The notes beneath the pieces are model-generated. The model saw nothing but the letters and a program-made list of their open reading frames with translations. It was not told the DNA's origin and did not search any database. Positions 1 through 64,000 of a DNA stretch of 64,000 nucleotides are shown here, one piece after another (within the stretch, counting starts at the first letter, position 1; each line of letters begins with the position of its first letter). This DNA comes from Nitratiruptor tergarcus DSM 16512 (GTDB lineage: Bacteria; Campylobacterota; Campylobacteria; Campylobacterales; Nitratiruptoraceae). A program made the translations under genes and the position numbers. Location: assembly GCF_027946175.1 (NCBI RefSeq), contig NZ_AP026671.1:1426001-1490000 (forward strand), in the 5' to 3' direction.

Positions 1-866
1 GAAGGAGTGAACAGGCTTTAATTGCAATGGTGAAAGAGGCCTATGTCAATGGAGTATCGACCAGAAAGATAGAGCGCCTTGCAAAAGAGTTGGGTATCGA
101 GAATATATCCGCTTCCCAAGTGTCGCAGATCAACAAAGGACTTGACGAACAGGTCGAGGAGTTTCGTAACCGACCCTTGCAAAAGGAGTATCCTTTCATC
201 TGGGTCGATGCTTTGTATGAGAAAGTGAGAAACCATGAAGACAGAGTGGTATCCACAGCCATTATGATAGCCTACGGCGTGACGATAGAGGGCAACAGGG
301 AGGTGTTGGCCATTGAACCCTTCGTCTCCGAGAGTACTGAAACGTGGAAAAGCTTTTTCGACAGGCTCAAAGCAAGAGGCGTCGAAAAGATCGCGCTGCT
401 GATCAGCAACGCCCATCAGGGGATCCAGAAAGCTTTCAAGCAGAGTTTTATCGGAGCTTCGTGGCAGCGATGCAAGGTCCACTTCATGCGCAACATCCTG
501 GCCCATGGCCCCCACAGGGCCAAGGAGAAGTTCGCTGCCAGGCTCAAGAGCATCTGGCTGCAAGAATACAGGGAGGATGCCCTGCAGATTGCACAGATGA
601 TTATCGATGAATATGATAAGAAATTTCCCGAAGCGATCGAAGTCCTGCAAAACGGCCTGGAGAATTCGTTGCAGTTTTACCACTTTCCCCAGATCGACAA
701 ACGGCGAATCAGTTCGACCAACGTTTTAGAGAGGATTAACAAGGAGATCAGGAGGCGCTCGAAGGTGGTGTCGGTCTTTCCTTCAAGAGAATCGTATCTG
801 AGGCTGATCGCCACCTATCTGATGGAGTATACGGAAAATTGGGAATCTGAACGCAGTTATATCTAG
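1..866 (+). CDS. IS256-family transposase, 5' end outside window
   Basis: DDE transposase of the IS256 (mutator) family. The reading frame is open to the window edge (in frame from base 3), so the N-terminus is missing and the ATG at 27 is internal; the visible text after it, with VSTRKIE, matches the usual start of the conserved region. Family marks are WVDALYEKV (first catalytic Asp, residue 61 counted from the ATG at 27), GASWQRCKVHFMRN, and NVLERINKEIRRR (catalytic Glu, residue 235). The second catalytic Asp, normally in an SDAHxG motif, reads SNAHQG here (codon 408-410 is AAC), so this copy may be inactive. Codon use is clearly more GC-rich than the neighbouring cas genes, fitting a recent arrival. 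Confidence 0.93.
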   Translation, partial: RSEQALIAMVKEAYVNGVSTRKIERLAKELGIENISASQVSQINKGLDEQVEEFRNRPLQKEYPFIWVDALYEKVRNHEDRVVSTAIMIAYGVTIEGNREVLAIEPFVSESTETWKSFFDRLKARGVEKIALLISNAHQGIQKAFKQSFIGASWQRCKVHFMRNILAHGPHRAKEKFAARLKSIWLQEYREDALQIAQMIIDEYDKKFPEAIEVLQNGLENSLQFYHFPQIDKRRISSTNVLERINKEIRRRSKVVSVFPSRESYLRLIATYLMEYTENWESERSYI

Positions 867-935
867 CCTGCCAAGTTGCAGGAGGTGATGGAAATCCACG
901 AGGCGCAGCTTCAAGCTGCTTGACGATGACTTACC

Positions 936-966
936 CGGAAGGAAAATTGCGAACGTTTCTTGACAC
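936..966 (+). repeat. IS256 right terminal inverted repeat
   Basis: The stretch GGAAAATTGCGAACG followed by TTTCTTGACA is the reverse complement, with few differences, of the sequence at 13203-13231. This marks the right end of the IS256 element. The preceding 870-935 is the element's 3' non-coding tail, including an AGCTTCAAGCTGCTT segment that also has a counterpart in the remnant at 13250-13285. Confidence 0.75.
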
Positions 967-1229
967 TATCCATTGTGATGGATGTTTTTCAAGGGAAAAC
1001 TACAGTATCTGAAGTTGCGAGAAAGTATGATTTGGCACCTGGAGCAATAGAGGAGTGGATGGAAGATGCACGTAGAGGTATGGAGAATCAATTAAGAGCC
1101 AGACCTAAAGATATAGCTGCCATGTATGAAGAGAAGATAAAAGATATGAAGGCAGTTATAGGTGAATTGACATTGGAGAATATCGCATTAAAAAAGTACG
1201 ACGCTTCTGTAGGAAAAGAGAAGAAGTGA
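960..1229 (+). pseudogene. IS3 OrfA, 5'-truncated
   Basis: Helix-turn-helix subunit of an IS3-type transposase (TTVSEVARKYDLAPGAIEEW is the DNA-binding helix region). It lacks the usual first codons; the only starts are a TTG inside the IS256 end (960) and an ATG at 978. A leucine-zipper-like C-terminal part (IKDMKAVIGELTLENIALKK) is kept. Reading can pass into OrfB by a -1 shift at 1190-1196. It is probably non-functional as part of an intact IS but may still be translated. Confidence 0.8.
1190..1196 (+). other. A AAA AAG slippery heptamer for -1 frameshift
   Basis: In the OrfA frame the codons TTA AAA AAG give a canonical A_AAA_AAG site. After a -1 slip the frame stays open through GTA CGA CGC and enters OrfB at its GTG ATG (1226-1231), giving an OrfAB fusion. 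This is the known way in which IS3 members make their transposase. Confidence 0.7.
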
Positions 1230-2044
1230 TGCAAGTACAGAGCAAAATGAGAAGCGAGGGCTACCCAATAAGCATCACAAAACTCTGTAAGCTGTTGAAT
1301 ATTCCTCGCAGGAGCTTTTATTACAAGCCCGTCAAAAGAATACGGAAATTGGATGAAGAGCGTGTTAAAAAAGTCAAAGAGAAGATAGAGAAATTTCCAA
1401 CGTATGGCTATCGTTGTTTAGCTTTACTGCTTGGGATGAACAAAAAAGCAGTGCAGCGCATTCTGCAACTAAAAAGTTGGCAGGTAAGAAAGCGTTCCAA
1501 AGGGCATAGGCCAAGAGCCAAAATGATGCCTTCGCGTTCACACTATCCCAATCAAAGATGGACTATTGATATGACCCGCATCTACAGTATTAATGATGGC
1601 TGGAGCACTTTAGCTTGCGTGATTGATACTTGTACCCGTGAAATCGTTGGATGGAGACTCTCAAAAAGCGGTAAAGCGAAAACAGCAGAAGCTGCTTTGC
1701 AGGAAGGCTTGATCTATCGATTTGGAAGACTTCAGCGATTGAAAGAGCCCATTGTATTACGAAGTGATAATGGATTGGTTTTTACCAGTAAATCGTTCAC
1801 CAAAACAATCAAAGATTACAACTTCACTCAGGAGTTCATCACTCCTTATACTCCTGAACACAATGGCATGATTGAAAGGTTCTTCCGAACCATCAAGGAA
1901 GAGTGTATCTGGTACTATAACTTCAAATCACTCAAGGAGGCTAACAAAATTATTGAAGAATGGATCAATTTTTACAATCAAAAACGAAAGCATTCAGCGC
2001 TGCAGTACAAAACACCTGTAGAAGTGTTTCACTTGGTAGCTTAG
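1226..2044 (+). CDS. IS3-family transposase OrfB (rve integrase core)
   Basis: 272-residue catalytic part of an IS3 transposase. An N-terminal HTH_21-like region (ITKLCKLLNIPRRSFYY) precedes the retroviral-integrase fold. The DDE triad is visible: Asp in RWTIDMTRIY, Asp in LRSDNGLVF, and Glu in EHNGMIERFFRTIKEE. The frame begins GTG ATG overlapping the OrfA stop, consistent with expression by -1 frameshifting. Length and motifs are complete, so OrfB looks intact even though the element's left end is gone. Confidence 0.93.
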   Translation: MMQVQSKMRSEGYPISITKLCKLLNIPRRSFYYKPVKRIRKLDEERVKKVKEKIEKFPTYGYRCLALLLGMNKKAVQRILQLKSWQVRKRSKGHRPRAKMMPSRSHYPNQRWTIDMTRIYSINDGWSTLACVIDTCTREIVGWRLSKSGKAKTAEAALQEGLIYRFGRLQRLKEPIVLRSDNGLVFTSKSFTKTIKDYNFTQEFITPYTPEHNGMIERFFRTIKEECIWYYNFKSLKEANKIIEEWINFYNQKRKHSALQYKTPVEVFHLVA

Positions 2045-2058
2045 GTGTGCAGAAAATG

Positions 2059-4952
2059 AAGGGTCATTACAATTGGGTGCTAATATATTTGCCCCTTCTT
2101 TCAAAGCATATGTAGCGAATATCTTTATATCCCACAATTGGATGCTAATATTGAAGTTTTGCTTGATAACAACGCTATCGACAGTCTGATTTATATCCCA
2201 CAATTGGATGCTAATATCGCATCGATTGTCTGCTCTCCAGCATTCTCAAAAGCATTTATATCCCACAATTGGATGCTAATATAAGTAGATAAAGAGCCAT
2301 TAGCAGTCAAGCAGTCATATTTATATCCCACAATTGGATGCTAATATAAAATCTGTAAATCGTCTTTACCTGCAAGTTGATTAATTTATATCCCACAATT
2401 GGATGCTAATATAAGTAGATAAAGAGCCATTAGCAGTCAAGCAGTCATATTTATATCCCACAATTGGATGCTAATATTCCTCTATACATTTGCACTCTTG
2501 AAATGAAACGATCTTTATATCCCACAATTGGATGCTAATATTTTGCAATACCCAAGTGAGTTGCCCAAAAGATGGTCTTTATATCCCACAATTGGATGCT
2601 AATATAGGTTTCCAGGCAGTTTTAGCACCAGCGTCAAGAGCCTTTATATCCCACAATTGGATGCTAATATAAGTTATTCTCTATAATTATTTCTATCGAA
2701 GTACTATCTTTATATCCCACAATTGGATGCTAATATAAGCCTATGCTCCACATCCATTTGAAAATCATCTTCCTTTATATCCCACAATTGGATGCTAATA
2801 TCTAAATGGCGCAAAGAGCTTGAAGCTATATATTACGATTTATATCCCACAATTGGATGCTAATATCCAATTTGCAGATTCTTCATTAAATGTCATAGAC
2901 GCATTTATATCCCACAATTGGATGCTAATATAATTGTTACTGTGTAATCTACTCCAGATGTAAAGCTATTTATATCCCACAATTGGATGCTAATATTCTC
3001 CAAAATATTCAAAGTAAGATGTCAATACTTAATTTATATCCCACAATTGGATGCTAATATCAACAAATCCAGCTTTATGTATTACAAGACTTCCACATTT
3101 ATATCCCACAATTGGATGCTAATATTGTAATCTTCAGGTACTGCACGGCTGACGTTTACAGATTTATATCCCACAATTGGATGCTAATATTTGATTCTAT
3201 ACAAGATGATTTGCAGAATGCAACCAAATTTATATCCCACAATTGGATGCTAATATCAATAAATGTGAAACTAAACAATCCCTTTATGTTTTATTTATAT
3301 CCCACAATTGGATGCTAATATTGAAATGCCTGGAATACAATGAGATTATTTATCTCAATTTATATCCCACAATTGGATGCTAATATTCCAAACATACGAA
3401 TTCGAATTTATATCGTCTGAGATTTATATCCCACAATTGGATGCTAATATTCGCCTCTTCAGCCAAGAGTTTCGTTATCTTTGTTATTTATATCCCACAA
3501 TTGGATGCTAATATGATACATCAAATTTGACAAACCTTGAAGCTTCAGCGTATTTATATCCCACAATTGGATGCTAATATGAGTACAAAATCATTATACT
3601 CAATAGCATACTCAAATATTTATATCCCACAATTGGATGCTAATATCAGATACATACCAACCCTCACCAGAATTGCTAAAATCATTTATATCCCACAATT
3701 GGATGCTAATATACAAGTATCACGCATACAGCTTTGAACCAATTAGATATTTATATCCCACAATTGGATGCTAATATGAACAGGACTATACGAAAAAGAT
3801 TGAAAAAGAGAAATTTATATCCCACAATTGGATGCTAATATTGTCGCCCACCATTCTATCACAGCACGAGCAACTTTATTTATATCCCACAATTGGATGC
3901 TAATATTGCATTATAACCACCATTTATGCAAGCCCAATATGTATTTATATCCCACAATTGGATGCTAATATTGGTCTACCAAACAACATACTAACATCGC
4001 TATCCGCATTTATATCCCACAATTGGATGCTAATATTCCTCGATGCATTTGCACTCTTGAAATGAAACAACATTTATATCCCACAATTGGATGCTAATAT
4101 TATTACTGCTATCGTAAATATTAATCCTAATTTCCATATTTATATCCCACAATTGGATGCTAATATGAAGGGCGAGGGCAGCCAAAAGCCCGACCCAAAG
4201 ACATTTATATCCCACAATTGGATGCTAATATTATAATATTCAATACCAATCTCATCTTTTTTTGGAAATTTATATCCCACAATTGGATGCTAATATCCGC
4301 ATTCAAGCCCCTTAAACCTCCAAGAGCAAGTGATTTATATCCCACAATTGGATGCTAATATAAATACATCTTTCTCCATATATCTCGCATTTTTTTTTAT
4401 TTATATCCCACAATTGGATGCTAATATTTTAGAACTAGCGGGCTTGATTTGGTGATGAGAGATTATTTATATCCCACAATTGGATGCTAATATTATTTTT
4501 CTAATAGACACCAAATTTATCTCTTGAAAATTTATATCCCACAATTGGATGCTAATATTATAGTTGTGAGAAGGATTATAGGTACTTTGAACACTATTTA
4601 TATCCCACAATTGGATGCTAATATCTTGCTTTACGTATTTATAAACGGTTCGTTTCATCATATTTATATCCCACAATTGGATGCTAATATAATCAAACCT
4701 AACAACTTTGCCAACGCAAGCTTTATATTTATATCCCACAATTGGATGCTAATATCATCAGGCCAACCCGTTACTTTCAGTAGTATTTTAACTATTTATA
4801 TCCCACAATTGGATGCTAATATTCTAAGTACTCTGTTTCTAAACAATGCAAGATACTTATTTATATCCCACAATTGGATGCTAATATGGAGCAATACGAC
4901 CCGAATATGCTTTTTGGTAATTGATTTATATCCCACAATTGGATGCTAATAT
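2059..4952 (-). CRISPR. CRISPR array, 44 intact repeats, type I-B
   Basis: I counted 44 identical 28-nt repeats (plus-strand form starts TTTATATCCCACAATTGG and ends ATGCTAATAT), first at 2124-2151 and last at 4925-4952, period 64-67, spacers 36-39 nt. A 45th, damaged repeat lies at 2059-2086 (only 2067-2086 matches) where the IS3 end is joined. The array follows cas2 on the minus strand, so it is most likely transcribed leftwards with the crRNA repeat ending GGGATATAAA. The damaged repeat is at the leader-distal end, as is usual. Spacers at 2283-2319 and 2413-2449 are identical, and those at 2478-2513 and 4037-4072 are near-identical. Confidence 0.98.
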
Positions 4953-5055
4953 CCATAAAAAAATTATAACACAGTTCCGATTTTAAGGCATTTTTTTTCT
5001 TTATTTATAAAAGTTTTTTCTCGAATTAGCAATATTTAGTTTTCCGAAAATTCCG
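4953..5055 (-). promoter_or_regulatory. Probable CRISPR leader
   Basis: 103 bases between the last repeat and the cas2 stop codon, extremely AT-rich, with T and A runs (for example TTTTTTTTCTTTATTT near 4991). Leaders lie on the side of new spacer addition and carry the array promoter. Its place next to cas2 and opposite the degenerate repeat supports this. No specific promoter boxes can be fixed by eye. Confidence 0.6.
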
Positions 5056-5337
5056 CTAGAATATATTTGTTGTAGGATCAAAAGATATTCCTAAATTGTA
5101 TTTTTTTACATTATTTTTATTATCAATTCTATAAAAAATTACATAATCGTTATTAAAATCTATAATATTTTTAATACTATTTTGCAATTTTATAAATTTT
5201 GCTTCACTTAATTCACCCTCAAAAACACTTTTTTGAGTATGATGAAGATATTGTCTACATAATTTCATTACTTTATTAAGTCTATTTTGACCTTCTTTTT
5301 CTATTGTACAAATATCATAAACCAGTATTATATACAT
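5056..5337 (-). CDS. cas2: CRISPR-associated endoribonuclease/adaptation protein Cas2
   Basis: Cas2 forms the spacer-integration complex with Cas1. The 93-residue product begins MYIILVYDIC, the usual Cas2 first strand with the conserved Asp, and contains QKSVFEGEL, also typical. I place the start at the ATG at 5337 rather than the upstream in-frame TTG (5349), because GGTGG at the end of cas1 then stands at ribosome-binding distance. It follows the cas1 stop by two bases and is the last gene of the cas operon, directly before the leader. Confidence 0.95.
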   Translation of the reverse strand: MYIILVYDICTIEKEGQNRLNKVMKLCRQYLHHTQKSVFEGELSEAKFIKLQNSIKNIIDFNNDYVIFYRIDNKNNVKKYNLGISFDPTTNIF

Positions 5338-5339
5338 TA

Positions 5340-6341
5340 TTACCACCAAATTTTAAAGTGTTTATATTCACTTTCTCCTAACAAATGTTTAATAAGCTTA
5401 TAAAGTTCTAATCTTATTAATCTTTTATATTTAATTCTTTTTCTAAACTTTTTATGCAAAATTGTCCTATTCATTCTTTCTTCAAAAGCAGTTATGACTT
5501 TTTTTCTTCCTTCTTCTTTTAAATAGGCAAAATTTAATGATTTATCAAAATCTTTTTTGGACAATTTTCTATCATTTAACATTTCAAAAATCAATCTATC
5601 TCCAAAAATAGGTTTAAATATTTCTGCAATATCTAATGATAAAGAAAATCTTCTTGTGCTTGGCTCATGAAGATAGCTTATTGTTGGATTTAATTGTGTT
5701 TTATATATCTCTTTTAAAACAAAAGTATAAATAAGGCTATTAACAAAAGAAAGTAGAGCATTTATCATATTATCTGGAGGATTTTTTACTCTTTTTTTAA
5801 AATCAATATCTTGAGTAATAATTTTTTCAAAACAGCTATAATATATATCTTTCGCATTACCTTCAACTCCCATTAAAGCTCTAATTCCATGTTGTTCATC
5901 AACACTTTTATATAATGATTTTAAAATTTCTATTTCATTATCAATTTTTTCTTTATATCTTTTAATATTTGCAATAGCCCCATAAATAGCACCTTTTACA
6001 AATTCTTTAGCAATAGAGAGTCTCTTTTTTCTTGAAGTAAAATATTTTACTTGTTTAACTAATAAATCACCAGACAATAAAAATTCTCTAGGATAATATG
6101 TTCCGCTATAAAAACCATAATAGTTAAAAATATGCATCATAATTTGATGTTGTGTAAAATAATTTAAGAGTTTTGTATTAAAGTCAACTTCTCCAAAAAT
6201 ATATAAGGAATCAATATCATTTATCGGTATAGGAACTTTTAATACTTTTTCATTTTCAAAATACTCTAAAAACAGTGTATTATCTTTTCTTTTTATTCTG
6301 CCAGATTTAAATATATAATATTCACGCATAACACAACTCAT
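5340..6341 (-). CDS. cas1: CRISPR-associated endonuclease/integrase Cas1
   Basis: Cas1 integrase for spacer acquisition, 333 residues (329 if the ATG at 6329 giving MREYYIF is the start; both overlap the end of cas4). The metal-binding residues expected for the family are seen in GVEGNAK (Glu 160), YLHEPST (His 225) and SLSLDIAEIF (Asp 237/Glu 240). The order cas4-cas1-cas2 with overlapping ends is the standard type I-B adaptation module. Like the rest of the operon it is lysine- and AT-rich. Confidence 0.97.
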   Translation of the reverse strand: MSCVMREYYIFKSGRIKRKDNTLFLEYFENEKVLKVPIPINDIDSLYIFGEVDFNTKLLNYFTQHQIMMHIFNYYGFYSGTYYPREFLLSGDLLVKQVKYFTSRKKRLSIAKEFVKGAIYGAIANIKRYKEKIDNEIEILKSLYKSVDEQHGIRALMGVEGNAKDIYYSCFEKIITQDIDFKKRVKNPPDNMINALLSFVNSLIYTFVLKEIYKTQLNPTISYLHEPSTRRFSLSLDIAEIFKPIFGDRLIFEMLNDRKLSKKDFDKSLNFAYLKEEGRKKVITAFEERMNRTILHKKFRKRIKYKRLIRLELYKLIKHLLGESEYKHFKIWW

Positions 6342-6816
6342 AATAACTACATTTTTTACAAAAAATTTTATCTATAACCTTAGGAGGGATTTTCAAGCTC
6401 TTAATTTCTTCAATTTTATTTATTAAATCTTCTAATTTTTCAATATCTCCTTTTTCCAAAATGACAGTAACTCTTTGCCTTAATAATGGATAATCGATCA
6501 TTCCTTTACAATTTATACCTAAAAGTTTTAATCTATAAAGATAATATTTCATCTGCCAAACATGAGCTTTTTCCATTGTTTTACCTTTTTTTACTTCATG
6601 AATCAAAGCATTTTTCTTTTCAAAAAAATCGATTTTTATTCCTTCAAATTCTATCTCTTTTCTTTTATTTTTATAAGTTATTTCATGAATAATTTTTCCT
6701 AATTCTACTAATTGATTATTTTGTTCCATTGTTATATCTTTAGAAAAAAGCCATAATTTTCTTTTACAAATAAAATAATAAGCTATTTCAATTCCCGTAA
6801 TATATAATTTTTTCAT
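6322..6816 (-). CDS. cas4: Cas4 RecB-like nuclease
   Basis: 164-residue Cas4, which trims prespacers and helps select PAM-bearing ends with Cas1-Cas2. Four cysteines for an Fe-S cluster are placed as in the family: one in FICKRKLW near residue 17 and three in the C-terminal IFCKKCSYYELCYA. The nuclease core shows GKIIHEIT, KIDFF and IHEVKKGK. The start overlaps the cas3 stop by 4 bases and the end overlaps cas1, implying translational coupling. Confidence 0.93.
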   Translation of the reverse strand: MKKLYITGIEIAYYFICKRKLWLFSKDITMEQNNQLVELGKIIHEITYKNKRKEIEFEGIKIDFFEKKNALIHEVKKGKTMEKAHVWQMKYYLYRLKLLGINCKGMIDYPLLRQRVTVILEKGDIEKLEDLINKIEEIKSLKIPPKVIDKIFCKKCSYYELCYA

Positions 6817-9074
6817 AATATATTTTCAACATTTTTATTTTCAATTATTAAGCCTAAACTAACATCATAAGGAAAATTTATAGTAAAAATTTTTTTTCTA
6901 AATTTTTCTGGGGTTATTTTGGTTGGGATAATATTTTTTAGTTTATAAAGAGATATACTTACTGTAAACTTATTCAAAGTGTAAAATGCTTGTATTTTTT
7001 CAGAATATTTTTTTTCTTTATCTAATGCGACTTCAATTGCTTTTTCTATCTCATCAATATTTTTTTGATAAACTTTTTCTGGAATAACATTTATATTTAA
7101 AATTTCTCTGAAAAGCTGTTGAGCTTCTCCTTTGGTATCAGCCTCAAAACCTGCGTCTAAAAGTTTCATGTATTTTTTAAAATCTAGATAAAATTTAGTT
7201 TCTTTTATTTTTTCCTCGTTATAAACTTCTTTCATGAGCTCTTGTTTCATACTTTCAGTTAATATTTTTAAATTGTATTTTTTTAAAGCTTCTAATGTAA
7301 GTTTTACAATCTCTTTGCTATAAATTTTTCCTTTATCTGATGGTTCTTGTGTAGCAATAATAATATTAGGATTGTCATTTTTATCAATTATTCTTCCTGA
7401 TTTTCTATAAATCCTTCCCATTCTTTGAATTAAAGAGTCTAAAGTGGAAATTTCTGTAAACAGAATATCATAATCTATATCCAAAGAAGCTTCTACTAAT
7501 TGAGTTGAAATCCAGATAACTGGTTCACAAGGATTTTTTATTTGTTCTTCTTTTTCTTTTTTATCTCTTTGAATAAAAAGCGAGTGTAGAAGTTTAACAT
7601 TTAGATTTTTATTATCTTTTAAAAATTTAAACAATTCCTGTGCTTTTTTTACTGTATTTGTAATAACTAAAACTTTTTTACTCTGATTAAATTGAGAAAT
7701 CATATCATTTGAAAATTCATTAATGGTTTTATCTTCTAATTTAATCTTATGCTTTTTCTCGTCACTAAAAACAGGTTCTAATTCTTCTGCATAATTTTTT
7801 AAATATTCATTGATAAAAGGATGAATTGTTGCACTCATAAAACAAAACTTTCCACCATAGTAGGTTATTTCTTGAAGTCCCTTTATTATTACTGCAAGTG
7901 TATCTGGTGAATAACTTTGTGGTTCATCTAATACTATTTTTGAATACATCAAAGTGGCATAAATTTTCTCATACCCAGGATACTTAAAAACAGATGTAAA
8001 TAGCTGGTCAGCTGTGGTTATAGTAATTGGCATAGAGAACTGTCTTGTAGCTTGTGTTTTTATGACGTGTTCTTCAATAGAAAGTAAATCATCTATTTTT
8101 TCATTCTCTCTTATTCCATAAAATAAAGCATCACTATGTAAAAGTCCTATCTTTTCCTGGTCTTCTTTAAAAACATTAATAAATCTTTCATACATAGCAT
8201 TAACAGAAACCCGAACAGGCAAAGTATAAAAAGCTTTATCTTCTCCAATCCAATTTATAGCAAACTCTGTTTTTCCTATGCCTGTTGAAGCAGTAAGTAA
8301 TACATTCTTATTTCTCTGTTCTTTTGCTTTTTTTTGGAATGGTTTTAGACCTTTAAAATTTTCTTTTTTAGAAAGATAAGATAATAATTTCTCTTCTACA
8401 TTAGAAATTCTATTTTCCTCTACAGATAGATGTGCTGATGCTGAATGGTCTAATCTGTGAAGAAGTCCTTTCAATAGAATAAAAGTTTTATCTTTTTTGA
8501 TATTTTTTATCTTAGGAGAGTTAAAGTAAAAACTTTCTATTTTTTTATATAGAATATCAGCTTTATCTGAGGGAATATCTGATATAAAAAACCTATATTT
8601 TTTCAGCCACTTTAAAGTATCTATTTTATTTTTTATATCTTTTTCAATGACTTTTAGGAAATATTCTTGTGAAAAATCTATTTTTCGATGATGGTGAAAC
8701 AAAACAGAAAAAAGGATGTAATTAAAATATCCCTTGGTAATAGTCCCTTTTATTTCAGGAACATATAAGAATATTCCTGAAAGATAGTTATGTGGAATTT
8801 CTTTATCTAAATCTGATGGGATTTTTTCTGGCTCATTTAAGTATTTTTTTATCTTTTTTTGAAAATGAGAAGAAACTTTACCTAAATCGTGAAATAAACA
8901 AGCAATTTTCAAAGCATTCCAAAAGTTATCAGTAGTTCCAATATCTTTTAATTCCTTACCATATAGTCCTTTTATTCTTTCTAATTCTTTTAAAAGATTT
9001 TCTGTATGCCTTTCTAAAGTTTCAGGAACAAGCTTACCATTTTGATAGTAAAGCTTTGCATATACCTTTTCCAT
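6813..9074 (-). CDS. cas3: CRISPR-associated helicase-nuclease Cas3 (HD + DExH)
   Basis: 753-residue effector nuclease/helicase recruited by Cascade to degrade target DNA. The N-terminal HD nuclease shows His 23, LFHDLGK (His 62-Asp 63) and a late LDH at 208-210. The SF2 helicase follows with Walker A TASTGIGKTE (261-270), a DEAD-box variant LDEPQSY, motif III SATIH and a C-terminal QRMGRIYRKSGR (motif VI). The HD and helicase parts are fused in the usual order. It lies 2 bases after cas5 and overlaps cas4 by 4 bases. Confidence 0.97.
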   Translation of the reverse strand: MEKVYAKLYYQNGKLVPETLERHTENLLKELERIKGLYGKELKDIGTTDNFWNALKIACLFHDLGKVSSHFQKKIKKYLNEPEKIPSDLDKEIPHNYLSGIFLYVPEIKGTITKGYFNYILFSVLFHHHRKIDFSQEYFLKVIEKDIKNKIDTLKWLKKYRFFISDIPSDKADILYKKIESFYFNSPKIKNIKKDKTFILLKGLLHRLDHSASAHLSVEENRISNVEEKLLSYLSKKENFKGLKPFQKKAKEQRNKNVLLTASTGIGKTEFAINWIGEDKAFYTLPVRVSVNAMYERFINVFKEDQEKIGLLHSDALFYGIRENEKIDDLLSIEEHVIKTQATRQFSMPITITTADQLFTSVFKYPGYEKIYATLMYSKIVLDEPQSYSPDTLAVIIKGLQEITYYGGKFCFMSATIHPFINEYLKNYAEELEPVFSDEKKHKIKLEDKTINEFSNDMISQFNQSKKVLVITNTVKKAQELFKFLKDNKNLNVKLLHSLFIQRDKKEKEEQIKNPCEPVIWISTQLVEASLDIDYDILFTEISTLDSLIQRMGRIYRKSGRIIDKNDNPNIIIATQEPSDKGKIYSKEIVKLTLEALKKYNLKILTESMKQELMKEVYNEEKIKETKFYLDFKKYMKLLDAGFEADTKGEAQQLFREILNINVIPEKVYQKNIDEIEKAIEVALDKEKKYSEKIQAFYTLNKFTVSISLYKLKNIIPTKITPEKFRKKIFTINFPYDVSLGLIIENKNVENIL

Positions 9075-9076
9075 AT

Positions 9077-9784
9077 TTAATATCCGATTAAGTCAATAAC
9101 TCTTTTATCTTCTTCATCAAAAAGGAGATCTCCATCTTCTATATAATCGTGATCTATATATACAACATCTTTCTTTTCAAAATATCTAAGTCCTGTTTTG
9201 TCCAAAAGCTCTTTATCATATTTAAAATTCATTCTATAATTTATACCTACAATTCCTAAATTAACAGCTGTTTCCTTATTTAAATAAATGCCATAATCTA
9301 TTATATGTTCTTCTTCTGAAAAGTCTTTATTTATTGCTTCTATAAAATCAATATAATCAATCCTTATTAAATCTTCTTTTCTTCCAAGGGAAGGATATTC
9401 GTTTTTTAGAAGATTTTCTTTAAATAGCTTTAGATATTTTTCTTCTGCTTTAATATATATATTCAAATGGATATCGTAAATATTTGTTACAAAAGTGGGA
9501 GATTTTGAAAATACTTTATTTTTGAAACTTTTTAAAACTATTTCCCCTTCTTTGTTTCTTTTTCTATCAAATTTTATAAGTGTTTGCAAATCCTGAACAA
9601 CAGACGAAAATTTTCCCTGGATACTCATTGACATAGGGATATATTCTTTAGCTTCAACTACAGTATGAAACCATCCTCTAACCGTAGATAAAGGCGGCAA
9701 CGGATAACTGTCCCAAAAATTAAAACTCATAGGTTTTCTATAATTTGCAAAAATTTGATAAGCTTTTATTTTAAGAAGCTTCAC
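9077..9784 (-). CDS. cas5: Cascade subunit Cas5 (type I-B, Cas5t-like)
   Basis: 235-residue RAMP-fold protein that caps the 5' handle of the crRNA in Cascade. Family marks are the N-terminal YQIFANYRKPMSFNFWDSYP and the following PLPPLSTVRGWFHTVV, typical of Cas5 of the Tneap/I-B subgroup. Position between cas7 (2-base gap) and cas3 (2-base gap) fits a single transcript. Assigned from motif and order; the exact subtype label is inference. Confidence 0.92.
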   Translation of the reverse strand: MKLLKIKAYQIFANYRKPMSFNFWDSYPLPPLSTVRGWFHTVVEAKEYIPMSMSIQGKFSSVVQDLQTLIKFDRKRNKEGEIVLKSFKNKVFSKSPTFVTNIYDIHLNIYIKAEEKYLKLFKENLLKNEYPSLGRKEDLIRIDYIDFIEAINKDFSEEEHIIDYGIYLNKETAVNLGIVGINYRMNFKYDKELLDKTGLRYFEKKDVVYIDHDYIEDGDLLFDEEDKRVIDLIGY

Positions 9785-9786
9785 TT

Positions 9787-10713
9787 TTAAACCCCATAAT
9801 ACTCATTTACTTGTTCTTTTAAAGCTTCAAAGAAATCATTTACATTATAAATTTTCTCTTCAGGTAAAAGATTTTTGATTTCCTTCTCATTTTCCCAGTA
9901 TCCGCCTACAATTCCTATATAAGAATTATCTTTAACCTTTTTTCCGTTAAAGCTCATTTCCAAAACAGATGAAATAATTGGAGTATCTAAGAGATATTTT
10001 CTTGTTTCACGATTGTATTTTATTTTCAATCTTCCTAAGAAAAATGGATTTTTAACATTATAAACTCCGCCAATAGAAAAAAAAGGATTCAAATTTTCCA
10101 TCCTACCTTTAATGTTTCTATTTAATACTTTTAATACATCTAGAACCATATTGACTCTTCTCGCTTTTTCAGAAGGTTCAAGAGAAATACTATCATTTAA
10201 ATCTTCTCCGACTCTGTCTAATTCGATTGTAATTGTATAAGAGTATAAAGATAAATGATGTTCAAATTGGAATGGATTTGGATCTGTTCCTGCTCTTTGG
10301 GCAAAGTTTAGATTGGTTCCAAATTCTACATCTAAAAACATAGGCTCAAGAGATATAGCAGGAGTTATTCTTACAACTGCAGATCTTGTTAATGAGCCTT
10401 TTCCTTGCTCTGTTTTCATATATCCAAATAAATCAGCCTCTATATAATCTTTTATAGTAGCTTCAGGTTTAAACTGGACAACATCTTGATCTGCTGTTAA
10501 AGGTTCTTCTTTTTTATTATCTATAAAAAATAATTCCTTTAACATTCTATAGATATCATATCTAATAGCCTGTCTTGATTCATACGACAAAAGTTCACCA
10601 GAACGCGAAATTTTCTTAAGTTCTGAAATATTCCCAACTCCTTCTCCATAGTTCAAACTCATTGCATCAAAAATTACTGAAACTGTTAATCCTTTTGGTT
10701 GTAAATTAGCCAT
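9787..10713 (-). CDS. cas7: Cascade backbone protein Cas7 (Cst2/DevR family)
   Basis: 308-residue Cas7 that polymerises along the crRNA spacer. The N-terminal segment LTVSVIFDAMSLNYGEGVGN and the central SLTRSAVVRITPAISLEP are characteristic of the Cst2/DevR group used in type I-B systems. The start ATG overlaps the cas8 stop as TAATG, with a strong GGAGG in the end of cas8, as expected for a subunit needed in many copies. Confidence 0.93.
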   Translation of the reverse strand: MANLQPKGLTVSVIFDAMSLNYGEGVGNISELKKISRSGELLSYESRQAIRYDIYRMLKELFFIDNKKEEPLTADQDVVQFKPEATIKDYIEADLFGYMKTEQGKGSLTRSAVVRITPAISLEPMFLDVEFGTNLNFAQRAGTDPNPFQFEHHLSLYSYTITIELDRVGEDLNDSISLEPSEKARRVNMVLDVLKVLNRNIKGRMENLNPFFSIGGVYNVKNPFFLGRLKIKYNRETRKYLLDTPIISSVLEMSFNGKKVKDNSYIGIVGGYWENEKEIKNLLPEEKIYNVNDFFEALKEQVNEYYGV

Positions 10714-12419
10714 TATTTTTTTACCTCCTCTTTTTCGTTTCCAAGAAATCCATTTAAAAAGCTATACCCAATAGAATAAAAATCTTCCTTATTTTGCAAA
10801 ACCTTTATAAAAGAAGAAGGGATTTCTTCCCTATAAGCCATATAAGTTCGAAGTAAAATATCCATAAATTGTGAACTGTTTCCTATTCTAAGTGAATTTA
10901 AAAGTTTATAAGAAATTGACTGTATTTTATTTTCCACTTTCTTATCTCTTAAAATATTTGCAAGTTCTTTACCTTCGTAATAAACCCTCCACATTTCATT
11001 TTCTGACATATTCATTGTTTTGCCTCCTACATCTTTAATAAATTTTGAAACAAGTAGATTTAAAGTTTGAACTTTATATGGGTTTATATTAGTTTCATAA
11101 TTTTTTGAGCCATTTTGATAAGCTATATACATTTTTAGAAGTTTGTTTAAGTAATTAAAATAAAGTTTATTTTCTAAGATTAAAGAAATGATTTCCGGAA
11201 GTATTGAAATTTTTGTATCTTTTATTTTGTAATAATTTTTGGAAAACTCTTTTAAATTTTCTTTAGTTTGCGATTCTTTTAAAAATTTTGCTTTTTCTCT
11301 TGATAGATTAAAAGAATAAACCTTTGGCATTGTTTCATTATTTAGATCTAGTTCTAAGACAGCTATATTTTGAAGAGTAAAAAATGCTTTTTCATAAGAT
11401 GTTTCTAAAATAAGCTGAGTAAAGAAATCTAAAAGAATGTTTTGGGTCAAATCAGGATTCAATACACTTTTTAATAAATTATTTTTACTTACTAAATCAA
11501 CGATAGAGCTATCAGAATTAACAAAATAAAAAACTTTTTTGCCATCTTTTTGAAGAGGGATTAAACCTGCGAAATAGGAAAAATAAATAATTTCACAAAT
11601 TTCGCATAAAGGTAGTTTTGGATTAAAATTCCATACAAAATTTATAGAATCTTTATTAAGACCATAAAATTTAGAAATTCCTGTATCAAATATCGTATTT
11701 TTCTTCGCTTTTTTTTCCATGCAAGAAATACACAATAACTTTTTATCCTTTTTAACTTTATCTTCTTTTAAAGGTTCTTCAAAATCTTTATAAAATTTTT
11801 CAAATCTATTTTTATTTACACTAAGATTTAAAAAACTTTTTTGACCATAAATATTTCTTAGATAAATTTGAACATCACTTTCCCAAAACTCTTCTTTATC
11901 TTTTTTCATAATTTCTATAGCATTTTGGAGAAGATTTATTAAAAGATTTACATCTTTTTTGATTTCGTTTTTAGAAGGAATTTTGCCCAGTTTGTCTTTT
12001 AATAGCTTAAATCCTTGAAGTATTTTTTTAAATCTGTCAAAGATTTCAATTGGGAGTTTCTGTGGAATTTTATCGTTTTGTTCTTTACCATGGAAATATT
12101 TTTTATTTAAGTAATCTAAATTTCCACTGCTTTTTAGGGAGTATAAATCTTCTCTATACTCTTCAAAAAGCTTTATTAAATTTTCGTATCTTCCATACTG
12201 ATTAAAAGCATAATCAAAAAATCTTTCAGAAAACCCTTCAAAAATTTTTCTATCAAATTCTATATAGTTATCTCCAAACTTAAGTAAATTTTCGTCTTGT
12301 GAAATAAGTTCTTTTTTATCTCCAATGGTTTTTAATTCCCATAAATAAGAATTTATATTTAAAAATCCTAGTATACTTGCATTGTAAAGCCAGTCACCTA
12401 AATAGACTTTTAGCATCAT
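10713..12419 (-). CDS. cas8b: Cascade large subunit Cas8b (Cst1-like)
   Basis: 568-residue large subunit expected to recognise PAM and recruit Cas3. It carries two CxxC pairs, LLCISCMEKK and LPLCEICEIIYF, about 40 residues apart in the middle of the protein, a likely zinc site and the hallmark of Cst1/Cas8b1 proteins. Otherwise it is lysine-rich and poorly conserved, as is usual for Cas8. Its place between cas6 (ATGA overlap) and cas7 supports the assignment. Confidence 0.88.
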   Translation of the reverse strand: MMLKVYLGDWLYNASILGFLNINSYLWELKTIGDKKELISQDENLLKFGDNYIEFDRKIFEGFSERFFDYAFNQYGRYENLIKLFEEYREDLYSLKSSGNLDYLNKKYFHGKEQNDKIPQKLPIEIFDRFKKILQGFKLLKDKLGKIPSKNEIKKDVNLLINLLQNAIEIMKKDKEEFWESDVQIYLRNIYGQKSFLNLSVNKNRFEKFYKDFEEPLKEDKVKKDKKLLCISCMEKKAKKNTIFDTGISKFYGLNKDSINFVWNFNPKLPLCEICEIIYFSYFAGLIPLQKDGKKVFYFVNSDSSIVDLVSKNNLLKSVLNPDLTQNILLDFFTQLILETSYEKAFFTLQNIAVLELDLNNETMPKVYSFNLSREKAKFLKESQTKENLKEFSKNYYKIKDTKISILPEIISLILENKLYFNYLNKLLKMYIAYQNGSKNYETNINPYKVQTLNLLVSKFIKDVGGKTMNMSENEMWRVYYEGKELANILRDKKVENKIQSISYKLLNSLRIGNSSQFMDILLRTYMAYREEIPSSFIKVLQNKEDFYSIGYSFLNGFLGNEKEEVKK

Positions 12420-13132
12420 CGCAATACCTCAACCATACCATATCCTTGGCTTCTTTTTGCTCCAATACCTATATCATAAACAAGTTCTAATAATTTGTTA
12501 GGTGCTTTGAGTTGAAAAATGAGATTATTTCCTATTTCTCCTCCATACGTTGGAACTATTACACGTTTTGCTTCAAAAATCTGTATATCCATATCTTTTA
12601 TCATAATTTCTTTATCTAAAAAGTTTTTAGACAAATTATTTAGATTGTATTTTAGATTTTGAATGAAATCTTCATGATCAAAAGTTAGATAGCCTTTTCC
12701 TTTTTTATTTTTTATGTCTCTAACTAAAATTGGAGAAAGTGATTTAAACATCACTTTATTCAATTTTATTTTCTTTTGATAGATAGGAAAAATATCGGTT
12801 ATAAATTTGATATTTGTATGCAGAGGATCATATTTTTCTAATTTCTTTATTCCATTATAAATAAGTGTAGTTAAAATGAGATTATTTGTAGAGAAATAAA
12901 ATTTAATATTATTCGTAAGGAATCTATTTGTTATTTTTTGTTTAGAATTGATATGTATAGAAAATGTAAATGGTTTTGAGAGATTTTTTCTTTCATTAAA
13001 ATAATAATCGTAAAGTCTCTTTCCCTCTTCGGTATGCTTTAAAGCCTCTTTTATAAAAGCAAGAAAAAATTTTCTATATTGTGCAGGAATAAAAACTTCA
13101 TCAGAATATAAAAAATTTATACCAAAACGCAT
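12416..13132 (-). CDS. cas6: CRISPR RNA endoribonuclease Cas6
   Basis: 238-residue Cas6 that cuts the pre-crRNA within the repeat. The C-terminal glycine-rich loop IGIGAKRSQGYGMVEV is the Cas6 signature, and the N-terminal ferredoxin-like part (FIPAQYRKFFLAFIKEAL) also fits. It is the first gene of the operon. The region before the ATG lacks a strong Shine-Dalgarno sequence but holds a perfect inverted repeat at 13141-13160 that could affect expression of the whole operon. Confidence 0.95.
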   Translation of the reverse strand: MRFGINFLYSDEVFIPAQYRKFFLAFIKEALKHTEEGKRLYDYYFNERKNLSKPFTFSIHINSKQKITNRFLTNNIKFYFSTNNLILTTLIYNGIKKLEKYDPLHTNIKFITDIFPIYQKKIKLNKVMFKSLSPILVRDIKNKKGKGYLTFDHEDFIQNLKYNLNNLSKNFLDKEIMIKDMDIQIFEAKRVIVPTYGGEIGNNLIFQLKAPNKLLELVYDIGIGAKRSQGYGMVEVLR

Positions 13133-13140
13133 GGCATACC

Positions 13141-13160
13141 TTTATAAGTCATCTTATAAA
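13141..13160 (-). promoter_or_regulatory. Perfect inverted repeat before cas6
   Basis: TTTATAAG, four bases (TCAT), then CTTATAAA: 8-bp perfect arms that end 9 bases before the cas6 start codon. It could be an operator for a repressor of the cas operon, or part of an AT-rich promoter. No regulator gene is seen beside it. Confidence 0.5.
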
Positions 13161-13202
13161 AGAGTACCATTTCTAAAATAAAACTTATGTAAAAAATCGG
13201 AT

Positions 13203-13408
13203 GATGTCAAAAAAATGTTCGCAATTTCCTTCTCAGAAAGTTAATTTCATTGAATATCAAGCAGCTTTTTGAAGCTACATAAAAGCATTAGAAATTACAT
13301 GTCAATCAAGATAAAAAAAGTGAAAGAAATGACTAACATGAAAAGGTTTGAGTTTGATAAGGTAGTAAAAGAGCTGCTTCCTGGTAAAACAGTTGGCAAA
13401 AGCCCCCT
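13203..13408 (+). mobile_element. IS256-family left-end remnant with transposase N-terminus
   Basis: 13203-13231 matches the IS256 end at 936-966 in inverted orientation. About 125 bases on, an ATG at 13329 gives MTNMKRFEFDKVVKELLPGK, the conserved start of IS256-type transposases (FEFDxVxxEL). The frame then breaks off at the trxA 3' end (TGA near 13414). It is a left end of a plus-strand element whose body has been deleted. Together with the right end at 936-966 it brackets the CRISPR-cas locus. Confidence 0.78.
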
Positions 13409-13780
13409 TTACTGAGGATTTTGCTGCTGTTTAGCAATTTCTTCGCGGACCTTATCCATATCAAGTTCTTTGACCTGGCGAATGAGATCTTCTAAAGCCT
13501 CTTCAGGTAAAAGTCCTGGCTGCATAAAAAGTACTATTCCTTCTCGAATAATAGCAATAGTAGGAATAGAAGAGATATTAAAATGTGCTGCAAGCTCACG
13601 CTCTTCTTCTGTGTTGATTTTTCCAAAAAGAATTTCAGGGTACTTTTGGGAAACTTTTTCAAAAATTGGACCAAATTCTTTGCAAGGTCCACACCAAGGA
13701 GCCCAAAAATCAAGAATCACAATATCGTGTGAAGCAACTTTGTCATTGAAGTTTTGTGCTGTTAGTGTTTCTAATGCCAT
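13409..13780 (-). CDS. trxA: Thioredoxin
   Basis: 123-residue thioredoxin, a cytoplasmic disulfide reductase working with thioredoxin reductase. The active site WCGPC is at residues 29-33 (DFWAPWCGPCKEF), the cis-proline loop is in ISSIPTIAI, and the fold length is complete. A short acidic/Gln-rich tail (KQQQNPQ) extends the usual C-terminus. It reads leftwards into the IS256 remnant, whose sequence stops at the trxA stop codon. Upstream lie its promoter and a thiG relic. Confidence 0.95.
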   Translation of the reverse strand: MALETLTAQNFNDKVASHDIVILDFWAPWCGPCKEFGPIFEKVSQKYPEILFGKINTEEERELAAHFNISSIPTIAIIREGIVLFMQPGLLPEEALEDLIRQVKELDMDKVREEIAKQQQNPQ

Positions 13781-13824
13781 AATATGCCTTTATTGAGGAT
13801 ATAAAGAAGTATTATGACAAGATT

Positions 13825-14030
13825 TTGTTGAAAATTGTATTAACAAGTGGGACAAGCCTACTTTCAATAGAAACTACAAATTACATAACAGTTGCTATTC
13901 CAGCATTTACTAATTTTTTAGCCGTAATTGGATTATCATTAATATATGCCATGACTATTAAACCATCTTTGCAAGCACCTCACATGCAAGGATTTGCTAT
14001 TGTAATCTCTTTGGAATATCTATTACAAAA
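13825..14030 (-). pseudogene. thiG: Decayed fragment of thiG
   Basis: Read on the minus strand this stretch aligns by eye with the middle of the intact thiG at 17473-18252: ACEVLAK then, after a one-base frameshift, MAYINDNPITAKKLVNAG against [18 protein letters not shown], followed by VM, a stop codon, and a weak match to PIGSGLG. At least one frameshift and several stops make it non-functional. Neither the first nor the last third of thiG is recognisable. It has the same orientation as intact thiG and lies on the other side of the beta-propeller gene. Confidence 0.82.
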
Positions 14031-14265
14031 AAGCGCATCAAATCTGCGTTGCATATTAAATTGAATCAAAAAGATAGTCAATATATAAAATATGTCTCTT
14101 TCCCACACACTATATCACTTACCATAATGCTTATTCTGATGGGAATAGTAAAATTAAATTATTATCATAACTTTCCAATTACAATAGCCAAAATAATTTA
14201 ATTCTAATTTAAACTATTACAATATAGAATGATTAATAGAGTTAAATTCATATAAAGGATTGGCC
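14031..14265 (+). promoter_or_regulatory. Upstream region of the 1056-residue secreted protein
   Basis: Non-coding AT-rich stretch of about 235 bases between the thiG relic and the secreted protein gene. AAAGGA at 14254-14259 is the ribosome-binding site for the ATG at 14266. TACAATATAGAAT near 14218-14230 could include a -10 element, but no box is certain. No hairpin of note was seen. Confidence 0.4.
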
Positions 14266-17200
14266 ATGATCCGTTTCGTCTTTCTTTTCCTCCTTGGTTT
14301 TGGTTATATATTGGCATCTTCTCTTCCTCCTTATGTAGAAGGATTGGGCACTTATCTGCTTTCAAAAGAGAAATGGAAGATCTATGGAACTTTTTATCAG
14401 TACGATTTTGAACAAAATGGCTCAGATTACAATGATTGGCTCTATATATCCGATCAAGGAAGTGCATTTAGGCTTTTAGGCATCACTCCTACTGATGACA
14501 ATCCTTTTGGTTGGAAGAGATTAAATAAAGCTCCTTCCCAACTTCCAGAAATTGCAGGATACTTCATATTCATCCAATATGATGGCGATAGTGAAACAAG
14601 ATTTTCATGGGTCTATCTTTCACAAAACTCACAGTCTGTATATAAACTCATGGGGGCAGATCCCAATACCCACTATTTTCAATATCTAGATATCGACAAC
14701 GATGGCTCTCCAGATAGATTACCCTATATCTGGTTTACTATCAACGATGACAATACTGCTACATTCCATTGCTCAATAGTTCCTGGAACAATCTGTCCCT
14801 ACTCAAGCAGTAGTTCGTCAGCTCCATCTTCCTCTTCGACCTCAATTCCTACTTCAAGTTCAAGTTCTTGTGCAAGCGATTCTTGCAACCTCGATTGTGC
14901 GATTGGTTCCCATTCCAGTGGAGCAGCCAGCTCTGTACCAGCATCTCGTAAAATTGGAAGACTCGATACACCATTTCAATGGTATAACGCACAAGTGAAA
15001 ATCTACGAAATCTCTTCCACAGGTTCTTTAAATTTACGCAAAACTACTCATACCTATCATCATGTTGGAATATCCGGATTTATTTTTGACTTTTGTGACG
15101 GAGCTGAATGCAGTATGTATCATAACAATAGCTACTATCTCGTAGAGGTCAATAAAGGATGTGATTTCGATCCTAATGGTAATGGACAACTCGAACAGTT
15201 CGGCAATAAAAATAAAGGGGTTTTGCGACTCATTGTCAAAGGAGATGAAATTTCTCATAGACCAGTGGTCTCATTAATCAGTGAAATTGCTTATGAAAAT
15301 CTTGCCAGTTATATTAAATATCGCTTCCATCCTCTTGGTTTTCAAGAACAACTTCGTACTGTAGCAAAGAGTCTTTTTACTCATGATATCACAGGCGATA
15401 GTAATATTGATGAGAAAGATATAGCGTTTTACCAAGATCTTCAAAACAAAGGAGCGGTAACTCCAACTATAGCACATGATTTGACACATCTTTATGTTGG
15501 AATGAGGGATGGTAAATATCCTTCTATGATACTTAACTCCACTTTTGATACTGAATATGTCAATATACCACTGTATGGCAATGCCGTTTGTGTTCATGGA
15601 AACAGAGCATATATAGGTAACAACAATAAACTTATAGAGTTGGATATTTCTGATCCTACTCACATTACAAAAGTGCGTGAGAGAATATTGCCATCATCAC
15701 ATAATATAAATGCCATTATTGTATACAGTTCACAAAAATTGGCAGTAGCAACATCTCATGGATTGTATTTTGTCAATACTTCAAACCTCTCTTACGGAAG
15801 AGTAGCTCCAATATACACAAATTTCATAGATTTGGCAAAAGATAGTCGCAATAACATCTGGTTGATAGATAGAACAAAATTTTACAAATATGATGCTTCT
15901 CAAAATAAAATTTTACAAAGTACGATTCCTTTGGATTTTGCAAACGATATAAAAATAGTAGACAAAAATGGTGTCACGTTCGCAATCATTGCAAATGGAA
16001 CCGAAGGTGTCAAAATCATTAATCTCTATCCTCGCATCACTCCAACGCATCAACAAAAATTTATTTTCGATATTGACACCCCAGGTCATGCAAATGCTGT
16101 AGATGTCAAAGGTAACAACATCTATGTCGCAGATGGACAAAATGGAATCGTCGTTATAGATTTTCAATCGAGATCTATTGTAGGACATGCAAACACTTTT
16201 GATTATACTTGCGATATAACAATAGATGGAAGTTACGCTTATGTTGCGGATTATGCAAGTGGATTAATAATGTTTGATCTCTCCACTCCTACTCATCCTG
16301 CCATGAGTGGATACATTGATATTCTCTATAATGCCTGTAAAGTTACCAAACTTTTTAAAAATGGCAAAAAATTGGCCTTTGTTTATAGAGATGAAGGTAC
16401 ACAAAGAGGTATCAATATTATTGATGTGTCGAATCCTTACTACAGGGACATTACGCTCTCTGGTGTGGTATCACGCATAACAGAAAAGGGATCAACCATT
16501 AAATCTATCGCCAAAAGAGGAAGTATCCTTTATGCTCTTAGTGAAGGCAAACTATTTATCTACTCTATCGCTCCAAATAAGGTTTTCTTGAATAAACTCA
16601 CAGAATTTATCATTAATCAATCTCCAGCTGATTGGACAGATATTGCTCTTTCCAATCATCTTAACCATCTCTATATCAGTAGCAATAAAAAAGGGCTTAT
16701 AGAAGTTGATATTACAAATCCTGTGCAACCTCAATCGGTAGGAATTTATCCAGTCCAAAGCACATATACTGATGCAACGCAACTCATTCTCAATAGCGAT
16801 AGTTCAAAAGCCTTTTTAGCAGATTTTAGCAAAGTCCACATTCTTAGATTATGGTCAACACCTGCCTATCTTGAAGAGCATCTTCTAAATGTGCCAGGTA
16901 CCATTAACTATATTGCAATTTCAGAGGATGGAACAAAACTTTTTGTCACATATCAAACTTTTGCGACATATCAAAGTCCTCCAGTGTATAAAACGAACAT
17001 TTACGATATCACATCCAATAACACCTTAAGTCCTTCATTCATCGGTACCATTACTTACAATCAAAATGAATATGTGTATGGGGCCATCCAATTCCATGAT
17101 GCTTCCCATCTTTTAACCTTCTCCACATGGATGAAATATTATGATATTACAAATCTCAATGCTCCAAGATTAATTGAATCCTCTTCTGCATATCCTACAG

Positions 17201-17436
17201 TAGTCTTGCATATTGCTGGCAATGATTATGGCTATCGGATATATGGCATAACAAAAGGATATGGTTTAGATGTTTTTGATAGGACAAAGTATAAAGGCTG
17301 CTTCAATACTTTTGGAACAACAGATTTTAAAGGAGGAAGAAAGGCTGTAAGAAATGGCAATATATTTTATATTCCTGATGGAAGAATGGGAACAAATATC
17401 ATAGATGTAAATCTATTTGCACCACATGATCAATAA
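14266..17436 (+). CDS. Large secreted beta-propeller (LVIVD-type repeat) protein
   Basis: 1056 residues; the ATG at 14266 is preferred over the TTG at 14260 because AAAGGA then sits 6 bases upstream. A signal peptide (MIRFVFLFLLGFGYILASS) is followed by two copies of a module of about 45-55 residues around DWLYISD and SWVYLSQ...YKLMGAD (residues about 31-150), then a Ser-rich linker (about 180-225), an EF-hand/dockerin-like DSNIDEKD, and many LVIVD-like blades such as NIYVADGQNGIVVIDF and YAYVADYASGLIMFDL. Probably exported or on the cell surface; function unknown. It is related to the protein at 35656-37167 and sits between a thiG relic and intact thiG. Confidence 0.85.
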   Translation: MIRFVFLFLLGFGYILASSLPPYVEGLGTYLLSKEKWKIYGTFYQYDFEQNGSDYNDWLYISDQGSAFRLLGITPTDDNPFGWKRLNKAPSQLPEIAGYFIFIQYDGDSETRFSWVYLSQNSQSVYKLMGADPNTHYFQYLDIDNDGSPDRLPYIWFTINDDNTATFHCSIVPGTICPYSSSSSSAPSSSSTSIPTSSSSSCASDSCNLDCAIGSHSSGAASSVPASRKIGRLDTPFQWYNAQVKIYEISSTGSLNLRKTTHTYHHVGISGFIFDFCDGAECSMYHNNSYYLVEVNKGCDFDPNGNGQLEQFGNKNKGVLRLIVKGDEISHRPVVSLISEIAYENLASYIKYRFHPLGFQEQLRTVAKSLFTHDITGDSNIDEKDIAFYQDLQNKGAVTPTIAHDLTHLYVGMRDGKYPSMILNSTFDTEYVNIPLYGNAVCVHGNRAYIGNNNKLIELDISDPTHITKVRERILPSSHNINAIIVYSSQKLAVATSHGLYFVNTSNLSYGRVAPIYTNFIDLAKDSRNNIWLIDRTKFYKYDASQNKILQSTIPLDFANDIKIVDKNGVTFAIIANGTEGVKIINLYPRITPTHQQKFIFDIDTPGHANAVDVKGNNIYVADGQNGIVVIDFQSRSIVGHANTFDYTCDITIDGSYAYVADYASGLIMFDLSTPTHPAMSGYIDILYNACKVTKLFKNGKKLAFVYRDEGTQRGINIIDVSNPYYRDITLSGVVSRITEKGSTIKSIAKRGSILYALSEGKLFIYSIAPNKVFLNKLTEFIINQSPADWTDIALSNHLNHLYISSNKKGLIEVDITNPVQPQSVGIYPVQSTYTDATQLILNSDSSKAFLADFSKVHILRLWSTPAYLEEHLLNVPGTINYIAISEDGTKLFVTYQTFATYQSPPVYKTNIYDITSNNTLSPSFIGTITYNQNEYVYGAIQFHDASHLLTFSTWMKYYDITNLNAPRLIESSSAYPTVVLHIAGNDYGYRIYGITKGYGLDVFDRTKYKGCFNTFGTTDFKGGRKAVRNGNIFYIPDGRMGTNIIDVNLFAPHDQ

Positions 17437-17461
17437 AAAGAGCCGCCTTTAGGCTCTTTTT
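17435..17461. terminator. Bidirectional rho-independent terminator
   Basis: AAAAAGAGCC (17435-17444), a 7-base loop, and GGCTCTTTTT (17452-17461) form a perfect 10-bp stem with A-run and T-run on its two sides. It lies between the convergent beta-propeller gene and thiG and can serve both. Confidence 0.9.
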
Positions 17462-17472
17462 AAAGACGCATA

Positions 17473-18252
17473 TCAAAACTGTATCATCCCTTCACTTGGG
17501 CTCGATGCCGTTGCGTAAGGTTTTTTAGGAATTCGGCCAGCCAAATAGCTCATACGTCCTGCTTGTACTGCATGCTTCATAGCTTCAGCCATGAGGATCG
17601 GATTTTTCGCTTGTGCAATGGCTGTATTTGTTAGTACTCCATCAGCTCCTAGCTCCATAGCAATTGCCGCATCACTTGCACATCCAACCCCTGCATCAAC
17701 GATAACTGGAACATTCACAGCTTCTTTGACAAAAACTACATTGTATCTGTTTTGGATACCAAGACCACTTCCAATCGGTGCAGCAAGTGGCATTACAGCT
17801 GCAGCTCCAGCATTTTCAAGTTTTTTTGCTGTAATTGGATCGTCATTGGTATATGCCATAACAGTAAAACCATCTTTTGCCAATACTTCACACGCTTTAA
17901 TCGTCTCAATCACATCTGGATAGAGCGTTTTTTCAGTATCTCCTATAATTTCAAGCTTAATGATATCGATACCTGTTGCTTCTCTTACCATCCTAAAGAG
18001 AGTAATTGCCTCTTCAGCAGTCGTACAACCAGCACTGTTTGGCAAAAGCTGCACATCGCTATCTTTGAAATAGTCCATGAGGTTTTCTTTATTTGGATCG
18101 GTAATATTGACCCGTCGCACTGCCACAGTAATCATCTGTGCACCACTAGCAATTGTAGCATCGTATGTAGTTTTGAAATCTGGATATTTTCCACTTCCAA
18201 CTATGAGCCTGCTTGTAAATTCATACTTTCCAATTTTTAAGATATCAGCCAT
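17473..18252 (-). CDS. thiG: Thiazole synthase ThiG
   Basis: 259-residue TIM-barrel enzyme that makes the thiazole phosphate moiety of thiamine from DXP, dehydroglycine/iminoglycine and the ThiS thiocarboxylate. Family segments are [16 protein letters not shown], the Schiff-base lysine in IIKLEIIGD, and the phosphate-binding [18 protein letters not shown]. Full length and intact. No other thi gene is adjacent and no TPP riboswitch (no CTGAGA) is seen in the 61 bases upstream. A broken second copy of its middle lies at 13825-14030. Confidence 0.96.
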
Positions 18253-18313
18253 CGCTACTCCTATTAGGATAAATTTTGTCTTATTTTATACGAAAACCGC
18301 TTCTGTGTCAAAA

Positions 18314-19060
18314 CTAATATTTGTAAAAAACAAAAATATGCTCATGCATAATAAGTAAAAAATTATATTCTTGACTTCTTTTTTTCCAAAATCCAGTAGC
18401 TTTACAGTTATGTTGATGTTTAATAATATCTTCTTTTAACAAAAACCCTACTTTTAAAAATCTCTCCATAACTTTATAAGCTAAAGGTTGATATATTTTG
18501 TTTCTTCTTGTATCTCCTATTAAAATAGCACAATATTTATCTTTTTTTAATACTCTATAAAACTCTTTTGCAATAATTTCTATCTCATCACAAAATTTAT
18601 CTAAATCTTTTATATGAGACAAATCACCACTAATATTATCAGAGTATTTAATAATATTTGCATATGGAGGATGCGTAAGAATAAAATCTATACTTTCACC
18701 ATTTATGAAAGATAAATTGCGAGCATCATTTTTAAAAATTTCAATTTTGGGATTATATGCAGATTCAAAATTTAATGCTCCTTTCGTTAACTCAATTGCA
18801 TTTTCATTTATATCACATCCAATTAAATTTCTATTTAATAATTTACACTCTATTGCGGTTGTCCCTCCGCCAATCATCGGATCTAAAAGTAAATCTCCCT
18901 CTTTTGAATATCTTAAAATGAGATTTCTTGCTACTTCTGGTGCCCAGTTCCCTCTATATTTTGCATTATGTGTTGCCCAACTACCCCTTTTTGGAAAAGA
19001 CCAAACAGTTGTGCATTCAAGTTCAAAATTTGTTGGTTGAAAAGCTTTTATTTTTTGCAT
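18314..19060 (-). CDS. DNA methyltransferase (N6-adenine or N4-cytosine type)
   Basis: 248-residue SAM-dependent DNA amino-methyltransferase. The SAM site LLLDPMIGGGTTAIE is near residue 60 and the catalytic motif IV, THPPY (a TSPPY-like form), is near residue 130; the order is motif I then IV with little room for a target-recognition domain. GTGFWKKR-type end residues (KATGFWKKRSQEY) are common in such enzymes. It is the last of three AT-rich minus-strand genes that look like a restriction-modification unit. Target sequence cannot be inferred. Confidence 0.85.
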   Translation of the reverse strand: MQKIKAFQPTNFELECTTVWSFPKRGSWATHNAKYRGNWAPEVARNLILRYSKEGDLLLDPMIGGGTTAIECKLLNRNLIGCDINENAIELTKGALNFESAYNPKIEIFKNDARNLSFINGESIDFILTHPPYANIIKYSDNISGDLSHIKDLDKFCDEIEIIAKEFYRVLKKDKYCAILIGDTRRNKIYQPLAYKVMERFLKVGFLLKEDIIKHQHNCKATGFWKKRSQEYNFLLIMHEHIFVFYKY

Positions 19061-19118
19061 ACATTTTTACTTCCAAATCTTAATACTAACTCTGGTATTT
19101 ATAAGTAAATTATATTAT

Positions 19119-19646
19119 TTAAGGAATACCACCCATTAACATATCTCTTCCAGAATAATTCCAATATCTTATATCTTGCTCAATAAAAAACCATTTAAGA
19201 CAATGAAGAATTAAATCCACATCATATCCCACTCGAAAATCAAATTTTCCAAAATCTATATTTTCAACTTCTATTTTACATTCAAATATTTTGACAATCT
19301 GTTCTTTAAATAAATTATAAAGTTCTGGATTACTTTCTTTTTTTCTTTGTAAATCCTCAATGACATCATCATGCTTTGGATAATCCCTATATTGTCCTGA
19401 AGGATTAAAATTAGTATTTGTTACTGTTATTAAAAAATCAAAACCATTTTTTAAATTAGCTGGTCTACGCAATATTACTTCATTTCCATTTTGTAGTTTG
19501 GCAACTCTATATTTATACCTACTTGCTTTTTTCCCACTCCCCGTTCCGGGCTCTTCTTCCATAAATTTCTTAATTACCCTTGCCCTCACCTCATTTCTAG
19601 TGCCTATATTGGAAAAGTAATTAAGACAATCAATTATTTTTTCCAT
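19119..19646 (-). CDS. Unknown protein between two methyltransferases; candidate restriction endonuclease
   Basis: 175 residues, no family recognised. Sequence points: GTGSGKKASRYKYRVAKL, a basic region VILRRPANLKNGFDFLI, a possible acidic/Lys patch IFECKIEVENIDF, and an aromatic C-terminus DIRYWNYSGRDML. Its start lies 17 bases inside the end of the upstream adenine methylase gene, implying coupled translation. Being enclosed by two DNA methyltransferase genes makes a restriction endonuclease the simplest guess, but no PD-(D/E)xK, HNH or GIY-YIG motif is convincing. Base composition matches its two neighbours. Confidence 0.5.
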   Translation of the reverse strand: MEKIIDCLNYFSNIGTRNEVRARVIKKFMEEEPGTGSGKKASRYKYRVAKLQNGNEVILRRPANLKNGFDFLITVTNTNFNPSGQYRDYPKHDDVIEDLQRKKESNPELYNLFKEQIVKIFECKIEVENIDFGKFDFRVGYDVDLILHCLKWFFIEQDIRYWNYSGRDMLMGGIP

Positions 19647-20520
19647 TTTTTCCTCCTATTTCATAATTCCTTATCACTACCTCACTTATCTTCCCTCTTC
19701 CCTCTTTTTTGCTATTGATAAATCTATGCATATACACTATATCAATTCTATATTCTTTATATAAATCTTTAATAAATTTTGTATCAGAGTTACTCTCCAT
19801 TACAAAACAGCCTCTTTTATCTAACTCTTCGTACACATTAAAAAGTCTTCTTTGCTCATCTTCCAAAAACGCTAAATCAGTATATGAGGTAAACTTGGAA
19901 GTCTCACTGAGTGGATAGTAGGGAGGATCGAAATAGATAAAATCCTCTTTTTGAACATATTGCAAAACCTCACTAAAATCTGCAGCTTCAATAACTGCTC
20001 CTTGCAAAGCTTTGGAGGCGTTTACTATGAGATCACTATCATATATTTTTGGATTTTTGTATCTGCCTATAGGAACGTTAAAATGCCCCTTCTTATTTAC
20101 TCTATAGAGCCCATTGAAGCAGGTTTTATTAAGATAAATAAATCTTGCAGCTCGTGTAATTGGATCAAGTTCTTTAAAATCCTCTTTCCTATCTAATTCC
20201 CTTATCTTATAATAAAACTCTTTTGAGTGGTTTTCTTGAAACTCTTTTAACTTCTCTAAAAGCTCATCGGGCTTATTTTGCACAATCTTATATGTATTTA
20301 TAAGCTCTTCATTCCTATCAAAAAGATAAACTTTTTTGTTTTGTAACATTCCTAAATTAAATAGCTCAAAAAAGAGCGCTCCGCCACCTACAAAGGGCTC
20401 AAAGTAGTTATTAAATTTCCTTGGAATAAGTGGTAGAAGTTGCGTTAATAAACCTCTTTTTCCTCCAACCCACTTTACGAATGGAGATGCTACACTCTTT
20501 TTTTCTACACAATCAACCAT
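19630..20520 (-). CDS. Dam-family DNA adenine methylase (D12 class)
   Basis: 296-residue N6-adenine methyltransferase of the Dam/D12 class. Motif X/I region FVKWVGGKRGLL and YFEPFVGGGALFFELF bind SAM; the catalytic DPPY is in FIYFDPPYYPLSETSKF. NKTCFNGLYRVNKKGHFNVP is the usual central Dam signature. It is first in the unit with the unknown 175-residue protein and a second methyltransferase. A DpnII-like or similar type II system with two methylases is possible. The AT-rich composition suggests acquisition by transfer. Confidence 0.93.
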   Translation of the reverse strand: MVDCVEKKSVASPFVKWVGGKRGLLTQLLPLIPRKFNNYFEPFVGGGALFFELFNLGMLQNKKVYLFDRNEELINTYKIVQNKPDELLEKLKEFQENHSKEFYYKIRELDRKEDFKELDPITRAARFIYLNKTCFNGLYRVNKKGHFNVPIGRYKNPKIYDSDLIVNASKALQGAVIEAADFSEVLQYVQKEDFIYFDPPYYPLSETSKFTSYTDLAFLEDEQRRLFNVYEELDKRGCFVMESNSDTKFIKDLYKEYRIDIVYMHRFINSKKEGRGKISEVVIRNYEIGGKNGKNN

Positions 20521-20639
20521 AAAAACCTTTGCATTGAAATTTTTCTAAAATATTACCACATAAAATTCTCTTACAAATAACTCTTAATTTTTTACAATAC
20601 TAAAGAATTAATTGATGTTATAAGTGCTATAATAGCTAT

Positions 20640-23600
20640 ATGAACGAGCAACTTTTAGGTGAATTTCTTCTTCTTTTAGCACTTCTTTTTGGCCTGACCT
20701 ACTTTTTGGCAGGATTTTTTGAAAAACTCAAAATCCCTGGAATTTTGGCTGCCCTTTTTGTAGGTATGGGGATCCACTATACACCTATTGGTTCCATACT
20801 GCAATCTGGACTCAATGGTAACATCTTTACTGTACTTGCTGATCTTGGTGTGCTCTTTTTGCTCTTTTTCATAGGCCTACAGATCGATATGAAGGAGATG
20901 AAGAGTCAAAGTAGTGACATTATCCTGGCTACAGTGCTCAATACTCTCTTTCCATTCTTGATGGGCGTAGCTGTCATGCTCTATCTTGACTATGGTTGGC
21001 TCATCGCTTTTGTCATAGGCCTTACTCGTATGCCAACAGCCGAAGCTGTCATCGTACCAATTTTAGATGAATTTAATATTATTCGTACAAAAGTAGGTAA
21101 CTATATTGTCGGTGCTGGGGTTCTTGATGATGTCATAGAGGTATTTCTCGTAGCATTTGTCTCTGTCTGGATAGGAATGAAGAGTGGAGTAGTTCAGAGT
21201 GAGTCGCAAGAGATTACTGATATTTTAATAAATGCAACCATCTTCATCGCAGCAGCCTTTATTGCTAGAAAATTTATTTTAGTACCTCTATCTAAATGGA
21301 CAAAAACCTCTGTCGTTAATCTCATAGTATTAATGATTCTCACTCTTTTTATCTTTGGGGGATTTGCTGAATATAGTGATCTTGGTCTTGTAGTAGGTGC
21401 AATCGTAGCTGGTATTATCATCCGTCCTGTTTTTAATAAAGCAGGTGAAATTGGCGAAAATGCAACAAAAGCGGTCAAAGCCGTAAGCTACGGCTTTTTT
21501 GGAATCATCTTTTTCTTATGGATAGGGATGAGCGTTGACTTAGAGGGTCTCATTAAAGCCCCAGAACTTGCTATTTTGCTCTTTTTGGCTGCATTTGTAG
21601 GCAAACTTATTGGTATCCTCCTCATGGTACCTATGAAAAAGCTTACACTCAAAGAGGCTATTACGATAGGCATAGGACTCAATGCAAGACTTACTACTGA
21701 AATTATTGTCGCCAAACTGCTTTTGGATGCAAAAATCATCGATACCGAGCTTTTCACAGCTTTAGTAGCCGCTTCAAGTGTCTCTACAATTATCGTACCC
21801 CTTACATTCTCTTTGCTTGCTTCCAGATGGAAAGATGAGTTTGTATCTGCACCTGCTATTACACCAAAAGAGCATGCAGCCATCAAAGAAGCTCCAATCC
21901 CTTGGCATGCAAAAAAGATTGAAGAAATCATACAGCTTCTACGCACCGATCCTAAAAAGGGGCTTAATAATGAAGAGGTTCAAAAACGATTACAAATCTA
22001 CGGTCTCAATAAGATAGTTTCAACTAAAAAAATCCCTTGGTATGTTATTTTGTTTCGGCAGTTTACTGATGTGCTTATCCTTATCCTTCTTGTAGCTGCT
22101 GGAATTAGTTTCGCCATAGGTGAAGTGGGTGATGGCTGGACTATTATGGCTATTGTTATCCTCAACGGCATCTTGGGTTTTATTCAAGAGTTCAAAGCTG
22201 AAAAAGCTATCGAAGCACTACAAAAAATGCTCTCACCCCACTGCAAAGTTATCCGTGACGGTATGCAAAAAGAGATAGAGACCAAATACCTTGTGCCTGG
22301 TGATATTGTCATACTTCAAATAGGCGACAAAGTCCCGGCAGATCTTCGTCTTATTGAATCTGTCAATCTTAAAATAGACGAATCTGCACTCACAGGTGAA
22401 TCGGTACCGGTCAACAAATGGATAGATCCCGTTCCTCAACAAGCCCCTTTAGCAGAGCGAAAAGATATGGCCTATATGGGAACGAATGTTACCAATGGAT
22501 ATGGTAAAGGAGTCGTTGTAGCAACGGGTATGGCTACAGAATTTGGCAAAATTGCCAAACTCACAAGTGAAGTGGAGCAAGCTCCTACACCACTACAACG
22601 AAAACTAGCAGTTCTAGGCAAAAAACTTGGCATCATCTCCATTGCAATTTCCGTTCTTGTCGCCATAATTGGATATCTTTTTGGAAAAGATCTTTTTGAG
22701 ATGTTCATGACAGGCATCTCTTTGGCTGTAGCCGTAGTGCCCGAGGGCTTGCCTGCTGTTGTCACCATTACACTGGCTCTTGGAGTCAAAGCAATGGTCA
22801 AACGCAATGCACTGCTAAGAAGACTCCAAGCAGCAGAAAATCTTGGAAGCGCAAATGTCATCTGTACCGATAAAACCGGTACTCTCACCAAAAATCAGAT
22901 GACAGTCAAAAAAATATGGCTTTTTAGCGAAGAGCTCGAAGCTACTGGCAGTGGCTACGATCCAGCTGGACATTTTGAGAAAAATGGCAAAAAAGTAGAC
23001 TATAAACATGATAAAGCTCTTTTGAAACTGCTTCATACTGGACTTGTTTGTAATCACGCCTCACTTAAAAAAGATCAAAACGGATGGCATGCTATAGGAG
23101 ATCCTACAGAGGTTTCATTAATCGTTGCAGCGTATAAAGCATGGCTTGCACCAAAAGATGAAAAAATCATTAGTGAGTTTTCATTTAATAGCGAGCGAAA
23201 ACGAATGACGGTAATTGTCGAGGAGAATGGCAAGAGAGTTGCCTATATCAAAGGAGCTCCAGAAGTACTCTTGCAAAGAGCTGCATATTATGATGATGGC
23301 TCTGGCATCAAGCCGCTTGATGCAAAAATGAAGAAAAAATTTGAGCAAGCTTACATAGAATATGCAAAAAGTGGGCTTCGCACTCTTGCACTTGGATATA
23401 GAATTGTTTCAGATTCTATAAAACTTGATCCAGATGATGTGGAAAAAGATATCGTACTTCTTGGTATTGTAGGCATCATCGATCCTCCTCGTCCTGAAGT
23501 TCCAGAAGCTATCAAAACGGCCCAAGAAGCAGGCATCAAAGTGATTATGATTACAGGAGATGCCCCTTTAACAGCTCTAGCTATTGCAAAAGAGATAGGA

Positions 23601-24575
23601 CTCAAAGCCTCTCGTGCTATCACTGGTAATGAATTAGCTAGTATGGATGACGAGGCTTTACATAAAGCCATCAAAGAGGATGTGATTTTTGCTCGCGTAG
23701 CACCACAAGACAAACTTCGCATCGTCGATATCTTGCAAAAAGAGGGACTCATTGTCGCAATGACAGGAGATGGAGTCAATGACGCTCCAGCACTCAAAAA
23801 AGCAGATGTAGGCATTGCCATGGGGCTTCGAGGAACCGATGTGGCAAAAGGAGCGGCAGATATTATCTTGCTCGATGACAATTTTGCATCCATCATCAAA
23901 GCTGTCAAAGAGGGAAGGCGCCAATATGACAATATCAAAAAATTTGTCACATATCTGCTCTCTTCCAATACCGGTGAAGTGATTGCCATCTTTGTCAATA
24001 TTTTACTGGGAGGCCCACTCATCTTGCTTCCTGTACAGATACTTTGGATGAATCTTGTGACTGACGGAATGACTGCAGTGGCTTTGGGTGTAGAGCCTGC
24101 AGAAGCCGGCATCATGAAAAGACCGCCACAGGCTGTGAATGCTCCATTTTTGCAGCTGCGTGGTATTATTATGATTATTTTGCTAGGTTCCTATATCGGT
24201 TTTGGTACGCTTTGGCTCTTCCACCACTATCTCTCTTTAGGCCTGCCACAAAGCCAAGCTATACCTCTAGCGCAAACTGTCGCCTTTACAGGTATTATCA
24301 TTTTAGAAAAGATGAATGTCTTCAACTACCGAAGTCTCCATGCGCCTATGCCAGTTATTGGCTTTTTTTCCAATCCTTGGTTACTCCTTGCATGGACTCT
24401 TACAGTTGGAGCACAAGTAGCTGCAGTCTATGTACCATTTTTGCAAAACGCACTTCATACAGTGCCACTACAACTCAAAGATTGGTTGCTTATCTTTGAA
24501 GTTGCTGTCCCAATTTTTATTATTGTAGAATTGTATAAATGGTTTGAATGGTGGGTACTTAAAAAAAGGAGTTAA
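20640..24575 (+). CDS. Fusion of CPA2 cation/proton antiporter and Ca2+-type P-type ATPase
   Basis: 1311-residue membrane protein. Residues 1-400 are a Kef/NapA-like CPA2 antiporter (about 12 membrane segments; paired aspartates GVLDDVIEV, 163-164). Residues 427-1311 are a complete P2A-type ATPase: N-terminal EEIIQLLRTDPKKGL, actuator TGES (585-588), PEGLP (701-705), phosphorylation site DKTGTLT (744-750), TGDGVND (1042-1048). M5 SSNTGEV and M6 NLVTDG match the calcium sites of SERCA. The joint is a single open frame with no stop or overlap. It may couple ATP-driven cation export with Na+ or K+/H+ exchange. The next gene follows with zero gap. Confidence 0.92.
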   Translation: MNEQLLGEFLLLLALLFGLTYFLAGFFEKLKIPGILAALFVGMGIHYTPIGSILQSGLNGNIFTVLADLGVLFLLFFIGLQIDMKEMKSQSSDIILATVLNTLFPFLMGVAVMLYLDYGWLIAFVIGLTRMPTAEAVIVPILDEFNIIRTKVGNYIVGAGVLDDVIEVFLVAFVSVWIGMKSGVVQSESQEITDILINATIFIAAAFIARKFILVPLSKWTKTSVVNLIVLMILTLFIFGGFAEYSDLGLVVGAIVAGIIIRPVFNKAGEIGENATKAVKAVSYGFFGIIFFLWIGMSVDLEGLIKAPELAILLFLAAFVGKLIGILLMVPMKKLTLKEAITIGIGLNARLTTEIIVAKLLLDAKIIDTELFTALVAASSVSTIIVPLTFSLLASRWKDEFVSAPAITPKEHAAIKEAPIPWHAKKIEEIIQLLRTDPKKGLNNEEVQKRLQIYGLNKIVSTKKIPWYVILFRQFTDVLILILLVAAGISFAIGEVGDGWTIMAIVILNGILGFIQEFKAEKAIEALQKMLSPHCKVIRDGMQKEIETKYLVPGDIVILQIGDKVPADLRLIESVNLKIDESALTGESVPVNKWIDPVPQQAPLAERKDMAYMGTNVTNGYGKGVVVATGMATEFGKIAKLTSEVEQAPTPLQRKLAVLGKKLGIISIAISVLVAIIGYLFGKDLFEMFMTGISLAVAVVPEGLPAVVTITLALGVKAMVKRNALLRRLQAAENLGSANVICTDKTGTLTKNQMTVKKIWLFSEELEATGSGYDPAGHFEKNGKKVDYKHDKALLKLLHTGLVCNHASLKKDQNGWHAIGDPTEVSLIVAAYKAWLAPKDEKIISEFSFNSERKRMTVIVEENGKRVAYIKGAPEVLLQRAAYYDDGSGIKPLDAKMKKKFEQAYIEYAKSGLRTLALGYRIVSDSIKLDPDDVEKDIVLLGIVGIIDPPRPEVPEAIKTAQEAGIKVIMITGDAPLTALAIAKEIGLKASRAITGNELASMDDEALHKAIKEDVIFARVAPQDKLRIVDILQKEGLIVAMTGDGVNDAPALKKADVGIAMGLRGTDVAKGAADIILLDDNFASIIKAVKEGRRQYDNIKKFVTYLLSSNTGEVIAIFVNILLGGPLILLPVQILWMNLVTDGMTAVALGVEPAEAGIMKRPPQAVNAPFLQLRGIIMIILLGSYIGFGTLWLFHHYLSLGLPQSQAIPLAQTVAFTGIIILEKMNVFNYRSLHAPMPVIGFFSNPWLLLAWTLTVGAQVAAVYVPFLQNALHTVPLQLKDWLLIFEVAVPIFIIVELYKWFEWWVLKKRS

Positions 24576-25844
24576 ATGGATTATCAACTGCTAAAACTCC
24601 TCTTCTATGCACTTGCAATAGGTATCATGATAGGATTGCAACGCTCACTTACCTATATTCTTAAAGATGAACAAGTGTTCATGGGTACACGTACCTTTGC
24701 CCTCATCTCATTAGCTGGCTTTTTAAGTGGATGGCTGGAGACGAAGGTATCAGGATTTATTTTCGCTACTTTCATAGCTATAACTCTTTTCATTTCACTT
24801 ACTTATATTTTTAAAGTCCGCACTCTCAAAAAAATAGGCATTACAACACAAATTGCAGCTCTCATTACTTTTATCTTAGGACTTATGGTCTGGTATAGAC
24901 TGGAAAATTATGCTCTTTTTTTAACTGTCATCATAGTAGTACTGCTTGAAATCAAACCAAAACTGCAACAAATCGAAAGGAATATTTCAGCAACCGATAT
25001 CAATGCAGTCGTACTGCTACTTGTGATGACCTTTGTCATTCTCCCCCTACTGCCAAATAAGATGATAGGCCCTTATCACCTTTTTAATCCTTATAAAACG
25101 TGGCTTATGGCTATTATCATCGCTGGACTTAGTTTTGTAGGATATGTAGCTATTAAAACATTGGGACACAGACATGGTGTACTCATTACAGGAGCTGCAG
25201 GAGGTCTTATCTCCTCTACTGCTGTAACAATTACTCTTAGTGATATCTATCCAAAAAATAGTCTCCTTCTTGGCATCTATACTGCTGGTATTGGTATTTC
25301 GTGGACATTTATGTTTATCCGTGTCTTCATTGAAACACTCATTATTCATCCAAAACTAGCAATTGTTGTAGCAATTCCATACCTTATAACTGCATTGGCA
25401 GGAGCTTTGTATGTTTACAGACTCTATCGTAAAGCTCCTGTAACAAATATAGAGTTCCACAACCCATCTTTAGAAAAAAACCCATTACAACTCTCTGAAG
25501 CTATCAAATTTGGTATTTTGTTTGGTATCATCTATGGAGCTATAGCATTCGTTGAGACAAAATATGGAGATATCGGTGTTTATGTAGTCTCTATAATCTC
25601 AGGAATTACTGATGTAGATGCAATCACACTGTCTTTGAGTGAAATGGCAAAAGAGCAGCGCTTGAGTCTTGAAGCTTCACTTACTGGAATAGTTCTTGCT
25701 AGCTACACCAATACACTTGTCAAACTGGCTTTTGCCTATTGGCTTGGAGGCAAAGAGCTTGGCTGGAGTGTGACAAAATTCACACTCCTTGTGACAGTGA
25801 CTCTTTTTGGAGGAATATATCTAGCAGATCTGCTATTACTTTAG
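24576..25844 (+). CDS. MgtC/DUF4010-type membrane protein
   Basis: 422-residue polytopic membrane protein. The N-terminal IGIMIGLQRSLTY and GTRTFALISLAG match the MgtC/SapB domain, and the C-terminal half (GISWTFMFIRVFIE, SGITDVDAITLSLSEMA) matches DUF4010. Function unproven; MgtC proteins affect Mg2+ homeostasis and growth. The ATG follows the TAA of the antiporter-ATPase directly with AAAAAGGAG inside that gene, so the two are co-translated and probably act together in ion handling. Its 3' end overlaps convergent purN by 65 bases. Confidence 0.85.
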   Translation: MDYQLLKLLFYALAIGIMIGLQRSLTYILKDEQVFMGTRTFALISLAGFLSGWLETKVSGFIFATFIAITLFISLTYIFKVRTLKKIGITTQIAALITFILGLMVWYRLENYALFLTVIIVVLLEIKPKLQQIERNISATDINAVVLLLVMTFVILPLLPNKMIGPYHLFNPYKTWLMAIIIAGLSFVGYVAIKTLGHRHGVLITGAAGGLISSTAVTITLSDIYPKNSLLLGIYTAGIGISWTFMFIRVFIETLIIHPKLAIVVAIPYLITALAGALYVYRLYRKAPVTNIEFHNPSLEKNPLQLSEAIKFGILFGIIYGAIAFVETKYGDIGVYVVSIISGITDVDAITLSLSEMAKEQRLSLEASLTGIVLASYTNTLVKLAFAYWLGGKELGWSVTKFTLLVTVTLFGGIYLADLLLL

Positions 25845-26364
25845 GGTAGAGTTCATATTCTAGCTCATGAATCTTTGCTTCAAACTCCTCCAAACTCTCA
25901 TTGTCTCTGTGAAAGCATGCTTGATCGATAATCTTGCCGCCATCAAGCTCTTCACTTACCCAGTGTACCGTCACTCCAGCTACTTTCATATCTGAAGCAT
26001 AGCTTCTCTCTATTGCTTTTGCACCTTTGAAAAGTGGTAAGAGAGACGGATGTATATTGATAACATTTTTGATATTTTGTGTAAAAACTGGGCTTAAGAT
26101 GCGCATAAATCCTGCCATTACTACCAAATCTGGCTTATATTTTTTAATCTCTTTTACTAATACTTCATCAAAAGTTTCACGGCTCTCATATTTTTTATGA
26201 TCAATAATGACTACAGGAATTCCCAGTTTTTTTGCTCTTTGAATGCCATAAGCTTGGGGGTTATTGGTAATTGCAGCCACAATCTCCACTTTGTCATGCA
26301 GTTTCTTGGCAATGTTCTCGAGATTAGTGCCATTGCCACTAAAGAGTATTACTATTTTCTTCAT
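25780..26364 (-). CDS. purN: Phosphoribosylglycinamide formyltransferase
   Basis: 194-residue GAR transformylase of purine synthesis, transferring formyl from 10-formyl-THF. Family marks are IVILFSGNGTNLENI, VVMAGFMRILSP, the catalytic NIHPSLLPLFKGAKAIE (Asn-His) and VTVHWVSEELDGGKII with the catalytic Asp. Full length. It follows nnr with a 4-base overlap. Its last 65 bases overlap the end of the convergent DUF4010 gene. Confidence 0.94.
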   Translation of the reverse strand: MKKIVILFSGNGTNLENIAKKLHDKVEIVAAITNNPQAYGIQRAKKLGIPVVIIDHKKYESRETFDEVLVKEIKKYKPDLVVMAGFMRILSPVFTQNIKNVINIHPSLLPLFKGAKAIERSYASDMKVAGVTVHWVSEELDGGKIIDQACFHRDNESLEEFEAKIHELEYELYPKVIADLLDIFLQKESLSQGV

Positions 26365-27752
26365 AATTTTCCAATCACTTCTATGAGATCTGATGGAGCA
26401 AGAGCATAGTTTGCTTTATCTACTTTTCTACTTGCAATGGCATGGGCAAGGCTTCCTTGAATTGCAGCCTCTAGTGGATCGTACCCTTGTGCTAAAAGTG
26501 CTCCAATAAGACCAGTCAGTATATCCCCACTTCCCCCTTTTGCCAAAGCGTTTGTACCAAGCGGATTGATAAAAAACTGTTCGCCTTGTGCAATGATTGG
26601 ATTAGCTCCTTTTAATAAGAGAACCACTTCTGGATAGGCCTTGGTAAAAATCTTTGCTGCGCCTATACGATCACGTTGAATCTCTTCCACACTCAGATCT
26701 GCTAGATTTAAATTTCTAAGAAGAGCACCAAACTCTTTTGGATGAGGAGTAAGCACTACCTTTTCTCGCTTGACTATCTCTTGGATTTTGGAGCTATAAA
26801 AGAGATCTGCGTCTATTACCATAGGAAGATCTTTATGCAAAAACTCTTCAAGATCCTCATCACTATACTCCATCCCAAGTCCCATACCAGCTGCAAGAGC
26901 TGTAGTCTTTGGCGGTAGATGTGATGAGTGCATGAGCTCATAAGGTACTTGAATCTTTTCACAAGTGACTAACGTTACAAGCCCTACTCCATAGCGCAAT
27001 GCTGCAAGTGCTGCCATGATTGCTGCACCCTCTTTTTCTCCTGCAATAAGTGCCAAGTGACCATAAGTGCCTTTATTGGAGTTGAATCGTGTACGATAGG
27101 GAGGCTTAAGATCGCTCTCTTCTAAGAGCTTGTAGTCACTCTCACTCTCATAAAGCTTGCTGCTTATTCCCAGATCTGCAACGATTACTTTACCCACATA
27201 ATCTTTTGCCAAATCCATAAAGAGTGATAGTTTCATAGCACCCATCGTGATAGTAAGATCAGCCACAAAAGCAACCGGAAGAGGATTACCCTTACTATCT
27301 ATTCCACTCGGAATATCACATGCAATTTTAAAGCTTTGTAGCTCATTAAGCCTTGTTATAATGTGCTGGCTCTCTTCATTAAGAGGTTCTGAAAGACCGC
27401 TTCCAAAGAGAGCATCCACAACTATATCTGCATCAGTTAAATTCTCACTGAGTTCCCCTCCGCACGCATAAAATCGCTCAAGCTGTAGCTTACACATGCT
27501 ACTCTTCGCACCATAAGGCATAAATAGATGCACATCATATTCACCAAGTAGCTGTCTAGCACACGCTACACCATCTCCACCATTATTTCCAGGGCCTGCC
27601 ACGATAAGCACTTTTGCTCCTGGCTCAAAGCGTTCCTTAATCTGATCAGTAATTGCATACGCTGCATGCTCCATCAAGATATCTTCTGGTAACTGATAGA
27701 TATCATAGCAGCGATGATCGAGTTTTGTTACACTCTCATATAGATTGCGCAT
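26361..27752 (-). CDS. nnr: Bifunctional NAD(P)HX epimerase/dehydratase
   Basis: 463-residue metabolite-repair enzyme. The N-terminal YjeF_N epimerase shows ILMEHAAYAI, VLIVAGPGNNGGDGVACAR and CDIPSGIDSKGNPL; the C-terminal ADP/ATP-dependent dehydratase of the ribokinase fold shows VVLTPHPKEFGALL, LLKGANPIIA and AKGGSGDILTGLIGALLAQG. It restores hydrated NAD(P)H, a heat-promoted damage product. It lies between the LysR gene (17-base overlap at its start) and purN. Confidence 0.95.
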   Translation of the reverse strand: MRNLYESVTKLDHRCYDIYQLPEDILMEHAAYAITDQIKERFEPGAKVLIVAGPGNNGGDGVACARQLLGEYDVHLFMPYGAKSSMCKLQLERFYACGGELSENLTDADIVVDALFGSGLSEPLNEESQHIITRLNELQSFKIACDIPSGIDSKGNPLPVAFVADLTITMGAMKLSLFMDLAKDYVGKVIVADLGISSKLYESESDYKLLEESDLKPPYRTRFNSNKGTYGHLALIAGEKEGAAIMAALAALRYGVGLVTLVTCEKIQVPYELMHSSHLPPKTTALAAGMGLGMEYSDEDLEEFLHKDLPMVIDADLFYSSKIQEIVKREKVVLTPHPKEFGALLRNLNLADLSVEEIQRDRIGAAKIFTKAYPEVVLLLKGANPIIAQGEQFFINPLGTNALAKGGSGDILTGLIGALLAQGYDPLEAAIQGSLAHAIASRKVDKANYALAPSDLIEVIGKL

Positions 27753-28653
27753 ATTTATCTCCTAATATTCGGGCAAATCTACTTCTTGCATAGAGGCTAA
27801 ATTTTTTGAAGAGTTCGCTTTGATATTTGCTTTTGTGGTAGACTTGATAAAAGTCTCTACCAAATTCAAAACCTTTAATTTTAAGCTCATACAACTCACC
27901 ATTTTCAAGATACTTTTTCACTGCTATCTTACTCACACAGCTTAAACTCTCATCAACCTCTTTGAGGACATTAATAATAGCCTCTGTATGACGCAGTTCA
28001 AGATATATATTGAGCTCATTTGCAAATTTTCCTAACTGCTTCATAAATTCACTTCTCGTTCCACTCCCCTCTTCACGTAAAATCCACTTTTTATTGAGGA
28101 GATTATCTATAAAATACTCCTTTTTTCTCATAAAAGATTTATCACCAGTAATAACAACCAGTTCATCTTTGCCCATAGGGGTAAAGACACAATGGCTACA
28201 AATGATTTCACCTTCAATATATCCAATATCTATCAAGCCATCTTCTACCATTTTCGCAATTTCAGAAGTATTAGCTATTTTCATAGAGATCTTGACTTCT
28301 GGATACTCTTGCATATATTCACATACAATATGGGGCATAATATAATCGGCAATTGTAGTACTACACCCAATAATGAGCTTTCCTTTATTTTCCATAGACA
28401 TGAATTCCGACTCAATATCGCGCAGTCTATATATGAGGGGCTCTATCTCCTCATAAAACATTCGCCCTTTCTCATTGAGTACAAGTTTTTTTTGCACTCT
28501 TTCAAAAAGCTTACAGCCAAGTATCGATTCGAGCTCTTTGAGAGACATTGAAACAGCTGACTGGCTCAGGCCAAATTTTTTTGCTACTTGCGTAAGATGC
28601 CCAATTTTTGCAACTTCTAAAAAGAGTTCCATCTGTCGCAATGTAAAACGCAT
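27736..28653 (-). CDS. LysR-family transcriptional regulator
   Basis: 305 residues from the ATG at 28653 (AAAAGG 7 bases upstream; the longer TTG start at 28668 is less likely). Winged HTH near the N-terminus (HLTQVAKKFGLSQSAVSMSLKELE) and a type-2 periplasmic-binding-like effector domain (KLIIGCSTTIADYIMP; DIGYIEGEI). It is divergent from the yeiH-type gene across about 105 bp, the classic LysR-target arrangement, so it probably controls that exporter. Related to YeiE/CysB-like regulators by context only. Confidence 0.9.
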   Translation of the reverse strand: MRFTLRQMELFLEVAKIGHLTQVAKKFGLSQSAVSMSLKELESILGCKLFERVQKKLVLNEKGRMFYEEIEPLIYRLRDIESEFMSMENKGKLIIGCSTTIADYIMPHIVCEYMQEYPEVKISMKIANTSEIAKMVEDGLIDIGYIEGEIICSHCVFTPMGKDELVVITGDKSFMRKKEYFIDNLLNKKWILREEGSGTRSEFMKQLGKFANELNIYLELRHTEAIINVLKEVDESLSCVSKIAVKKYLENGELYELKIKGFEFGRDFYQVYHKSKYQSELFKKFSLYARSRFARILGDKYAQSI

Positions 28654-28758
28654 AGGATGCCTTTTCAATATTTTTTATTATTATATATTATTTTATTTAT
28701 TTTACTTATTAAATTAAAGGGTTTATAATATAAACATCAAATTCTATAAAGGAGCGAG
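28654..28758. promoter_or_regulatory. Divergent LysR/yeiH control region
   Basis: AT-rich 105-bp region between the divergent genes. TTATATATTATTTTATTTATTTT (28680s-28700s, with alternate A/T symmetry) and GGGTTTATAATATAAAC (near 28719) hold candidate -10 and LysR T-N11-A elements. GGAGCG at 28751-28756 is the ribosome-binding site of the yeiH-type gene. Exact operators are not fixed. Confidence 0.45.
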
Positions 28759-29811
28759 ATGGCATTTAGTAAAGAAAATATCAAATATACGCTCAACGGT
28801 ATCCTCTTTGTAGCACTTTTTACCATAGCAGCTATACAGATTTCACAAGTGAGTTTCATCAAAGCTCTTGCTATTAGTCCACTGATTATCGGTATTGTCA
28901 TAGGAATGTTCTACGCAAATACCTTGCGCACGCATATTCCAAAAGAGTGGGTTCCTGGTATTGTTTTTAGCTCTAAGCAACTTCTACGCTTTGCTATTAT
29001 TTTGTATGGCTTTCGCATCACTTTCCAGCAAATTGCTGAAGTGGGACTTGCAGGTCTCACAGTCTCTACAATTATGCTTACAACTACATTTATTCTTGGT
29101 TGGTGGGCAGGAGTAAAAATCTTCAAACTCGATCGTGATACTGCAGTTCTCACTGCATCTGGCTCAAGTGTATGTGGAGCAGCCGCCGTACTTGCAACTG
29201 AGCCAGTACTCAATGCTGAACCCTATAAAAGTGCGGTAGCTGTTGGAACAGTTGTGCTTTTTGGGACAATAGCAATGTTTACCTATCCAGCCCTCTATAA
29301 AGCAGGGTTCTTCAATATGGATCCGGCCACATACGGTATTTATGTGGGCGGTACTGTTCATGAGGTTGCACAAGTAGTTGCAGCAGGAGGAGCAGTAAAT
29401 GAAATAGCGATGAATGATGCTGTCATTGTTAAAATGACTCGTGTTATGATGATTGCTCCACTCCTCATTATCCTTGGCATTCTTATCTCAAGAAGAGCAC
29501 AGACTGCTACAGGAGGGGGGAAAAAATTCAATATCACCATTCCTTGGTTTGCTGTTTGGTTTATTGTGATGGCTGGAATAAACTCTTTTCTCGTTAATAT
29601 TGAGAGCCTTAAACCTATTATTGCTAGTATTAATCAGTTTGATACATTTTTGCTTACTATGGCAATGACAGCTCTTGGAATGGAAACAAGTGTAGAAAAA
29701 TTTAAACAAGCCGGTGCAAAACCTGTGCTCTTAGCACTTCTCATGGCTGTATGGCTTATGGTTGGTGGTTATTTTATAACAAAAGGCGTAGTAGCTATCT
29801 TTGGTGCCTAA
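28759..29811 (+). CDS. yeiH: YeiH/UPF0324 family putative sulfate exporter
   Basis: 350-residue inner-membrane protein with about ten hydrophobic segments. Family sequences are SPLIIGIVIGMFYAN, LRFAIILYGFRITFQQI, LTASGSSVCGAAAVLATEPV and GGTVHEVAQVVAAG. Proposed to export sulfate or related anions, but the family is poorly characterised. The divergent LysR gene supports regulated expression. In a sulfide oxidiser it could relieve sulfate or sulfonate stress (inference). Confidence 0.9.
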   Translation: MAFSKENIKYTLNGILFVALFTIAAIQISQVSFIKALAISPLIIGIVIGMFYANTLRTHIPKEWVPGIVFSSKQLLRFAIILYGFRITFQQIAEVGLAGLTVSTIMLTTTFILGWWAGVKIFKLDRDTAVLTASGSSVCGAAAVLATEPVLNAEPYKSAVAVGTVVLFGTIAMFTYPALYKAGFFNMDPATYGIYVGGTVHEVAQVVAAGGAVNEIAMNDAVIVKMTRVMMIAPLLIILGILISRRAQTATGGGKKFNITIPWFAVWFIVMAGINSFLVNIESLKPIIASINQFDTFLLTMAMTALGMETSVEKFKQAGAKPVLLALLMAVWLMVGGYFITKGVVAIFGA

Positions 29812-29826
29812 GAAGGTACCTCTTGG

Positions 29827-30219
29827 CTACTTTTTGAGCTCGATTTTTTGCGGTTCTTGCAGCTTTTCCTCTTTTTGATGGCAGATGCCATTAAAAATTC
29901 CCATATTCTGAATAGTGATATTTTCTACGAACACTTCGCCAATAACTCTTCCACCACTCAAAATCTCTAAAGAGGCTGCTTCAATTTTTCCATTAGCAAC
30001 CCCATTGACAACAACATCTACAGCTTTAATATCACCTTTAAATTTCCCAGTTTTTCCTATAGAGACTACAGCACTAGAAGAGATGGTTCCTTCCACATCA
30101 CCATCTATATGGAGATTAGATTCGAGAATAATTTCTCCAACTATTTTTGTACTTTTGGAGATGAGTGTTGTCTCTTTTGAGAGAGCATCACTTTTACCGC
30201 TTTTGCCAAAGATTCCCAT
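29827..30219 (-). CDS. ccmA: Bactofilin (CcmA-like)
   Basis: 130-residue bactofilin, a self-polymerising cytoskeletal beta-helix. The repeat pattern IVGEIILESNLHIDGDVEG, GKTGKFKGDI and GVANGKIEAASLEILSGGRVIG is typical. It overlaps the M23 peptidase gene upstream by 79 bases in another frame. In Helicobacter pylori the homologous pair Csd1-CcmA shapes the helical cell, so a role in cell-shape control through peptidoglycan trimming is likely. Confidence 0.94.
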   Translation of the reverse strand: MGIFGKSGKSDALSKETTLISKSTKIVGEIILESNLHIDGDVEGTISSSAVVSIGKTGKFKGDIKAVDVVVNGVANGKIEAASLEILSGGRVIGEVFVENITIQNMGIFNGICHQKEEKLQEPQKIELKK

Positions 30220-31064
30220 GGTACTCGCCTCTCTTTTTCAAATATAGTATCAAACTTTTCTACATTCCAACGTATAAATTGTAGCGGATTTAACGGCTTT
30301 TTGTTAAATCGCACTTCATAATGAAGATGCTGCCCCGTGGAGAGCCCTGTACTTCCCATATATCCAATAATATCGCCTTTATGGACAAAATCTCCCTTTT
30401 TAACAAGCCGTTTTTTCAGATGGGCATAAATAGTAGAAAATCCATCAATATGCGCTATTTTAATAATATTTCCATAGCCATATCTATTATAGGCTGCATC
30501 TGTGACAACTCCATCTGCAGTAGCATAAATTGGCACTTTCCCTTTTGCAGCAAGATCGATTCCTGGATGAAACTCTCTTTTTTTAAGAATTGGATGCCTA
30601 CGCCAACCAAAACCTGCGGTAATTCTAAAATCTTTTACCGGTCTGCCTGAAGGAATGAGCTGTAAAATCTTTGTTTTATCTCTCATACTCAGGGCTTTCA
30701 AATCCACTTTTCCAAAAAACTCCTCATTAACAAGTCCCAACTGCTCTTCAAGATCGTTAATCTTCGAGCCTAGCTCTTCTAGATTATGTTTTTTATCTAC
30801 TAATTCGAGATTAAGCTGTGCAATATTACTATTGAGTTTGACAATATCCTTTTGCAATCTCTTTTTATCTTTTATAAGAGTTACTTTTTCATTTTCAATT
30901 TTTACAATTTTGCTTTTAAGAAAATCAATATAAAAATATCCAGCAGTAATGATAGTTACAATTAAAAAGAGTAGTGCTGCAAGAATATATTTGATTATAT
31001 GTCGTACATTATAGTGCTTGGTACCATTAACGGTAGTAATTGTAATTATATATCTATTTTTCAT
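30141..31064 (-). CDS. M23 family metallopeptidase (Csd1-like)
   Basis: 307 residues: short cytoplasmic N-terminus, one membrane segment (residues about 26-48, ILAALLFLIVTIITAGYFY), a coiled coil (about 50-115) and a C-terminal LytM domain with the zinc ligands HPGIDLA and HLHYEVRF. A periplasmic peptidoglycan DD-endopeptidase. Directly downstream, overlapping, is the bactofilin gene; upstream, comM overlaps by 4 bases. By analogy with H. pylori Csd1 it probably sets cell curvature. Confidence 0.93.
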   Translation of the reverse strand: MKNRYIITITTVNGTKHYNVRHIIKYILAALLFLIVTIITAGYFYIDFLKSKIVKIENEKVTLIKDKKRLQKDIVKLNSNIAQLNLELVDKKHNLEELGSKINDLEEQLGLVNEEFFGKVDLKALSMRDKTKILQLIPSGRPVKDFRITAGFGWRRHPILKKREFHPGIDLAAKGKVPIYATADGVVTDAAYNRYGYGNIIKIAHIDGFSTIYAHLKKRLVKKGDFVHKGDIIGYMGSTGLSTGQHLHYEVRFNKKPLNPLQFIRWNVEKFDTIFEKERRVPWESLAKAVKVMLSQKRQHSSPKVQK

Positions 31065-32560
31065 GTTCGTTTTCTAAAACTAAGAGCTTCAAGGATATCT
31101 TTTTTGCCAATAAATGGTCGCTCTTCAATATCTGCTATAGACCTTGCCACTTTCTTGATATTATTGATTGCACGAAAAGAGAGAGAAAAATTTTGAGCAG
31201 CTTTTTGTAAGAGAATTTCTGCATCCTCTTCAAGGAGGCAATAACGTTCCAAATCACCTTCATCCAATTTTGCATTAAACTTCTCTTGCCCTCTATTCTT
31301 TTGAAATATAAAAGCTTTTTTAACAATTTCATGCATCTGCTTCGATGTCATGGAGGAGGTATCTTTGGGATCTACCTCTTGCATCTGTACATAGATCTCG
31401 ATGCGATCAAGAAGTGGTGCAGAGAGTCTGTTTCTATATCGCTGCAACTCTACATCACTGCACCTACACGAATGGTGCTTGCTAAACAGATTCCCACAAG
31501 GGCAAGGATTTTGTGCAGCTATAAACATAAACTCAGTAGGGTATTCAACTTTCATATTAACGCGCGAAATGAGGAGTTTTCCATCTTGCAAAGGCTCACG
31601 CAACGCTTCAAGCACAGATTTTGCAAAGTGGGGAAATTCATCAAAAAAGAGAACGCCCTTGTTGGCTAATGCGACCTCTCCGGGCTTGGCACCGCTACTT
31701 CCCCCACCAAATATACTAGCCTTTGTACTGCTGTGATGGGGAGAGCGCATGGGGCGCACAGGCTTAAAATCTGGCTCTTTTCCTTCTAAAGCCTCACTTT
31801 TTGCAACATCTAAAATCTCACTCATATGCATTGGTGGCAAGATGTAGCGCAGTCTCTTTGCAATCATACTCTTACCGCAGCCAGGACTCCCTTCTAGCAA
31901 TATATTATGCATACCAACTGCTGCTATAAGAGCTGCTCTTTTAGCAATCTCTTGTCCTCGAACTTCGGCAAAGTCATATGGATATGCATCTATATAGTAG
32001 AATTTTTCTTGTTTATATTGTATATAAGGATAGTTATACTTTTCACTCTTTGCTGGCTGCAACTCTCCACTGCGAAGCATTGTAATTGCCTCTTGAAGTG
32101 AAGCAACTGGATAGAGGGTAAGATTTGGAATATTTATGAGTTTACTTACACTCTCTTGTGGCACAATAGCTTTGCAAGGTTTTTTTGATAAAGAGAGCAG
32201 AAGAGGAAAGAGTTGGAGAGTATCTTTGAGCCTTCCATCAAGTCCCAACTCTCCAAAAACATACATTTCATCAAGTGCAATTTTTTCTTTTTGCAATGCA
32301 ACACTTAAAGCTATAGCAAGATCAAAATGGCTACCGCTCTTTTTAAGATCGCTAGGGGAGAGATTGATAGTAATTTTGAGGGGAGGAAATGTAAAATCAT
32401 TAGCGAGGAGTGCAGCTTTGACTCTCTCTTTTGCTTCTTGTATAGAGTTACTCGCAAGCCCTACTATGCTAAATGATGGAAGTGCACGTGTGAAACTACT
32501 CTCTACTTCTACTCTTCTTGCCTCCACACCATCAAGTGTGGCGCAAAGAATCCTTTTCAA
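31061..32560 (-). CDS. comM: ComM/YifB-family Mg-chelatase-like AAA ATPase
   Basis: 499-residue AAA+ protein. N-terminal ChlI-like domain (FSIVGLASNSIQEAKERVKA; INLSPSDLKKSGSHFDL), Walker A LEGSPGCGKSMIAK, Walker B GVLFFDEFPHF, and the ChlI C-terminal domain (SFRAINNIKKVARSIAD). A CxxC pair is in NPCPCGNLFSKHHSC. ComM is a branch-migration helicase aiding natural transformation in other bacteria. Located in the tig-clpP-def-comM order known in Helicobacter. Confidence 0.94.
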   Translation of the reverse strand: MKRILCATLDGVEARRVEVESSFTRALPSFSIVGLASNSIQEAKERVKAALLANDFTFPPLKITINLSPSDLKKSGSHFDLAIALSVALQKEKIALDEMYVFGELGLDGRLKDTLQLFPLLLSLSKKPCKAIVPQESVSKLINIPNLTLYPVASLQEAITMLRSGELQPAKSEKYNYPYIQYKQEKFYYIDAYPYDFAEVRGQEIAKRAALIAAVGMHNILLEGSPGCGKSMIAKRLRYILPPMHMSEILDVAKSEALEGKEPDFKPVRPMRSPHHSSTKASIFGGGSSGAKPGEVALANKGVLFFDEFPHFAKSVLEALREPLQDGKLLISRVNMKVEYPTEFMFIAAQNPCPCGNLFSKHHSCRCSDVELQRYRNRLSAPLLDRIEIYVQMQEVDPKDTSSMTSKQMHEIVKKAFIFQKNRGQEKFNAKLDEGDLERYCLLEEDAEILLQKAAQNFSLSFRAINNIKKVARSIADIEERPFIGKKDILEALSFRKRT

Positions 32561-32562
32561 AT

Positions 32563-33093
32563 CTATACCTTCACACCACTTTTTTTAGCAGTTCTCTTCT
32601 TCTTCCACTCCTTTTCAAACTTCTTTCTTTTTAGATAAGGGAGTTTTTCAATAAACAGGTGTCCATCAAGATGATCCATCTCATGCTGCACTGCAACTGC
32701 AAGGAGCCCATCAGTTTCAAGGCTCTTTTTGTTTCCAAATCTATCTTGATACTCTACCCTCACCCACTCAGCTCTTTCTACATCTTCATAATACTCTGGA
32801 ACGCTCAAGCACCCTTCAGTATAGATTTGCGTTCCCTTACTCTCTATTATCACAGGATTGATGAGCTCAAGCAGATCTTCTTTGTGTTGCTTTCCCTCTT
32901 CATCAGGCAAATTAATTATGAGAGCACGCAAAGGTACCGCTACCTGTATAGCAGCAAGCCCTATGCCGTTTTTGGCTATCATCGTCTCATACATATCATC
33001 AAGAAGTTTATGGAGCTCACTATCAAAGCTCTCCACCTCATTTGAACGCATGAAAAGACGTCTATCGGGATATGTGATAATCTCTCTTATCAT
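32563..33093 (-). CDS. def: Peptide deformylase
   Basis: 176-residue metalloenzyme removing the N-formyl group from new proteins. All three motifs are present: [16 protein letters not shown], and HEMDHLDG (metal ligands Cys and two His). The lysine-rich tail KKRTAKKSG is typical of Campylobacterota. ATGA-type 4-base overlap with clpP upstream and 2 bases before comM. Confidence 0.97.
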
Positions 33094-33680
33094 CGTGCAC
33101 TTTTTTCCAAAACTTGATCTATTAGTCCATACTCTTTTGCTTCTTCGGAACTCATGAAAAAGTCTCGCTCTGTATCTTTAGCAATCTTTTTCACACTTTG
33201 CCCAGTATTTTGCGCTAAGATTTCATTGAGAATCTTTTTAAGGCGTAAAATCTCTTTTGCTTGGATCTCAATATCAGTAGCCTGTCCTTGGGCACCTCCA
33301 AGAGGCTGATGAATCATGATTCTTGCATGCGGCAGGGCATAGCGTTTACCTTTTGCACCAGAACTGAGCAAAAAGGCTCCCATGCTTGCAGCTTGTCCAA
33401 TACAGATAGTTGCTACATCTGGTTTGATATAGTTCATAGTATCATAAATACTCATCCCACTTGTAATTACACCACCAGGAGAGTTGATATAGAGGTAAAT
33501 ATCTTTGTCTGGATCTTCTGCTTCCAAAAAGAGCAGCTGCGCAACAATAGATGAAGCTACAGCATCATTAATCTCTCCGCTGAGCATTATAATGCGGTCT
33601 TTGAGAAGCCGTGAATAGATATCGTAGCTTCTCTCACCGCGCCCTGTACGTTCTATGACGTAGGGAATGTAGTAACTCAT
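33090..33680 (-). CDS. clpP: ATP-dependent Clp protease proteolytic subunit
   Basis: 196-residue serine protease subunit. The catalytic residues Ser 99 (GQAASMGAF) and His 124 (MIHQPLGG) are in place; [18 protein letters not shown] is the oxyanion segment. Forms the 14-mer that works with ClpA/ClpX. Overlaps the tig stop and the def start by 4 bases each, so the four genes are translationally linked. Confidence 0.97.
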
Positions 33681-34990
33681 GCAGCTTCCTCTTTTTTCAT
33701 CTTTTTATTAAGAAGATGTGTCAATAGTCTATCTTCAATCATCGCCATCTTAATTGCTGGCAAAAGTCCTTGCTTTTGATATGCTTCAAGTATCTCTTTT
33801 GGATCGCGTCCCATCTGCAGCGCTTCATAGTAAATTGTCTGCACTACCTCTTGATCATCCACGCTTACACCCTCTTTTTTCGCCAAAGCATCCACTATAA
33901 AAGTAGCTTTTACACTCTTTTCAGCCTCAGGGCGCAACTCTTCACGGAGTGCTTCAACTTTTTCTTTGTTTTCACGCAGCTCTTTAATCTCCTCTTCATT
34001 CATAGAAGCAGCCTTATTATTGAGCTGTACATCAATTTCTTGGTCAACAATGTTGCGAGGCAAATCAAATGCATATTTCTCTACCAATGCTTCCATAAGC
34101 TTTGGTTTGAGCTCTTCATTATAGAGTTTTGAGAGTTTTTCACTTTTTATCTGCTTTTTAATCTCCTCTTTGAGTACCTCTACTGTGGCATCAGGATTTT
34201 GTGGGAGCATCTTTTTAGCAAGCTCATCATTAATTTCTACTGGCTCTTTCTCTTTAATAGTATGGAGAGTTACTTCAAATTTCGCTTTTTTCCCAGCAAG
34301 CTCTTTGTTGGGATAATCCTCTGGGAATGTAACTTCAATTGTTTTTGTCTCTCCCTTTTTCATTCCAATAACTTGCTCTTCAAATCCAGGAATAAATTGT
34401 CCACTGCCAAGGCGTAGCTCAAAGTTTTGGGCACTGCCTCCCTCAATTTCTGTTCCATCTTCCAAAGTACCTTTGAAATCGATAACAACCATATCGCCCT
34501 CTTTGGCCACTTTTCTTTTTGGGTTTTCTACAAACTGTGCCATTGCTTCTGCAAGCTCTTTGAGTCTTGTCTCAACCTCTTCATCAGTTACTTGGGGCTC
34601 TTCAAACTCTGGAACAAGCTCTTCATAGTTTTCAAGCGCAATTTCAGGCCTAAAACCGATCTCTAGCTCCATTTCGATAAATTCATCTTTCTTCTCAAAC
34701 TTCGTAAATCGAGGCTCACCTAACATACTCTCTTTTGCAATTTCGAGATCTTCTAAAGCTTTATCAAGAGCTTCTCGAACTAGTTCAGCTTCAGCATCTT
34801 GCTCAATCTTCTCACCATATCTCTTCTTTACGATAGCAACTGGAACCTTTCCTTTTCTAAATCCTGGGATATCCATCGTTTTTGCTAGTTGATTCGCAAT
34901 TTTATTTGATTTTTTCTCTATCTCTTCTTTTGCGATTTTTGCTTCTACTTTCGCATTAGCATTGTCAACTTTTGTAGCTTGTAGCTCCAT
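33677..34990 (-). CDS. tig: Trigger factor
   Basis: 437-residue ribosome-associated chaperone. The N-terminal ribosome-docking signature is GFRKGKVP; an FKBP-type PPIase domain follows ([32 protein letters not shown]) and a long helical C-terminal domain. First gene of the operon; its promoter must lie in 34991-35070, which it shares divergently with folE. Confidence 0.97.
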
Positions 34991-35070
34991 CTATGTCCTT
35001 TTGAAAAAATTTTAACTCTTATTTTATCAAAATATTGTGATAAAATCTAAAAAACATTAACGGAGCAGGT

Positions 35071-35649
35071 ATGGATCGTAAAGAGGAGTTTGTTAAAGCA
35101 GTCAAAACAATTTTAGAAATTATTGGCGAAGATCCCAAAAGAGAAGGCCTCCTAAAAACTCCAGAGCGGGTCTACAAAGCCTTTTTGCATCTTACCGAAG
35201 GCTATCACAAAGATCCCAAAGAGGTATTGGGTGAAGCTCTCTTTACCTCTACCAATGATGAGATGGTACTAGTACGCGATATTGAGTTTTACTCGTTATG
35301 CGAGCACCACCTTTTGCCAATCATTGGACGTGCACATGTAGCATATATTCCAGATGGTAAAGTGGTGGGTCTATCAAAAATTCCTCGCATGGTCAATGTT
35401 TATGCAAGAAGACTTCAGATCCAAGAGCAGATGACAGAGCAGATAGCCGATGCACTTATGGAGACAGTCAAGCCTAAAGGTGTCGGCGTAGTAGTTCAAG
35501 CACGTCATATGTGTATGGAGATGCGAGGCGTTGAAAAAATATGTTCAACCACTGTAAGCTCTGCTTTACGTGGTATTTTCAAAGAAAACATCAAAACTCG
35601 CGAGGAATTTTTTAGCCTTATCAATGCTCCGCAAAATAGGAGATTTTAA
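35071..35649 (+). CDS. folE: GTP cyclohydrolase I
   Basis: 192-residue enzyme making dihydroneopterin triphosphate for folate (and queuosine) synthesis. Zinc ligands are in SLCEHHLLP and [25 protein letters not shown] and [17 protein letters not shown] are also conserved. The start has GGAG 9 bases upstream. Its stop codon lies in a 30-bp perfect palindrome shared with the convergent beta-propeller gene. A decayed copy of its last 35 or so codons is at 37313-37431. Confidence 0.97.
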
Positions 35650-35662
35650 AATCTCCTATTTT
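35633..35662. terminator. 30-bp perfect palindrome at convergent 3' ends
   Basis: AAAATAGGAGATTTT (35633-35647) is followed without spacer by its exact reverse complement (35648-35662). It contains the folE stop and the stop of the convergent gene at 35656. The stem ends in T-runs on either strand, fitting a bidirectional terminator, although a zero-loop perfect palindrome is unusual. Confidence 0.75.
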
Positions 35663-37167
35663 ACATTACCAAAGATTATCTTCTGTGTTCCGCCTTCCAA
35701 AGAGATATCAACAAAACATTTTTTAATCTGCCTCCACTTAAAATATCCCAATCTATCCATACCATCAAGTTTTGCAACTAGTGAGAGTGACGATGTAGCA
35801 TAAATCCAGTCATATGCTCCACTACCATAGTGGTAGAAGTAACCGTGAGGATAAATACTTGTATTGGAAAAGGATTTGATATATCCAGGAGCCATTTTAT
35901 TTAGTACGTTACCAAAATTTATTTCTACTTCATGCTCTCCTGTTCCAGAAAACTGAATATTTTCTCTTTTTATTTCAACAGAAGTGAAATAGTTTTTAAG
36001 ATTGTCACTCCACTTTAGATATCCTTGTGCATCCATGCCTTCAAGTTTCACAACCGTATTACCTGTAGCAGTCACAAAGAGCCAATCAAATGCTCCTTCT
36101 CCAAAGTGGTAAAAGTAGCCAGCAACTGGAAAGGAGTGGTTTTGTAAACTATAAATAAATCCATAGGTACTGCATATAGAGGGACGTACATATTTATAAA
36201 TAAATAGATCACCATTACCAAGAACATAGAGATAATCACCTTCAGCGATAATTTTCGTCACCAATACTCCAGGTAAATCTATCTTTGCAAGAGATGTAGG
36301 GTGATGAATGTTAGTAACATTAAGCTCAATTACTCCTATATTATCCACTCCAACAAAAAGACTCTCACCACTTTTGGTCAAACTTCTCACACCATCTAAA
36401 AATTTGTATTGTGCCTCTTTTTTTGTTGTATAGCCAATAGCTCTTGTCCTGTTTTCCATGGAATAAACCGATACCTCGCCATCATTGCTTGCTATAAACG
36501 TATAGTCTCCATCAACGACCGTATCCATAGCAGCGGAGGCAGACAAAGAAGCTACTTCAAGAAGTTTGTTTTGTGCAAATTTATAAACAATTACTCCGTG
36601 ATTAAATTCAGTGACATAAATAAAATCTCCATTTCCAGTAATTGTAGATATAGATCCATTTGGGATACTCTTTTTATCAACTTGTATATAATTGCAGTTA
36701 CCATTCCAGCATACATGACCAATGGCTGCGAAAGTGCCAGTAGCAGTGTTGATAAAGAGATAGCCATTGTTCTCCCAAACATTTTGCACATCGAAATTTT
36801 GCTGTGAAGAGCTATAATTACCTCTTTGTTGCACTTGTGAGACATTTGCAATATCAAGCACATAGACTCCATTTTCTCTTCCAGCGAGATAGAGCTTGTT
36901 TTTCTCTGCATAGAGTCCTCGCCCTTTCCATTGATATGTATCGACGATAATTGGATTCCTTTTGTCATGTACATTTACTACCGTTAATCCTACAGAATCG
37001 GAAGAAAGGAAAAGAGTATCACCCTTTTTTACCATAGTGTTATAAAGACCAGGAATTGAAGAGAGCTTTTGATAATGAGACACATAGGTATACTCAGAAC
37101 TATAGGTAAAATCGTAAGCATACACCATCCCATACACAAGGAGAATAATCGAATAGATACGCCACAT
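35656..37167 (-). CDS. Secreted beta-propeller protein related to the 14266 gene product
   Basis: 503 residues. Signal peptide (MWRIYSIILLVYGMVYA), then LVIVD-like propeller blades (GVYVLDIANVSQVQQRGNY; FVGVDNIGVIELNVTNIHHP), and at the C-terminus two copies of a module, residues about 346-388 and 437-479, around GYFYHFGEGAFDWLF and GYFYHYGSGAYDWIY, each followed by VKLEGMD or AKLDGMD. The same module occurs twice at the N-terminus of the larger protein at 14266. Probably exported; role unknown. Convergent with folE and flanked on its 5' side by a folE relic. Confidence 0.85.
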   Translation of the reverse strand: MWRIYSIILLVYGMVYAYDFTYSSEYTYVSHYQKLSSIPGLYNTMVKKGDTLFLSSDSVGLTVVNVHDKRNPIIVDTYQWKGRGLYAEKNKLYLAGRENGVYVLDIANVSQVQQRGNYSSSQQNFDVQNVWENNGYLFINTATGTFAAIGHVCWNGNCNYIQVDKKSIPNGSISTITGNGDFIYVTEFNHGVIVYKFAQNKLLEVASLSASAAMDTVVDGDYTFIASNDGEVSVYSMENRTRAIGYTTKKEAQYKFLDGVRSLTKSGESLFVGVDNIGVIELNVTNIHHPTSLAKIDLPGVLVTKIIAEGDYLYVLGNGDLFIYKYVRPSICSTYGFIYSLQNHSFPVAGYFYHFGEGAFDWLFVTATGNTVVKLEGMDAQGYLKWSDNLKNYFTSVEIKRENIQFSGTGEHEVEINFGNVLNKMAPGYIKSFSNTSIYPHGYFYHYGSGAYDWIYATSSLSLVAKLDGMDRLGYFKWRQIKKCFVDISLEGGTQKIIFGNVK

Positions 37168-37312
37168 GATAGATCCTTTGAAAGTGCCTTATGTAAAACA
37201 CAAGGTGAGATACTCTACGCCTTTTTGCGGATGTAGAGAGACAGAATATGGAAGCCTATATTTTTATTGTATACCGAATAATTCAAAATAAACTTAAAAA
37301 TGAGATTTTCAA
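37168..37312 (-). promoter_or_regulatory. 5' region of the 503-residue secreted protein with hairpin
   Basis: About 145 non-coding bases. CTCTAC at 37213-37218 and GTAGAG at 37233-37238 form a stem with further partial pairing (GCC/GGA) in what should be the leader RNA. On the minus strand TTGAAT and TATACAAT (about 37265-37285) resemble promoter boxes. The hairpin does not match a riboswitch class I know. Confidence 0.45.
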
Positions 37313-37431
37313 ATATTTCAATAAGTAAATGTAGTAATCTTTGCACTTCGCGGTGTTTTCAATGAAAACATTAAAACCAGTAAAAAGTTTTTTGTCTTAT
37401 TAATGCACCACAGAACCAGAGGTTTGAAGTA
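37313..37431 (+). pseudogene. folE: Decayed 3' fragment of folE
   Basis: On the plus strand LRGVFNENIKTSKKFF aligns with [16 protein letters not shown] of intact folE, and after a one-base frameshift LINAPQNQRF aligns with [10 protein letters not shown], the last residues of FolE. Upstream, GTAATCTTTGCA aligns with GTAAGCTCTGCT. Only about the last 35 codons remain. Orientation is the same as intact folE. It overlaps, on the opposite strand, the last codons of the GGDEF-EAL gene at 37400. Confidence 0.85.
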
Positions 37432-39658
37432 ACTCTATGAAAGAATCTTCTGGCATCGGTTTTGCTAAATAGTATCCTTGAAAAAAATCTACTCCAATTT
37501 TTTGGAGTTCTTCAAACTGCTCTTTAGTTTCTACACCCTCAGCAATAGTTTTGAGTCCAAGACTTTTGGCCATATTGACAATTGTTGCAACGATTACATA
37601 ATCGTTTTTATCCTTAAACAGATCCTGTACAAAACTGCGATCAATTTTCAAAAAATCTACTGGCAATCGCTTAAGATACTGCAAAGAGGAGTATCCTGTC
37701 CCAAAATCATCGATACTCACTGCTACAGCAAGTTCTTTTTTGATGCGTGTTATGAGATCAATCGCTTTATTTACATCCTGTATAAGCACCTGCTCCGTGA
37801 TCTCCAAATCAAGCCAACATATCAACTCCTTATCAAAATATGATGATAAAAATGTCTCAAACTGCTCACTATATATATCCCTGCCACTAATATTGACTGC
37901 AATACGCACTTTCTTAGGTAACTTTTGAATAAGCTGTTTAGCTAGATAAAGTACCTCTTCAGTGAGCTGCGTCATCATTCCAAACTCCTCAACAACTGGA
38001 AAAAAATCACCAGGGTAGAGGAGACCTTTTTGTGGATGCTGCCATCGCAATAGGGCTTCTGCTCCTACAATACTCTTATTATGGTCAAATTGTGGTTGAA
38101 TATGTAATATAAACTCATGGTTTTGTAGTGCATACTCAAGATCTTCTTTCATTGTATAGAGATTATCAATCTGCTTTTTCATTGCCTCATCAAATATCTG
38201 AATAGAGTTTTTATGCGTACGCTTGATTTTGTACATAGCGCTATCTGCAAATTTGATCATCTCAAAAGCATCCTGGCTACTCTCATCAATCAAAGCTATA
38301 CCTATACTGACACTTGTTTGGATAGTATGATCCTCTATCACAACAGGTTTACTAATTGCTTCTGCTAATCTATTAGCTACTTTCATACCTTCAATCAACG
38401 CTCTGTTTTTATCTTGAGACACTTCAAACAGCAAAATAGCAAATTCGTCTCCCCCCATTCTTGCTGCAATATCTACATCTCGTATAACACGGCTAATTCT
38501 CTTGGCAATTTTTTGTAAAAAGAGATCGCCAATATTGTGTCCCAAAGAGTCGTTAATCTCTTTAAAATCATCAATATCCATATAGATTAAAACACTGTAT
38601 ATTTTGTATCTTTTAACTTTTTTAATTGCTAAATCGATGCTCTCAAACAAAACACTTCTTTTAGCAAGTCCGGTAAGTTCATCATAATAAGCCAAATGCT
38701 CGATTCTCTCTTGATAGTCTTTAAGCTCAGTAAGATCTATTACTACACCAAGACCTTCTATAATCTCTCCCCCTACTTCAATATAGGTAGTATAAAGCTC
38801 TATGAAATACTCCTTTGAAGAGAGTGTAGAGTGATAGCGTCCCCTATAATTACCATTCTGTTTCATAAAAGGTTTTTTGAGAGCGGGCAAGATTCGTTTA
38901 TCTCGTAATTGATTCATATCCAACCCAATAAGTTTCTCTTTGGATACTTGCAATATTTTTGCAAAAAAGTCGTTGCAATATGTCAACTTCAATCTTCTGT
39001 CATAAAAAAAGAGGCCAATGGGAATATTATTGAAAAGATAAAAAAAGCGTTGCGATTGGACACTAAGATCTTTTTGTTTTTGCTCATACCCTTTTTGCAA
39101 TTGTACCAAGTCAACAAACATCTTATACGTTTGCAACGAAAGATGAAGAATAAATCCAAGATATAAAAAGAGTATCACTCCCATCATAATATAAAAATCT
39201 TGACCCAAAAATAGAAGCCTTATGGCTACCGGTACAATCAATACTATTTCATAAAAGATTAAAATTCTTTTTGAAAAAAGGAGACTCGAAATCGCCCCTG
39301 CACTAATTCCTGCAATAATAAAAATATAAAAAATCAAATCATGGAGATTTTGTGATGAAATAAAAAAAGCGGCAAAAGAGAAACCAATTGCATGTAAAAG
39401 AGCCAATGCAAAAAATAGATTAAAATAGAGACGGATATCTGGGTTTTTCTCTTTGCTATACCTATAATTGAGATAAACTCTTGCACATGCTACAAGTAAA
39501 ATGTACCCTAACCATACAAAAACAGTACTGTTTTGCTCATGAAAATATATTGGATATGTTAATGCAAAAGCTAAAATTATTAAACTTAAAAGTGATATTT
39601 TTGCTCGCTCGAAAAGATTATCAAGTTGCTGCTTGGAAATATCTTCCTTCCAAAACAT
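37400..39658 (-). CDS. Membrane PAS-GGDEF-EAL cyclic-di-GMP enzyme
   Basis: 752 residues. About six membrane segments (residues 15-190) precede a PAS domain (about 205-310), a GGDEF domain with an intact MGGDEF motif (about 399-404) and an EAL domain (EALLRW near 530; later DDFGTGYSSLQYLKRLPVDFLKIDRSF). Both a diguanylate cyclase and a phosphodiesterase activity are possible. Its last codons are antisense to the folE relic, so the C-terminal LLQTSGSVVH lies over formerly folE sequence. A paralogue is at 47199-49739. Confidence 0.94.
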   Translation of the reverse strand: MFWKEDISKQQLDNLFERAKISLLSLIILAFALTYPIYFHEQNSTVFVWLGYILLVACARVYLNYRYSKEKNPDIRLYFNLFFALALLHAIGFSFAAFFISSQNLHDLIFYIFIIAGISAGAISSLLFSKRILIFYEIVLIVPVAIRLLFLGQDFYIMMGVILFLYLGFILHLSLQTYKMFVDLVQLQKGYEQKQKDLSVQSQRFFYLFNNIPIGLFFYDRRLKLTYCNDFFAKILQVSKEKLIGLDMNQLRDKRILPALKKPFMKQNGNYRGRYHSTLSSKEYFIELYTTYIEVGGEIIEGLGVVIDLTELKDYQERIEHLAYYDELTGLAKRSVLFESIDLAIKKVKRYKIYSVLIYMDIDDFKEINDSLGHNIGDLFLQKIAKRISRVIRDVDIAARMGGDEFAILLFEVSQDKNRALIEGMKVANRLAEAISKPVVIEDHTIQTSVSIGIALIDESSQDAFEMIKFADSAMYKIKRTHKNSIQIFDEAMKKQIDNLYTMKEDLEYALQNHEFILHIQPQFDHNKSIVGAEALLRWQHPQKGLLYPGDFFPVVEEFGMMTQLTEEVLYLAKQLIQKLPKKVRIAVNISGRDIYSEQFETFLSSYFDKELICWLDLEITEQVLIQDVNKAIDLITRIKKELAVAVSIDDFGTGYSSLQYLKRLPVDFLKIDRSFVQDLFKDKNDYVIVATIVNMAKSLGLKTIAEGVETKEQFEELQKIGVDFFQGYYLAKPMPEDSFIELLQTSGSVVH

Positions 39659-39774
39659 CTCTCGGCTCCTCTATAAAATAGAAGTATATCATAGACTAAC
39701 TTGCTTTATTTGATTTATTTTAAGGTTATCAGAATATAATTAGGATAAAATTTATCTTATTTAGGAGCGGGTTT

Positions 39775-40056
39775 ATGGAAAACCAAACAGTAAATTTTCA
39801 AGAGTTACCATTTGAAGAGAAGTGGAACGCTATAGAAAAAACTATAGATGAAGGAATTCGTCAATTTCTTGTAATGGATGGAGGAAATCTTGAGATCATA
39901 GATATCAAAGAAAATGGTGATTTTATTGATGTATATATTCGCTATATGGGTGCATGTGTGGGATGTGCAAGTGCTACAACAGGTACACTTTTTGGCATAG
40001 AGCACACTTTAAGAGAGCGACTCAATTATCAAAATATCCGGGTTTTACCTATATAA
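39775..40056 (+). CDS. Nfu/NifU C-terminal-like Fe-S scaffold protein
   Basis: 93-residue protein of the NifU C-terminal (Nfu) family, carrying Fe-S clusters to target proteins. The CxxC ligand motif is MGACVGCAS (Cys 61, Cys 64), preceded by the usual FLVMDGGNLEIIDI. An AGGAGCGGG stands before the ATG. It has its own promoter in the 116-bp divergent region with the GGDEF-EAL gene. Confidence 0.93.
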   Translation: MENQTVNFQELPFEEKWNAIEKTIDEGIRQFLVMDGGNLEIIDIKENGDFIDVYIRYMGACVGCASATTGTLFGIEHTLRERLNYQNIRVLPI

Positions 40057-40175
40057 TTTTCTATCACTAAACATTTATAGACTATCTGAGTACGCGTCTA
40101 TTCCTATTACAGTTTTGTATAGAAACTTTTATCACATTGCTATAGTATAATACTTCTAAAAAAGTAAGAGATTTG

Positions 40176-40916
40176 ATGAAAAAATTTGAGGATCTTTTCT
40201 CTGTGGATTTTTGCACACTCGATTATGAATGTGCATATCTGCCCGATAAAACAACGAGGATGTACTATCGATATATTCCAAACGCTACAAAAGAGCTCGC
40301 AAGTGAGCTTATAAAAAGAGGGTGGCGTAGATTTGGCAACTCCTATTTTCATCCAATTTGCAAAGGGTGTAATGAATGCAAAAATATCCGTATAGATGCA
40401 TTCAACTTCAAACCAAGTCGCTCGCAAAAACGTGCCATTAAAAAGAATCACAATACCAATATCTATATTCAAAAACCATCGCTTACATACGAGCACGTAG
40501 AGCTCTATAATCGCTACCATAAATTTAAAGAGCAAAAGAGTGGATGGAAATACAATGAAATAGATCTGCAAACATATTATGAAGAGTTTGTCGTAGGAGC
40601 TCACGATTTTGGCAAAGAGGTACTCTATTTTGTAGATAATAGACTCATTGCAGTAGATTTAATCGATATTTTGAATGATGGAATTAGCTCAATCTACTTC
40701 TTCTATGATCCTGCCTATGAAAAACTCTCTTTGGGGATCTATTCTCTTCTTATTCAGATAAATCTCGCACGCAATCTAGGCTTACAGTGGATCTATCTTG
40801 GGTATTGGGTAAATGGATGCCCATCCTTTGCATACAAAAAGAGTTTCAAACCATACCAACTACTTGATGGCTTTCCACCACTTGAAATAGCACCTCACTG
40901 GGAAGAGAGAGATTAA
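40176..40916 (+). CDS. bpt: Aspartate/glutamate leucyltransferase (arginyltransferase family)
   Basis: 246 residues from the ATG at 40176 (the TTG just before it is unlikely). Transfers an amino acid from aminoacyl-tRNA to N-terminal Asp/Glu, the N-degron route to ClpAP. Family marks: CAYLPDKTTRMYYRY, GWRRFGNSYFHPICKGCNEC, NHNTNIYI-like KKNHNT, SIYFFYDPAYEKLSLGIY and LGYWVNGCPSFAYKKSFKP. Substrate choice (leucine versus arginine) is inferred from bacterial Bpt proteins. Confidence 0.9.
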   Translation: MKKFEDLFSVDFCTLDYECAYLPDKTTRMYYRYIPNATKELASELIKRGWRRFGNSYFHPICKGCNECKNIRIDAFNFKPSRSQKRAIKKNHNTNIYIQKPSLTYEHVELYNRYHKFKEQKSGWKYNEIDLQTYYEEFVVGAHDFGKEVLYFVDNRLIAVDLIDILNDGISSIYFFYDPAYEKLSLGIYSLLIQINLARNLGLQWIYLGYWVNGCPSFAYKKSFKPYQLLDGFPPLEIAPHWEERD

Positions 40917-41152
40917 AAGCGCCTTTTGGCACTAAATCTTCGTACCAGATGGATAAATACTCTCACAATCAAAATTATGATATAAACAAAAAATGTAAAG
41001 ATAAGAGGATGTAACATGCCAAAAGGAGATGTTGGTAGGGCTTTGAGATGCTCTAAAGGATGGTCTATCCATGCTTTATAGTGCATCCAAATAGCCAAAA
41101 AAATGAGCAAAAAGAGATAAATAGCTATTTCTCGTACCACAAGCTTTTTCAT
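40913..41152 (-). CDS. Small two-helix membrane protein downstream of sqr
   Basis: 79 residues with two hydrophobic segments (IAIYLFLLIFLAIWM and LIFTFFVYIIILIVRVF) and a basic C-terminus (RRFSAKRRF). GAGGAG lies before the ATG. It follows the sqr stop by 35 bases and ends 4 bases inside the convergent bpt end, so it is probably co-transcribed with sqr. No family recognised; it could anchor or tune the SQR. A 72-residue membrane protein stands next to the other SQR-like gene. Confidence 0.7.
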   Translation of the reverse strand: MKKLVVREIAIYLFLLIFLAIWMHYKAWIDHPLEHLKALPTSPFGMLHPLIFTFFVYIIILIVRVFIHLVRRFSAKRRF

Positions 41153-41187
41153 TCTGCTCCTCTGGCAAGCGAAGCAAAAAGCCTCGC

Positions 41188-42690
41188 TTACATCAATCCT
41201 CTCATCATGAGATGCCAGTACATAGGTTTAAGCATATAGAGGTCAAACGCCCACCAGATCCATCGTGGCTTAGCAGGATCGAGGAACGGGAATGATGGTG
41301 CAGGAGAGCTGCCGTAATTAAATTCAGCAAGCATAATTTTTCCATATTGGGTTTTTAGAGGACAGACTGTATATCCATCAAATTTTGCTTTCGGTTCTTT
41401 ACCTTCCATAACAGCTACAAGGTTTTCTTGTACGATTGGACCATGATGTCTTGCACTTCCACCAGTTTTTCCTTTAGGAATACCAAGCACATCACCGATA
41501 CCAAAAACATTTTTATATTTCATATGCTGCAATGTATAGCGATCAGCTTGCATCCAGCCTTTTGCAGAGCCTTTTTGCCATGCAAGCGGAGAGTTTCTAA
41601 ACTCATTCGCAGCTGTCATCGGCGGTACAATATGGATAAAATCGTATGGCATCTCTACCATCTCTTCTTTTGTTATATATTCATAATCTTCAAGATCAGG
41701 ATCCCATTCCCCTTTTACTTGATAAATATGATGGAAAGTTGCTACTTTTTTAGCAGTATCTATTTTTACAAGATTGTGATTCCACTTGTTGGTAATGTTG
41801 CCATACATTGGCTGCACTTCATTTGTAAGAGTAGCGTTGTACTCTTTGATACCAAAAAGTTTGCTACCTTTACCTTTTGTAAAATAGAATTTTGCATTCA
41901 TATGCACATCTTTACCACCAACAGGTCCATTTCCACGCAAAAAGTCATCGCTTAAGTAAAGGATTTTCTGTGGTGCACCACCACACTTAATTGGAGTTGC
42001 AGGTTGCGTACAGATAACATTGATTGGGTTGTTTTGTGAAGCTTTTTCGGCAGCAGCGCGCATCTGCTTAAACCACTCCCAAGTTATCTCTCCACCTTTG
42101 ACACTTCCTGTCTCAGGATTGTTGAGATAGACACTTGCTACGCCGTTTTTACCAAGCATATCTTTGGTAAGCCCCTCTATTTGCTCATACTGATACGATA
42201 TACCAACGCCAACTACCAAGAAGTCATATTTTATTTTGCCATTTTTTGCAGTGATTACTTGATTATTGTCTGGATCAAACTCCATTACTTTATCTTTAAT
42301 CCACTCTACACCACTTGGCATGAGATCTGCATTGGGTTTTTTAATCTCATCTGCAGTGTAGAGCCCAGCTGCCATAAAAACTTGTCCTGGCTGATAGAGG
42401 TGTATCTCGTTAGGAGCAATAATAGTAATTTTTGCATTGCTTGCAGCTCTGCGTAGTCTCGCAGCTGCCATAATTCCACCTGCACCTCCACCAACGATAA
42501 CAATATGTGCTTTTGCATTAGAAGTTTTTGTTGGCTCCTGGGCATGAGCAGTGCCGCCTCCTACAAAAACTCCGGCAGTTCCTAGACCCATGAGTTTGAG
42601 TGCATCACGTCTTGAAAGTCCTTCACTTTTGAGCGTCTCTTCAATCACTTCTTGCACTTCTTTGAGTCTTTTTATATCTTCTGGCTTCAT
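41188..42690 (-). CDS. sqr: Sulfide:quinone oxidoreductase-like flavoprotein with Tat signal
   Basis: 500 residues. A Tat signal LSRRDALKLMGLGTAGVFVG starts near residue 24, so it is exported folded to the periplasm. FAD site HIVIVGGGAGGIMAAARL follows; cysteines for the catalytic disulfide are in VICTQPATPIKCGG and YTVCPLKTQYG; the second FAD segment is NVFGIGDVLG. It oxidises sulfide to polysulfur and reduces quinone. The long N-terminal extension before the Tat motif is shared with some Campylobacterota SQR. RBS GGAGAGAG upstream. Confidence 0.92.
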   Translation of the reverse strand: MKPEDIKRLKEVQEVIEETLKSEGLSRRDALKLMGLGTAGVFVGGGTAHAQEPTKTSNAKAHIVIVGGGAGGIMAAARLRRAASNAKITIIAPNEIHLYQPGQVFMAAGLYTADEIKKPNADLMPSGVEWIKDKVMEFDPDNNQVITAKNGKIKYDFLVVGVGISYQYEQIEGLTKDMLGKNGVASVYLNNPETGSVKGGEITWEWFKQMRAAAEKASQNNPINVICTQPATPIKCGGAPQKILYLSDDFLRGNGPVGGKDVHMNAKFYFTKGKGSKLFGIKEYNATLTNEVQPMYGNITNKWNHNLVKIDTAKKVATFHHIYQVKGEWDPDLEDYEYITKEEMVEMPYDFIHIVPPMTAANEFRNSPLAWQKGSAKGWMQADRYTLQHMKYKNVFGIGDVLGIPKGKTGGSARHHGPIVQENLVAVMEGKEPKAKFDGYTVCPLKTQYGKIMLAEFNYGSSPAPSFPFLDPAKPRWIWWAFDLYMLKPMYWHLMMRGLM

Positions 42691-42788
42691 ACTCTCTCCT
42701 CTGTCAAAATGTAGCTATCAGAATATTCTATAAAATTTATAGTAATAATAATCTTAATTTATTTGGATAAAGGTTCTTAGTGAGATCG

Positions 42789-44357
42789 TTATAGCAGTTT
42801 TGTAACAAAGAGTTGGATATATTGAGAATTGTTGAAAATATTTTTGACAGGATAATAAACTATATCGATAGATGACTTGGTGAGTTTTGTATCATGTTTA
42901 AATTTTATTGCTTTAAAGATTCTCCCATCTTTTCTCAGCGTCATGAGAAGATGATCCCCATTTTCTCCCACCTCTCTTGCTTCTACTACCTCTACATCCA
43001 TTGTAGCAAAGCGTGGCATAGGATTGCTCTCCCCATAAGGAGCAAATCTCTCTAAAATATCTATAAGATCCCAATCTATTTCACTAAATGGTAATTCACC
43101 CATTATATTTGATTCATCTACAAAGGCATCTTTTGGAAGTTTGGCAGTTGCAGCTTCTATGCCTCTTTGAAACTCTTGTAGATTCTCTTCGTGCAAAGAG
43201 AGCCCAGCTGCTTTTTTGTGTCCTCCAAACTTCTCCAAAAAGTGAGCATTCTTTTGCAAAAGCGCAAAGAGATCTACCTCTCCAAGGCTTCTGCCGCTCC
43301 CTTTATAGATATTTTCCTTTTTTGTTAAAACAATAGAGGGCTTTTGAAATTTTGTCGTTAGTCTTGCTGCAACAATACCCAAAACACCCTCATTCCAATC
43401 CTCCCCGACTGAAACAATCACATTTTTACTCTCATCTACAAACTCTAAAGAGGCCTTAAAAACTCTTCGCTCTTCAGCCTTTCTTTGAGAGTTACAGGCT
43501 AAAAGCCTCGCATAATAAACACTAGCAGTAAAAAAATCAGCAGATCGTAAAAACTCTAGTGCTAAGCGTGCATCCTCCATACGCCCAGCACTATTAATGA
43601 CAGGTGCAACACTAAATCCTAAATCTTCACTACTAAACTCATGTTTTTTGAGAACACTGCGCAAAAACTGTATAGCAGGACGTTTCGATCGTGCAAAGGC
43701 TTGTAAACCAGCTTGTAGTAGTGCTCTATTGATATGACGCAACGGCATCACATCAGCAACAATAGCAATACTAAGAATATCAAGAAAGCGGCGCATATCT
43801 AAATCGAGTCCCAACTCCCATTTTAGTTGACCTATCAAAAACCATGCAACTTGCGCACCACAAATCTCTTTATAGGGAAAAGTGCAAGAAGCTTGCTTGG
43901 GATTGACTATTGCAAAAGCTTCAGGGAGCTTTTCACCAGGTGTATGGTGATCTGCAATAATGAGGTCTATGTCTCTTTCTTTACATATCGCTGCAGCATC
44001 ATATGCACTTATTCCATTATCAACAGTAATAATAAGATCAACATCTCCTAGCTCATCAATCACTTTGGCACTTAGTCCATAACCATGGCGAAATCTATTT
44101 GGAATAATTGTAGTAATAGGATACTCTATATATGAAAAAAACTCCTCCATCAATGCAGTAGAGACTACTCCATCTACATCATAGTCTCCCACAACAGCAA
44201 TTTTTTCTCTCTTTTCAATAGCTTGCCTGATGCGCTTGGCAGCTTTTTCCATATCTTTGAAAGTGTTAGGTTTAGGAATAGCAGAGAGCTTTACAAAGCC
44301 CTCTTGAAAGCGCTCTTCTAAAATTCTTGCTATCGCATCTTTTGTAAGTTTTCTCAT
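42789..44357 (-). CDS. recJ: Single-stranded-DNA-specific exonuclease RecJ
   Basis: 522-residue DHH/DHHA1 5'-3' exonuclease. Motifs: [38 protein letters not shown] and, in the DHHA1 part, [10 protein letters not shown]-like [15 protein letters not shown] with [12 protein letters not shown]. Works in recombination and mismatch or base-excision repair. It overlaps the pyrG stop by 4 bases (ATGA). Confidence 0.96.
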
Positions 44358-45976
44358 TTATGCTCAAGAGAGTTTTTGATAAATGCAGTAATGAGAGGAT
44401 TTGGTTTTTGTAAATGAGATGTAAATTCTGGATGAAACTGTACACCAACAAACCAAGGATGAATAGTTATCTCCACAGCTTCAATAAGTCCCTCTTCACT
44501 CTCTCCACTCACTACCATTCCTGCTTCTTCAAGCATCGAACGGTATGCAGGGTTTGCTTCATAGCGGTGACGATGGCGCTCATAGATAGTCTCTTGATGA
44601 TTATAAGCTTCCCAAAGCTTTGTATTTGGTTTGACTTTGCATGCATACTCTCCAAGCCGCATTGTTCCACCCATAGGAGAAGTATGTGTGCGGATCTGCT
44701 TTTGCCCACTTACATCGATAAATTCATCAATAAGATATATAACAGGATTTTTCGTATTTGGATCAAACTCCATAGAGTTTGCATCCTCTATTCCTAATAC
44801 ATTGCGAGCATATTCAATGATACTTAGCTGCATTCCAAGACAGATCCCAAGATAGGGAATTGTATGCTCTCTTGCATACCGTATAGCTTCTATTTTGCCA
44901 AGTACCCCTCTCTCTCCAAATCCACCAGCCACAAGAATTCCATCAACATCTTTGAAAAACTGCTCAGCACCTTCAGCTTCAATGAGTTCACTATCAACCC
45001 ATTTAATATTGACTCTCGCATCAAGTGCTGCACCAGAGTGTACAAGTGCTTCAGTGAGGGATTTATATGACTCTTTGAGTCCTAAATATTTCCCTACAAA
45101 AGCAATTGTTACCTCATCTTTTGGAGCAATGATTTTTTTGACTAAAAGATCCCACTCATCCATATTTGGGTGGAGATTTCCCAAATGAAGCTGATGTGAG
45201 ATTGGTCCTAAAATATTTTGCCGCTGAAAATTGAGAGGCACTTTATAGATGGTTTCTGCATCTTTTGCTTCAATAACGCTATTTGTAGGAATACCACAAC
45301 TACGTGCAATTTTCTCTTTCACATCTTTAGGAAGCGGTCGTTCACACCGCGCAATAATCATATCAGGACTGATACCAATTCTACGCAGCTCCTGTACGCT
45401 ATGTTGTGTAGGTTTTGTTTTGAGCTCGCCAGCTGCTGCAATATATGGAACAAGTGTCACATGGATATTGTAGGCTTTATGCATACCGAGATCGTGTGTG
45501 AGTTCACGGATTGCTTCTAAAAAAGGGAGTCCCTCAATATCACCTACAGTTCCACCAAGTTCAACGATGAGTACATCTTTGCCTTTACCCGCTTTTTTGA
45601 TACGGCTTTTAATCTCATCTACGATGTGGGGTACCACTTGAATGGTTTTTCCAAGATAGTCCCCCTTTCGCTCTCGCTGAATGACTGAAAGATAGACTTG
45701 GCCTGTTGTGAAGTTATTGAGACGAGAGAGCTTCACATCCAAAAAGCGCTCATAGTGTCCAAGATCGAGATCAGTCTCAGCGCCATCTGCCGTTACAAAC
45801 ACCTCACCATGCTCAAGAGGGCTCATTGTACCGGGATCTACATTGATATATGGATCTATTTTAAGAATGGAGACATCTAAACCACTATTTTTCAGTAGTG
45901 CCCCTATACTTGCGCTAGAAATCCCTTTTCCCAAAGAACTAAGCACTCCGCCTGTTACGAAAATGTACTTCGTCAT
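44354..45976 (-). CDS. pyrG: CTP synthase
   Basis: 540-residue enzyme converting UTP to CTP with glutamine. N-terminal synthase [20 protein letters not shown] and [20 protein letters not shown]-terminal class I glutamine amidotransferase with nucleophile [12 protein letters not shown] and [10 protein letters not shown]. Full length. It starts the operon pyrG-recJ. Confidence 0.98.
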
Positions 45977-46094
45977 TGCAGACCCCGTTTTTTAAGGAAA
46001 ATTTTATCCAATCTATTCTTAAAAAGCGCGCAAACACTCAATCTACACTTCACTCTATTTAGATAAAATATATAAAATTTCCAAAGGAGTAGCT

Positions 46095-46523
46095 GTGAGA
46101 CTCTTTTTCCTTACCATCTTTTTTCTCTCATCACTTTTGGCAACACCACACTTAGTAGCATATAAAAGCAAAAAAAGCTTTTCTCAAACCTACCAAAAAC
46201 TCCTCAAAGAGATCAAAAAACATAAACTCAAGATATTTGCAATTATAGATCATGGAAAAAATATTCAAAAATTTGGAAAAAGGCGTAATCACGCAAAAGT
46301 TATTATATTTGGAAGTCCAATAACCGAAGCAAAGTTACTGGGATACGATATGCGCGCAGGACTTGATCTTCCTTTAAGGATATTGATTTTTGAAAAAAAA
46401 GGAGAAACGTTTCTTCTCTATAGAAGACCGATAGAGCTTTTGCAATATTACCATTTGCCAAAAAGGATCCTCCAAAGCTCGGACAAATTTTTACGCAATC
46501 TCGTCAAAAAGGTTTGTAAATGA
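46095..46523 (+). CDS. Exported DUF302 protein
   Basis: 142 residues from a GTG start with AAAGGAG upstream. Signal peptide MRLFFLTIFFLSSLLATP, then a DUF302 domain (KHKLKIFAIIDHGKN; ADLP-like AGLDLPLRILIFEKKGETFLLYRRP). DUF302 proteins are small and of unknown function, often linked to sulfur or metal metabolism. The next gene starts inside its stop (ATGA). Confidence 0.82.
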   Translation: MRLFFLTIFFLSSLLATPHLVAYKSKKSFSQTYQKLLKEIKKHKLKIFAIIDHGKNIQKFGKRRNHAKVIIFGSPITEAKLLGYDMRAGLDLPLRILIFEKKGETFLLYRRPIELLQYYHLPKRILQSSDKFLRNLVKKVCK

Positions 46524-47227
46524 AAAAAGTGCTGCTCATTTTCGTAGTACCCTTCATTGCTCTTGCAGCACCGCAAACAAAACTTCGTCAAAAAGTAGAG
46601 TTCGGATATTTTGGTACAACAGGAAATAGCAATACCAACTCCATTACTGCTGCTTATCGGTTTTCATATAAGTTTAATAAAAAGAGTAGGTGCAAGTTCT
46701 TCGCAGATATTCTCTACTCCAATCGCAACGGACAAACAAATAATGAACGCTATAGAAGTGAGTTTACTCTCTATCACTACTATCGCAAACACCTCTACTC
46801 TTTTTTAGAATTAGGTTTCTTGCGCAATACATTTGAAGGGTATAACCAACAATATAGTTTCAATCCAGGATTTGGTTTTCTCATGTTAAAAACAAAGAAA
46901 CAAAAACTCGATATTCTTGCGGGATATGAACTTCGACGCAACAACTATACAAATCAACCAAGTGATTTTTTTCATTATATAAAAGGAGAAATTCAGCACC
47001 ACTATAGACTTACAAAGAAAAATAGCATCAAAACAAAACTCTCATTTATTGAAAATTTGCAAGAGAGAGAGGATTTTGAGAGCAACCTTGAAACATCATT
47101 GCGGCTTCATATTATCAAGAGATTGAGTTTCAAAATCTCTTTTGAACTCAAATATGATAATCTCCCTCCTGCTGGAAAAAAGAACACAGATACAGTTACT
47201 AAAGCGGCAATCGTTTATAATTTTTGA
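46520..47227 (+). CDS. DUF481 outer-membrane beta-barrel protein
   Basis: 235 residues with a signal peptide (MKKVLLIFVVPFIALAAP) and alternating hydrophobic beta strands ending in the aromatic AIVYNF, as in outer-membrane barrels. The start VEFGYFGTTGNSNTNSITAAY is the DUF481 (YdiY-like) signature. Coupled by a 4-base overlap to the DUF302 gene. Its last 29 bases overlap the convergent GGDEF-EAL gene. Confidence 0.88.
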   Translation: MKKVLLIFVVPFIALAAPQTKLRQKVEFGYFGTTGNSNTNSITAAYRFSYKFNKKSRCKFFADILYSNRNGQTNNERYRSEFTLYHYYRKHLYSFLELGFLRNTFEGYNQQYSFNPGFGFLMLKTKKQKLDILAGYELRRNNYTNQPSDFFHYIKGEIQHHYRLTKKNSIKTKLSFIENLQEREDFESNLETSLRLHIIKRLSFKISFELKYDNLPPAGKKNTDTVTKAAIVYNF

Positions 47228-49739
47228 TAAACTCTTCAAAATCTTTTACAGGCATAGGACGTGCAAGTAGATATCCCTGTACCTTTTCGCATCCCATCTC
47301 TTCAAGAAGCTTAAGTTGAGATGTTCTTTCCACACCTTCGGCAACTATGTGCATATTATAAAGTTTTGCAACATCTATAATAAACTTTGTTAATATCTTA
47401 TCATTCTCTTTTCTATCTATCTCTTTGATAAAATTTTTGTCAATCTTCAAAGTATCAATAATGAAGTGTTTGAGATAGTATAAAGAGGAGTAGCATATCC
47501 CAAAATCGTCAATTGCGAAACGAAATCCAAGATCTTTAAGTGCTTGTAACTGCTTTTGAAAGTCATTAAGATTTCTTATTTGTGCATTTCCAGTTAACTC
47601 TAGCTCAATCTTTTGAGGTATAACTTCGCCGCTCTCGTAGAGTTTTTTTATGAGTGGTATAAAATCGTCTCTTTCAAAATCTCTCAGACTCATATTAACA
47701 GAGATATAATCAAGAGTCTCTATTTTGCTGGCTATTTGAGAGACCTCTTTAAGTACCCAAAATGTAAGTTGCGATAACATATTGCCCTCTTCCATCAAGG
47801 GCAGAAAATCTTGTGGAAAGAGTATGGAATTTCCTCTATTATAATTCCATCGTACTAATGCTTCAGCATGACTACAATATCTCGTTTGTAGATCATATAT
47901 TGGCTGAAGGTAGAGCGCTAAGTCATTATGAGCCAAAGCTTCTTCTAACTCATGAAGCAAAATACTCTTTTGTAAAAATTGCAACTTTATCTTATCTTCA
48001 TAAAAAACATACCTGTTTTTCCCCTCTCTTTTTGCTTCATACATAGCAATATCCGCATTTTTAAAAAGCTCTTCAATATCACCCTCTCTAAAAACAACAG
48101 CACCTACACTCAAAGTAACTTGCAGTTTTATCCCATCAATATAAAGAGGTTCTTGTAAAGTTTGGAAAATTTTGCGAATAACTACACTCGTTTTTTCCTG
48201 AGCTTGCACTTTGTCATGAGGAAGATCTGTCAGTAAAATCGCAAACTCATCTCCACCAAGCCTTGTGACAACATCTACACCACGAAGATTTGATTGAATT
48301 TTTTGGGCTATTTTGACTAAAAAAGCATCCCCTATACTATGTCCATAAGAGTCGTTTATTTTTTTAAAATCATCCACATCTATAAAGAGCAAAGCATTAT
48401 TTTTATCATAGCGTATTGCATGTTTGATAGCTTTATATATAAATTCTGTAAAGACTTTTTTGCGAGGTAGCTTTGTCAACTCATCATAATAGGCAAAAAA
48501 CTCTGCTTCCTCAATTGCTCTTTTTTCAGCAGTAATATCTTTAACGTACACATTGACAAATCCGTTCTCCAAATCGACAATATCAAAACGAAAATATTTT
48601 GAGCCTACCTGTTCTTCGATGGAACTATTTTTATGTGTACATATTTCATCTACTATATGTTCCCAGTGAATAATATTAGCACGCAGTCTCTTTGCACTCT
48701 CATTCTCTATAGTGATAGTCTTTTTATTGCAATCTATCTGCATTACAGGGTGAGGATTTTTAAGATAAAACTGTGCAAAGCGTTCTAACTGCTCTTTTGT
48801 TTGAACCTCTTTGCCGATATCTTCCATTATTGCCAATCCACCTATCACCTCTCCAGAAGCATCTTTGACGGGGTTGGCAATAAGACGCATATGAAGCTTT
48901 TTTCTATCTCCAACTGATTGCAGTTCCCCTTCATATACTACTTTTTCATTAAATTGTAAAACATCACGTAAAATTTTTTCAAAAGAGTTGTTCTGGAGTT
49001 TATAGAGATCAAAACCGATTGTTTGTTTTTTTTGCATACCTAAGATCTCTAATGCAGTATTATTCGCATCTAACAAATAAAGATTTTTATCATAAAAAAG
49101 TATTCCCAAAGGTGCTGACTCAAAAACCATTTGCAACTCTTTGGTACTTTTCTTAAACTGATGTAAAAGTTTCTCTCTCTCAATAGAGAGGCGGATTGAA
49201 TGGAGCAAAGTTGTAAAAATCTGTGAAGAAGCGTGGAGCAAAAAGAGATAGTAAACAATGGCCAATATTCCCATTGCAATACCAAATCTATCAGATGCGG
49301 TAAAAAACCATACGATGGTTGGCACAAGCATTGAAGTTGTATAAATAATTCCTGATTTTTTATCGGAAGCAAAAGAGACAACAGCACCCGCACTCAATCC
49401 CGCTATAACAAATGCAATATAAATTTTGTGAAGGAGATCTGTATCATAAAATATTGTCCAAATCCCTCCAGCCCATACTCCAGCAGTAAGTACTATGCCA
49501 ATATAATGAAGGATACACAAATGATGTAAATTATATTTTCTTTTTTTAAAAAAGAAGTAGAGTATAAATCGGTAAAGCATAACCACCATTACTGCTATAA
49601 GCCATACAAAATGCGAAAAGTGCAAATTGGGGTAGAGCGGATATAACGTCATAATTGCTGCAAAAAAGTTTGCAGCTACATTGCGAGGTATTACAGAAAA
49701 GATTCTTATAGCTAATTCATCACGTAGTCTGCTAGACAT
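47199..49739 (-). CDS. Membrane PAS-PAS-GGDEF-EAL cyclic-di-GMP enzyme
   Basis: 846 residues. About six membrane segments (residues 15-185), two PAS-like regions (about 200-310 and 320-410), a GGDEF domain with intact LGGDEF (near 494) and an EAL domain (AEALVRW near 624; DDFGICYSSLYYLKHF). The EAL loop has DDFGIC where the family often has DDFGTG. Similar layout to the 752-residue protein at 37400, so a paralogue with an added PAS domain. Confidence 0.94.
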   Translation of the reverse strand: MSSRLRDELAIRIFSVIPRNVAANFFAAIMTLYPLYPNLHFSHFVWLIAVMVVMLYRFILYFFFKKRKYNLHHLCILHYIGIVLTAGVWAGGIWTIFYDTDLLHKIYIAFVIAGLSAGAVVSFASDKKSGIIYTTSMLVPTIVWFFTASDRFGIAMGILAIVYYLFLLHASSQIFTTLLHSIRLSIEREKLLHQFKKSTKELQMVFESAPLGILFYDKNLYLLDANNTALEILGMQKKQTIGFDLYKLQNNSFEKILRDVLQFNEKVVYEGELQSVGDRKKLHMRLIANPVKDASGEVIGGLAIMEDIGKEVQTKEQLERFAQFYLKNPHPVMQIDCNKKTITIENESAKRLRANIIHWEHIVDEICTHKNSSIEEQVGSKYFRFDIVDLENGFVNVYVKDITAEKRAIEEAEFFAYYDELTKLPRKKVFTEFIYKAIKHAIRYDKNNALLFIDVDDFKKINDSYGHSIGDAFLVKIAQKIQSNLRGVDVVTRLGGDEFAILLTDLPHDKVQAQEKTSVVIRKIFQTLQEPLYIDGIKLQVTLSVGAVVFREGDIEELFKNADIAMYEAKREGKNRYVFYEDKIKLQFLQKSILLHELEEALAHNDLALYLQPIYDLQTRYCSHAEALVRWNYNRGNSILFPQDFLPLMEEGNMLSQLTFWVLKEVSQIASKIETLDYISVNMSLRDFERDDFIPLIKKLYESGEVIPQKIELELTGNAQIRNLNDFQKQLQALKDLGFRFAIDDFGICYSSLYYLKHFIIDTLKIDKNFIKEIDRKENDKILTKFIIDVAKLYNMHIVAEGVERTSQLKLLEEMGCEKVQGYLLARPMPVKDFEEFIKNYKRLPL

Positions 49740-49902
49740 TATTCACTTTCTCAATATAACTATTTTGCTTAACCATATGCAATATATTACACAAAAGCTT
49801 TACCACATAATTATAATTTTATGTATAAATTTTCAAAACCATTAATTATAACCAAAAGTTAATGAAAAATTATTCAAAATTATTCATAATATTATGTTTA
49901 TA

Positions 49903-50490
49903 TTATATATAGAGGCAAAAATCTTTCAACTCTTTTTCCCTCTCTTTGTACAGAGGGCAGCGACTCGCTACAAGCTTCCAAAACTCTTTCCCATGATGCA
50001 TATGGCGAAGATGGCAAATCTCATGTATTATGACATAGTCAATAACTCTTGGTGGCAGCATCATAAGTCTATAGGAGAGATTTATATTTCTTTTGCTCGA
50101 GCAGCTTCCCCATCGCGTTTTTGCCTTAGAGATCTTAATAAGATTTACCTCTTCACCAAAACTTTCTACCAATTTATGCGTGCAAGGAAGAAGATACTCC
50201 CTAGCTTTTTGTATCAAAAAGCTTTCTATATTTTGCTCTATATTTTCGTCGCTATAAAAAGTATCTCCTTTTAATATATACCCTTTCTCTTGCTTTACTA
50301 TTTTGTGACGCACACCAAGATAGTAAAAGTAGTCTCTTTGAAGCTTTCTAGCAAAATAGTCTTTGTGCTTTTGGAAAAAAGACTCAATAACAGAACTTGG
50401 TAAAAACAGTGGAGCTTTGATAATAATCTCTCCATTTTTTACAAAACCTCTTATGCTCTTTCTTCTTTCTCGCACAATTGTATATTTCAT
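49903..50490 (-). CDS. YgjP-like (DUF45/M48-type) zinc metallopeptidase
   Basis: 195 residues. The zinc motif VIIHEICHLRHMHHGKEFW gives HEICH plus a further His, and SKAKTRWGSCSSKRNINLSYRLM is the family signature before it. Cytoplasmic, function unknown; related to the SprT/WLM peptidases. It overlaps the modC stop by 4 bases and may be in the mod transcript. Confidence 0.9.
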   Translation of the reverse strand: MKYTIVRERRKSIRGFVKNGEIIIKAPLFLPSSVIESFFQKHKDYFARKLQRDYFYYLGVRHKIVKQEKGYILKGDTFYSDENIEQNIESFLIQKAREYLLPCTHKLVESFGEEVNLIKISKAKTRWGSCSSKRNINLSYRLMMLPPRVIDYVIIHEICHLRHMHHGKEFWKLVASRCPLYKEREKELKDFCLYI

Positions 50491-51275
50491 AGCAGCTTCA
50501 AATCCTCAATAGTTACTTCTACAATATCTCCCACTTTATATGTTTTCTTTTTGGGTAACCGAAAGAGATCTCCCATAAAAGCCACAACAATCTCCTCTTG
50601 CAAAACATCTACGATTTCAGCTTTATAGCTTCTTTTATTTTTTCCGATATGATCTTTGGTAAAATCACGCAAAATTTTTCCTCGTTCAATCTCTATAACT
50701 CTGGTACTGAGTCTATATATCTCAGCTATATCATGACTTACCATAAAGGTTGTTGTACCAAACTCTTCATGGAGATCCCTTATTTTTCCTTGTAAAAAAC
50801 TGCGAATAGTAGGATCGAGTGCAGCTAGTGGCTCATCAAGAAGCATAATTTTTGGCTTTTTCATATAAGCTCTTGCTAACGCTACCCGTTGTTTTTGTCC
50901 ACCACTGAGCTGCGAAGGGTAGCGATCTTTGAGATCAAGCATATCTGTTATTTTGAGTAGATGCATAGCCAGTGCAACATCTTTACGTACAAAAAGGAGA
51001 TTTTGCAGTACACTCATATTTGGAAAAAGAGCATAATCTTGAAAAACAAAACCTACAGCTCTTTTTTGAGGAGGAAGGCTCTTATTACCAAGCCACTCCT
51101 CATCTCCAATCACTATTGCACCTTTAGCTTCCTCAAGACCAGCAAGTACCCTCAAAAAGGTTGTCTTACCACTGCCACTAGCTCCCGTTATTGCAATAAA
51201 CTCCCCCTCATTGACGCGCATAGAGATCTCTAAAGAAAAGTCTCTTAGCTCTTTATAAATCCCTATTGCTATCAT
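50487..51275 (-). CDS. modC: Molybdate ABC transporter ATPase
   Basis: 262 residues. Walker [17 protein letters not shown], signature [15 protein letters not shown], Walker [12 protein letters not shown] and the H-loop [10 protein letters not shown] short C-terminal TOBE-like part ([18 protein letters not shown]) follows. Overlaps modB by 4 bases. Supplies molybdate or tungstate for molybdoenzymes. Confidence 0.94.
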
Positions 51276-51940
51276 AGCTGTACTTTTTTCGACTTTTGAT
51301 TGAATATATATACCGCAAGCAGCACTGTAAAACTCAGCGCTACCATAATTGCACTGTAAATATGTGCACTTTTGTAATCAAGAATCTCTACATATTCATA
51401 TATGGCGATACTTGCTACTTTTGTCTTACCAGGAATAGATCCCCCCACCATCAAAACTACACCAAATTCTCCAATTGTATGCGCAAAAGTTATAATAAGC
51501 GCTGTAAGTATGGATGGTTTCATATTTGGCAATATCACATGCATCAATGTTTGCATCCTATTTTTGCCAGCTATAAAGCTGGCTTCTATGAGTGATTTTG
51601 GCACGCCTTCAAAACCGCTTTGCAAGGGTTGCACCATAAAAGGAAAACTATAAAGAAGACTTGCAATCACTAATCCTGGAAAACTAAAGAGTGGCTCAAT
51701 ACCAATTGAGGAGAAAAACTTCCCCAAAAAAGTTCCAGGTGAAAAAGCCCATAATATATAAAACCCAAGAACTGTAGGGGGTAGGACAATAGGCATAGAG
51801 ACAAAAGCTTCTATAATTGGTTTAAAGCGATTTTTCGTAGAAGCCAACCACCAAGCAATCGGTAAACCTATTGCAAAAAGCATAGTGGTAGTTATAGTAG
51901 CCAGCTTAAATGAAAGAATAAAAGGTATCCAATCAATCAT
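51272..51940 (-). CDS. modB: Molybdate ABC transporter permease
   Basis: 222-residue inner-membrane permease with about five to six membrane segments. The EAA-like loop is [22 protein letters not shown], and the family text [15 protein letters not shown] and [14 protein letters not shown] is clear. Overlaps modA by 8 bases and modC by 4. Confidence 0.94.
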
Positions 51941-52646
51941 CTACAATATACCCATACTTTTGAAAAATTTGTGCTGCCTCTTTGGAAAACAAAAAGGTAA
52001 AAAAGGCATTCGCATCATCATCTCTTTTTAACATAACAACACCCTGTTTTATTGGGGAATAGAGCTTTGGATCGACTGTAATAAAACGGTCTTGAAGATT
52101 TTGCAATGTTTTTGTATGTATAGCAGATTTTGCAATAAATCCAGCATCCGCTACACGCAGTGCATATGAAGTAGTCTGCGCTACGGAATCACCGTAAATC
52201 AGTTTATCTTTTAGTTTTTCATAAAGACCGAGATGCTGGAGAACTTCTAGCGCAGCTCTGCCGTAGGGAGCAGTTTTAGGATTTGCAATTGCAATACGTG
52301 ATGCTTTGGCAATATCTGCGATACTTTTGTATCGTTTACTAAAAATAACAAGCGCGCCTTTTGCATACACAAGAGGTCTTGTGATTGCATATCCCTCTTT
52401 GTAGAGTGTTTTGGGATAGTACATGTCTGCTGAGAGAAATAGAGCAAAAGGAGCACCCTTTTTAATTTGCGCAGCGAGTTTTCCGCTACTGCCAATCGAG
52501 ACTTTTACATCTGTTTGAGGAGATACATTTTTAAAAGCCTTTAAAAGTTCTGGCATCACAAAACTCACATTCGCTGCCACTGCAACATGAATTTTGCCAG
52601 CATAGAGCATTATTGCAAAGAATAAAAAAGAAAGAAGCTTTTTCAT
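51933..52646 (-). CDS. modA: Molybdate-binding periplasmic protein
   Basis: 237 residues with signal peptide ([20 protein letters not shown]) and the ModA fold: [44 protein letters not shown] and [16 protein letters not shown]. The SS and Tyr ligands of the oxyanion site are visible. Overlaps modE by 4 bases. Confidence 0.94.
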
Positions 52647-53326
52647 ACTAAACCTTTAAAAATCATAATTTCATGAGGATCAATACAAAAATATATTGCA
52701 AATCCTTTAATTTTAAACTTCCCATTGAGGAAAAAAATCTGATCTTCTACTTCGACTTTGACTCTATTTTCACTAATTTTCTCTATCAAGCTCCCTTTAA
52801 AGCAATTCTCATCTTTTGCATTCACAGCGCTGGCTTTAAAAACAAACCAGACCTCTTCTCCTAAATGAAGATCCAACTCTTTTAAAGCTTCAGGCGTAAT
52901 AATTGCTTTAATTTTTTCTTTGCCAAAACTTCCTGTTACAATGACTTCATCTTTTTTTTGCTTTATTTTTTTTACTGTTACATAAATTTTATTGCGTGCA
53001 GAAATTTTTGGAACTACAGGATTTTTAGCTATTTTTTGTATCGTTTTATCCGCTTCTTCATAACGCTCTATCAGCTCTTTTGCATAAGGTGTGAGCTCTG
53101 AGCCTCCTCCCCTTTTACCTCCCGTTTGTGAAAGAATGAGAGGTTGAGGAGAGAGTGCATTCATAGCACTTACACTCTCCCACGCTTTTTTGTAACTTAT
53201 TCCAAGCGCTTTTGCTGCTTTATTGATTGAGCCATATTTCTCTATAGCTTTGAGAAGCTCTATGCGCCCTTTTCCCAAAAATCCACGATCTTTCTCATTA
53301 AAAAAGAGTTTTGTCCCTATCTCCAA
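52643..53326 (-). CDS. modE: Molybdate-responsive regulator ModE
   Basis: 227 residues: winged HTH (GRIELLKAIEKYGSINKAAKALGISYKKAWESV) with the ModE text SQTGGKRGGGSELT, then one or more TOBE/Mop domains (KIYVTVKKIKQKKDEVIVTGSF). It heads the operon modE-modA-modB-modC, an order found in several Campylobacterota, and faces a ModE-type palindrome at 53341-53362, suggesting autoregulation. Confidence 0.93.
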   Translation of the reverse strand: MEIGTKLFFNEKDRGFLGKGRIELLKAIEKYGSINKAAKALGISYKKAWESVSAMNALSPQPLILSQTGGKRGGGSELTPYAKELIERYEEADKTIQKIAKNPVVPKISARNKIYVTVKKIKQKKDEVIVTGSFGKEKIKAIITPEALKELDLHLGEEVWFVFKASAVNAKDENCFKGSLIEKISENRVKVEVEDQIFFLNGKFKIKGFAIYFCIDPHEIMIFKGLV

Positions 53327-53340
53327 GCTTATCCCTTTTC

Positions 53341-53362
53341 GTTATATCCAAAATTATATAAC
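53341..53362 (-). promoter_or_regulatory. Candidate ModE operator
   Basis: GTTATAT (53341-53347), eight bases, ATATAAC (53356-53362): perfect 7-bp arms, preceded by C, very close to the E. coli ModE consensus (CGTTATAT spacer ATATAACG). It ends 14 bases before the modE start codon, so bound ModE should block transcription or translation of the mod operon when molybdate is ample. Confidence 0.75.
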
Positions 53363-53399
53363 CAAAAAGCTTAGGATTTCTTTTTTTGAAAGGTTTTAT

Positions 53400-53792
53400 T
53401 TAAAAATGCATAGCTTGACGCATAGCTTGAAAAAGTTGATGCGTAGTTGAAGGCTGTAAACACCCTTTGAAATCAATCTGATTGCGGTAGAGCAGCTTTT
53501 TGTTTTCGTAGAGCTCCAAACGCAAAAATCCATCAAAATCGCTTCCCAATGCTTTGGCATAGGCAGATGTACAAGTAGTTACAAAATGGGAAGTTGTACG
53601 AAGTATAAAAGGACATTGAGCACTAAATTTATACTCTTGCGCTAAATAGAGTTTTGTAAGTGGATTTTTTGCTTGCAGTTGCAAACAAGTAATCGGTTTT
53701 GAAGCTTTTGCAAACTTTTTTTCATAGATTTTTTGATTACATCCAGCAAATAGCAATAGGGCAAAAAGCCCTACGAGAATCTTATATCTCAC
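53400..53792 (-). CDS. Small lipoprotein
   Basis: 130 residues. Lipobox LLLFAGC near residue 18 after MRYKILVGLFALL. Five further cysteines (TCLQL, QCPF, TCTSAY, KGCLQ) suggest disulfides. No family recognised. Its start overlaps the rhodanese stop by 11 bases, so it is likely translated with that gene. Confidence 0.78.
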   Translation of the reverse strand: MRYKILVGLFALLLFAGCNQKIYEKKFAKASKPITCLQLQAKNPLTKLYLAQEYKFSAQCPFILRTTSHFVTTCTSAYAKALGSDFDGFLRLELYENKKLLYRNQIDFKGCLQPSTTHQLFQAMRQAMHF

Positions 53793-54198
53793 CTTTATGA
53801 GCTTTATGAGCTGCTATCCAATCTTCTATATTACCTGTAAAGACGTAGACATTTTCATATCCCAACACTTCAAGATACGCTTTGACGCGGCTTGCAAAGA
53901 GTCCTTTGAGGCAAGCTGTTACAATTGGTGTAGTCTTATCTTCTGGCAAAATATCAAGATAGTTTGTAAACTCTGGATATGGAGTATAATAACTATCTGG
54001 AATATCGGCCTCTTCAGCATTTTCACCATTTACTTTAGCTGGTGGGCGTACATCAAGCAAAATCGCTCCTGCCTCTTTTAAAAGCTCCATTGCTTTTTGC
54101 ATATCAACATTACCAAGCTCTGGCTTATCTTTATTAAGTTCGATCTGCTCTTTGATTCGTTGTGCTATGTTTTGTTCAAATTCTGTGAGTTTTGCCAT
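53782..54198 (-). CDS. Rhodanese-domain protein
   Basis: 138 residues. A helical N-terminus (to about residue 40) precedes a single rhodanese domain: AGAILLDVRPPAKVNGE, and the active-site loop TACLKGLFASRVKAYLEVLG with Cys in the nucleophile place. No signal peptide, so cytoplasmic; likely handles sulfane sulfur or thiosulfate. The following lipoprotein gene overlaps it. Confidence 0.88.
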   Translation of the reverse strand: MAKLTEFEQNIAQRIKEQIELNKDKPELGNVDMQKAMELLKEAGAILLDVRPPAKVNGENAEEADIPDSYYTPYPEFTNYLDILPEDKTTPIVTACLKGLFASRVKAYLEVLGYENVYVFTGNIEDWIAAHKAHKGEI

Positions 54199-54346
54199 TC
54201 TAGCCTCCTTGCTTTTTATTTATTCAATTATAACGCAACGATAAGAACTATTATGCTACTTTAGTTGCTTTTTATAACGTAACAATCTTTGATACATAGT
54301 CTCCTTTTAAGATGTTATAATAAAAAAGACTCTTTAAAGGAAAAAG

Positions 54347-54727
54347 ATGCAGTTTTTTCTCTCAAATAGATGCCCATCATGCAAAAGTGAAGGCAAAAAA
54401 ATAAAATATGAAAATATATTGGCAAATCTTCGAACTATTGAAAATATAGATCAAAGTAAAGAGTATTTCTACTGCAAAAACCCTGCATGCGACGTTGTCT
54501 ATTTTTGTGGTTTGCAAACATGGCATAATGCAGATCTCATACGTCCCACTGCCGCAAAATCAAGAGATCCTGAAGCTACTGTTTGCTACTGCTTTGATTA
54601 TCGCATCAAAGATATCAATACGCATAGCTATACTGCATATAAAGAGAAAAAAGCCAAAGGTTGCGCATGTAGTATGCGTAATCCTAGCGGAAAATGTTGC
54701 CACGCACTTTTTAAAAGTTTTTTATAA
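54347..54727 (+). CDS. CopZ N-terminal-type Zn/[2Fe-2S] protein
   Basis: 126 residues, Cys-rich. CPSCKSEGKKI, FYCKNPACDVVYF and VCYCFDYRIKDI match the zinc and [2Fe-2S] domain known at the N-terminus of Archaeoglobus CopZ; the C-terminal GCACSMRNPSGKCCHAL adds more cysteines. The copper-binding HMA domain is absent. RBS AAAGGAAAAAG before ATG. Possible role: metal handling linked to copper enzymes of respiration (inference). Confidence 0.82.
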   Translation: MQFFLSNRCPSCKSEGKKIKYENILANLRTIENIDQSKEYFYCKNPACDVVYFCGLQTWHNADLIRPTAAKSRDPEATVCYCFDYRIKDINTHSYTAYKEKKAKGCACSMRNPSGKCCHALFKSFL

Positions 54728-54733
54728 ATTTTG

Positions 54734-54755
54734 TGCCAGGATTAAAGCCCTGGCA
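54734..54755. terminator. Possible convergent terminator hairpin
   Basis: TGCCAGG (54734-54740), loop ATTAAAGC, CCTGGCA (54749-54755) between the CopZ-like and SQR-like gene ends (it enters the last codons of the latter). Stem is clean but the T-tract is short on both sides, so a weak or structural role is possible. Confidence 0.45.
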
Positions 54756-55911
54756 ATCTTGGAATCTTTTCTAGTTTAGAATTACGGCAGTACCAGCCCC
54801 ACCCTTTTTTGAGCCAGTGACCTACAATTGGCATTGGAAGCATAAAGCCCCGCTTATCATCACGGTAGACAAAAGCTGCACCATCACCACTATCCATTAC
54901 ACAGATAATATTGAGATGGTGAATGTAGCTCTCTTTTTTCCCTACTTTTACACCTGCATCTATGGCAATGTTGTTTGCACTGTTGCGTGCCATTACTTCA
55001 GCAATGTGTCCCTGTTTTGCTCTCCACTGCGGTCCTTCAATGTAGGCACTATCACCTATTGCATAAACCCCAGGTTTATCTTTTACTTCACAATACTCAT
55101 CCACTAAAATAAATCCAGCATCACTGAGTGGTAAATCAGAATCTTGAAACACTGGATGACCAGCGTTTGCCGGTATAAACATTGTAAAATCACTCTCTAG
55201 AAAGCTATCATCTTCAAAAACTATACCATGTGGCTCAAATTTCTTAATCTTTTTGCCAAAGTGCTTTTTAATGTTTAATTTATTGAAAAAGAGATCCATC
55301 ATTTTTAATGCTTGTGGCCCAAGTCTCTTACCAGGTTCTGCCATAGTAGCAAAGAATGTAAGTTCAAAGCGATCGCGAAGGCCCTTTTTCTTGAGATAGT
55401 TATGGAGATTAAACATCATCTCAAATGCTGGGCCTCCACGCACAGCCGAGCTATCTTTTGGATTGCCGCCAAATCCCATAGCTATCTTACCACTTCGTTT
55501 TGCTGCTACTAGCTCATCAATGCGATCGCGCATCTTGATAGCATCTTCAGGCTCGCCACAGATGGAGAGATAGTTTTCACTTCCCTCATGCTTGACTTTA
55601 CCAGCCCCCATAGCAATTACCAAAAAATCGCCTTGATATTCACCCTTTTTGCCAATTGCTTTTTTATTTTTAGCCTCAATCTGTACTATCTCATCTTCAA
55701 TCCAAGTAAACCCATGTACCTTTTGCAAATCTTCTAGTGGTAAACAGACATCAGCAAACTCTGCCTCATATACAGGAACCCATATAGAAGTAGGATAGAT
55801 ATACATATAGGGTCTTGGTGAGATGAGATCAACTGCAAAACCCTCTTTTCTCAAAAAGATTGCCGCTTCGACACCGGCAAATCCACCCCCTAATACAATC
55901 ACCCTTTTCAT
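54742..55911 (-). CDS. SQR-like NAD(P)/FAD flavoprotein
   Basis: 389 residues, no signal peptide. FAD-binding RVIVLGGGFAGVEAAIFLR at the start, ATG-like VIAMGAGK in the middle and GVYAIGDSAYIEG as second FAD motif; cysteines at SICGEP, DEYCEV and NIICVMD. Belongs to the sulfide:quinone/NDH-2 flavoprotein group, probably bound to the inner face of the membrane. Sixth and last gene of the series from the recombinase-like regulator and ccoG. Substrate uncertain. Confidence 0.85.
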   Translation of the reverse strand: MKRVIVLGGGFAGVEAAIFLRKEGFAVDLISPRPYMYIYPTSIWVPVYEAEFADVCLPLEDLQKVHGFTWIEDEIVQIEAKNKKAIGKKGEYQGDFLVIAMGAGKVKHEGSENYLSICGEPEDAIKMRDRIDELVAAKRSGKIAMGFGGNPKDSSAVRGGPAFEMMFNLHNYLKKKGLRDRFELTFFATMAEPGKRLGPQALKMMDLFFNKLNIKKHFGKKIKKFEPHGIVFEDDSFLESDFTMFIPANAGHPVFQDSDLPLSDAGFILVDEYCEVKDKPGVYAIGDSAYIEGPQWRAKQGHIAEVMARNSANNIAIDAGVKVGKKESYIHHLNIICVMDSGDGAAFVYRDDKRGFMLPMPIVGHWLKKGWGWYCRNSKLEKIPRLPGL

Positions 55912-55920
55912 AGCAGACTC

Positions 55921-56139
55921 CTAGTAGTGTAAAATTCTTTCTTGTTGTGGAATCTTCACCTCTTCATATCCCACATCTTTAAAGTAGTGTTTTGCCAAAG
56001 TGTAAAAAACTCCTAACAAAAGACCTGTTACAATCACCCACATGATAGCTTTACGCTTTTCAGGTGAAGCTTTTCCTTCATAATCCTCTAATTCTCGAAG
56101 TGTTGGTTCTCCCTGTTCGTTAAAACCCTCTTTTTTCAT
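55921..56139 (-). CDS. Small single-span membrane protein
   Basis: 72 residues: charged N-terminus (LRELEDYEGKASPEKRK), one membrane helix (AIMWVIVTGLLLGVFYTLA) and a short C-terminus. Lies between the NifX-like gene (4-base overlap) and the SQR-like gene (9-base gap). No family recognised; it could tether the SQR-like protein. Confidence 0.72.
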   Translation of the reverse strand: MKKEGFNEQGEPTLRELEDYEGKASPEKRKAIMWVIVTGLLLGVFYTLAKHYFKDVGYEEVKIPQQERILHY

Positions 56140-56495
56140 GCATGCCCCTGATGCCGTACAAATTTTTCTATATTATTTTGATCAATTGCTTGGAGGTTTC
56201 CTTTTCGGAAACCTTCAAGTGCATCACTAAGTAAAATTCTACCCTCCCCAGGATAAAAAATCGCAACCCCATTTTGCGATAAAAGAGCAAAAGGTTTTAT
56301 ACCGATATGCTGTGTAATAACTGCATCAACTCCCCTATGTAGCAGCCATTCAACAACAGCCAATCCTCCATCATGAGGATTGGTTTCAATTGTTATTTTT
56401 CCATCATCGATAAACGCAAACCATTTTGCATGCCCAAAAAGAGGCGACAGAGGCGGATTATCTCTTTGAAATTTTACAGGAACTGCAATTTTCAT
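56136..56495 (-). CDS. NifX/NafY-type (Di-nitrogenase FeMo cofactor) domain protein
   Basis: 119 residues. PLSPLFGHAKWFAFIDDGKI and HDGGLAVVEWLLHRGVDAVITQHIG match the dinitrogenase iron-molybdenum cofactor biosynthesis domain (NifX/NifB C-terminal type). Many bacteria without nitrogenase carry such proteins next to redox genes, so a cofactor-carrying role is inferred. No nif genes are in the window. Starts 9 bases after ccoG. Confidence 0.86.
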   Translation of the reverse strand: MKIAVPVKFQRDNPPLSPLFGHAKWFAFIDDGKITIETNPHDGGLAVVEWLLHRGVDAVITQHIGIKPFALLSQNGVAIFYPGEGRILLSDALEGFRKGNLQAIDQNNIEKFVRHQGHA

Positions 56496-56504
56496 TCTTT
56501 TATC

Positions 56505-57938
56505 CTATTTTTTAATATGTTTTTGATAAATATCCCAACGAGGGAAGACAAAGATCGTATCTCTATAGACCACAATCTTTTTCGGATCATCAACCGCATA
56601 GGCTTTGATCTTGATTGGTATTGGTGTATCTTTTTGTGTGTTTTTTACCAATACCTTATCTGTATAGAGTATGACAACTTTTTTCACTTTTTTACCAGGT
56701 ATAACACTAAATGGTTTACTTGGTCTTGCAATCTTAATATCTTTATTGTTTACTATTTCAAAGTAGTACTTATGCTTTTTATTCTCTGTATTTTGGAAGA
56801 GGAATACGTATGTATTTTTAACCCTTCCATCTGGCTCTATTTTATAGAGCTGGCTTGTTCTATTAATATTGAGAAGCATATGCTCTTTTTTACTTCCCAT
56901 CCAAAAGAGCGCTACAAATGCAATAGTGAGCATAACAATATATGCAATGATTCTAAAGCGAAAGACTCTTGTCTTCTCACCAGTCTCTAATGCATGGTAA
57001 CTTGTCCAGCGCACCAAGCTCTCTTTCCCTAAAGCTCCCATCACTTTTGTACATGCATCTGCGCACTCTAAGCAGTTGATGCACTCTAGCTGCATCCCTT
57101 TACGTATATCGATATGGGTAGGACACACTTTTACGCACGATTCACACAAGGTACACTCAGCTTCCTCTTTTTGGGCTTTGAGCTCTTTTTTATTATGCAC
57201 TATGAGGTTTCCGTGCTCATCATAGATGCGTCCACCTCTTTTATAGTCATAGACTGTTTGGAAGGTGTCTTCATCATAGAGCACCGACTGCACTCTTGCG
57301 TAGGGGCAGATATAGATACAGAAATTCTCTTTAATAAATACTACATCTGCGATTAAAAAGAGAGCGGTTCCAATCCAAAACCCCATTAAAATGGTATGGT
57401 TTGCCGGATCTTGAATATATTGGAAAAAGTCCTCTGGTGGCACGAAGTACCAGATGAAATCTGCTGCTGCGATGAAAGCTAGAACTGACCAGAGCAAGAT
57501 TGCTATAAGCTTTTTCACCTTATTCTCTGGTTTACTCATATCTGGCTCAATTTGCTTATTACTGATACGTTTTCTCAGATGCAGCAGTTTTGTCTCTATT
57601 AAGTCTCTATAAATCACACGAAAGATTGTCTGTGGACAGCTCCATCCACACCAGACACGCCCTCCAAGGGTTGTGATAAAGAAGATCCCAAAAAAGAGAA
57701 TCCAAAGCAAGAACGGCATCAAGTAGAGCTCTTGCATATCAAAGCGCACGAAAAAGAGGTGCAGCTGCTTATGATCAAAGTTTAACAAAAAGAAGTGATT
57801 ACCGTTTATACGTATCCACGGCAACACCAAACTGATTACTGTTACGAGCCCAAATACTATATACCTCTTGTATCTGTATGGTACCCAGTTCTTGAGGTAC
57901 TCTTTGGCTCGGTTCGGTTTTGCTGTTGCAGTTGCCAT
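56505..57938 (-). CDS. ccoG: Cytochrome c oxidase accessory protein CcoG
   Basis: 477 residues, five or six membrane segments and two [4Fe-4S] motifs: CTLCESCVKVCP and CINCLECADAC. WCGWSCPQTIFR and FCIYICPYARVQSVLYD are further family marks. CcoG reduces Cu(II) during assembly of cbb3 oxidase. It follows the recombinase-like gene by 2 bases and is followed by NifX-like, membrane and SQR-like genes. Confidence 0.95.
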   Translation of the reverse strand: MATATAKPNRAKEYLKNWVPYRYKRYIVFGLVTVISLVLPWIRINGNHFFLLNFDHKQLHLFFVRFDMQELYLMPFLLWILFFGIFFITTLGGRVWCGWSCPQTIFRVIYRDLIETKLLHLRKRISNKQIEPDMSKPENKVKKLIAILLWSVLAFIAAADFIWYFVPPEDFFQYIQDPANHTILMGFWIGTALFLIADVVFIKENFCIYICPYARVQSVLYDEDTFQTVYDYKRGGRIYDEHGNLIVHNKKELKAQKEEAECTLCESCVKVCPTHIDIRKGMQLECINCLECADACTKVMGALGKESLVRWTSYHALETGEKTRVFRFRIIAYIVMLTIAFVALFWMGSKKEHMLLNINRTSQLYKIEPDGRVKNTYVFLFQNTENKKHKYYFEIVNNKDIKIARPSKPFSVIPGKKVKKVVILYTDKVLVKNTQKDTPIPIKIKAYAVDDPKKIVVYRDTIFVFPRWDIYQKHIKK

Positions 57939-57940
57939 TT

Positions 57941-58564
57941 TTATCCTTTATTATTGATTTTGCATGATATTTTTGGAATGTTAGGGCTAGATATCTCGCC
58001 CATCACAATTTTATCCAGCTCTCTGCTTGCTATATAATCTCGTATGGAGCTTCTGCTTACTCCTAAACTTTTCGCTATATGACTCACACTTTTTCCCTCC
58101 TTTAACATCTGAATGATTTTATCTCTATATACATCATATTTAGATCTTGAAATGCTCCCTTTTGGTCGCCCTTTGTGAATAGGTTCACTTCTGTTTTCCT
58201 CTCTTAGTTGATTCAAAAGTGAAATTACTATATGTGCCGGGGTATTTTTTTCTATTGTTATCGCATATTTTGTTATGGTTAGCTTTAAATCGTGACTAAA
58301 AATACAATTAAGAAACTGCACAACTTCCCCTACCCTTGGAGAAATTACACGAAGATCATAGAGAATAATATGATCCTCTTTTTTTAAAGAGTGAATAAAC
58401 TCTTTGAGTTCCCTTCGCTCATCAAGTTTTAAAGAGACTGGGGCAACTTCGATATACTCCGCAAACTCTGTAATATTACGACTATGCAGAAAATCTTGTA
58501 TAGATTTTTCTTGCATGGCTATAGAGTAGCGATCATTTTTAGAGCGCATATAGATATAGTTCAT
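57941..58564 (-). CDS. Serine-recombinase-like regulator, catalytic residues altered
   Basis: 207 residues. The N-terminus NYIYMRSKNDRYSIAMQEKS has the fold signature of the resolvase domain, but the YxRVS catalytic Ser place is Lys (R7-S8-K9), unless the neighbouring Ser 8 serves, and the LDRLGR core is YDLRVISPR. The C-terminal HTH is clear (GKSVSHIAKSLGVSRSSIRDY). GRPKG linker precedes it as in Hin-type invertases. Probably a DNA-binding regulator made from a recombinase; it heads the ccoG operon and lacks an invertible segment nearby. Confidence 0.8.
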   Translation of the reverse strand: MNYIYMRSKNDRYSIAMQEKSIQDFLHSRNITEFAEYIEVAPVSLKLDERRELKEFIHSLKKEDHIILYDLRVISPRVGEVVQFLNCIFSHDLKLTITKYAITIEKNTPAHIVISLLNQLREENRSEPIHKGRPKGSISRSKYDVYRDKIIQMLKEGKSVSHIAKSLGVSRSSIRDYIASRELDKIVMGEISSPNIPKISCKINNKG

Positions 58565-58692
58565 AGCAAACCATTCAATTTAGTTATGATTTTAATTAAT
58601 GGAAGTTATTATAAAACTATTGGCGAAAAAAGTCAAGTATTTTTATTATTTTTTTCGTCAGTTTTTAGGAAAAAAATTTTTTACTATTCCCG

Positions 58693-59712
58693 CTATCCCA
58701 TAGGATAGCAGTACTTTTTTTGCAAAGCAGTCAGCTCTTTGAGGATTTCTCGGGAAAGTTTTACTTCCATTGCAGCGAGGCTTGCATCAAGTTGATCAAG
58801 CTTTCTTGCCCCTATTATTGTAGAAGCTACAAAATCAAAATGTTTGCTATAAGCAACGGCTAAAGTCACTGGATGGATATCATATTTTTTCGCAATTTCA
58901 AGATATTCGGCGGTAAAGCCAAGGGTTTTATCATTGAAAAATCGCTTCGCATGCTCTCGTACTCTTTTTACAGGATGCTTGAGATACAGCGAAAATCTGG
59001 CATCTTCAGGGATAAACTTTTGGTTGTATTTCCCACTTAAAATGCCACCACCTATAGGTGAATATGGTAATAGACTCACTTTTTCCCTTCTGCAAACTGT
59101 CTCAAGTTCATCAAAAAATCTTGGATTGAGCAGACTAAAATTGTTTTGAATCGATTCAAAGCGTGCAAGCCCCTCGTACTTGGCTACCACATTTGCTTTT
59201 GTAAGTCCATAGGCTGTATCATTGGAAGTGCCTATATAGCGCACTTTCCCTTCACGTACCAGTTCATCAAAAGCTCGCATCGTCTCTTCAATCGGCACAA
59301 CACTATCTGGCCAGTGCATTTGATAAAGGTCGATATAGTCCGTTCCTAGTCTTTTAAGAGATCCTTCAATAGCAGTTTTGATATGAAAGCGATCCATTGC
59401 TGTAAGACCATGGCGAATAGGCGGCACAAACCATCCACTAGCAGCTCCCGCTACTTTTGTAGCTAATATGATGGAATCCCTTGGCTTGGTTTTAAGCCAC
59501 TCACCTACGATCTTTTCTGTCTGGCCAGCCCATTTGCTATCAGGCGGCACAGGATAAAGCTCCGCCGTATCAAAAAAGTTGATACCAAAATCGTATGCTC
59601 TATCTATGATCTTGAAAGCTTCCTCTTTAGGAGTTGTGGAACCAAAGGTCATGGTGCCAAGACAGATAGAAGTTACACGAAGGCCAGATCTACCGATATA
59701 GCGATATTCCAT
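58693..59712 (-). CDS. Aldo/keto reductase
   Basis: 339 residues, TIM-barrel NADPH oxidoreductase. Catalytic residues are in FFDTAELYP (Asp, Tyr), LATKV (Lys) and QMHWPD (His); EYRYIGRSGLRVTSICLGTMTFG is the usual start. Similar to Tas/YghZ-like proteins. Substrate unknown. It stands alone with its own promoter. Confidence 0.92.
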   Translation of the reverse strand: MEYRYIGRSGLRVTSICLGTMTFGSTTPKEEAFKIIDRAYDFGINFFDTAELYPVPPDSKWAGQTEKIVGEWLKTKPRDSIILATKVAGAASGWFVPPIRHGLTAMDRFHIKTAIEGSLKRLGTDYIDLYQMHWPDSVVPIEETMRAFDELVREGKVRYIGTSNDTAYGLTKANVVAKYEGLARFESIQNNFSLLNPRFFDELETVCRREKVSLLPYSPIGGGILSGKYNQKFIPEDARFSLYLKHPVKRVREHAKRFFNDKTLGFTAEYLEIAKKYDIHPVTLAVAYSKHFDFVASTIIGARKLDQLDASLAAMEVKLSREILKELTALQKKYCYPMG

Positions 59713-59772
59713 GTAAAACCTTTTTGCTTTATTGTAGCAAAAAGGTTAGCTTTTGGGGCAAAAGCCCCAAGA

Positions 59773-60798
59773 TTAGTTCAGATCAGGTTTTGGAGTTGAT
59801 GGAGTGCTGTTTGGAAGCATTGGAAGGCGCACATAAGGCTTTTTACCAGTAAGTGCTTTAAAAAATGTGGCAATTGAGTCAATCTGTTTTTTAGTAAGTT
59901 TTTTACCTAGCTGTGTTTCAGCCATAATCTCAATTGCCTCTTTGATATTGTATGTTGCACCATTATGGAAATATGGTGCAGTTTCAAGTATATTTCTCAG
60001 AGTTGGCACCTTCACCATACCATTCTTATCGCCTTTGAAATCACCAATATTCGCATACTTATATTTTCCAATTGCCGGGAATGGTGCCATACCACCACCA
60101 AGTCCTACACCATTGTGACAGCTTGCACATCCAACCTCGATAAACGTTTTAAGACCCTCTTTTTCTACTTCTGTGAGAGCTTTTTCATCCCCACCCAGAT
60201 AGTCATCATAGCGGCTAGGAGTCACAAGAGTTCTCTCAAATGCTCCGATCGCTTTACCGATTGTTTTGATTGTAATCTCTTCTCCAGGATAGACTTTTGC
60301 AAACGCTTCTTTGTATTCTGGAATGCTTTTAACAACTTTTACTGCCAAATCTTTTGGCATATTCATCTCTACGTCTGCTTGAATTGGTCCAGTCGCTTGA
60401 TCTTCAAGATCTGGACTTCTACCATCCCAAAACTGTTTTTGGTTAAAAACAGCGTTATAGACTGTAGGAGAGTTGAGATGGTGTGGATTGTGTCTCCATT
60501 TGTGCCCAGTTGCTACCGGTACATTGTCATCACCACCAGTGGAGAGATTGTGACATGTATTACAGCTAATAAGACCGCTGCGAGAAAGACGTGGGTCAAA
60601 ATAGAGCTTTTTACCGAGTTCAACCTTTGCTTTTGTGATAGGGTTTTTCGGATTATCGATCAACTTGAAAAGTTTACTCACCTCTTGAGGAATTGGCTGC
60701 AAACCAGCCTGTTTTGCCTTTTCAATCAAAGCATCTTTTGCAAAAGCACTAACACTTATTAATGCAGTTGCCAATACTACACTTTTTGCTATCTTCAT
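59773..60798 (-). CDS. Di-heme cytochrome c peroxidase (MauG/CcpA family)
   Basis: 341 residues from the ATG at 60798, which has GGAGGAG upstream; the frame's longer start at 61014 has no RBS and would lack the signal peptide (MKIAKSVVLATALISVSAFA). Two heme motifs, CNTCH and CASCH, lie about 145 residues apart; LYFDPRLSRSGLISCN and QFWDGRSPDLEDQATGPI are family marks. It reduces periplasmic H2O2 using cytochrome c. A 10-bp inverted repeat lies upstream at 60835-60862. Confidence 0.95.
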   Translation of the reverse strand: MKIAKSVVLATALISVSAFAKDALIEKAKQAGLQPIPQEVSKLFKLIDNPKNPITKAKVELGKKLYFDPRLSRSGLISCNTCHNLSTGGDDNVPVATGHKWRHNPHHLNSPTVYNAVFNQKQFWDGRSPDLEDQATGPIQADVEMNMPKDLAVKVVKSIPEYKEAFAKVYPGEEITIKTIGKAIGAFERTLVTPSRYDDYLGGDEKALTEVEKEGLKTFIEVGCASCHNGVGLGGGMAPFPAIGKYKYANIGDFKGDKNGMVKVPTLRNILETAPYFHNGATYNIKEAIEIMAETQLGKKLTKKQIDSIATFFKALTGKKPYVRLPMLPNSTPSTPKPDLN

Positions 60799-60834
60799 AG
60801 CTCCTCCTTTTTTATATTTTGGCATAATTTTATC

Positions 60835-60862
60835 ATTATTAATATTAAATTTTATTAATAAT
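60835..60862 (-). promoter_or_regulatory. 10-bp perfect inverted repeat upstream of cytochrome c peroxidase
   Basis: ATTATTAATA, eight bases, TATTAATAAT, 37-64 bases upstream of the peroxidase start. Fur/PerR-family boxes in Campylobacterota are AT-rich palindromes of this kind (for example TAATAAT-type), so a peroxide or iron operator is possible. Could alternatively be chance in this AT-rich gap. Confidence 0.5.
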
Positions 60863-60915
60863 TTTTTTCCTTTTATACTGTGTGCTATAATTTTTTGAAT
60901 GAGATAAAGGTTATA

Positions 60916-61218
60916 ATGATGAAAAAAAAGATAAATCCGCAAGTAAAAATTCAAGCAATCATCAATTATCTCAAAACATACCATCCTAAAAAGATAATAC
61001 TTTTTGGTTCTCATGCAAAAGGATATGCCACCAAACAGTCTGATATAGACATTGCTATTGATTTACCAATTGATTTTCGCTCAAAAAGAAAACTCAAAGA
61101 GGAAGTTGAAAAATTAAGTGGGTTACTGAGTGTGGATATTGTTTTTTTGAATGAAGCTGATAAAAATTTCCAAAAACAAATAGAAAAAGAGGGAAAAGTT
61201 CTTTATGAAAAAGAGTGA
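60916..61218 (+). CDS. MNT-type nucleotidyltransferase (antitoxin)
   Basis: 100 residues from ATG at 60916 (AAAGG upstream; second ATG at 60919). Minimal nucleotidyltransferase: KKIILFGSHAKGYATKQSDIDIAI gives the GSxxxG and DxD motif. In MntA/HepT pairs it AMPylates and so silences the HEPN toxin. Overlaps the HEPN gene by 14 bases. Confidence 0.88.
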   Translation: MMKKKINPQVKIQAIINYLKTYHPKKIILFGSHAKGYATKQSDIDIAIDLPIDFRSKRKLKEEVEKLSGLLSVDIVFLNEADKNFQKQIEKEGKVLYEKE

Positions 61219-61588
61219 TGTACTTATTAAAATAAAAAATTTTGAGATGGCTAGACAGAGGCTCCAAGAAGCTATCGATATAGCACAAGATGAACTTGAT
61301 AAAGATGGGGTATTACAGCGATTTGAGTTTACCATAGAGTTGCTTTGGAAAGCTCTTAAAGCAGTGCTTGCGTATCAAGGAATTGAGTGTTTTTCGCCTA
61401 GAAACTGCATTAAAGAGGCTTACAAAGCTCATCTTATTGATGATGATGAAATCATACTCGATATGCTAGAAGATAGGAATCTCAGCTCACATATTTATGA
61501 CCAAAAAAGAAGCGAAGAGATATTTGAGAGAATCAAAAAGGTCTATATCTCATATCTTAACAACATTAACCTCAAAAAATGGCTCTAA
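61205..61588 (+). CDS. HEPN-type protein (toxin of MNT/HEPN pair)
   Basis: 127 residues of the HI0074 nucleotidyltransferase-substrate-binding family. The RX4H RNase motif is RNLSSHIYD (Arg-Asn-Leu-Ser-Ser-His) in the C-terminal third, and RFEFTIELLWKALK is the family helix. Translation starts inside the MNT gene. Probable type VII toxin-antitoxin system; may affect tRNA (inference). Confidence 0.88.
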   Translation: MKKSDVLIKIKNFEMARQRLQEAIDIAQDELDKDGVLQRFEFTIELLWKALKAVLAYQGIECFSPRNCIKEAYKAHLIDDDEIILDMLEDRNLSSHIYDQKRSEEIFERIKKVYISYLNNINLKKWL

Positions 61589-61639
61589 TTTTGTGGTATA
61601 ATATCGCCCAATCTTAACCTGAAAGGGGGTGATGTCAGT

Positions 61640-61852
61640 ATGCCTGGCATCCTCGTTAGACCTGATCAGTCGTTTGAGGAAGCGTACCGCCTTTTCAAAA
61701 AGCAAGTTGATAGAAACTTGATCGTCACAGAAGCTCGTGCTCGTAGATTTTACGAAAAGCCAACTGAAAGACGAAAAAAAGAGAAGATTGCGGCACGCAA
61801 GAAAATGCTCAAACGACTCTATATGCTCAGACGATACGAATCTCGTCTGTAG
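61640..61852 (+). CDS. rpsU: 30S ribosomal protein S21
   Basis: 70 residues, [20 protein letters not shown] and a highly basic tail ([18 protein letters not shown]), the complete bS21. AAAGGGGGTG precedes the ATG at a slightly long distance. A GC-rich hairpin follows at 61856-61873. Confidence 0.97.
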
Positions 61853-61855
61853 CAC

Positions 61856-61873
61856 TTCGGCCTTCTGGCCGAA
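61856..61873 (+). terminator. Hairpin after rpsU
   Basis: TTCGGCC, TTCT loop, GGCCGAA: a strong 7-bp stem 4 bases after the rpsU stop. No T-tract follows directly (ACTACTTAAATGG), so it may act as an mRNA 3' end stabiliser or a weak terminator. The rest to 62102 (about 230 bases) holds nothing I recognise. Confidence 0.55.
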
Positions 61874-62102
61874 ACTACTTAAATGGTAATTACTTCTCCA
61901 ATTTGGCAAAAAAATTTCTTCTTAACGTTTGAGATACAAAAAATTCCTGCATTTATAAATCTCCTTAAAAACAAAATGCTACTCTATATTTTTCTTAAAA
62001 AGATCATTTATTTTATAAAAAAGTCAGCATAAAAAAGAAGAAAGTTGTCTTATTTTTAAGTTTAGATCAATTATAATCTAGACAATAAAGGAAGGGAGAA
62101 AA

Positions 62103-62651
62103 ATGAAAAAGTTAGCATTTCTTTTTTCAATTATACTTTTTCTTGCATTTGAGGGATGTTCTCAAAAGTCTTTTACAGAATTTAAAACAAATATCAAAAA
62201 TATTTTCACAAGCAAAAAAGCGAAAAAAAATCCTTATCTGATAAATTTTAAAAAATATTTTCCAAAAACTGTTTACCTGGGAAGACCAATACCAAAAGAG
62301 TCAGTTATTGATCTCAATACTCCTATTGTTCCCAAAGAGTGCAAACCAGTAGGATGGATAAGTGTTCTTTTCCCTAAAGGACTTAATGTTAAGAGCATCA
62401 TTTTTAAAGAGATATATGAAACAAAAAAAAGGGAGATGACAGCACTGAAAAAAAAGGCTGCCTCACATGGAATACGTTATATAAACTCCTATTTCGACAC
62501 ATCTCACAGCCGTTTTGTAAAGGTATATGATCCTTATCTAAAAAAGACGCTCAACGCACAAATTACGCCTTTTAAACATATTATTATTGATAATGGAAAA
62601 CTTTATCGGGAATCCGTCAGAGCATATAGATGTAAAAAGACAATAAAATAA
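62103..62651 (+). CDS. Lipoprotein of unknown function
   Basis: 182 residues. Signal peptide and lipobox (MKKLAFLFSIILFLAFEGC, Cys 19). The mature part is basic with KKAKKNPYLINFKKYFPK and a conserved-looking PIVPKECKPVGWISVLFPKG. Cysteines at CKP and CKKT. No family recognised. It precedes the transglutaminase-like gene by 22 bases and is probably in the same operon. Confidence 0.75.
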   Translation: MKKLAFLFSIILFLAFEGCSQKSFTEFKTNIKNIFTSKKAKKNPYLINFKKYFPKTVYLGRPIPKESVIDLNTPIVPKECKPVGWISVLFPKGLNVKSIIFKEIYETKKREMTALKKKAASHGIRYINSYFDTSHSRFVKVYDPYLKKTLNAQITPFKHIIIDNGKLYRESVRAYRCKKTIK

Positions 62652-62673
62652 AATCGAGTAATAAAGGAAATAA

Positions 62674-64000
62674 ATGAAAAAGAAATTACTTATTGCTAGT
62701 GGAGCATTAGCATTATTAGGTATTATCTTACTTATTTTAGGCCTTACCTATTTCAAAAATCGTGGAGAACTTGAATCGAAAATATATGTAAGAGATGCAA
62801 TTATGCCTATGGCTTACAAGGTATATGGAAATCCTGAAGTAGAAAATGGAAAATATTATCTTGCAAAAGTGGTTTTTCATAATAGTGGAAAAGGTTATAT
62901 CAAAAATTTAAAAATCTCTTACCGTGTACCTAAATTTATAGAGTGGACAACTCCAATGGAGTATGGGGAAGTTCTACCTGATCAAACAGTAGTGGATCTT
63001 TTCTATCCCCAATTTCCAGAAAAGATACTCAATATTTTAAATGCTACTCCAGCAAAATTAGAAATCAAATATAGTTATAATGACGGGGTAAAAAATTATG
63101 AATTTGTCAAAAGGAAAAATTTCCAAATTAGAGGAAGAAACGAGCTCATTTATACAGATACTCCTCCTGAAGAGATCTCTTCTGTATATGATCTTTATAC
63201 AAATGACAAACTCATTAGCTGTTTCGTTACACCAGAAGATCCCGTCATTAAATATTTTACACAACAACTGCAAAAAAATGTATTGCAAGGTTCTACTGCT
63301 GGCGCAGGTGCAGGAACACAAGAGGTTCTACGTTTTATGGAAGCTCTTTATAACTTTGAAAGAGCTGCAGGCATTGTGTATGGGGGTACACTTGGACTGC
63401 CAGAGAAGATAGGCGATAAGATTACAATAGTACAACATGTTCGTCTTCCAAGAGAAGTATTAACTGGGGGAGCAGGACTATGTATAGAACTTAGTACACT
63501 TTTTTGTAGTGTTGCAGAATCTGCCGGATTAGACACGGTAATATTTACAACAGAAAATCATGCCTTTCCTGGTGTAATTGTTGGAAACCAAATCATCGCT
63601 ATCGAAGCTACGGGTGTAGGGGGAGCGGGACTTGGAGGAAGCTTGAGTTTTCAACAAGCTGTTGAAGTTGGAATGAAAAATGTACAAAATTTTATGAGTG
63701 GTATGCCCATAAATGGCGCACGTCCAATTTCAATGCTCCATATAAATGACCTTCATAGAAAAGGATATAGACCTCCTGATCTTCAAGATGATCCAACACT
63801 TCGAAAAAAGATAGATGAAATATTTAATAAATTGATTGTGGGACCAGCACCGTCACCGTCACCAGCACCAATGCCTTCGCCAGCACCATCGCCTTCACCA
63901 GCGCCAATGCCGACACCTTCACCGGTACCAACGCCAGCACCTTCAGCTCAAATATATCAGGATCCTTCTGGACTTTTTAGTTTTCAATATCCCTCTAACT
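62674..64000 (+). CDS. Transglutaminase-like membrane-anchored protein, 3' end outside window
   Basis: Open frame of at least 442 residues from the ATG at 62674 (AAAGGAAAT upstream), running off the window. N-terminal membrane segment (LLIASGALALLGIILLIL), a beta-rich part, then a transglutaminase-like core: TGGAGLCIELSTLFCSVAES (Cys nucleophile) and TENHAFPGVIV (His). A Pro-Ala-Ser-Pro repeat linker (residues about 390-425, P-S-P-x-P units) leads to a C-terminal DPSGLFSFQYPS, which resembles the start of DUF1795/PsbP-type domains. Extracytoplasmic role unknown. Confidence 0.8.
   Translation, partial: MKKKLLIASGALALLGIILLILGLTYFKNRGELESKIYVRDAIMPMAYKVYGNPEVENGKYYLAKVVFHNSGKGYIKNLKISYRVPKFIEWTTPMEYGEVLPDQTVVDLFYPQFPEKILNILNATPAKLEIKYSYNDGVKNYEFVKRKNFQIRGRNELIYTDTPPEEISSVYDLYTNDKLISCFVTPEDPVIKYFTQQLQKNVLQGSTAGAGAGTQEVLRFMEALYNFERAAGIVYGGTLGLPEKIGDKITIVQHVRLPREVLTGGAGLCIELSTLFCSVAESAGLDTVIFTTENHAFPGVIVGNQIIAIEATGVGGAGLGGSLSFQQAVEVGMKNVQNFMSGMPINGARPISMLHINDLHRKGYRPPDLQDDPTLRKKIDEIFNKLIVGPAPSPSPAPMPSPAPSPSPAPMPTPSPVPTPAPSAQIYQDPSGLFSFQYPSN

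Follow-up and report, generated by a model that had tools for sequence, protein, structure and literature searches.

The 64,000-nucleotide stretch of Nitratiruptor tergarcus DSM 16512 DNA analyzed here (the window, whose positions are used throughout) carries one open reading frame (ORF), at positions 20640 to 24575 of the forward (+) strand, that encodes a CPA2 antiporter and a P2A-type ATPase as a single polypeptide of 1311 amino acids plus a stop codon. This assignment draws on ORF calling, Pfam domains, and comparison of 26 full-length fusions. We consider it rather probable that the protein acts as a co-translated dual cation-extrusion unit, in which ATP would drive the export of Ca2+ and protons that of Na+ or a different cation. 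The parts are known, and the architecture is apparently new. All features described below lie on the forward (+) strand.

One open reading frame with two complete transporters

The frame starts with ATG, has no internal stops, and falls into three parts, i.e., the antiporter (residues ~1 to 395), a disordered linker (~396 to 421), and the ATPase (422 to 1311). Pfam domains, all above their curated cutoffs, cover both transporters: Na_H_Exchanger at residues 19 to 393 (8e-45), followed by Cation_ATPase_N (422 to 490), E1-E2_ATPase (529 to 722), Cation_ATPase (803 to 883), Hydrolase (930 to 1056), and Cation_ATPase_C (1126 to 1302). An earlier note on this DNA had proposed that a complete CPA2 antiporter is joined to a complete Ca2+-type P-type ATPase in a single polypeptide, and the ORF, the Pfam domains, and the SERCA site I and site II positions described below bear this out; the key residues that it named (the Asp pair, TGES, the Asp in CTDKTG, and TGDGVND) also lie where it placed them.

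The linker (residues 396 to 421; positions 21825 to 21902) is variable in both length and sequence in the alignment of fusions, with not one residue invariant, and its AlphaFold pLDDT is below 50 at residues 405 to 420. No ATG or GTG codon occurs around the joint (residues 370 to 469), where the only start-like codon is TTG at residue 392, within the last exchanger helix. A free ATPase made from an internal start therefore appears unlikely from the sequence, as do the separate translation products that had been raised as a possible objection to the fusion.

The host is a vent-type bacterium of the Campylobacterota. The fusion was the sole clear P2A-type pump that we found in its 1.94-Mb genome. 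The second match to the pump half in the same genome was a P3A proton pump (NCBIfam score of 935 bits versus a cutoff of 615), and the remaining matches were weaker than this P3A pump.

Conservation of the fusion

Searches of the order, covering as many as 399 genomes, recovered 26 full-length, uninterrupted fusions, including that of the window, spread over five families (f1, f4, f6, f7, and f17). The other fusions share 59 to 94% identity with that of the window over the whole length. In the alignment of fusions, mean agreement was 0.78 in the exchanger half (111 invariant positions) and 0.81 in the pump half when its N-terminal domain is set aside (308 invariant positions); the N-terminal segment of the pump (residues 422 to 490) was less conserved, with a mean agreement of 0.69. 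The dN/dS ratio (NG86) was 0.04 to 0.12 in each half for the five genome pairs with estimable dS; a sixth pair was saturated and was left out. Because 26 open fusions occur in five families and dN/dS is low in both halves, the fusion is, as judged from sequence, genuine and not an artifact.

Beyond the Campylobacterota, our searches covered one other phylum and plasmids. No fusion was found in the 247 genomes of that phylum or, with the whole protein as the query, among the 5000 best-scoring plasmid records. The description of such a fusion as uncommon in the earlier note thus holds outside the group, within that scope, but not inside the order, where the fusion forms a conserved family. Several superficially similar frames were set aside. 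A frame of 1293 in G718, with one TGA, has an OAD_beta gene rather than a CPA2 gene adjoining the ATPase; among the frames of ~1060 to 1118 amino acids in the other phylum, the two that we examined were EIIA-ATPase proteins; and what looked like a split at the joint in the draft genome G319 (L046) is a frameshift within the ATPase N terminus. The EIIA-P2A ATPase fusions resemble the present protein in that another domain is fused to the N terminus of a P2A ATPase, but their added domain (PTS_EIIA_2) is regulatory and not a second transporter.

Our literature search took in the open literature, with subscription papers and TCDB outside its scope, and found no paper describing a fusion of a CPA antiporter with a P-type pump. 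The fusion proteins are presumably already present in public databases under ATPase names.

The exchanger half

The exchanger half (residues 1 to 395; positions 20640 to 21824) was assigned to the NapA-like CPA2 antiporters from Pfam, an AlphaFold model of this half, and Foldseek. It combines the Na_H_Exchanger domain with an NhaA fold that has two broken helices, the breaks lying near residues 130 to 134 and 347 to 351. Among solved structures, it is closest to Thermus NapA by both sequence and fold, with KefC second.

The numbering of the CPA motif used here follows the survey of Masrati et al., in which an Asp at position 6 together with a Lys at position 8 (the Asp-Asp-Lys set) marks electrogenic CPA2 antiporters (PMC6181914). 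Asp163-Asp164 (positions 21126 to 21131) occupies motif positions 6 and 7 and aligns with the Asp pair of NapA, and Lys322 (positions 21603 to 21605) occupies position 8 and aligns with NapA K305. All three residues are invariant in the 26 fusions, which places the exchanger half with the electrogenic CPA2 antiporters. The mark of CPA1 proteins, a Glu at position 5 with an Arg at position 8, is absent, as position 8 is Lys322 and position 5 (residue 159) is an Ala in all but 1 of the 26 fusions.

Motif positions 1 to 4, in the unwound TM4, are occupied by PTAE (residues 132 to 135; positions 21033 to 21044), an unusual sequence common to all 26 fusions and to each of the nine unfused group members that we examined. 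The NapA-like paralogue in the genome of the window has A-T-S-I at these positions. To our knowledge, no member of the PTAE-type exchanger subgroup has been assayed. NapA, the CPA2 Na+/H+ antiporter of Thermus thermophilus, is the best solved-structure match and shares the Asp pair on TM5 and the Lys on TM10, but it has A-T-S-V in TM4 in place of PTAE. The C terminus of the fused exchanger runs on into the ATPase. Kef-type K+/H+ antiporters share the CPA2 fold and provide the second-best structural match, but the fusion has PTAE instead of LSST and DD instead of QD, and Pfam finds no RCK domain in it; a Kef-type assignment was rejected because of the motif mismatch and the missing RCK domain.

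A nonpolar residue at position 4 is the pattern of Na+-selective CPA2 antiporters and Ser or Thr is that of K+ transporters (PMC6181914), and the Glu135 found in all fusions fits neither. This mismatch weighs against our best reading of the exchanger, for which Na+ is the most likely, though uncertain, cation. Glu135 also bears on another reading, in which the exchanger would be a low-affinity, high-capacity Ca2+/H+ antiporter working beside the high-affinity ATP-driven pump. The extra acidic residue, lying in the unwound TM4 near the Asp pair and invariant in the 26 fusions and the unfused partners examined, would suit such a role. However, the closest solved structures are a Na+/H+ antiporter (NapA) and a K+/H+ exchanger (KefC), and the electrogenic Asp-Asp-Lys set is typical of Na+ antiporters, so we regard two routes of Ca2+ efflux as unlikely.

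The pump half

The pump half (residues 422 to 1311; positions 21903 to 24572) is a P2A (SERCA-like) ATPase by Pfam, alignments, and Foldseek. Its P2A motifs are the dephosphorylation loop TGES (residues 585 to 588; positions 22392 to 22403), PEGLP (residues 701 to 705), DKTGT with the phosphorylated Asp744 of CTDKTG (positions 22869 to 22871), and TGDGVND of the P domain (residues 1042 to 1048; positions 23763 to 23783), and they are invariant in 25 aligned fusions. By sequence and fold, SERCA and SPCA1 are nearest to the pump half; the Foldseek TM score against SERCA E2 structures was 0.90, and in the transmembrane region that starts with M5, SERCA structures made up all of the best PDB matches. 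Structure prediction and Foldseek covered the two halves as separate models.

Both Ca2+ sites are present, with all 10 SERCA positions accounted for (V304, A305, I307 [as V], E309, N768, E771, N796, T799, D800, and E908). We take the PEGLP motif to locate the M4 positions, among them Glu702 (positions 22743 to 22745), which corresponds to E309 of site II. Farther along, Asn1110 and Glu1113 (positions 23967 to 23978) correspond to N768 and E771; Asn1138, Thr1141, and Asp1142 (positions 24051 to 24065) to N796, T799, and D800; and Glu1223 (positions 24306 to 24308) to E908. Across the 16 fusions aligned in this region and four unfused partner ATPases, these 10 positions do not vary, except that I307 is V or I; other related stand-alone ATPases often have Ala or Asn at D800 or Gln or Ala at E908. 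From this full set of Ca2+-site residues, we predict a stoichiometry of two Ca2+ transported for each ATP.

The NCBIfam equivalog cutoffs were narrowly missed both for SERCA (TIGR01116, 670.9 versus 703.4) and for PMR1 (TIGR01522, 771.1 versus 798.3), a point against our best reading, and among the NCBIfam Ca2+-ATPase types the PMCA type alone passes. The case for a putative SERCA-like mechanism stands on residues, with the curated NCBIfam name unearned. Naming the pump PMR1/SPCA was rejected, since the score is below the NCBIfam cutoff and SPCA1 is without the site I residues in the alignment. In Listeria LMCA1, an Arg replaces site I and one Ca2+ is carried (PMC11977196). The fused pump shares with SERCA1a, SERCA2, SPCA1/PMR1, and LMCA1 a complete P2A core with P, A, N, and M domains; unlike LMCA1 and SPCA1, it retains both Ca2+ sites, and unlike SERCA and other P2A Ca2+-ATPases, it has an entire antiporter at its N terminus.

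Unfused, split, and pumpless relatives

In the other phylum, the exchanger was above threshold in 3 of the 247 genomes, with a pump adjoining it in 2 of these 3; in the remaining one (G683), the contig breaks off shortly past the exchanger. Exchanger and pump genes are separate and either overlap or abut (ATGA, TAATG) in G610 and G724, the latter detected through its pump, with the paired exchanger truncated by the contig end, and a Usp gene lies between them in G534. Trees built from the pump half place G610 and G724 outside the two fused clades and, tentatively, G534 beside these clades. Separate genes, overlapping by ~11 nucleotides, also occur in G139, the pump of which is nested in a fused clade (100/100); either this gene was split again or its neighbors were fused independently. 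Because the split G139 nests among them, the fused ATPases fail as one clade (rejected; p-AU = 1e-48), so one or more fusion events may have given rise to the family.

G001, a genome of the same genus as the window, has kept the exchanger and lost the pump, and its exchanger remains under purifying selection, with a dN/dS of ~0.06 against its closest fused relatives. The space before its MgtC gene holds a stretch resembling the last codons of the pump (GTTGTAGAATTGTATAAATGG), and this remnant points to a probable internal deletion from a fused ancestor. That a member of the genus lives without the pump half runs contrary to our best reading of the fusion. In G010 the gene is decaying, with the exchanger part in pieces and in-frame stops.

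The MgtC/DUF4010 neighbor

A gene for a membrane protein with MgtC and DUF4010 domains by Pfam (positions 24576 to 25844) has its ATG immediately after the stop codon of the fusion. Such a gene lies directly downstream of 24 of the 26 fusions, with a gap that is mostly below 70 bases and in one case 287; in G269, it is ~1.8 kb away. It also lies 3' of the pumpless exchanger in G001, G060, G143, and G163; it does not follow that of G252, and none turned up in the vicinity of the unfused pairs in the other phylum. Because this gene stays with the exchanger when the pump is absent, it seems, within the Campylobacterota, to be tied more steadily to the exchanger than to the pump. The Salmonella mgtCBR operon, in which MgtC is encoded beside the P3B ATPase MgtB, likewise places an MgtC-like protein beside a P-type ATPase, but here MgtC carries DUF4010 and the pump is a P2A Ca2+-type ATPase fused to an antiporter, so the likeness is one of analogy. 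We give a low probability to a single coupled machine in which exchanger flux would regulate the Ca2+ pump or assist it energetically, or vice versa, and in which the MgtC/DUF4010 protein would be a third subunit.

Possible mode of action

In the dual cation-extrusion reading that we favor, neighboring, translationally coupled genes would have come first and fusion later. The C-terminal SERCA-like half would use ATP to move two Ca2+ (possibly Mn2+ too) out of the cytoplasm while bringing protons in, and the N-terminal NapA-like half would draw on the proton motive force, exporting a cation (most likely Na+) for two protons taken in. The flexible linker would set equal amounts and proximity of the two halves. 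CPA2 antiporters are usually dimeric, often with pH sensors, so two pumps may be carried by each exchanger dimer. The C terminus of the exchanger and the N terminus of the pump are presumably both cytosolic, as in their families, and the join would therefore be topologically sound. For the ions, stoichiometry, direction, topology, dimer, and pair-to-fusion order, we lean on analogy with the two families.

The fusion holds the halves at 1:1, and proton counter-transport is a feature of SERCA-type pumps (PMC11977196), both of which would suit direct coupling, with the exchanger taking Na+ in and H+ out to recycle the protons of the pump and local proton passing making one Ca2+/Na+ machine. This is doubtful, as a linker variable in length and sequence suggests no tight gearing and pumpless exchanger genes exist, the one tested of which stays constrained. 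Moreover, in a cell that respires, an electrogenic exchanger of the NapA kind would be expected, from its family, to bring protons in rather than out. Because both halves in their usual direction would bring protons in, proton recycling would call for a reversed exchanger. Of the two possibilities offered in the earlier note, coupling of Ca2+ export to a return of protons or sodium and simple co-location, the second, with two extrusion systems side by side, is the better fit.

It is improbable that the CPA2 half is dead in transport and serves the Ca2+ pump as a pH or ion sensor or as a dimerization scaffold: the dimers and pH sensors of CPA2 proteins would lend themselves to such roles, but the catalytic positions are all invariant in the 26 fusions, the exchanger half roughly matches the pump half in its low dN/dS, and it persists without a pump next to MgtC in four genomes. 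Finally, a sequencing or assembly error that merged two neighboring genes is hardly credible: two-gene versions, adjacent and overlapping, do exist in relatives, but the joint is open and in the same frame in 26 genomes, several of them of one or two contigs. An error or frameshift at positions 21850 to 21920, which the earlier note had named as an outcome that would refute the fusion, was rejected on this ground.

Significance

Fused, paired, split, and pumpless versions all exist in nature, which makes the role of physical tethering in ion homeostasis directly testable. Under the dual cation-extrusion reading, calcium handling would gain links to the PTAE subgroup of CPA2 proteins and to the DUF4010 domain, both uncharacterized. 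The fusion also offers a bacterial pump with the complete SERCA two-site signature.

Loss and decay of the fusion in relatives

The fusion of a CPA2 antiporter with a P2A Ca2+-type ATPase is decaying in G010 (locus L010), where the exchanger part is fragmented and in-frame stops are present, and the adjoining MgtC/DUF4010 frame is still open. At locus L015, a short scar that is similar to the C-terminal codons of the pump lies past the exchanger ORF (- strand) and marks the site at which the pump half was deleted.

Genomic surroundings of the fusion

Between thiG and the fusion, the window carries two methyltransferase-like genes and one small gene (18314-20520, - strand), a group that is a possible restriction-modification island. 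These genes were not found at the equivalent spot in four genomes (G001, G010, G011, and G007), in all of which thiG is immediately adjacent. Farther upstream, a 1058-aa ORF with a TTG start (14260-17436, + strand) contains a serine-rich stretch and repeat-like motifs, and its product looks like a secreted repeat protein.

Gene arrangements in other genomes

At L020, from another phylum, the exchanger and pump genes are unfused and a universal stress protein (Usp) gene lies between them (1799-2203, + strand). In the phylum of that genome, G534, two stand-alone P2A ATPases of ~1088 aa carry an N-terminal PTS_EIIA_2 domain (L107:5186-8452 and L108:4592-7855, both + strand), and several further frames of 1060 to 1118 aa may share this architecture. 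A further case of a sodium transporter adjoining a Ca2+-type pump is found in G718, in which the gene for the beta subunit of a Na+-transporting oxaloacetate decarboxylase is followed, after only a few bases, by a P2A ATPase gene (L100:4687-8565, - strand).
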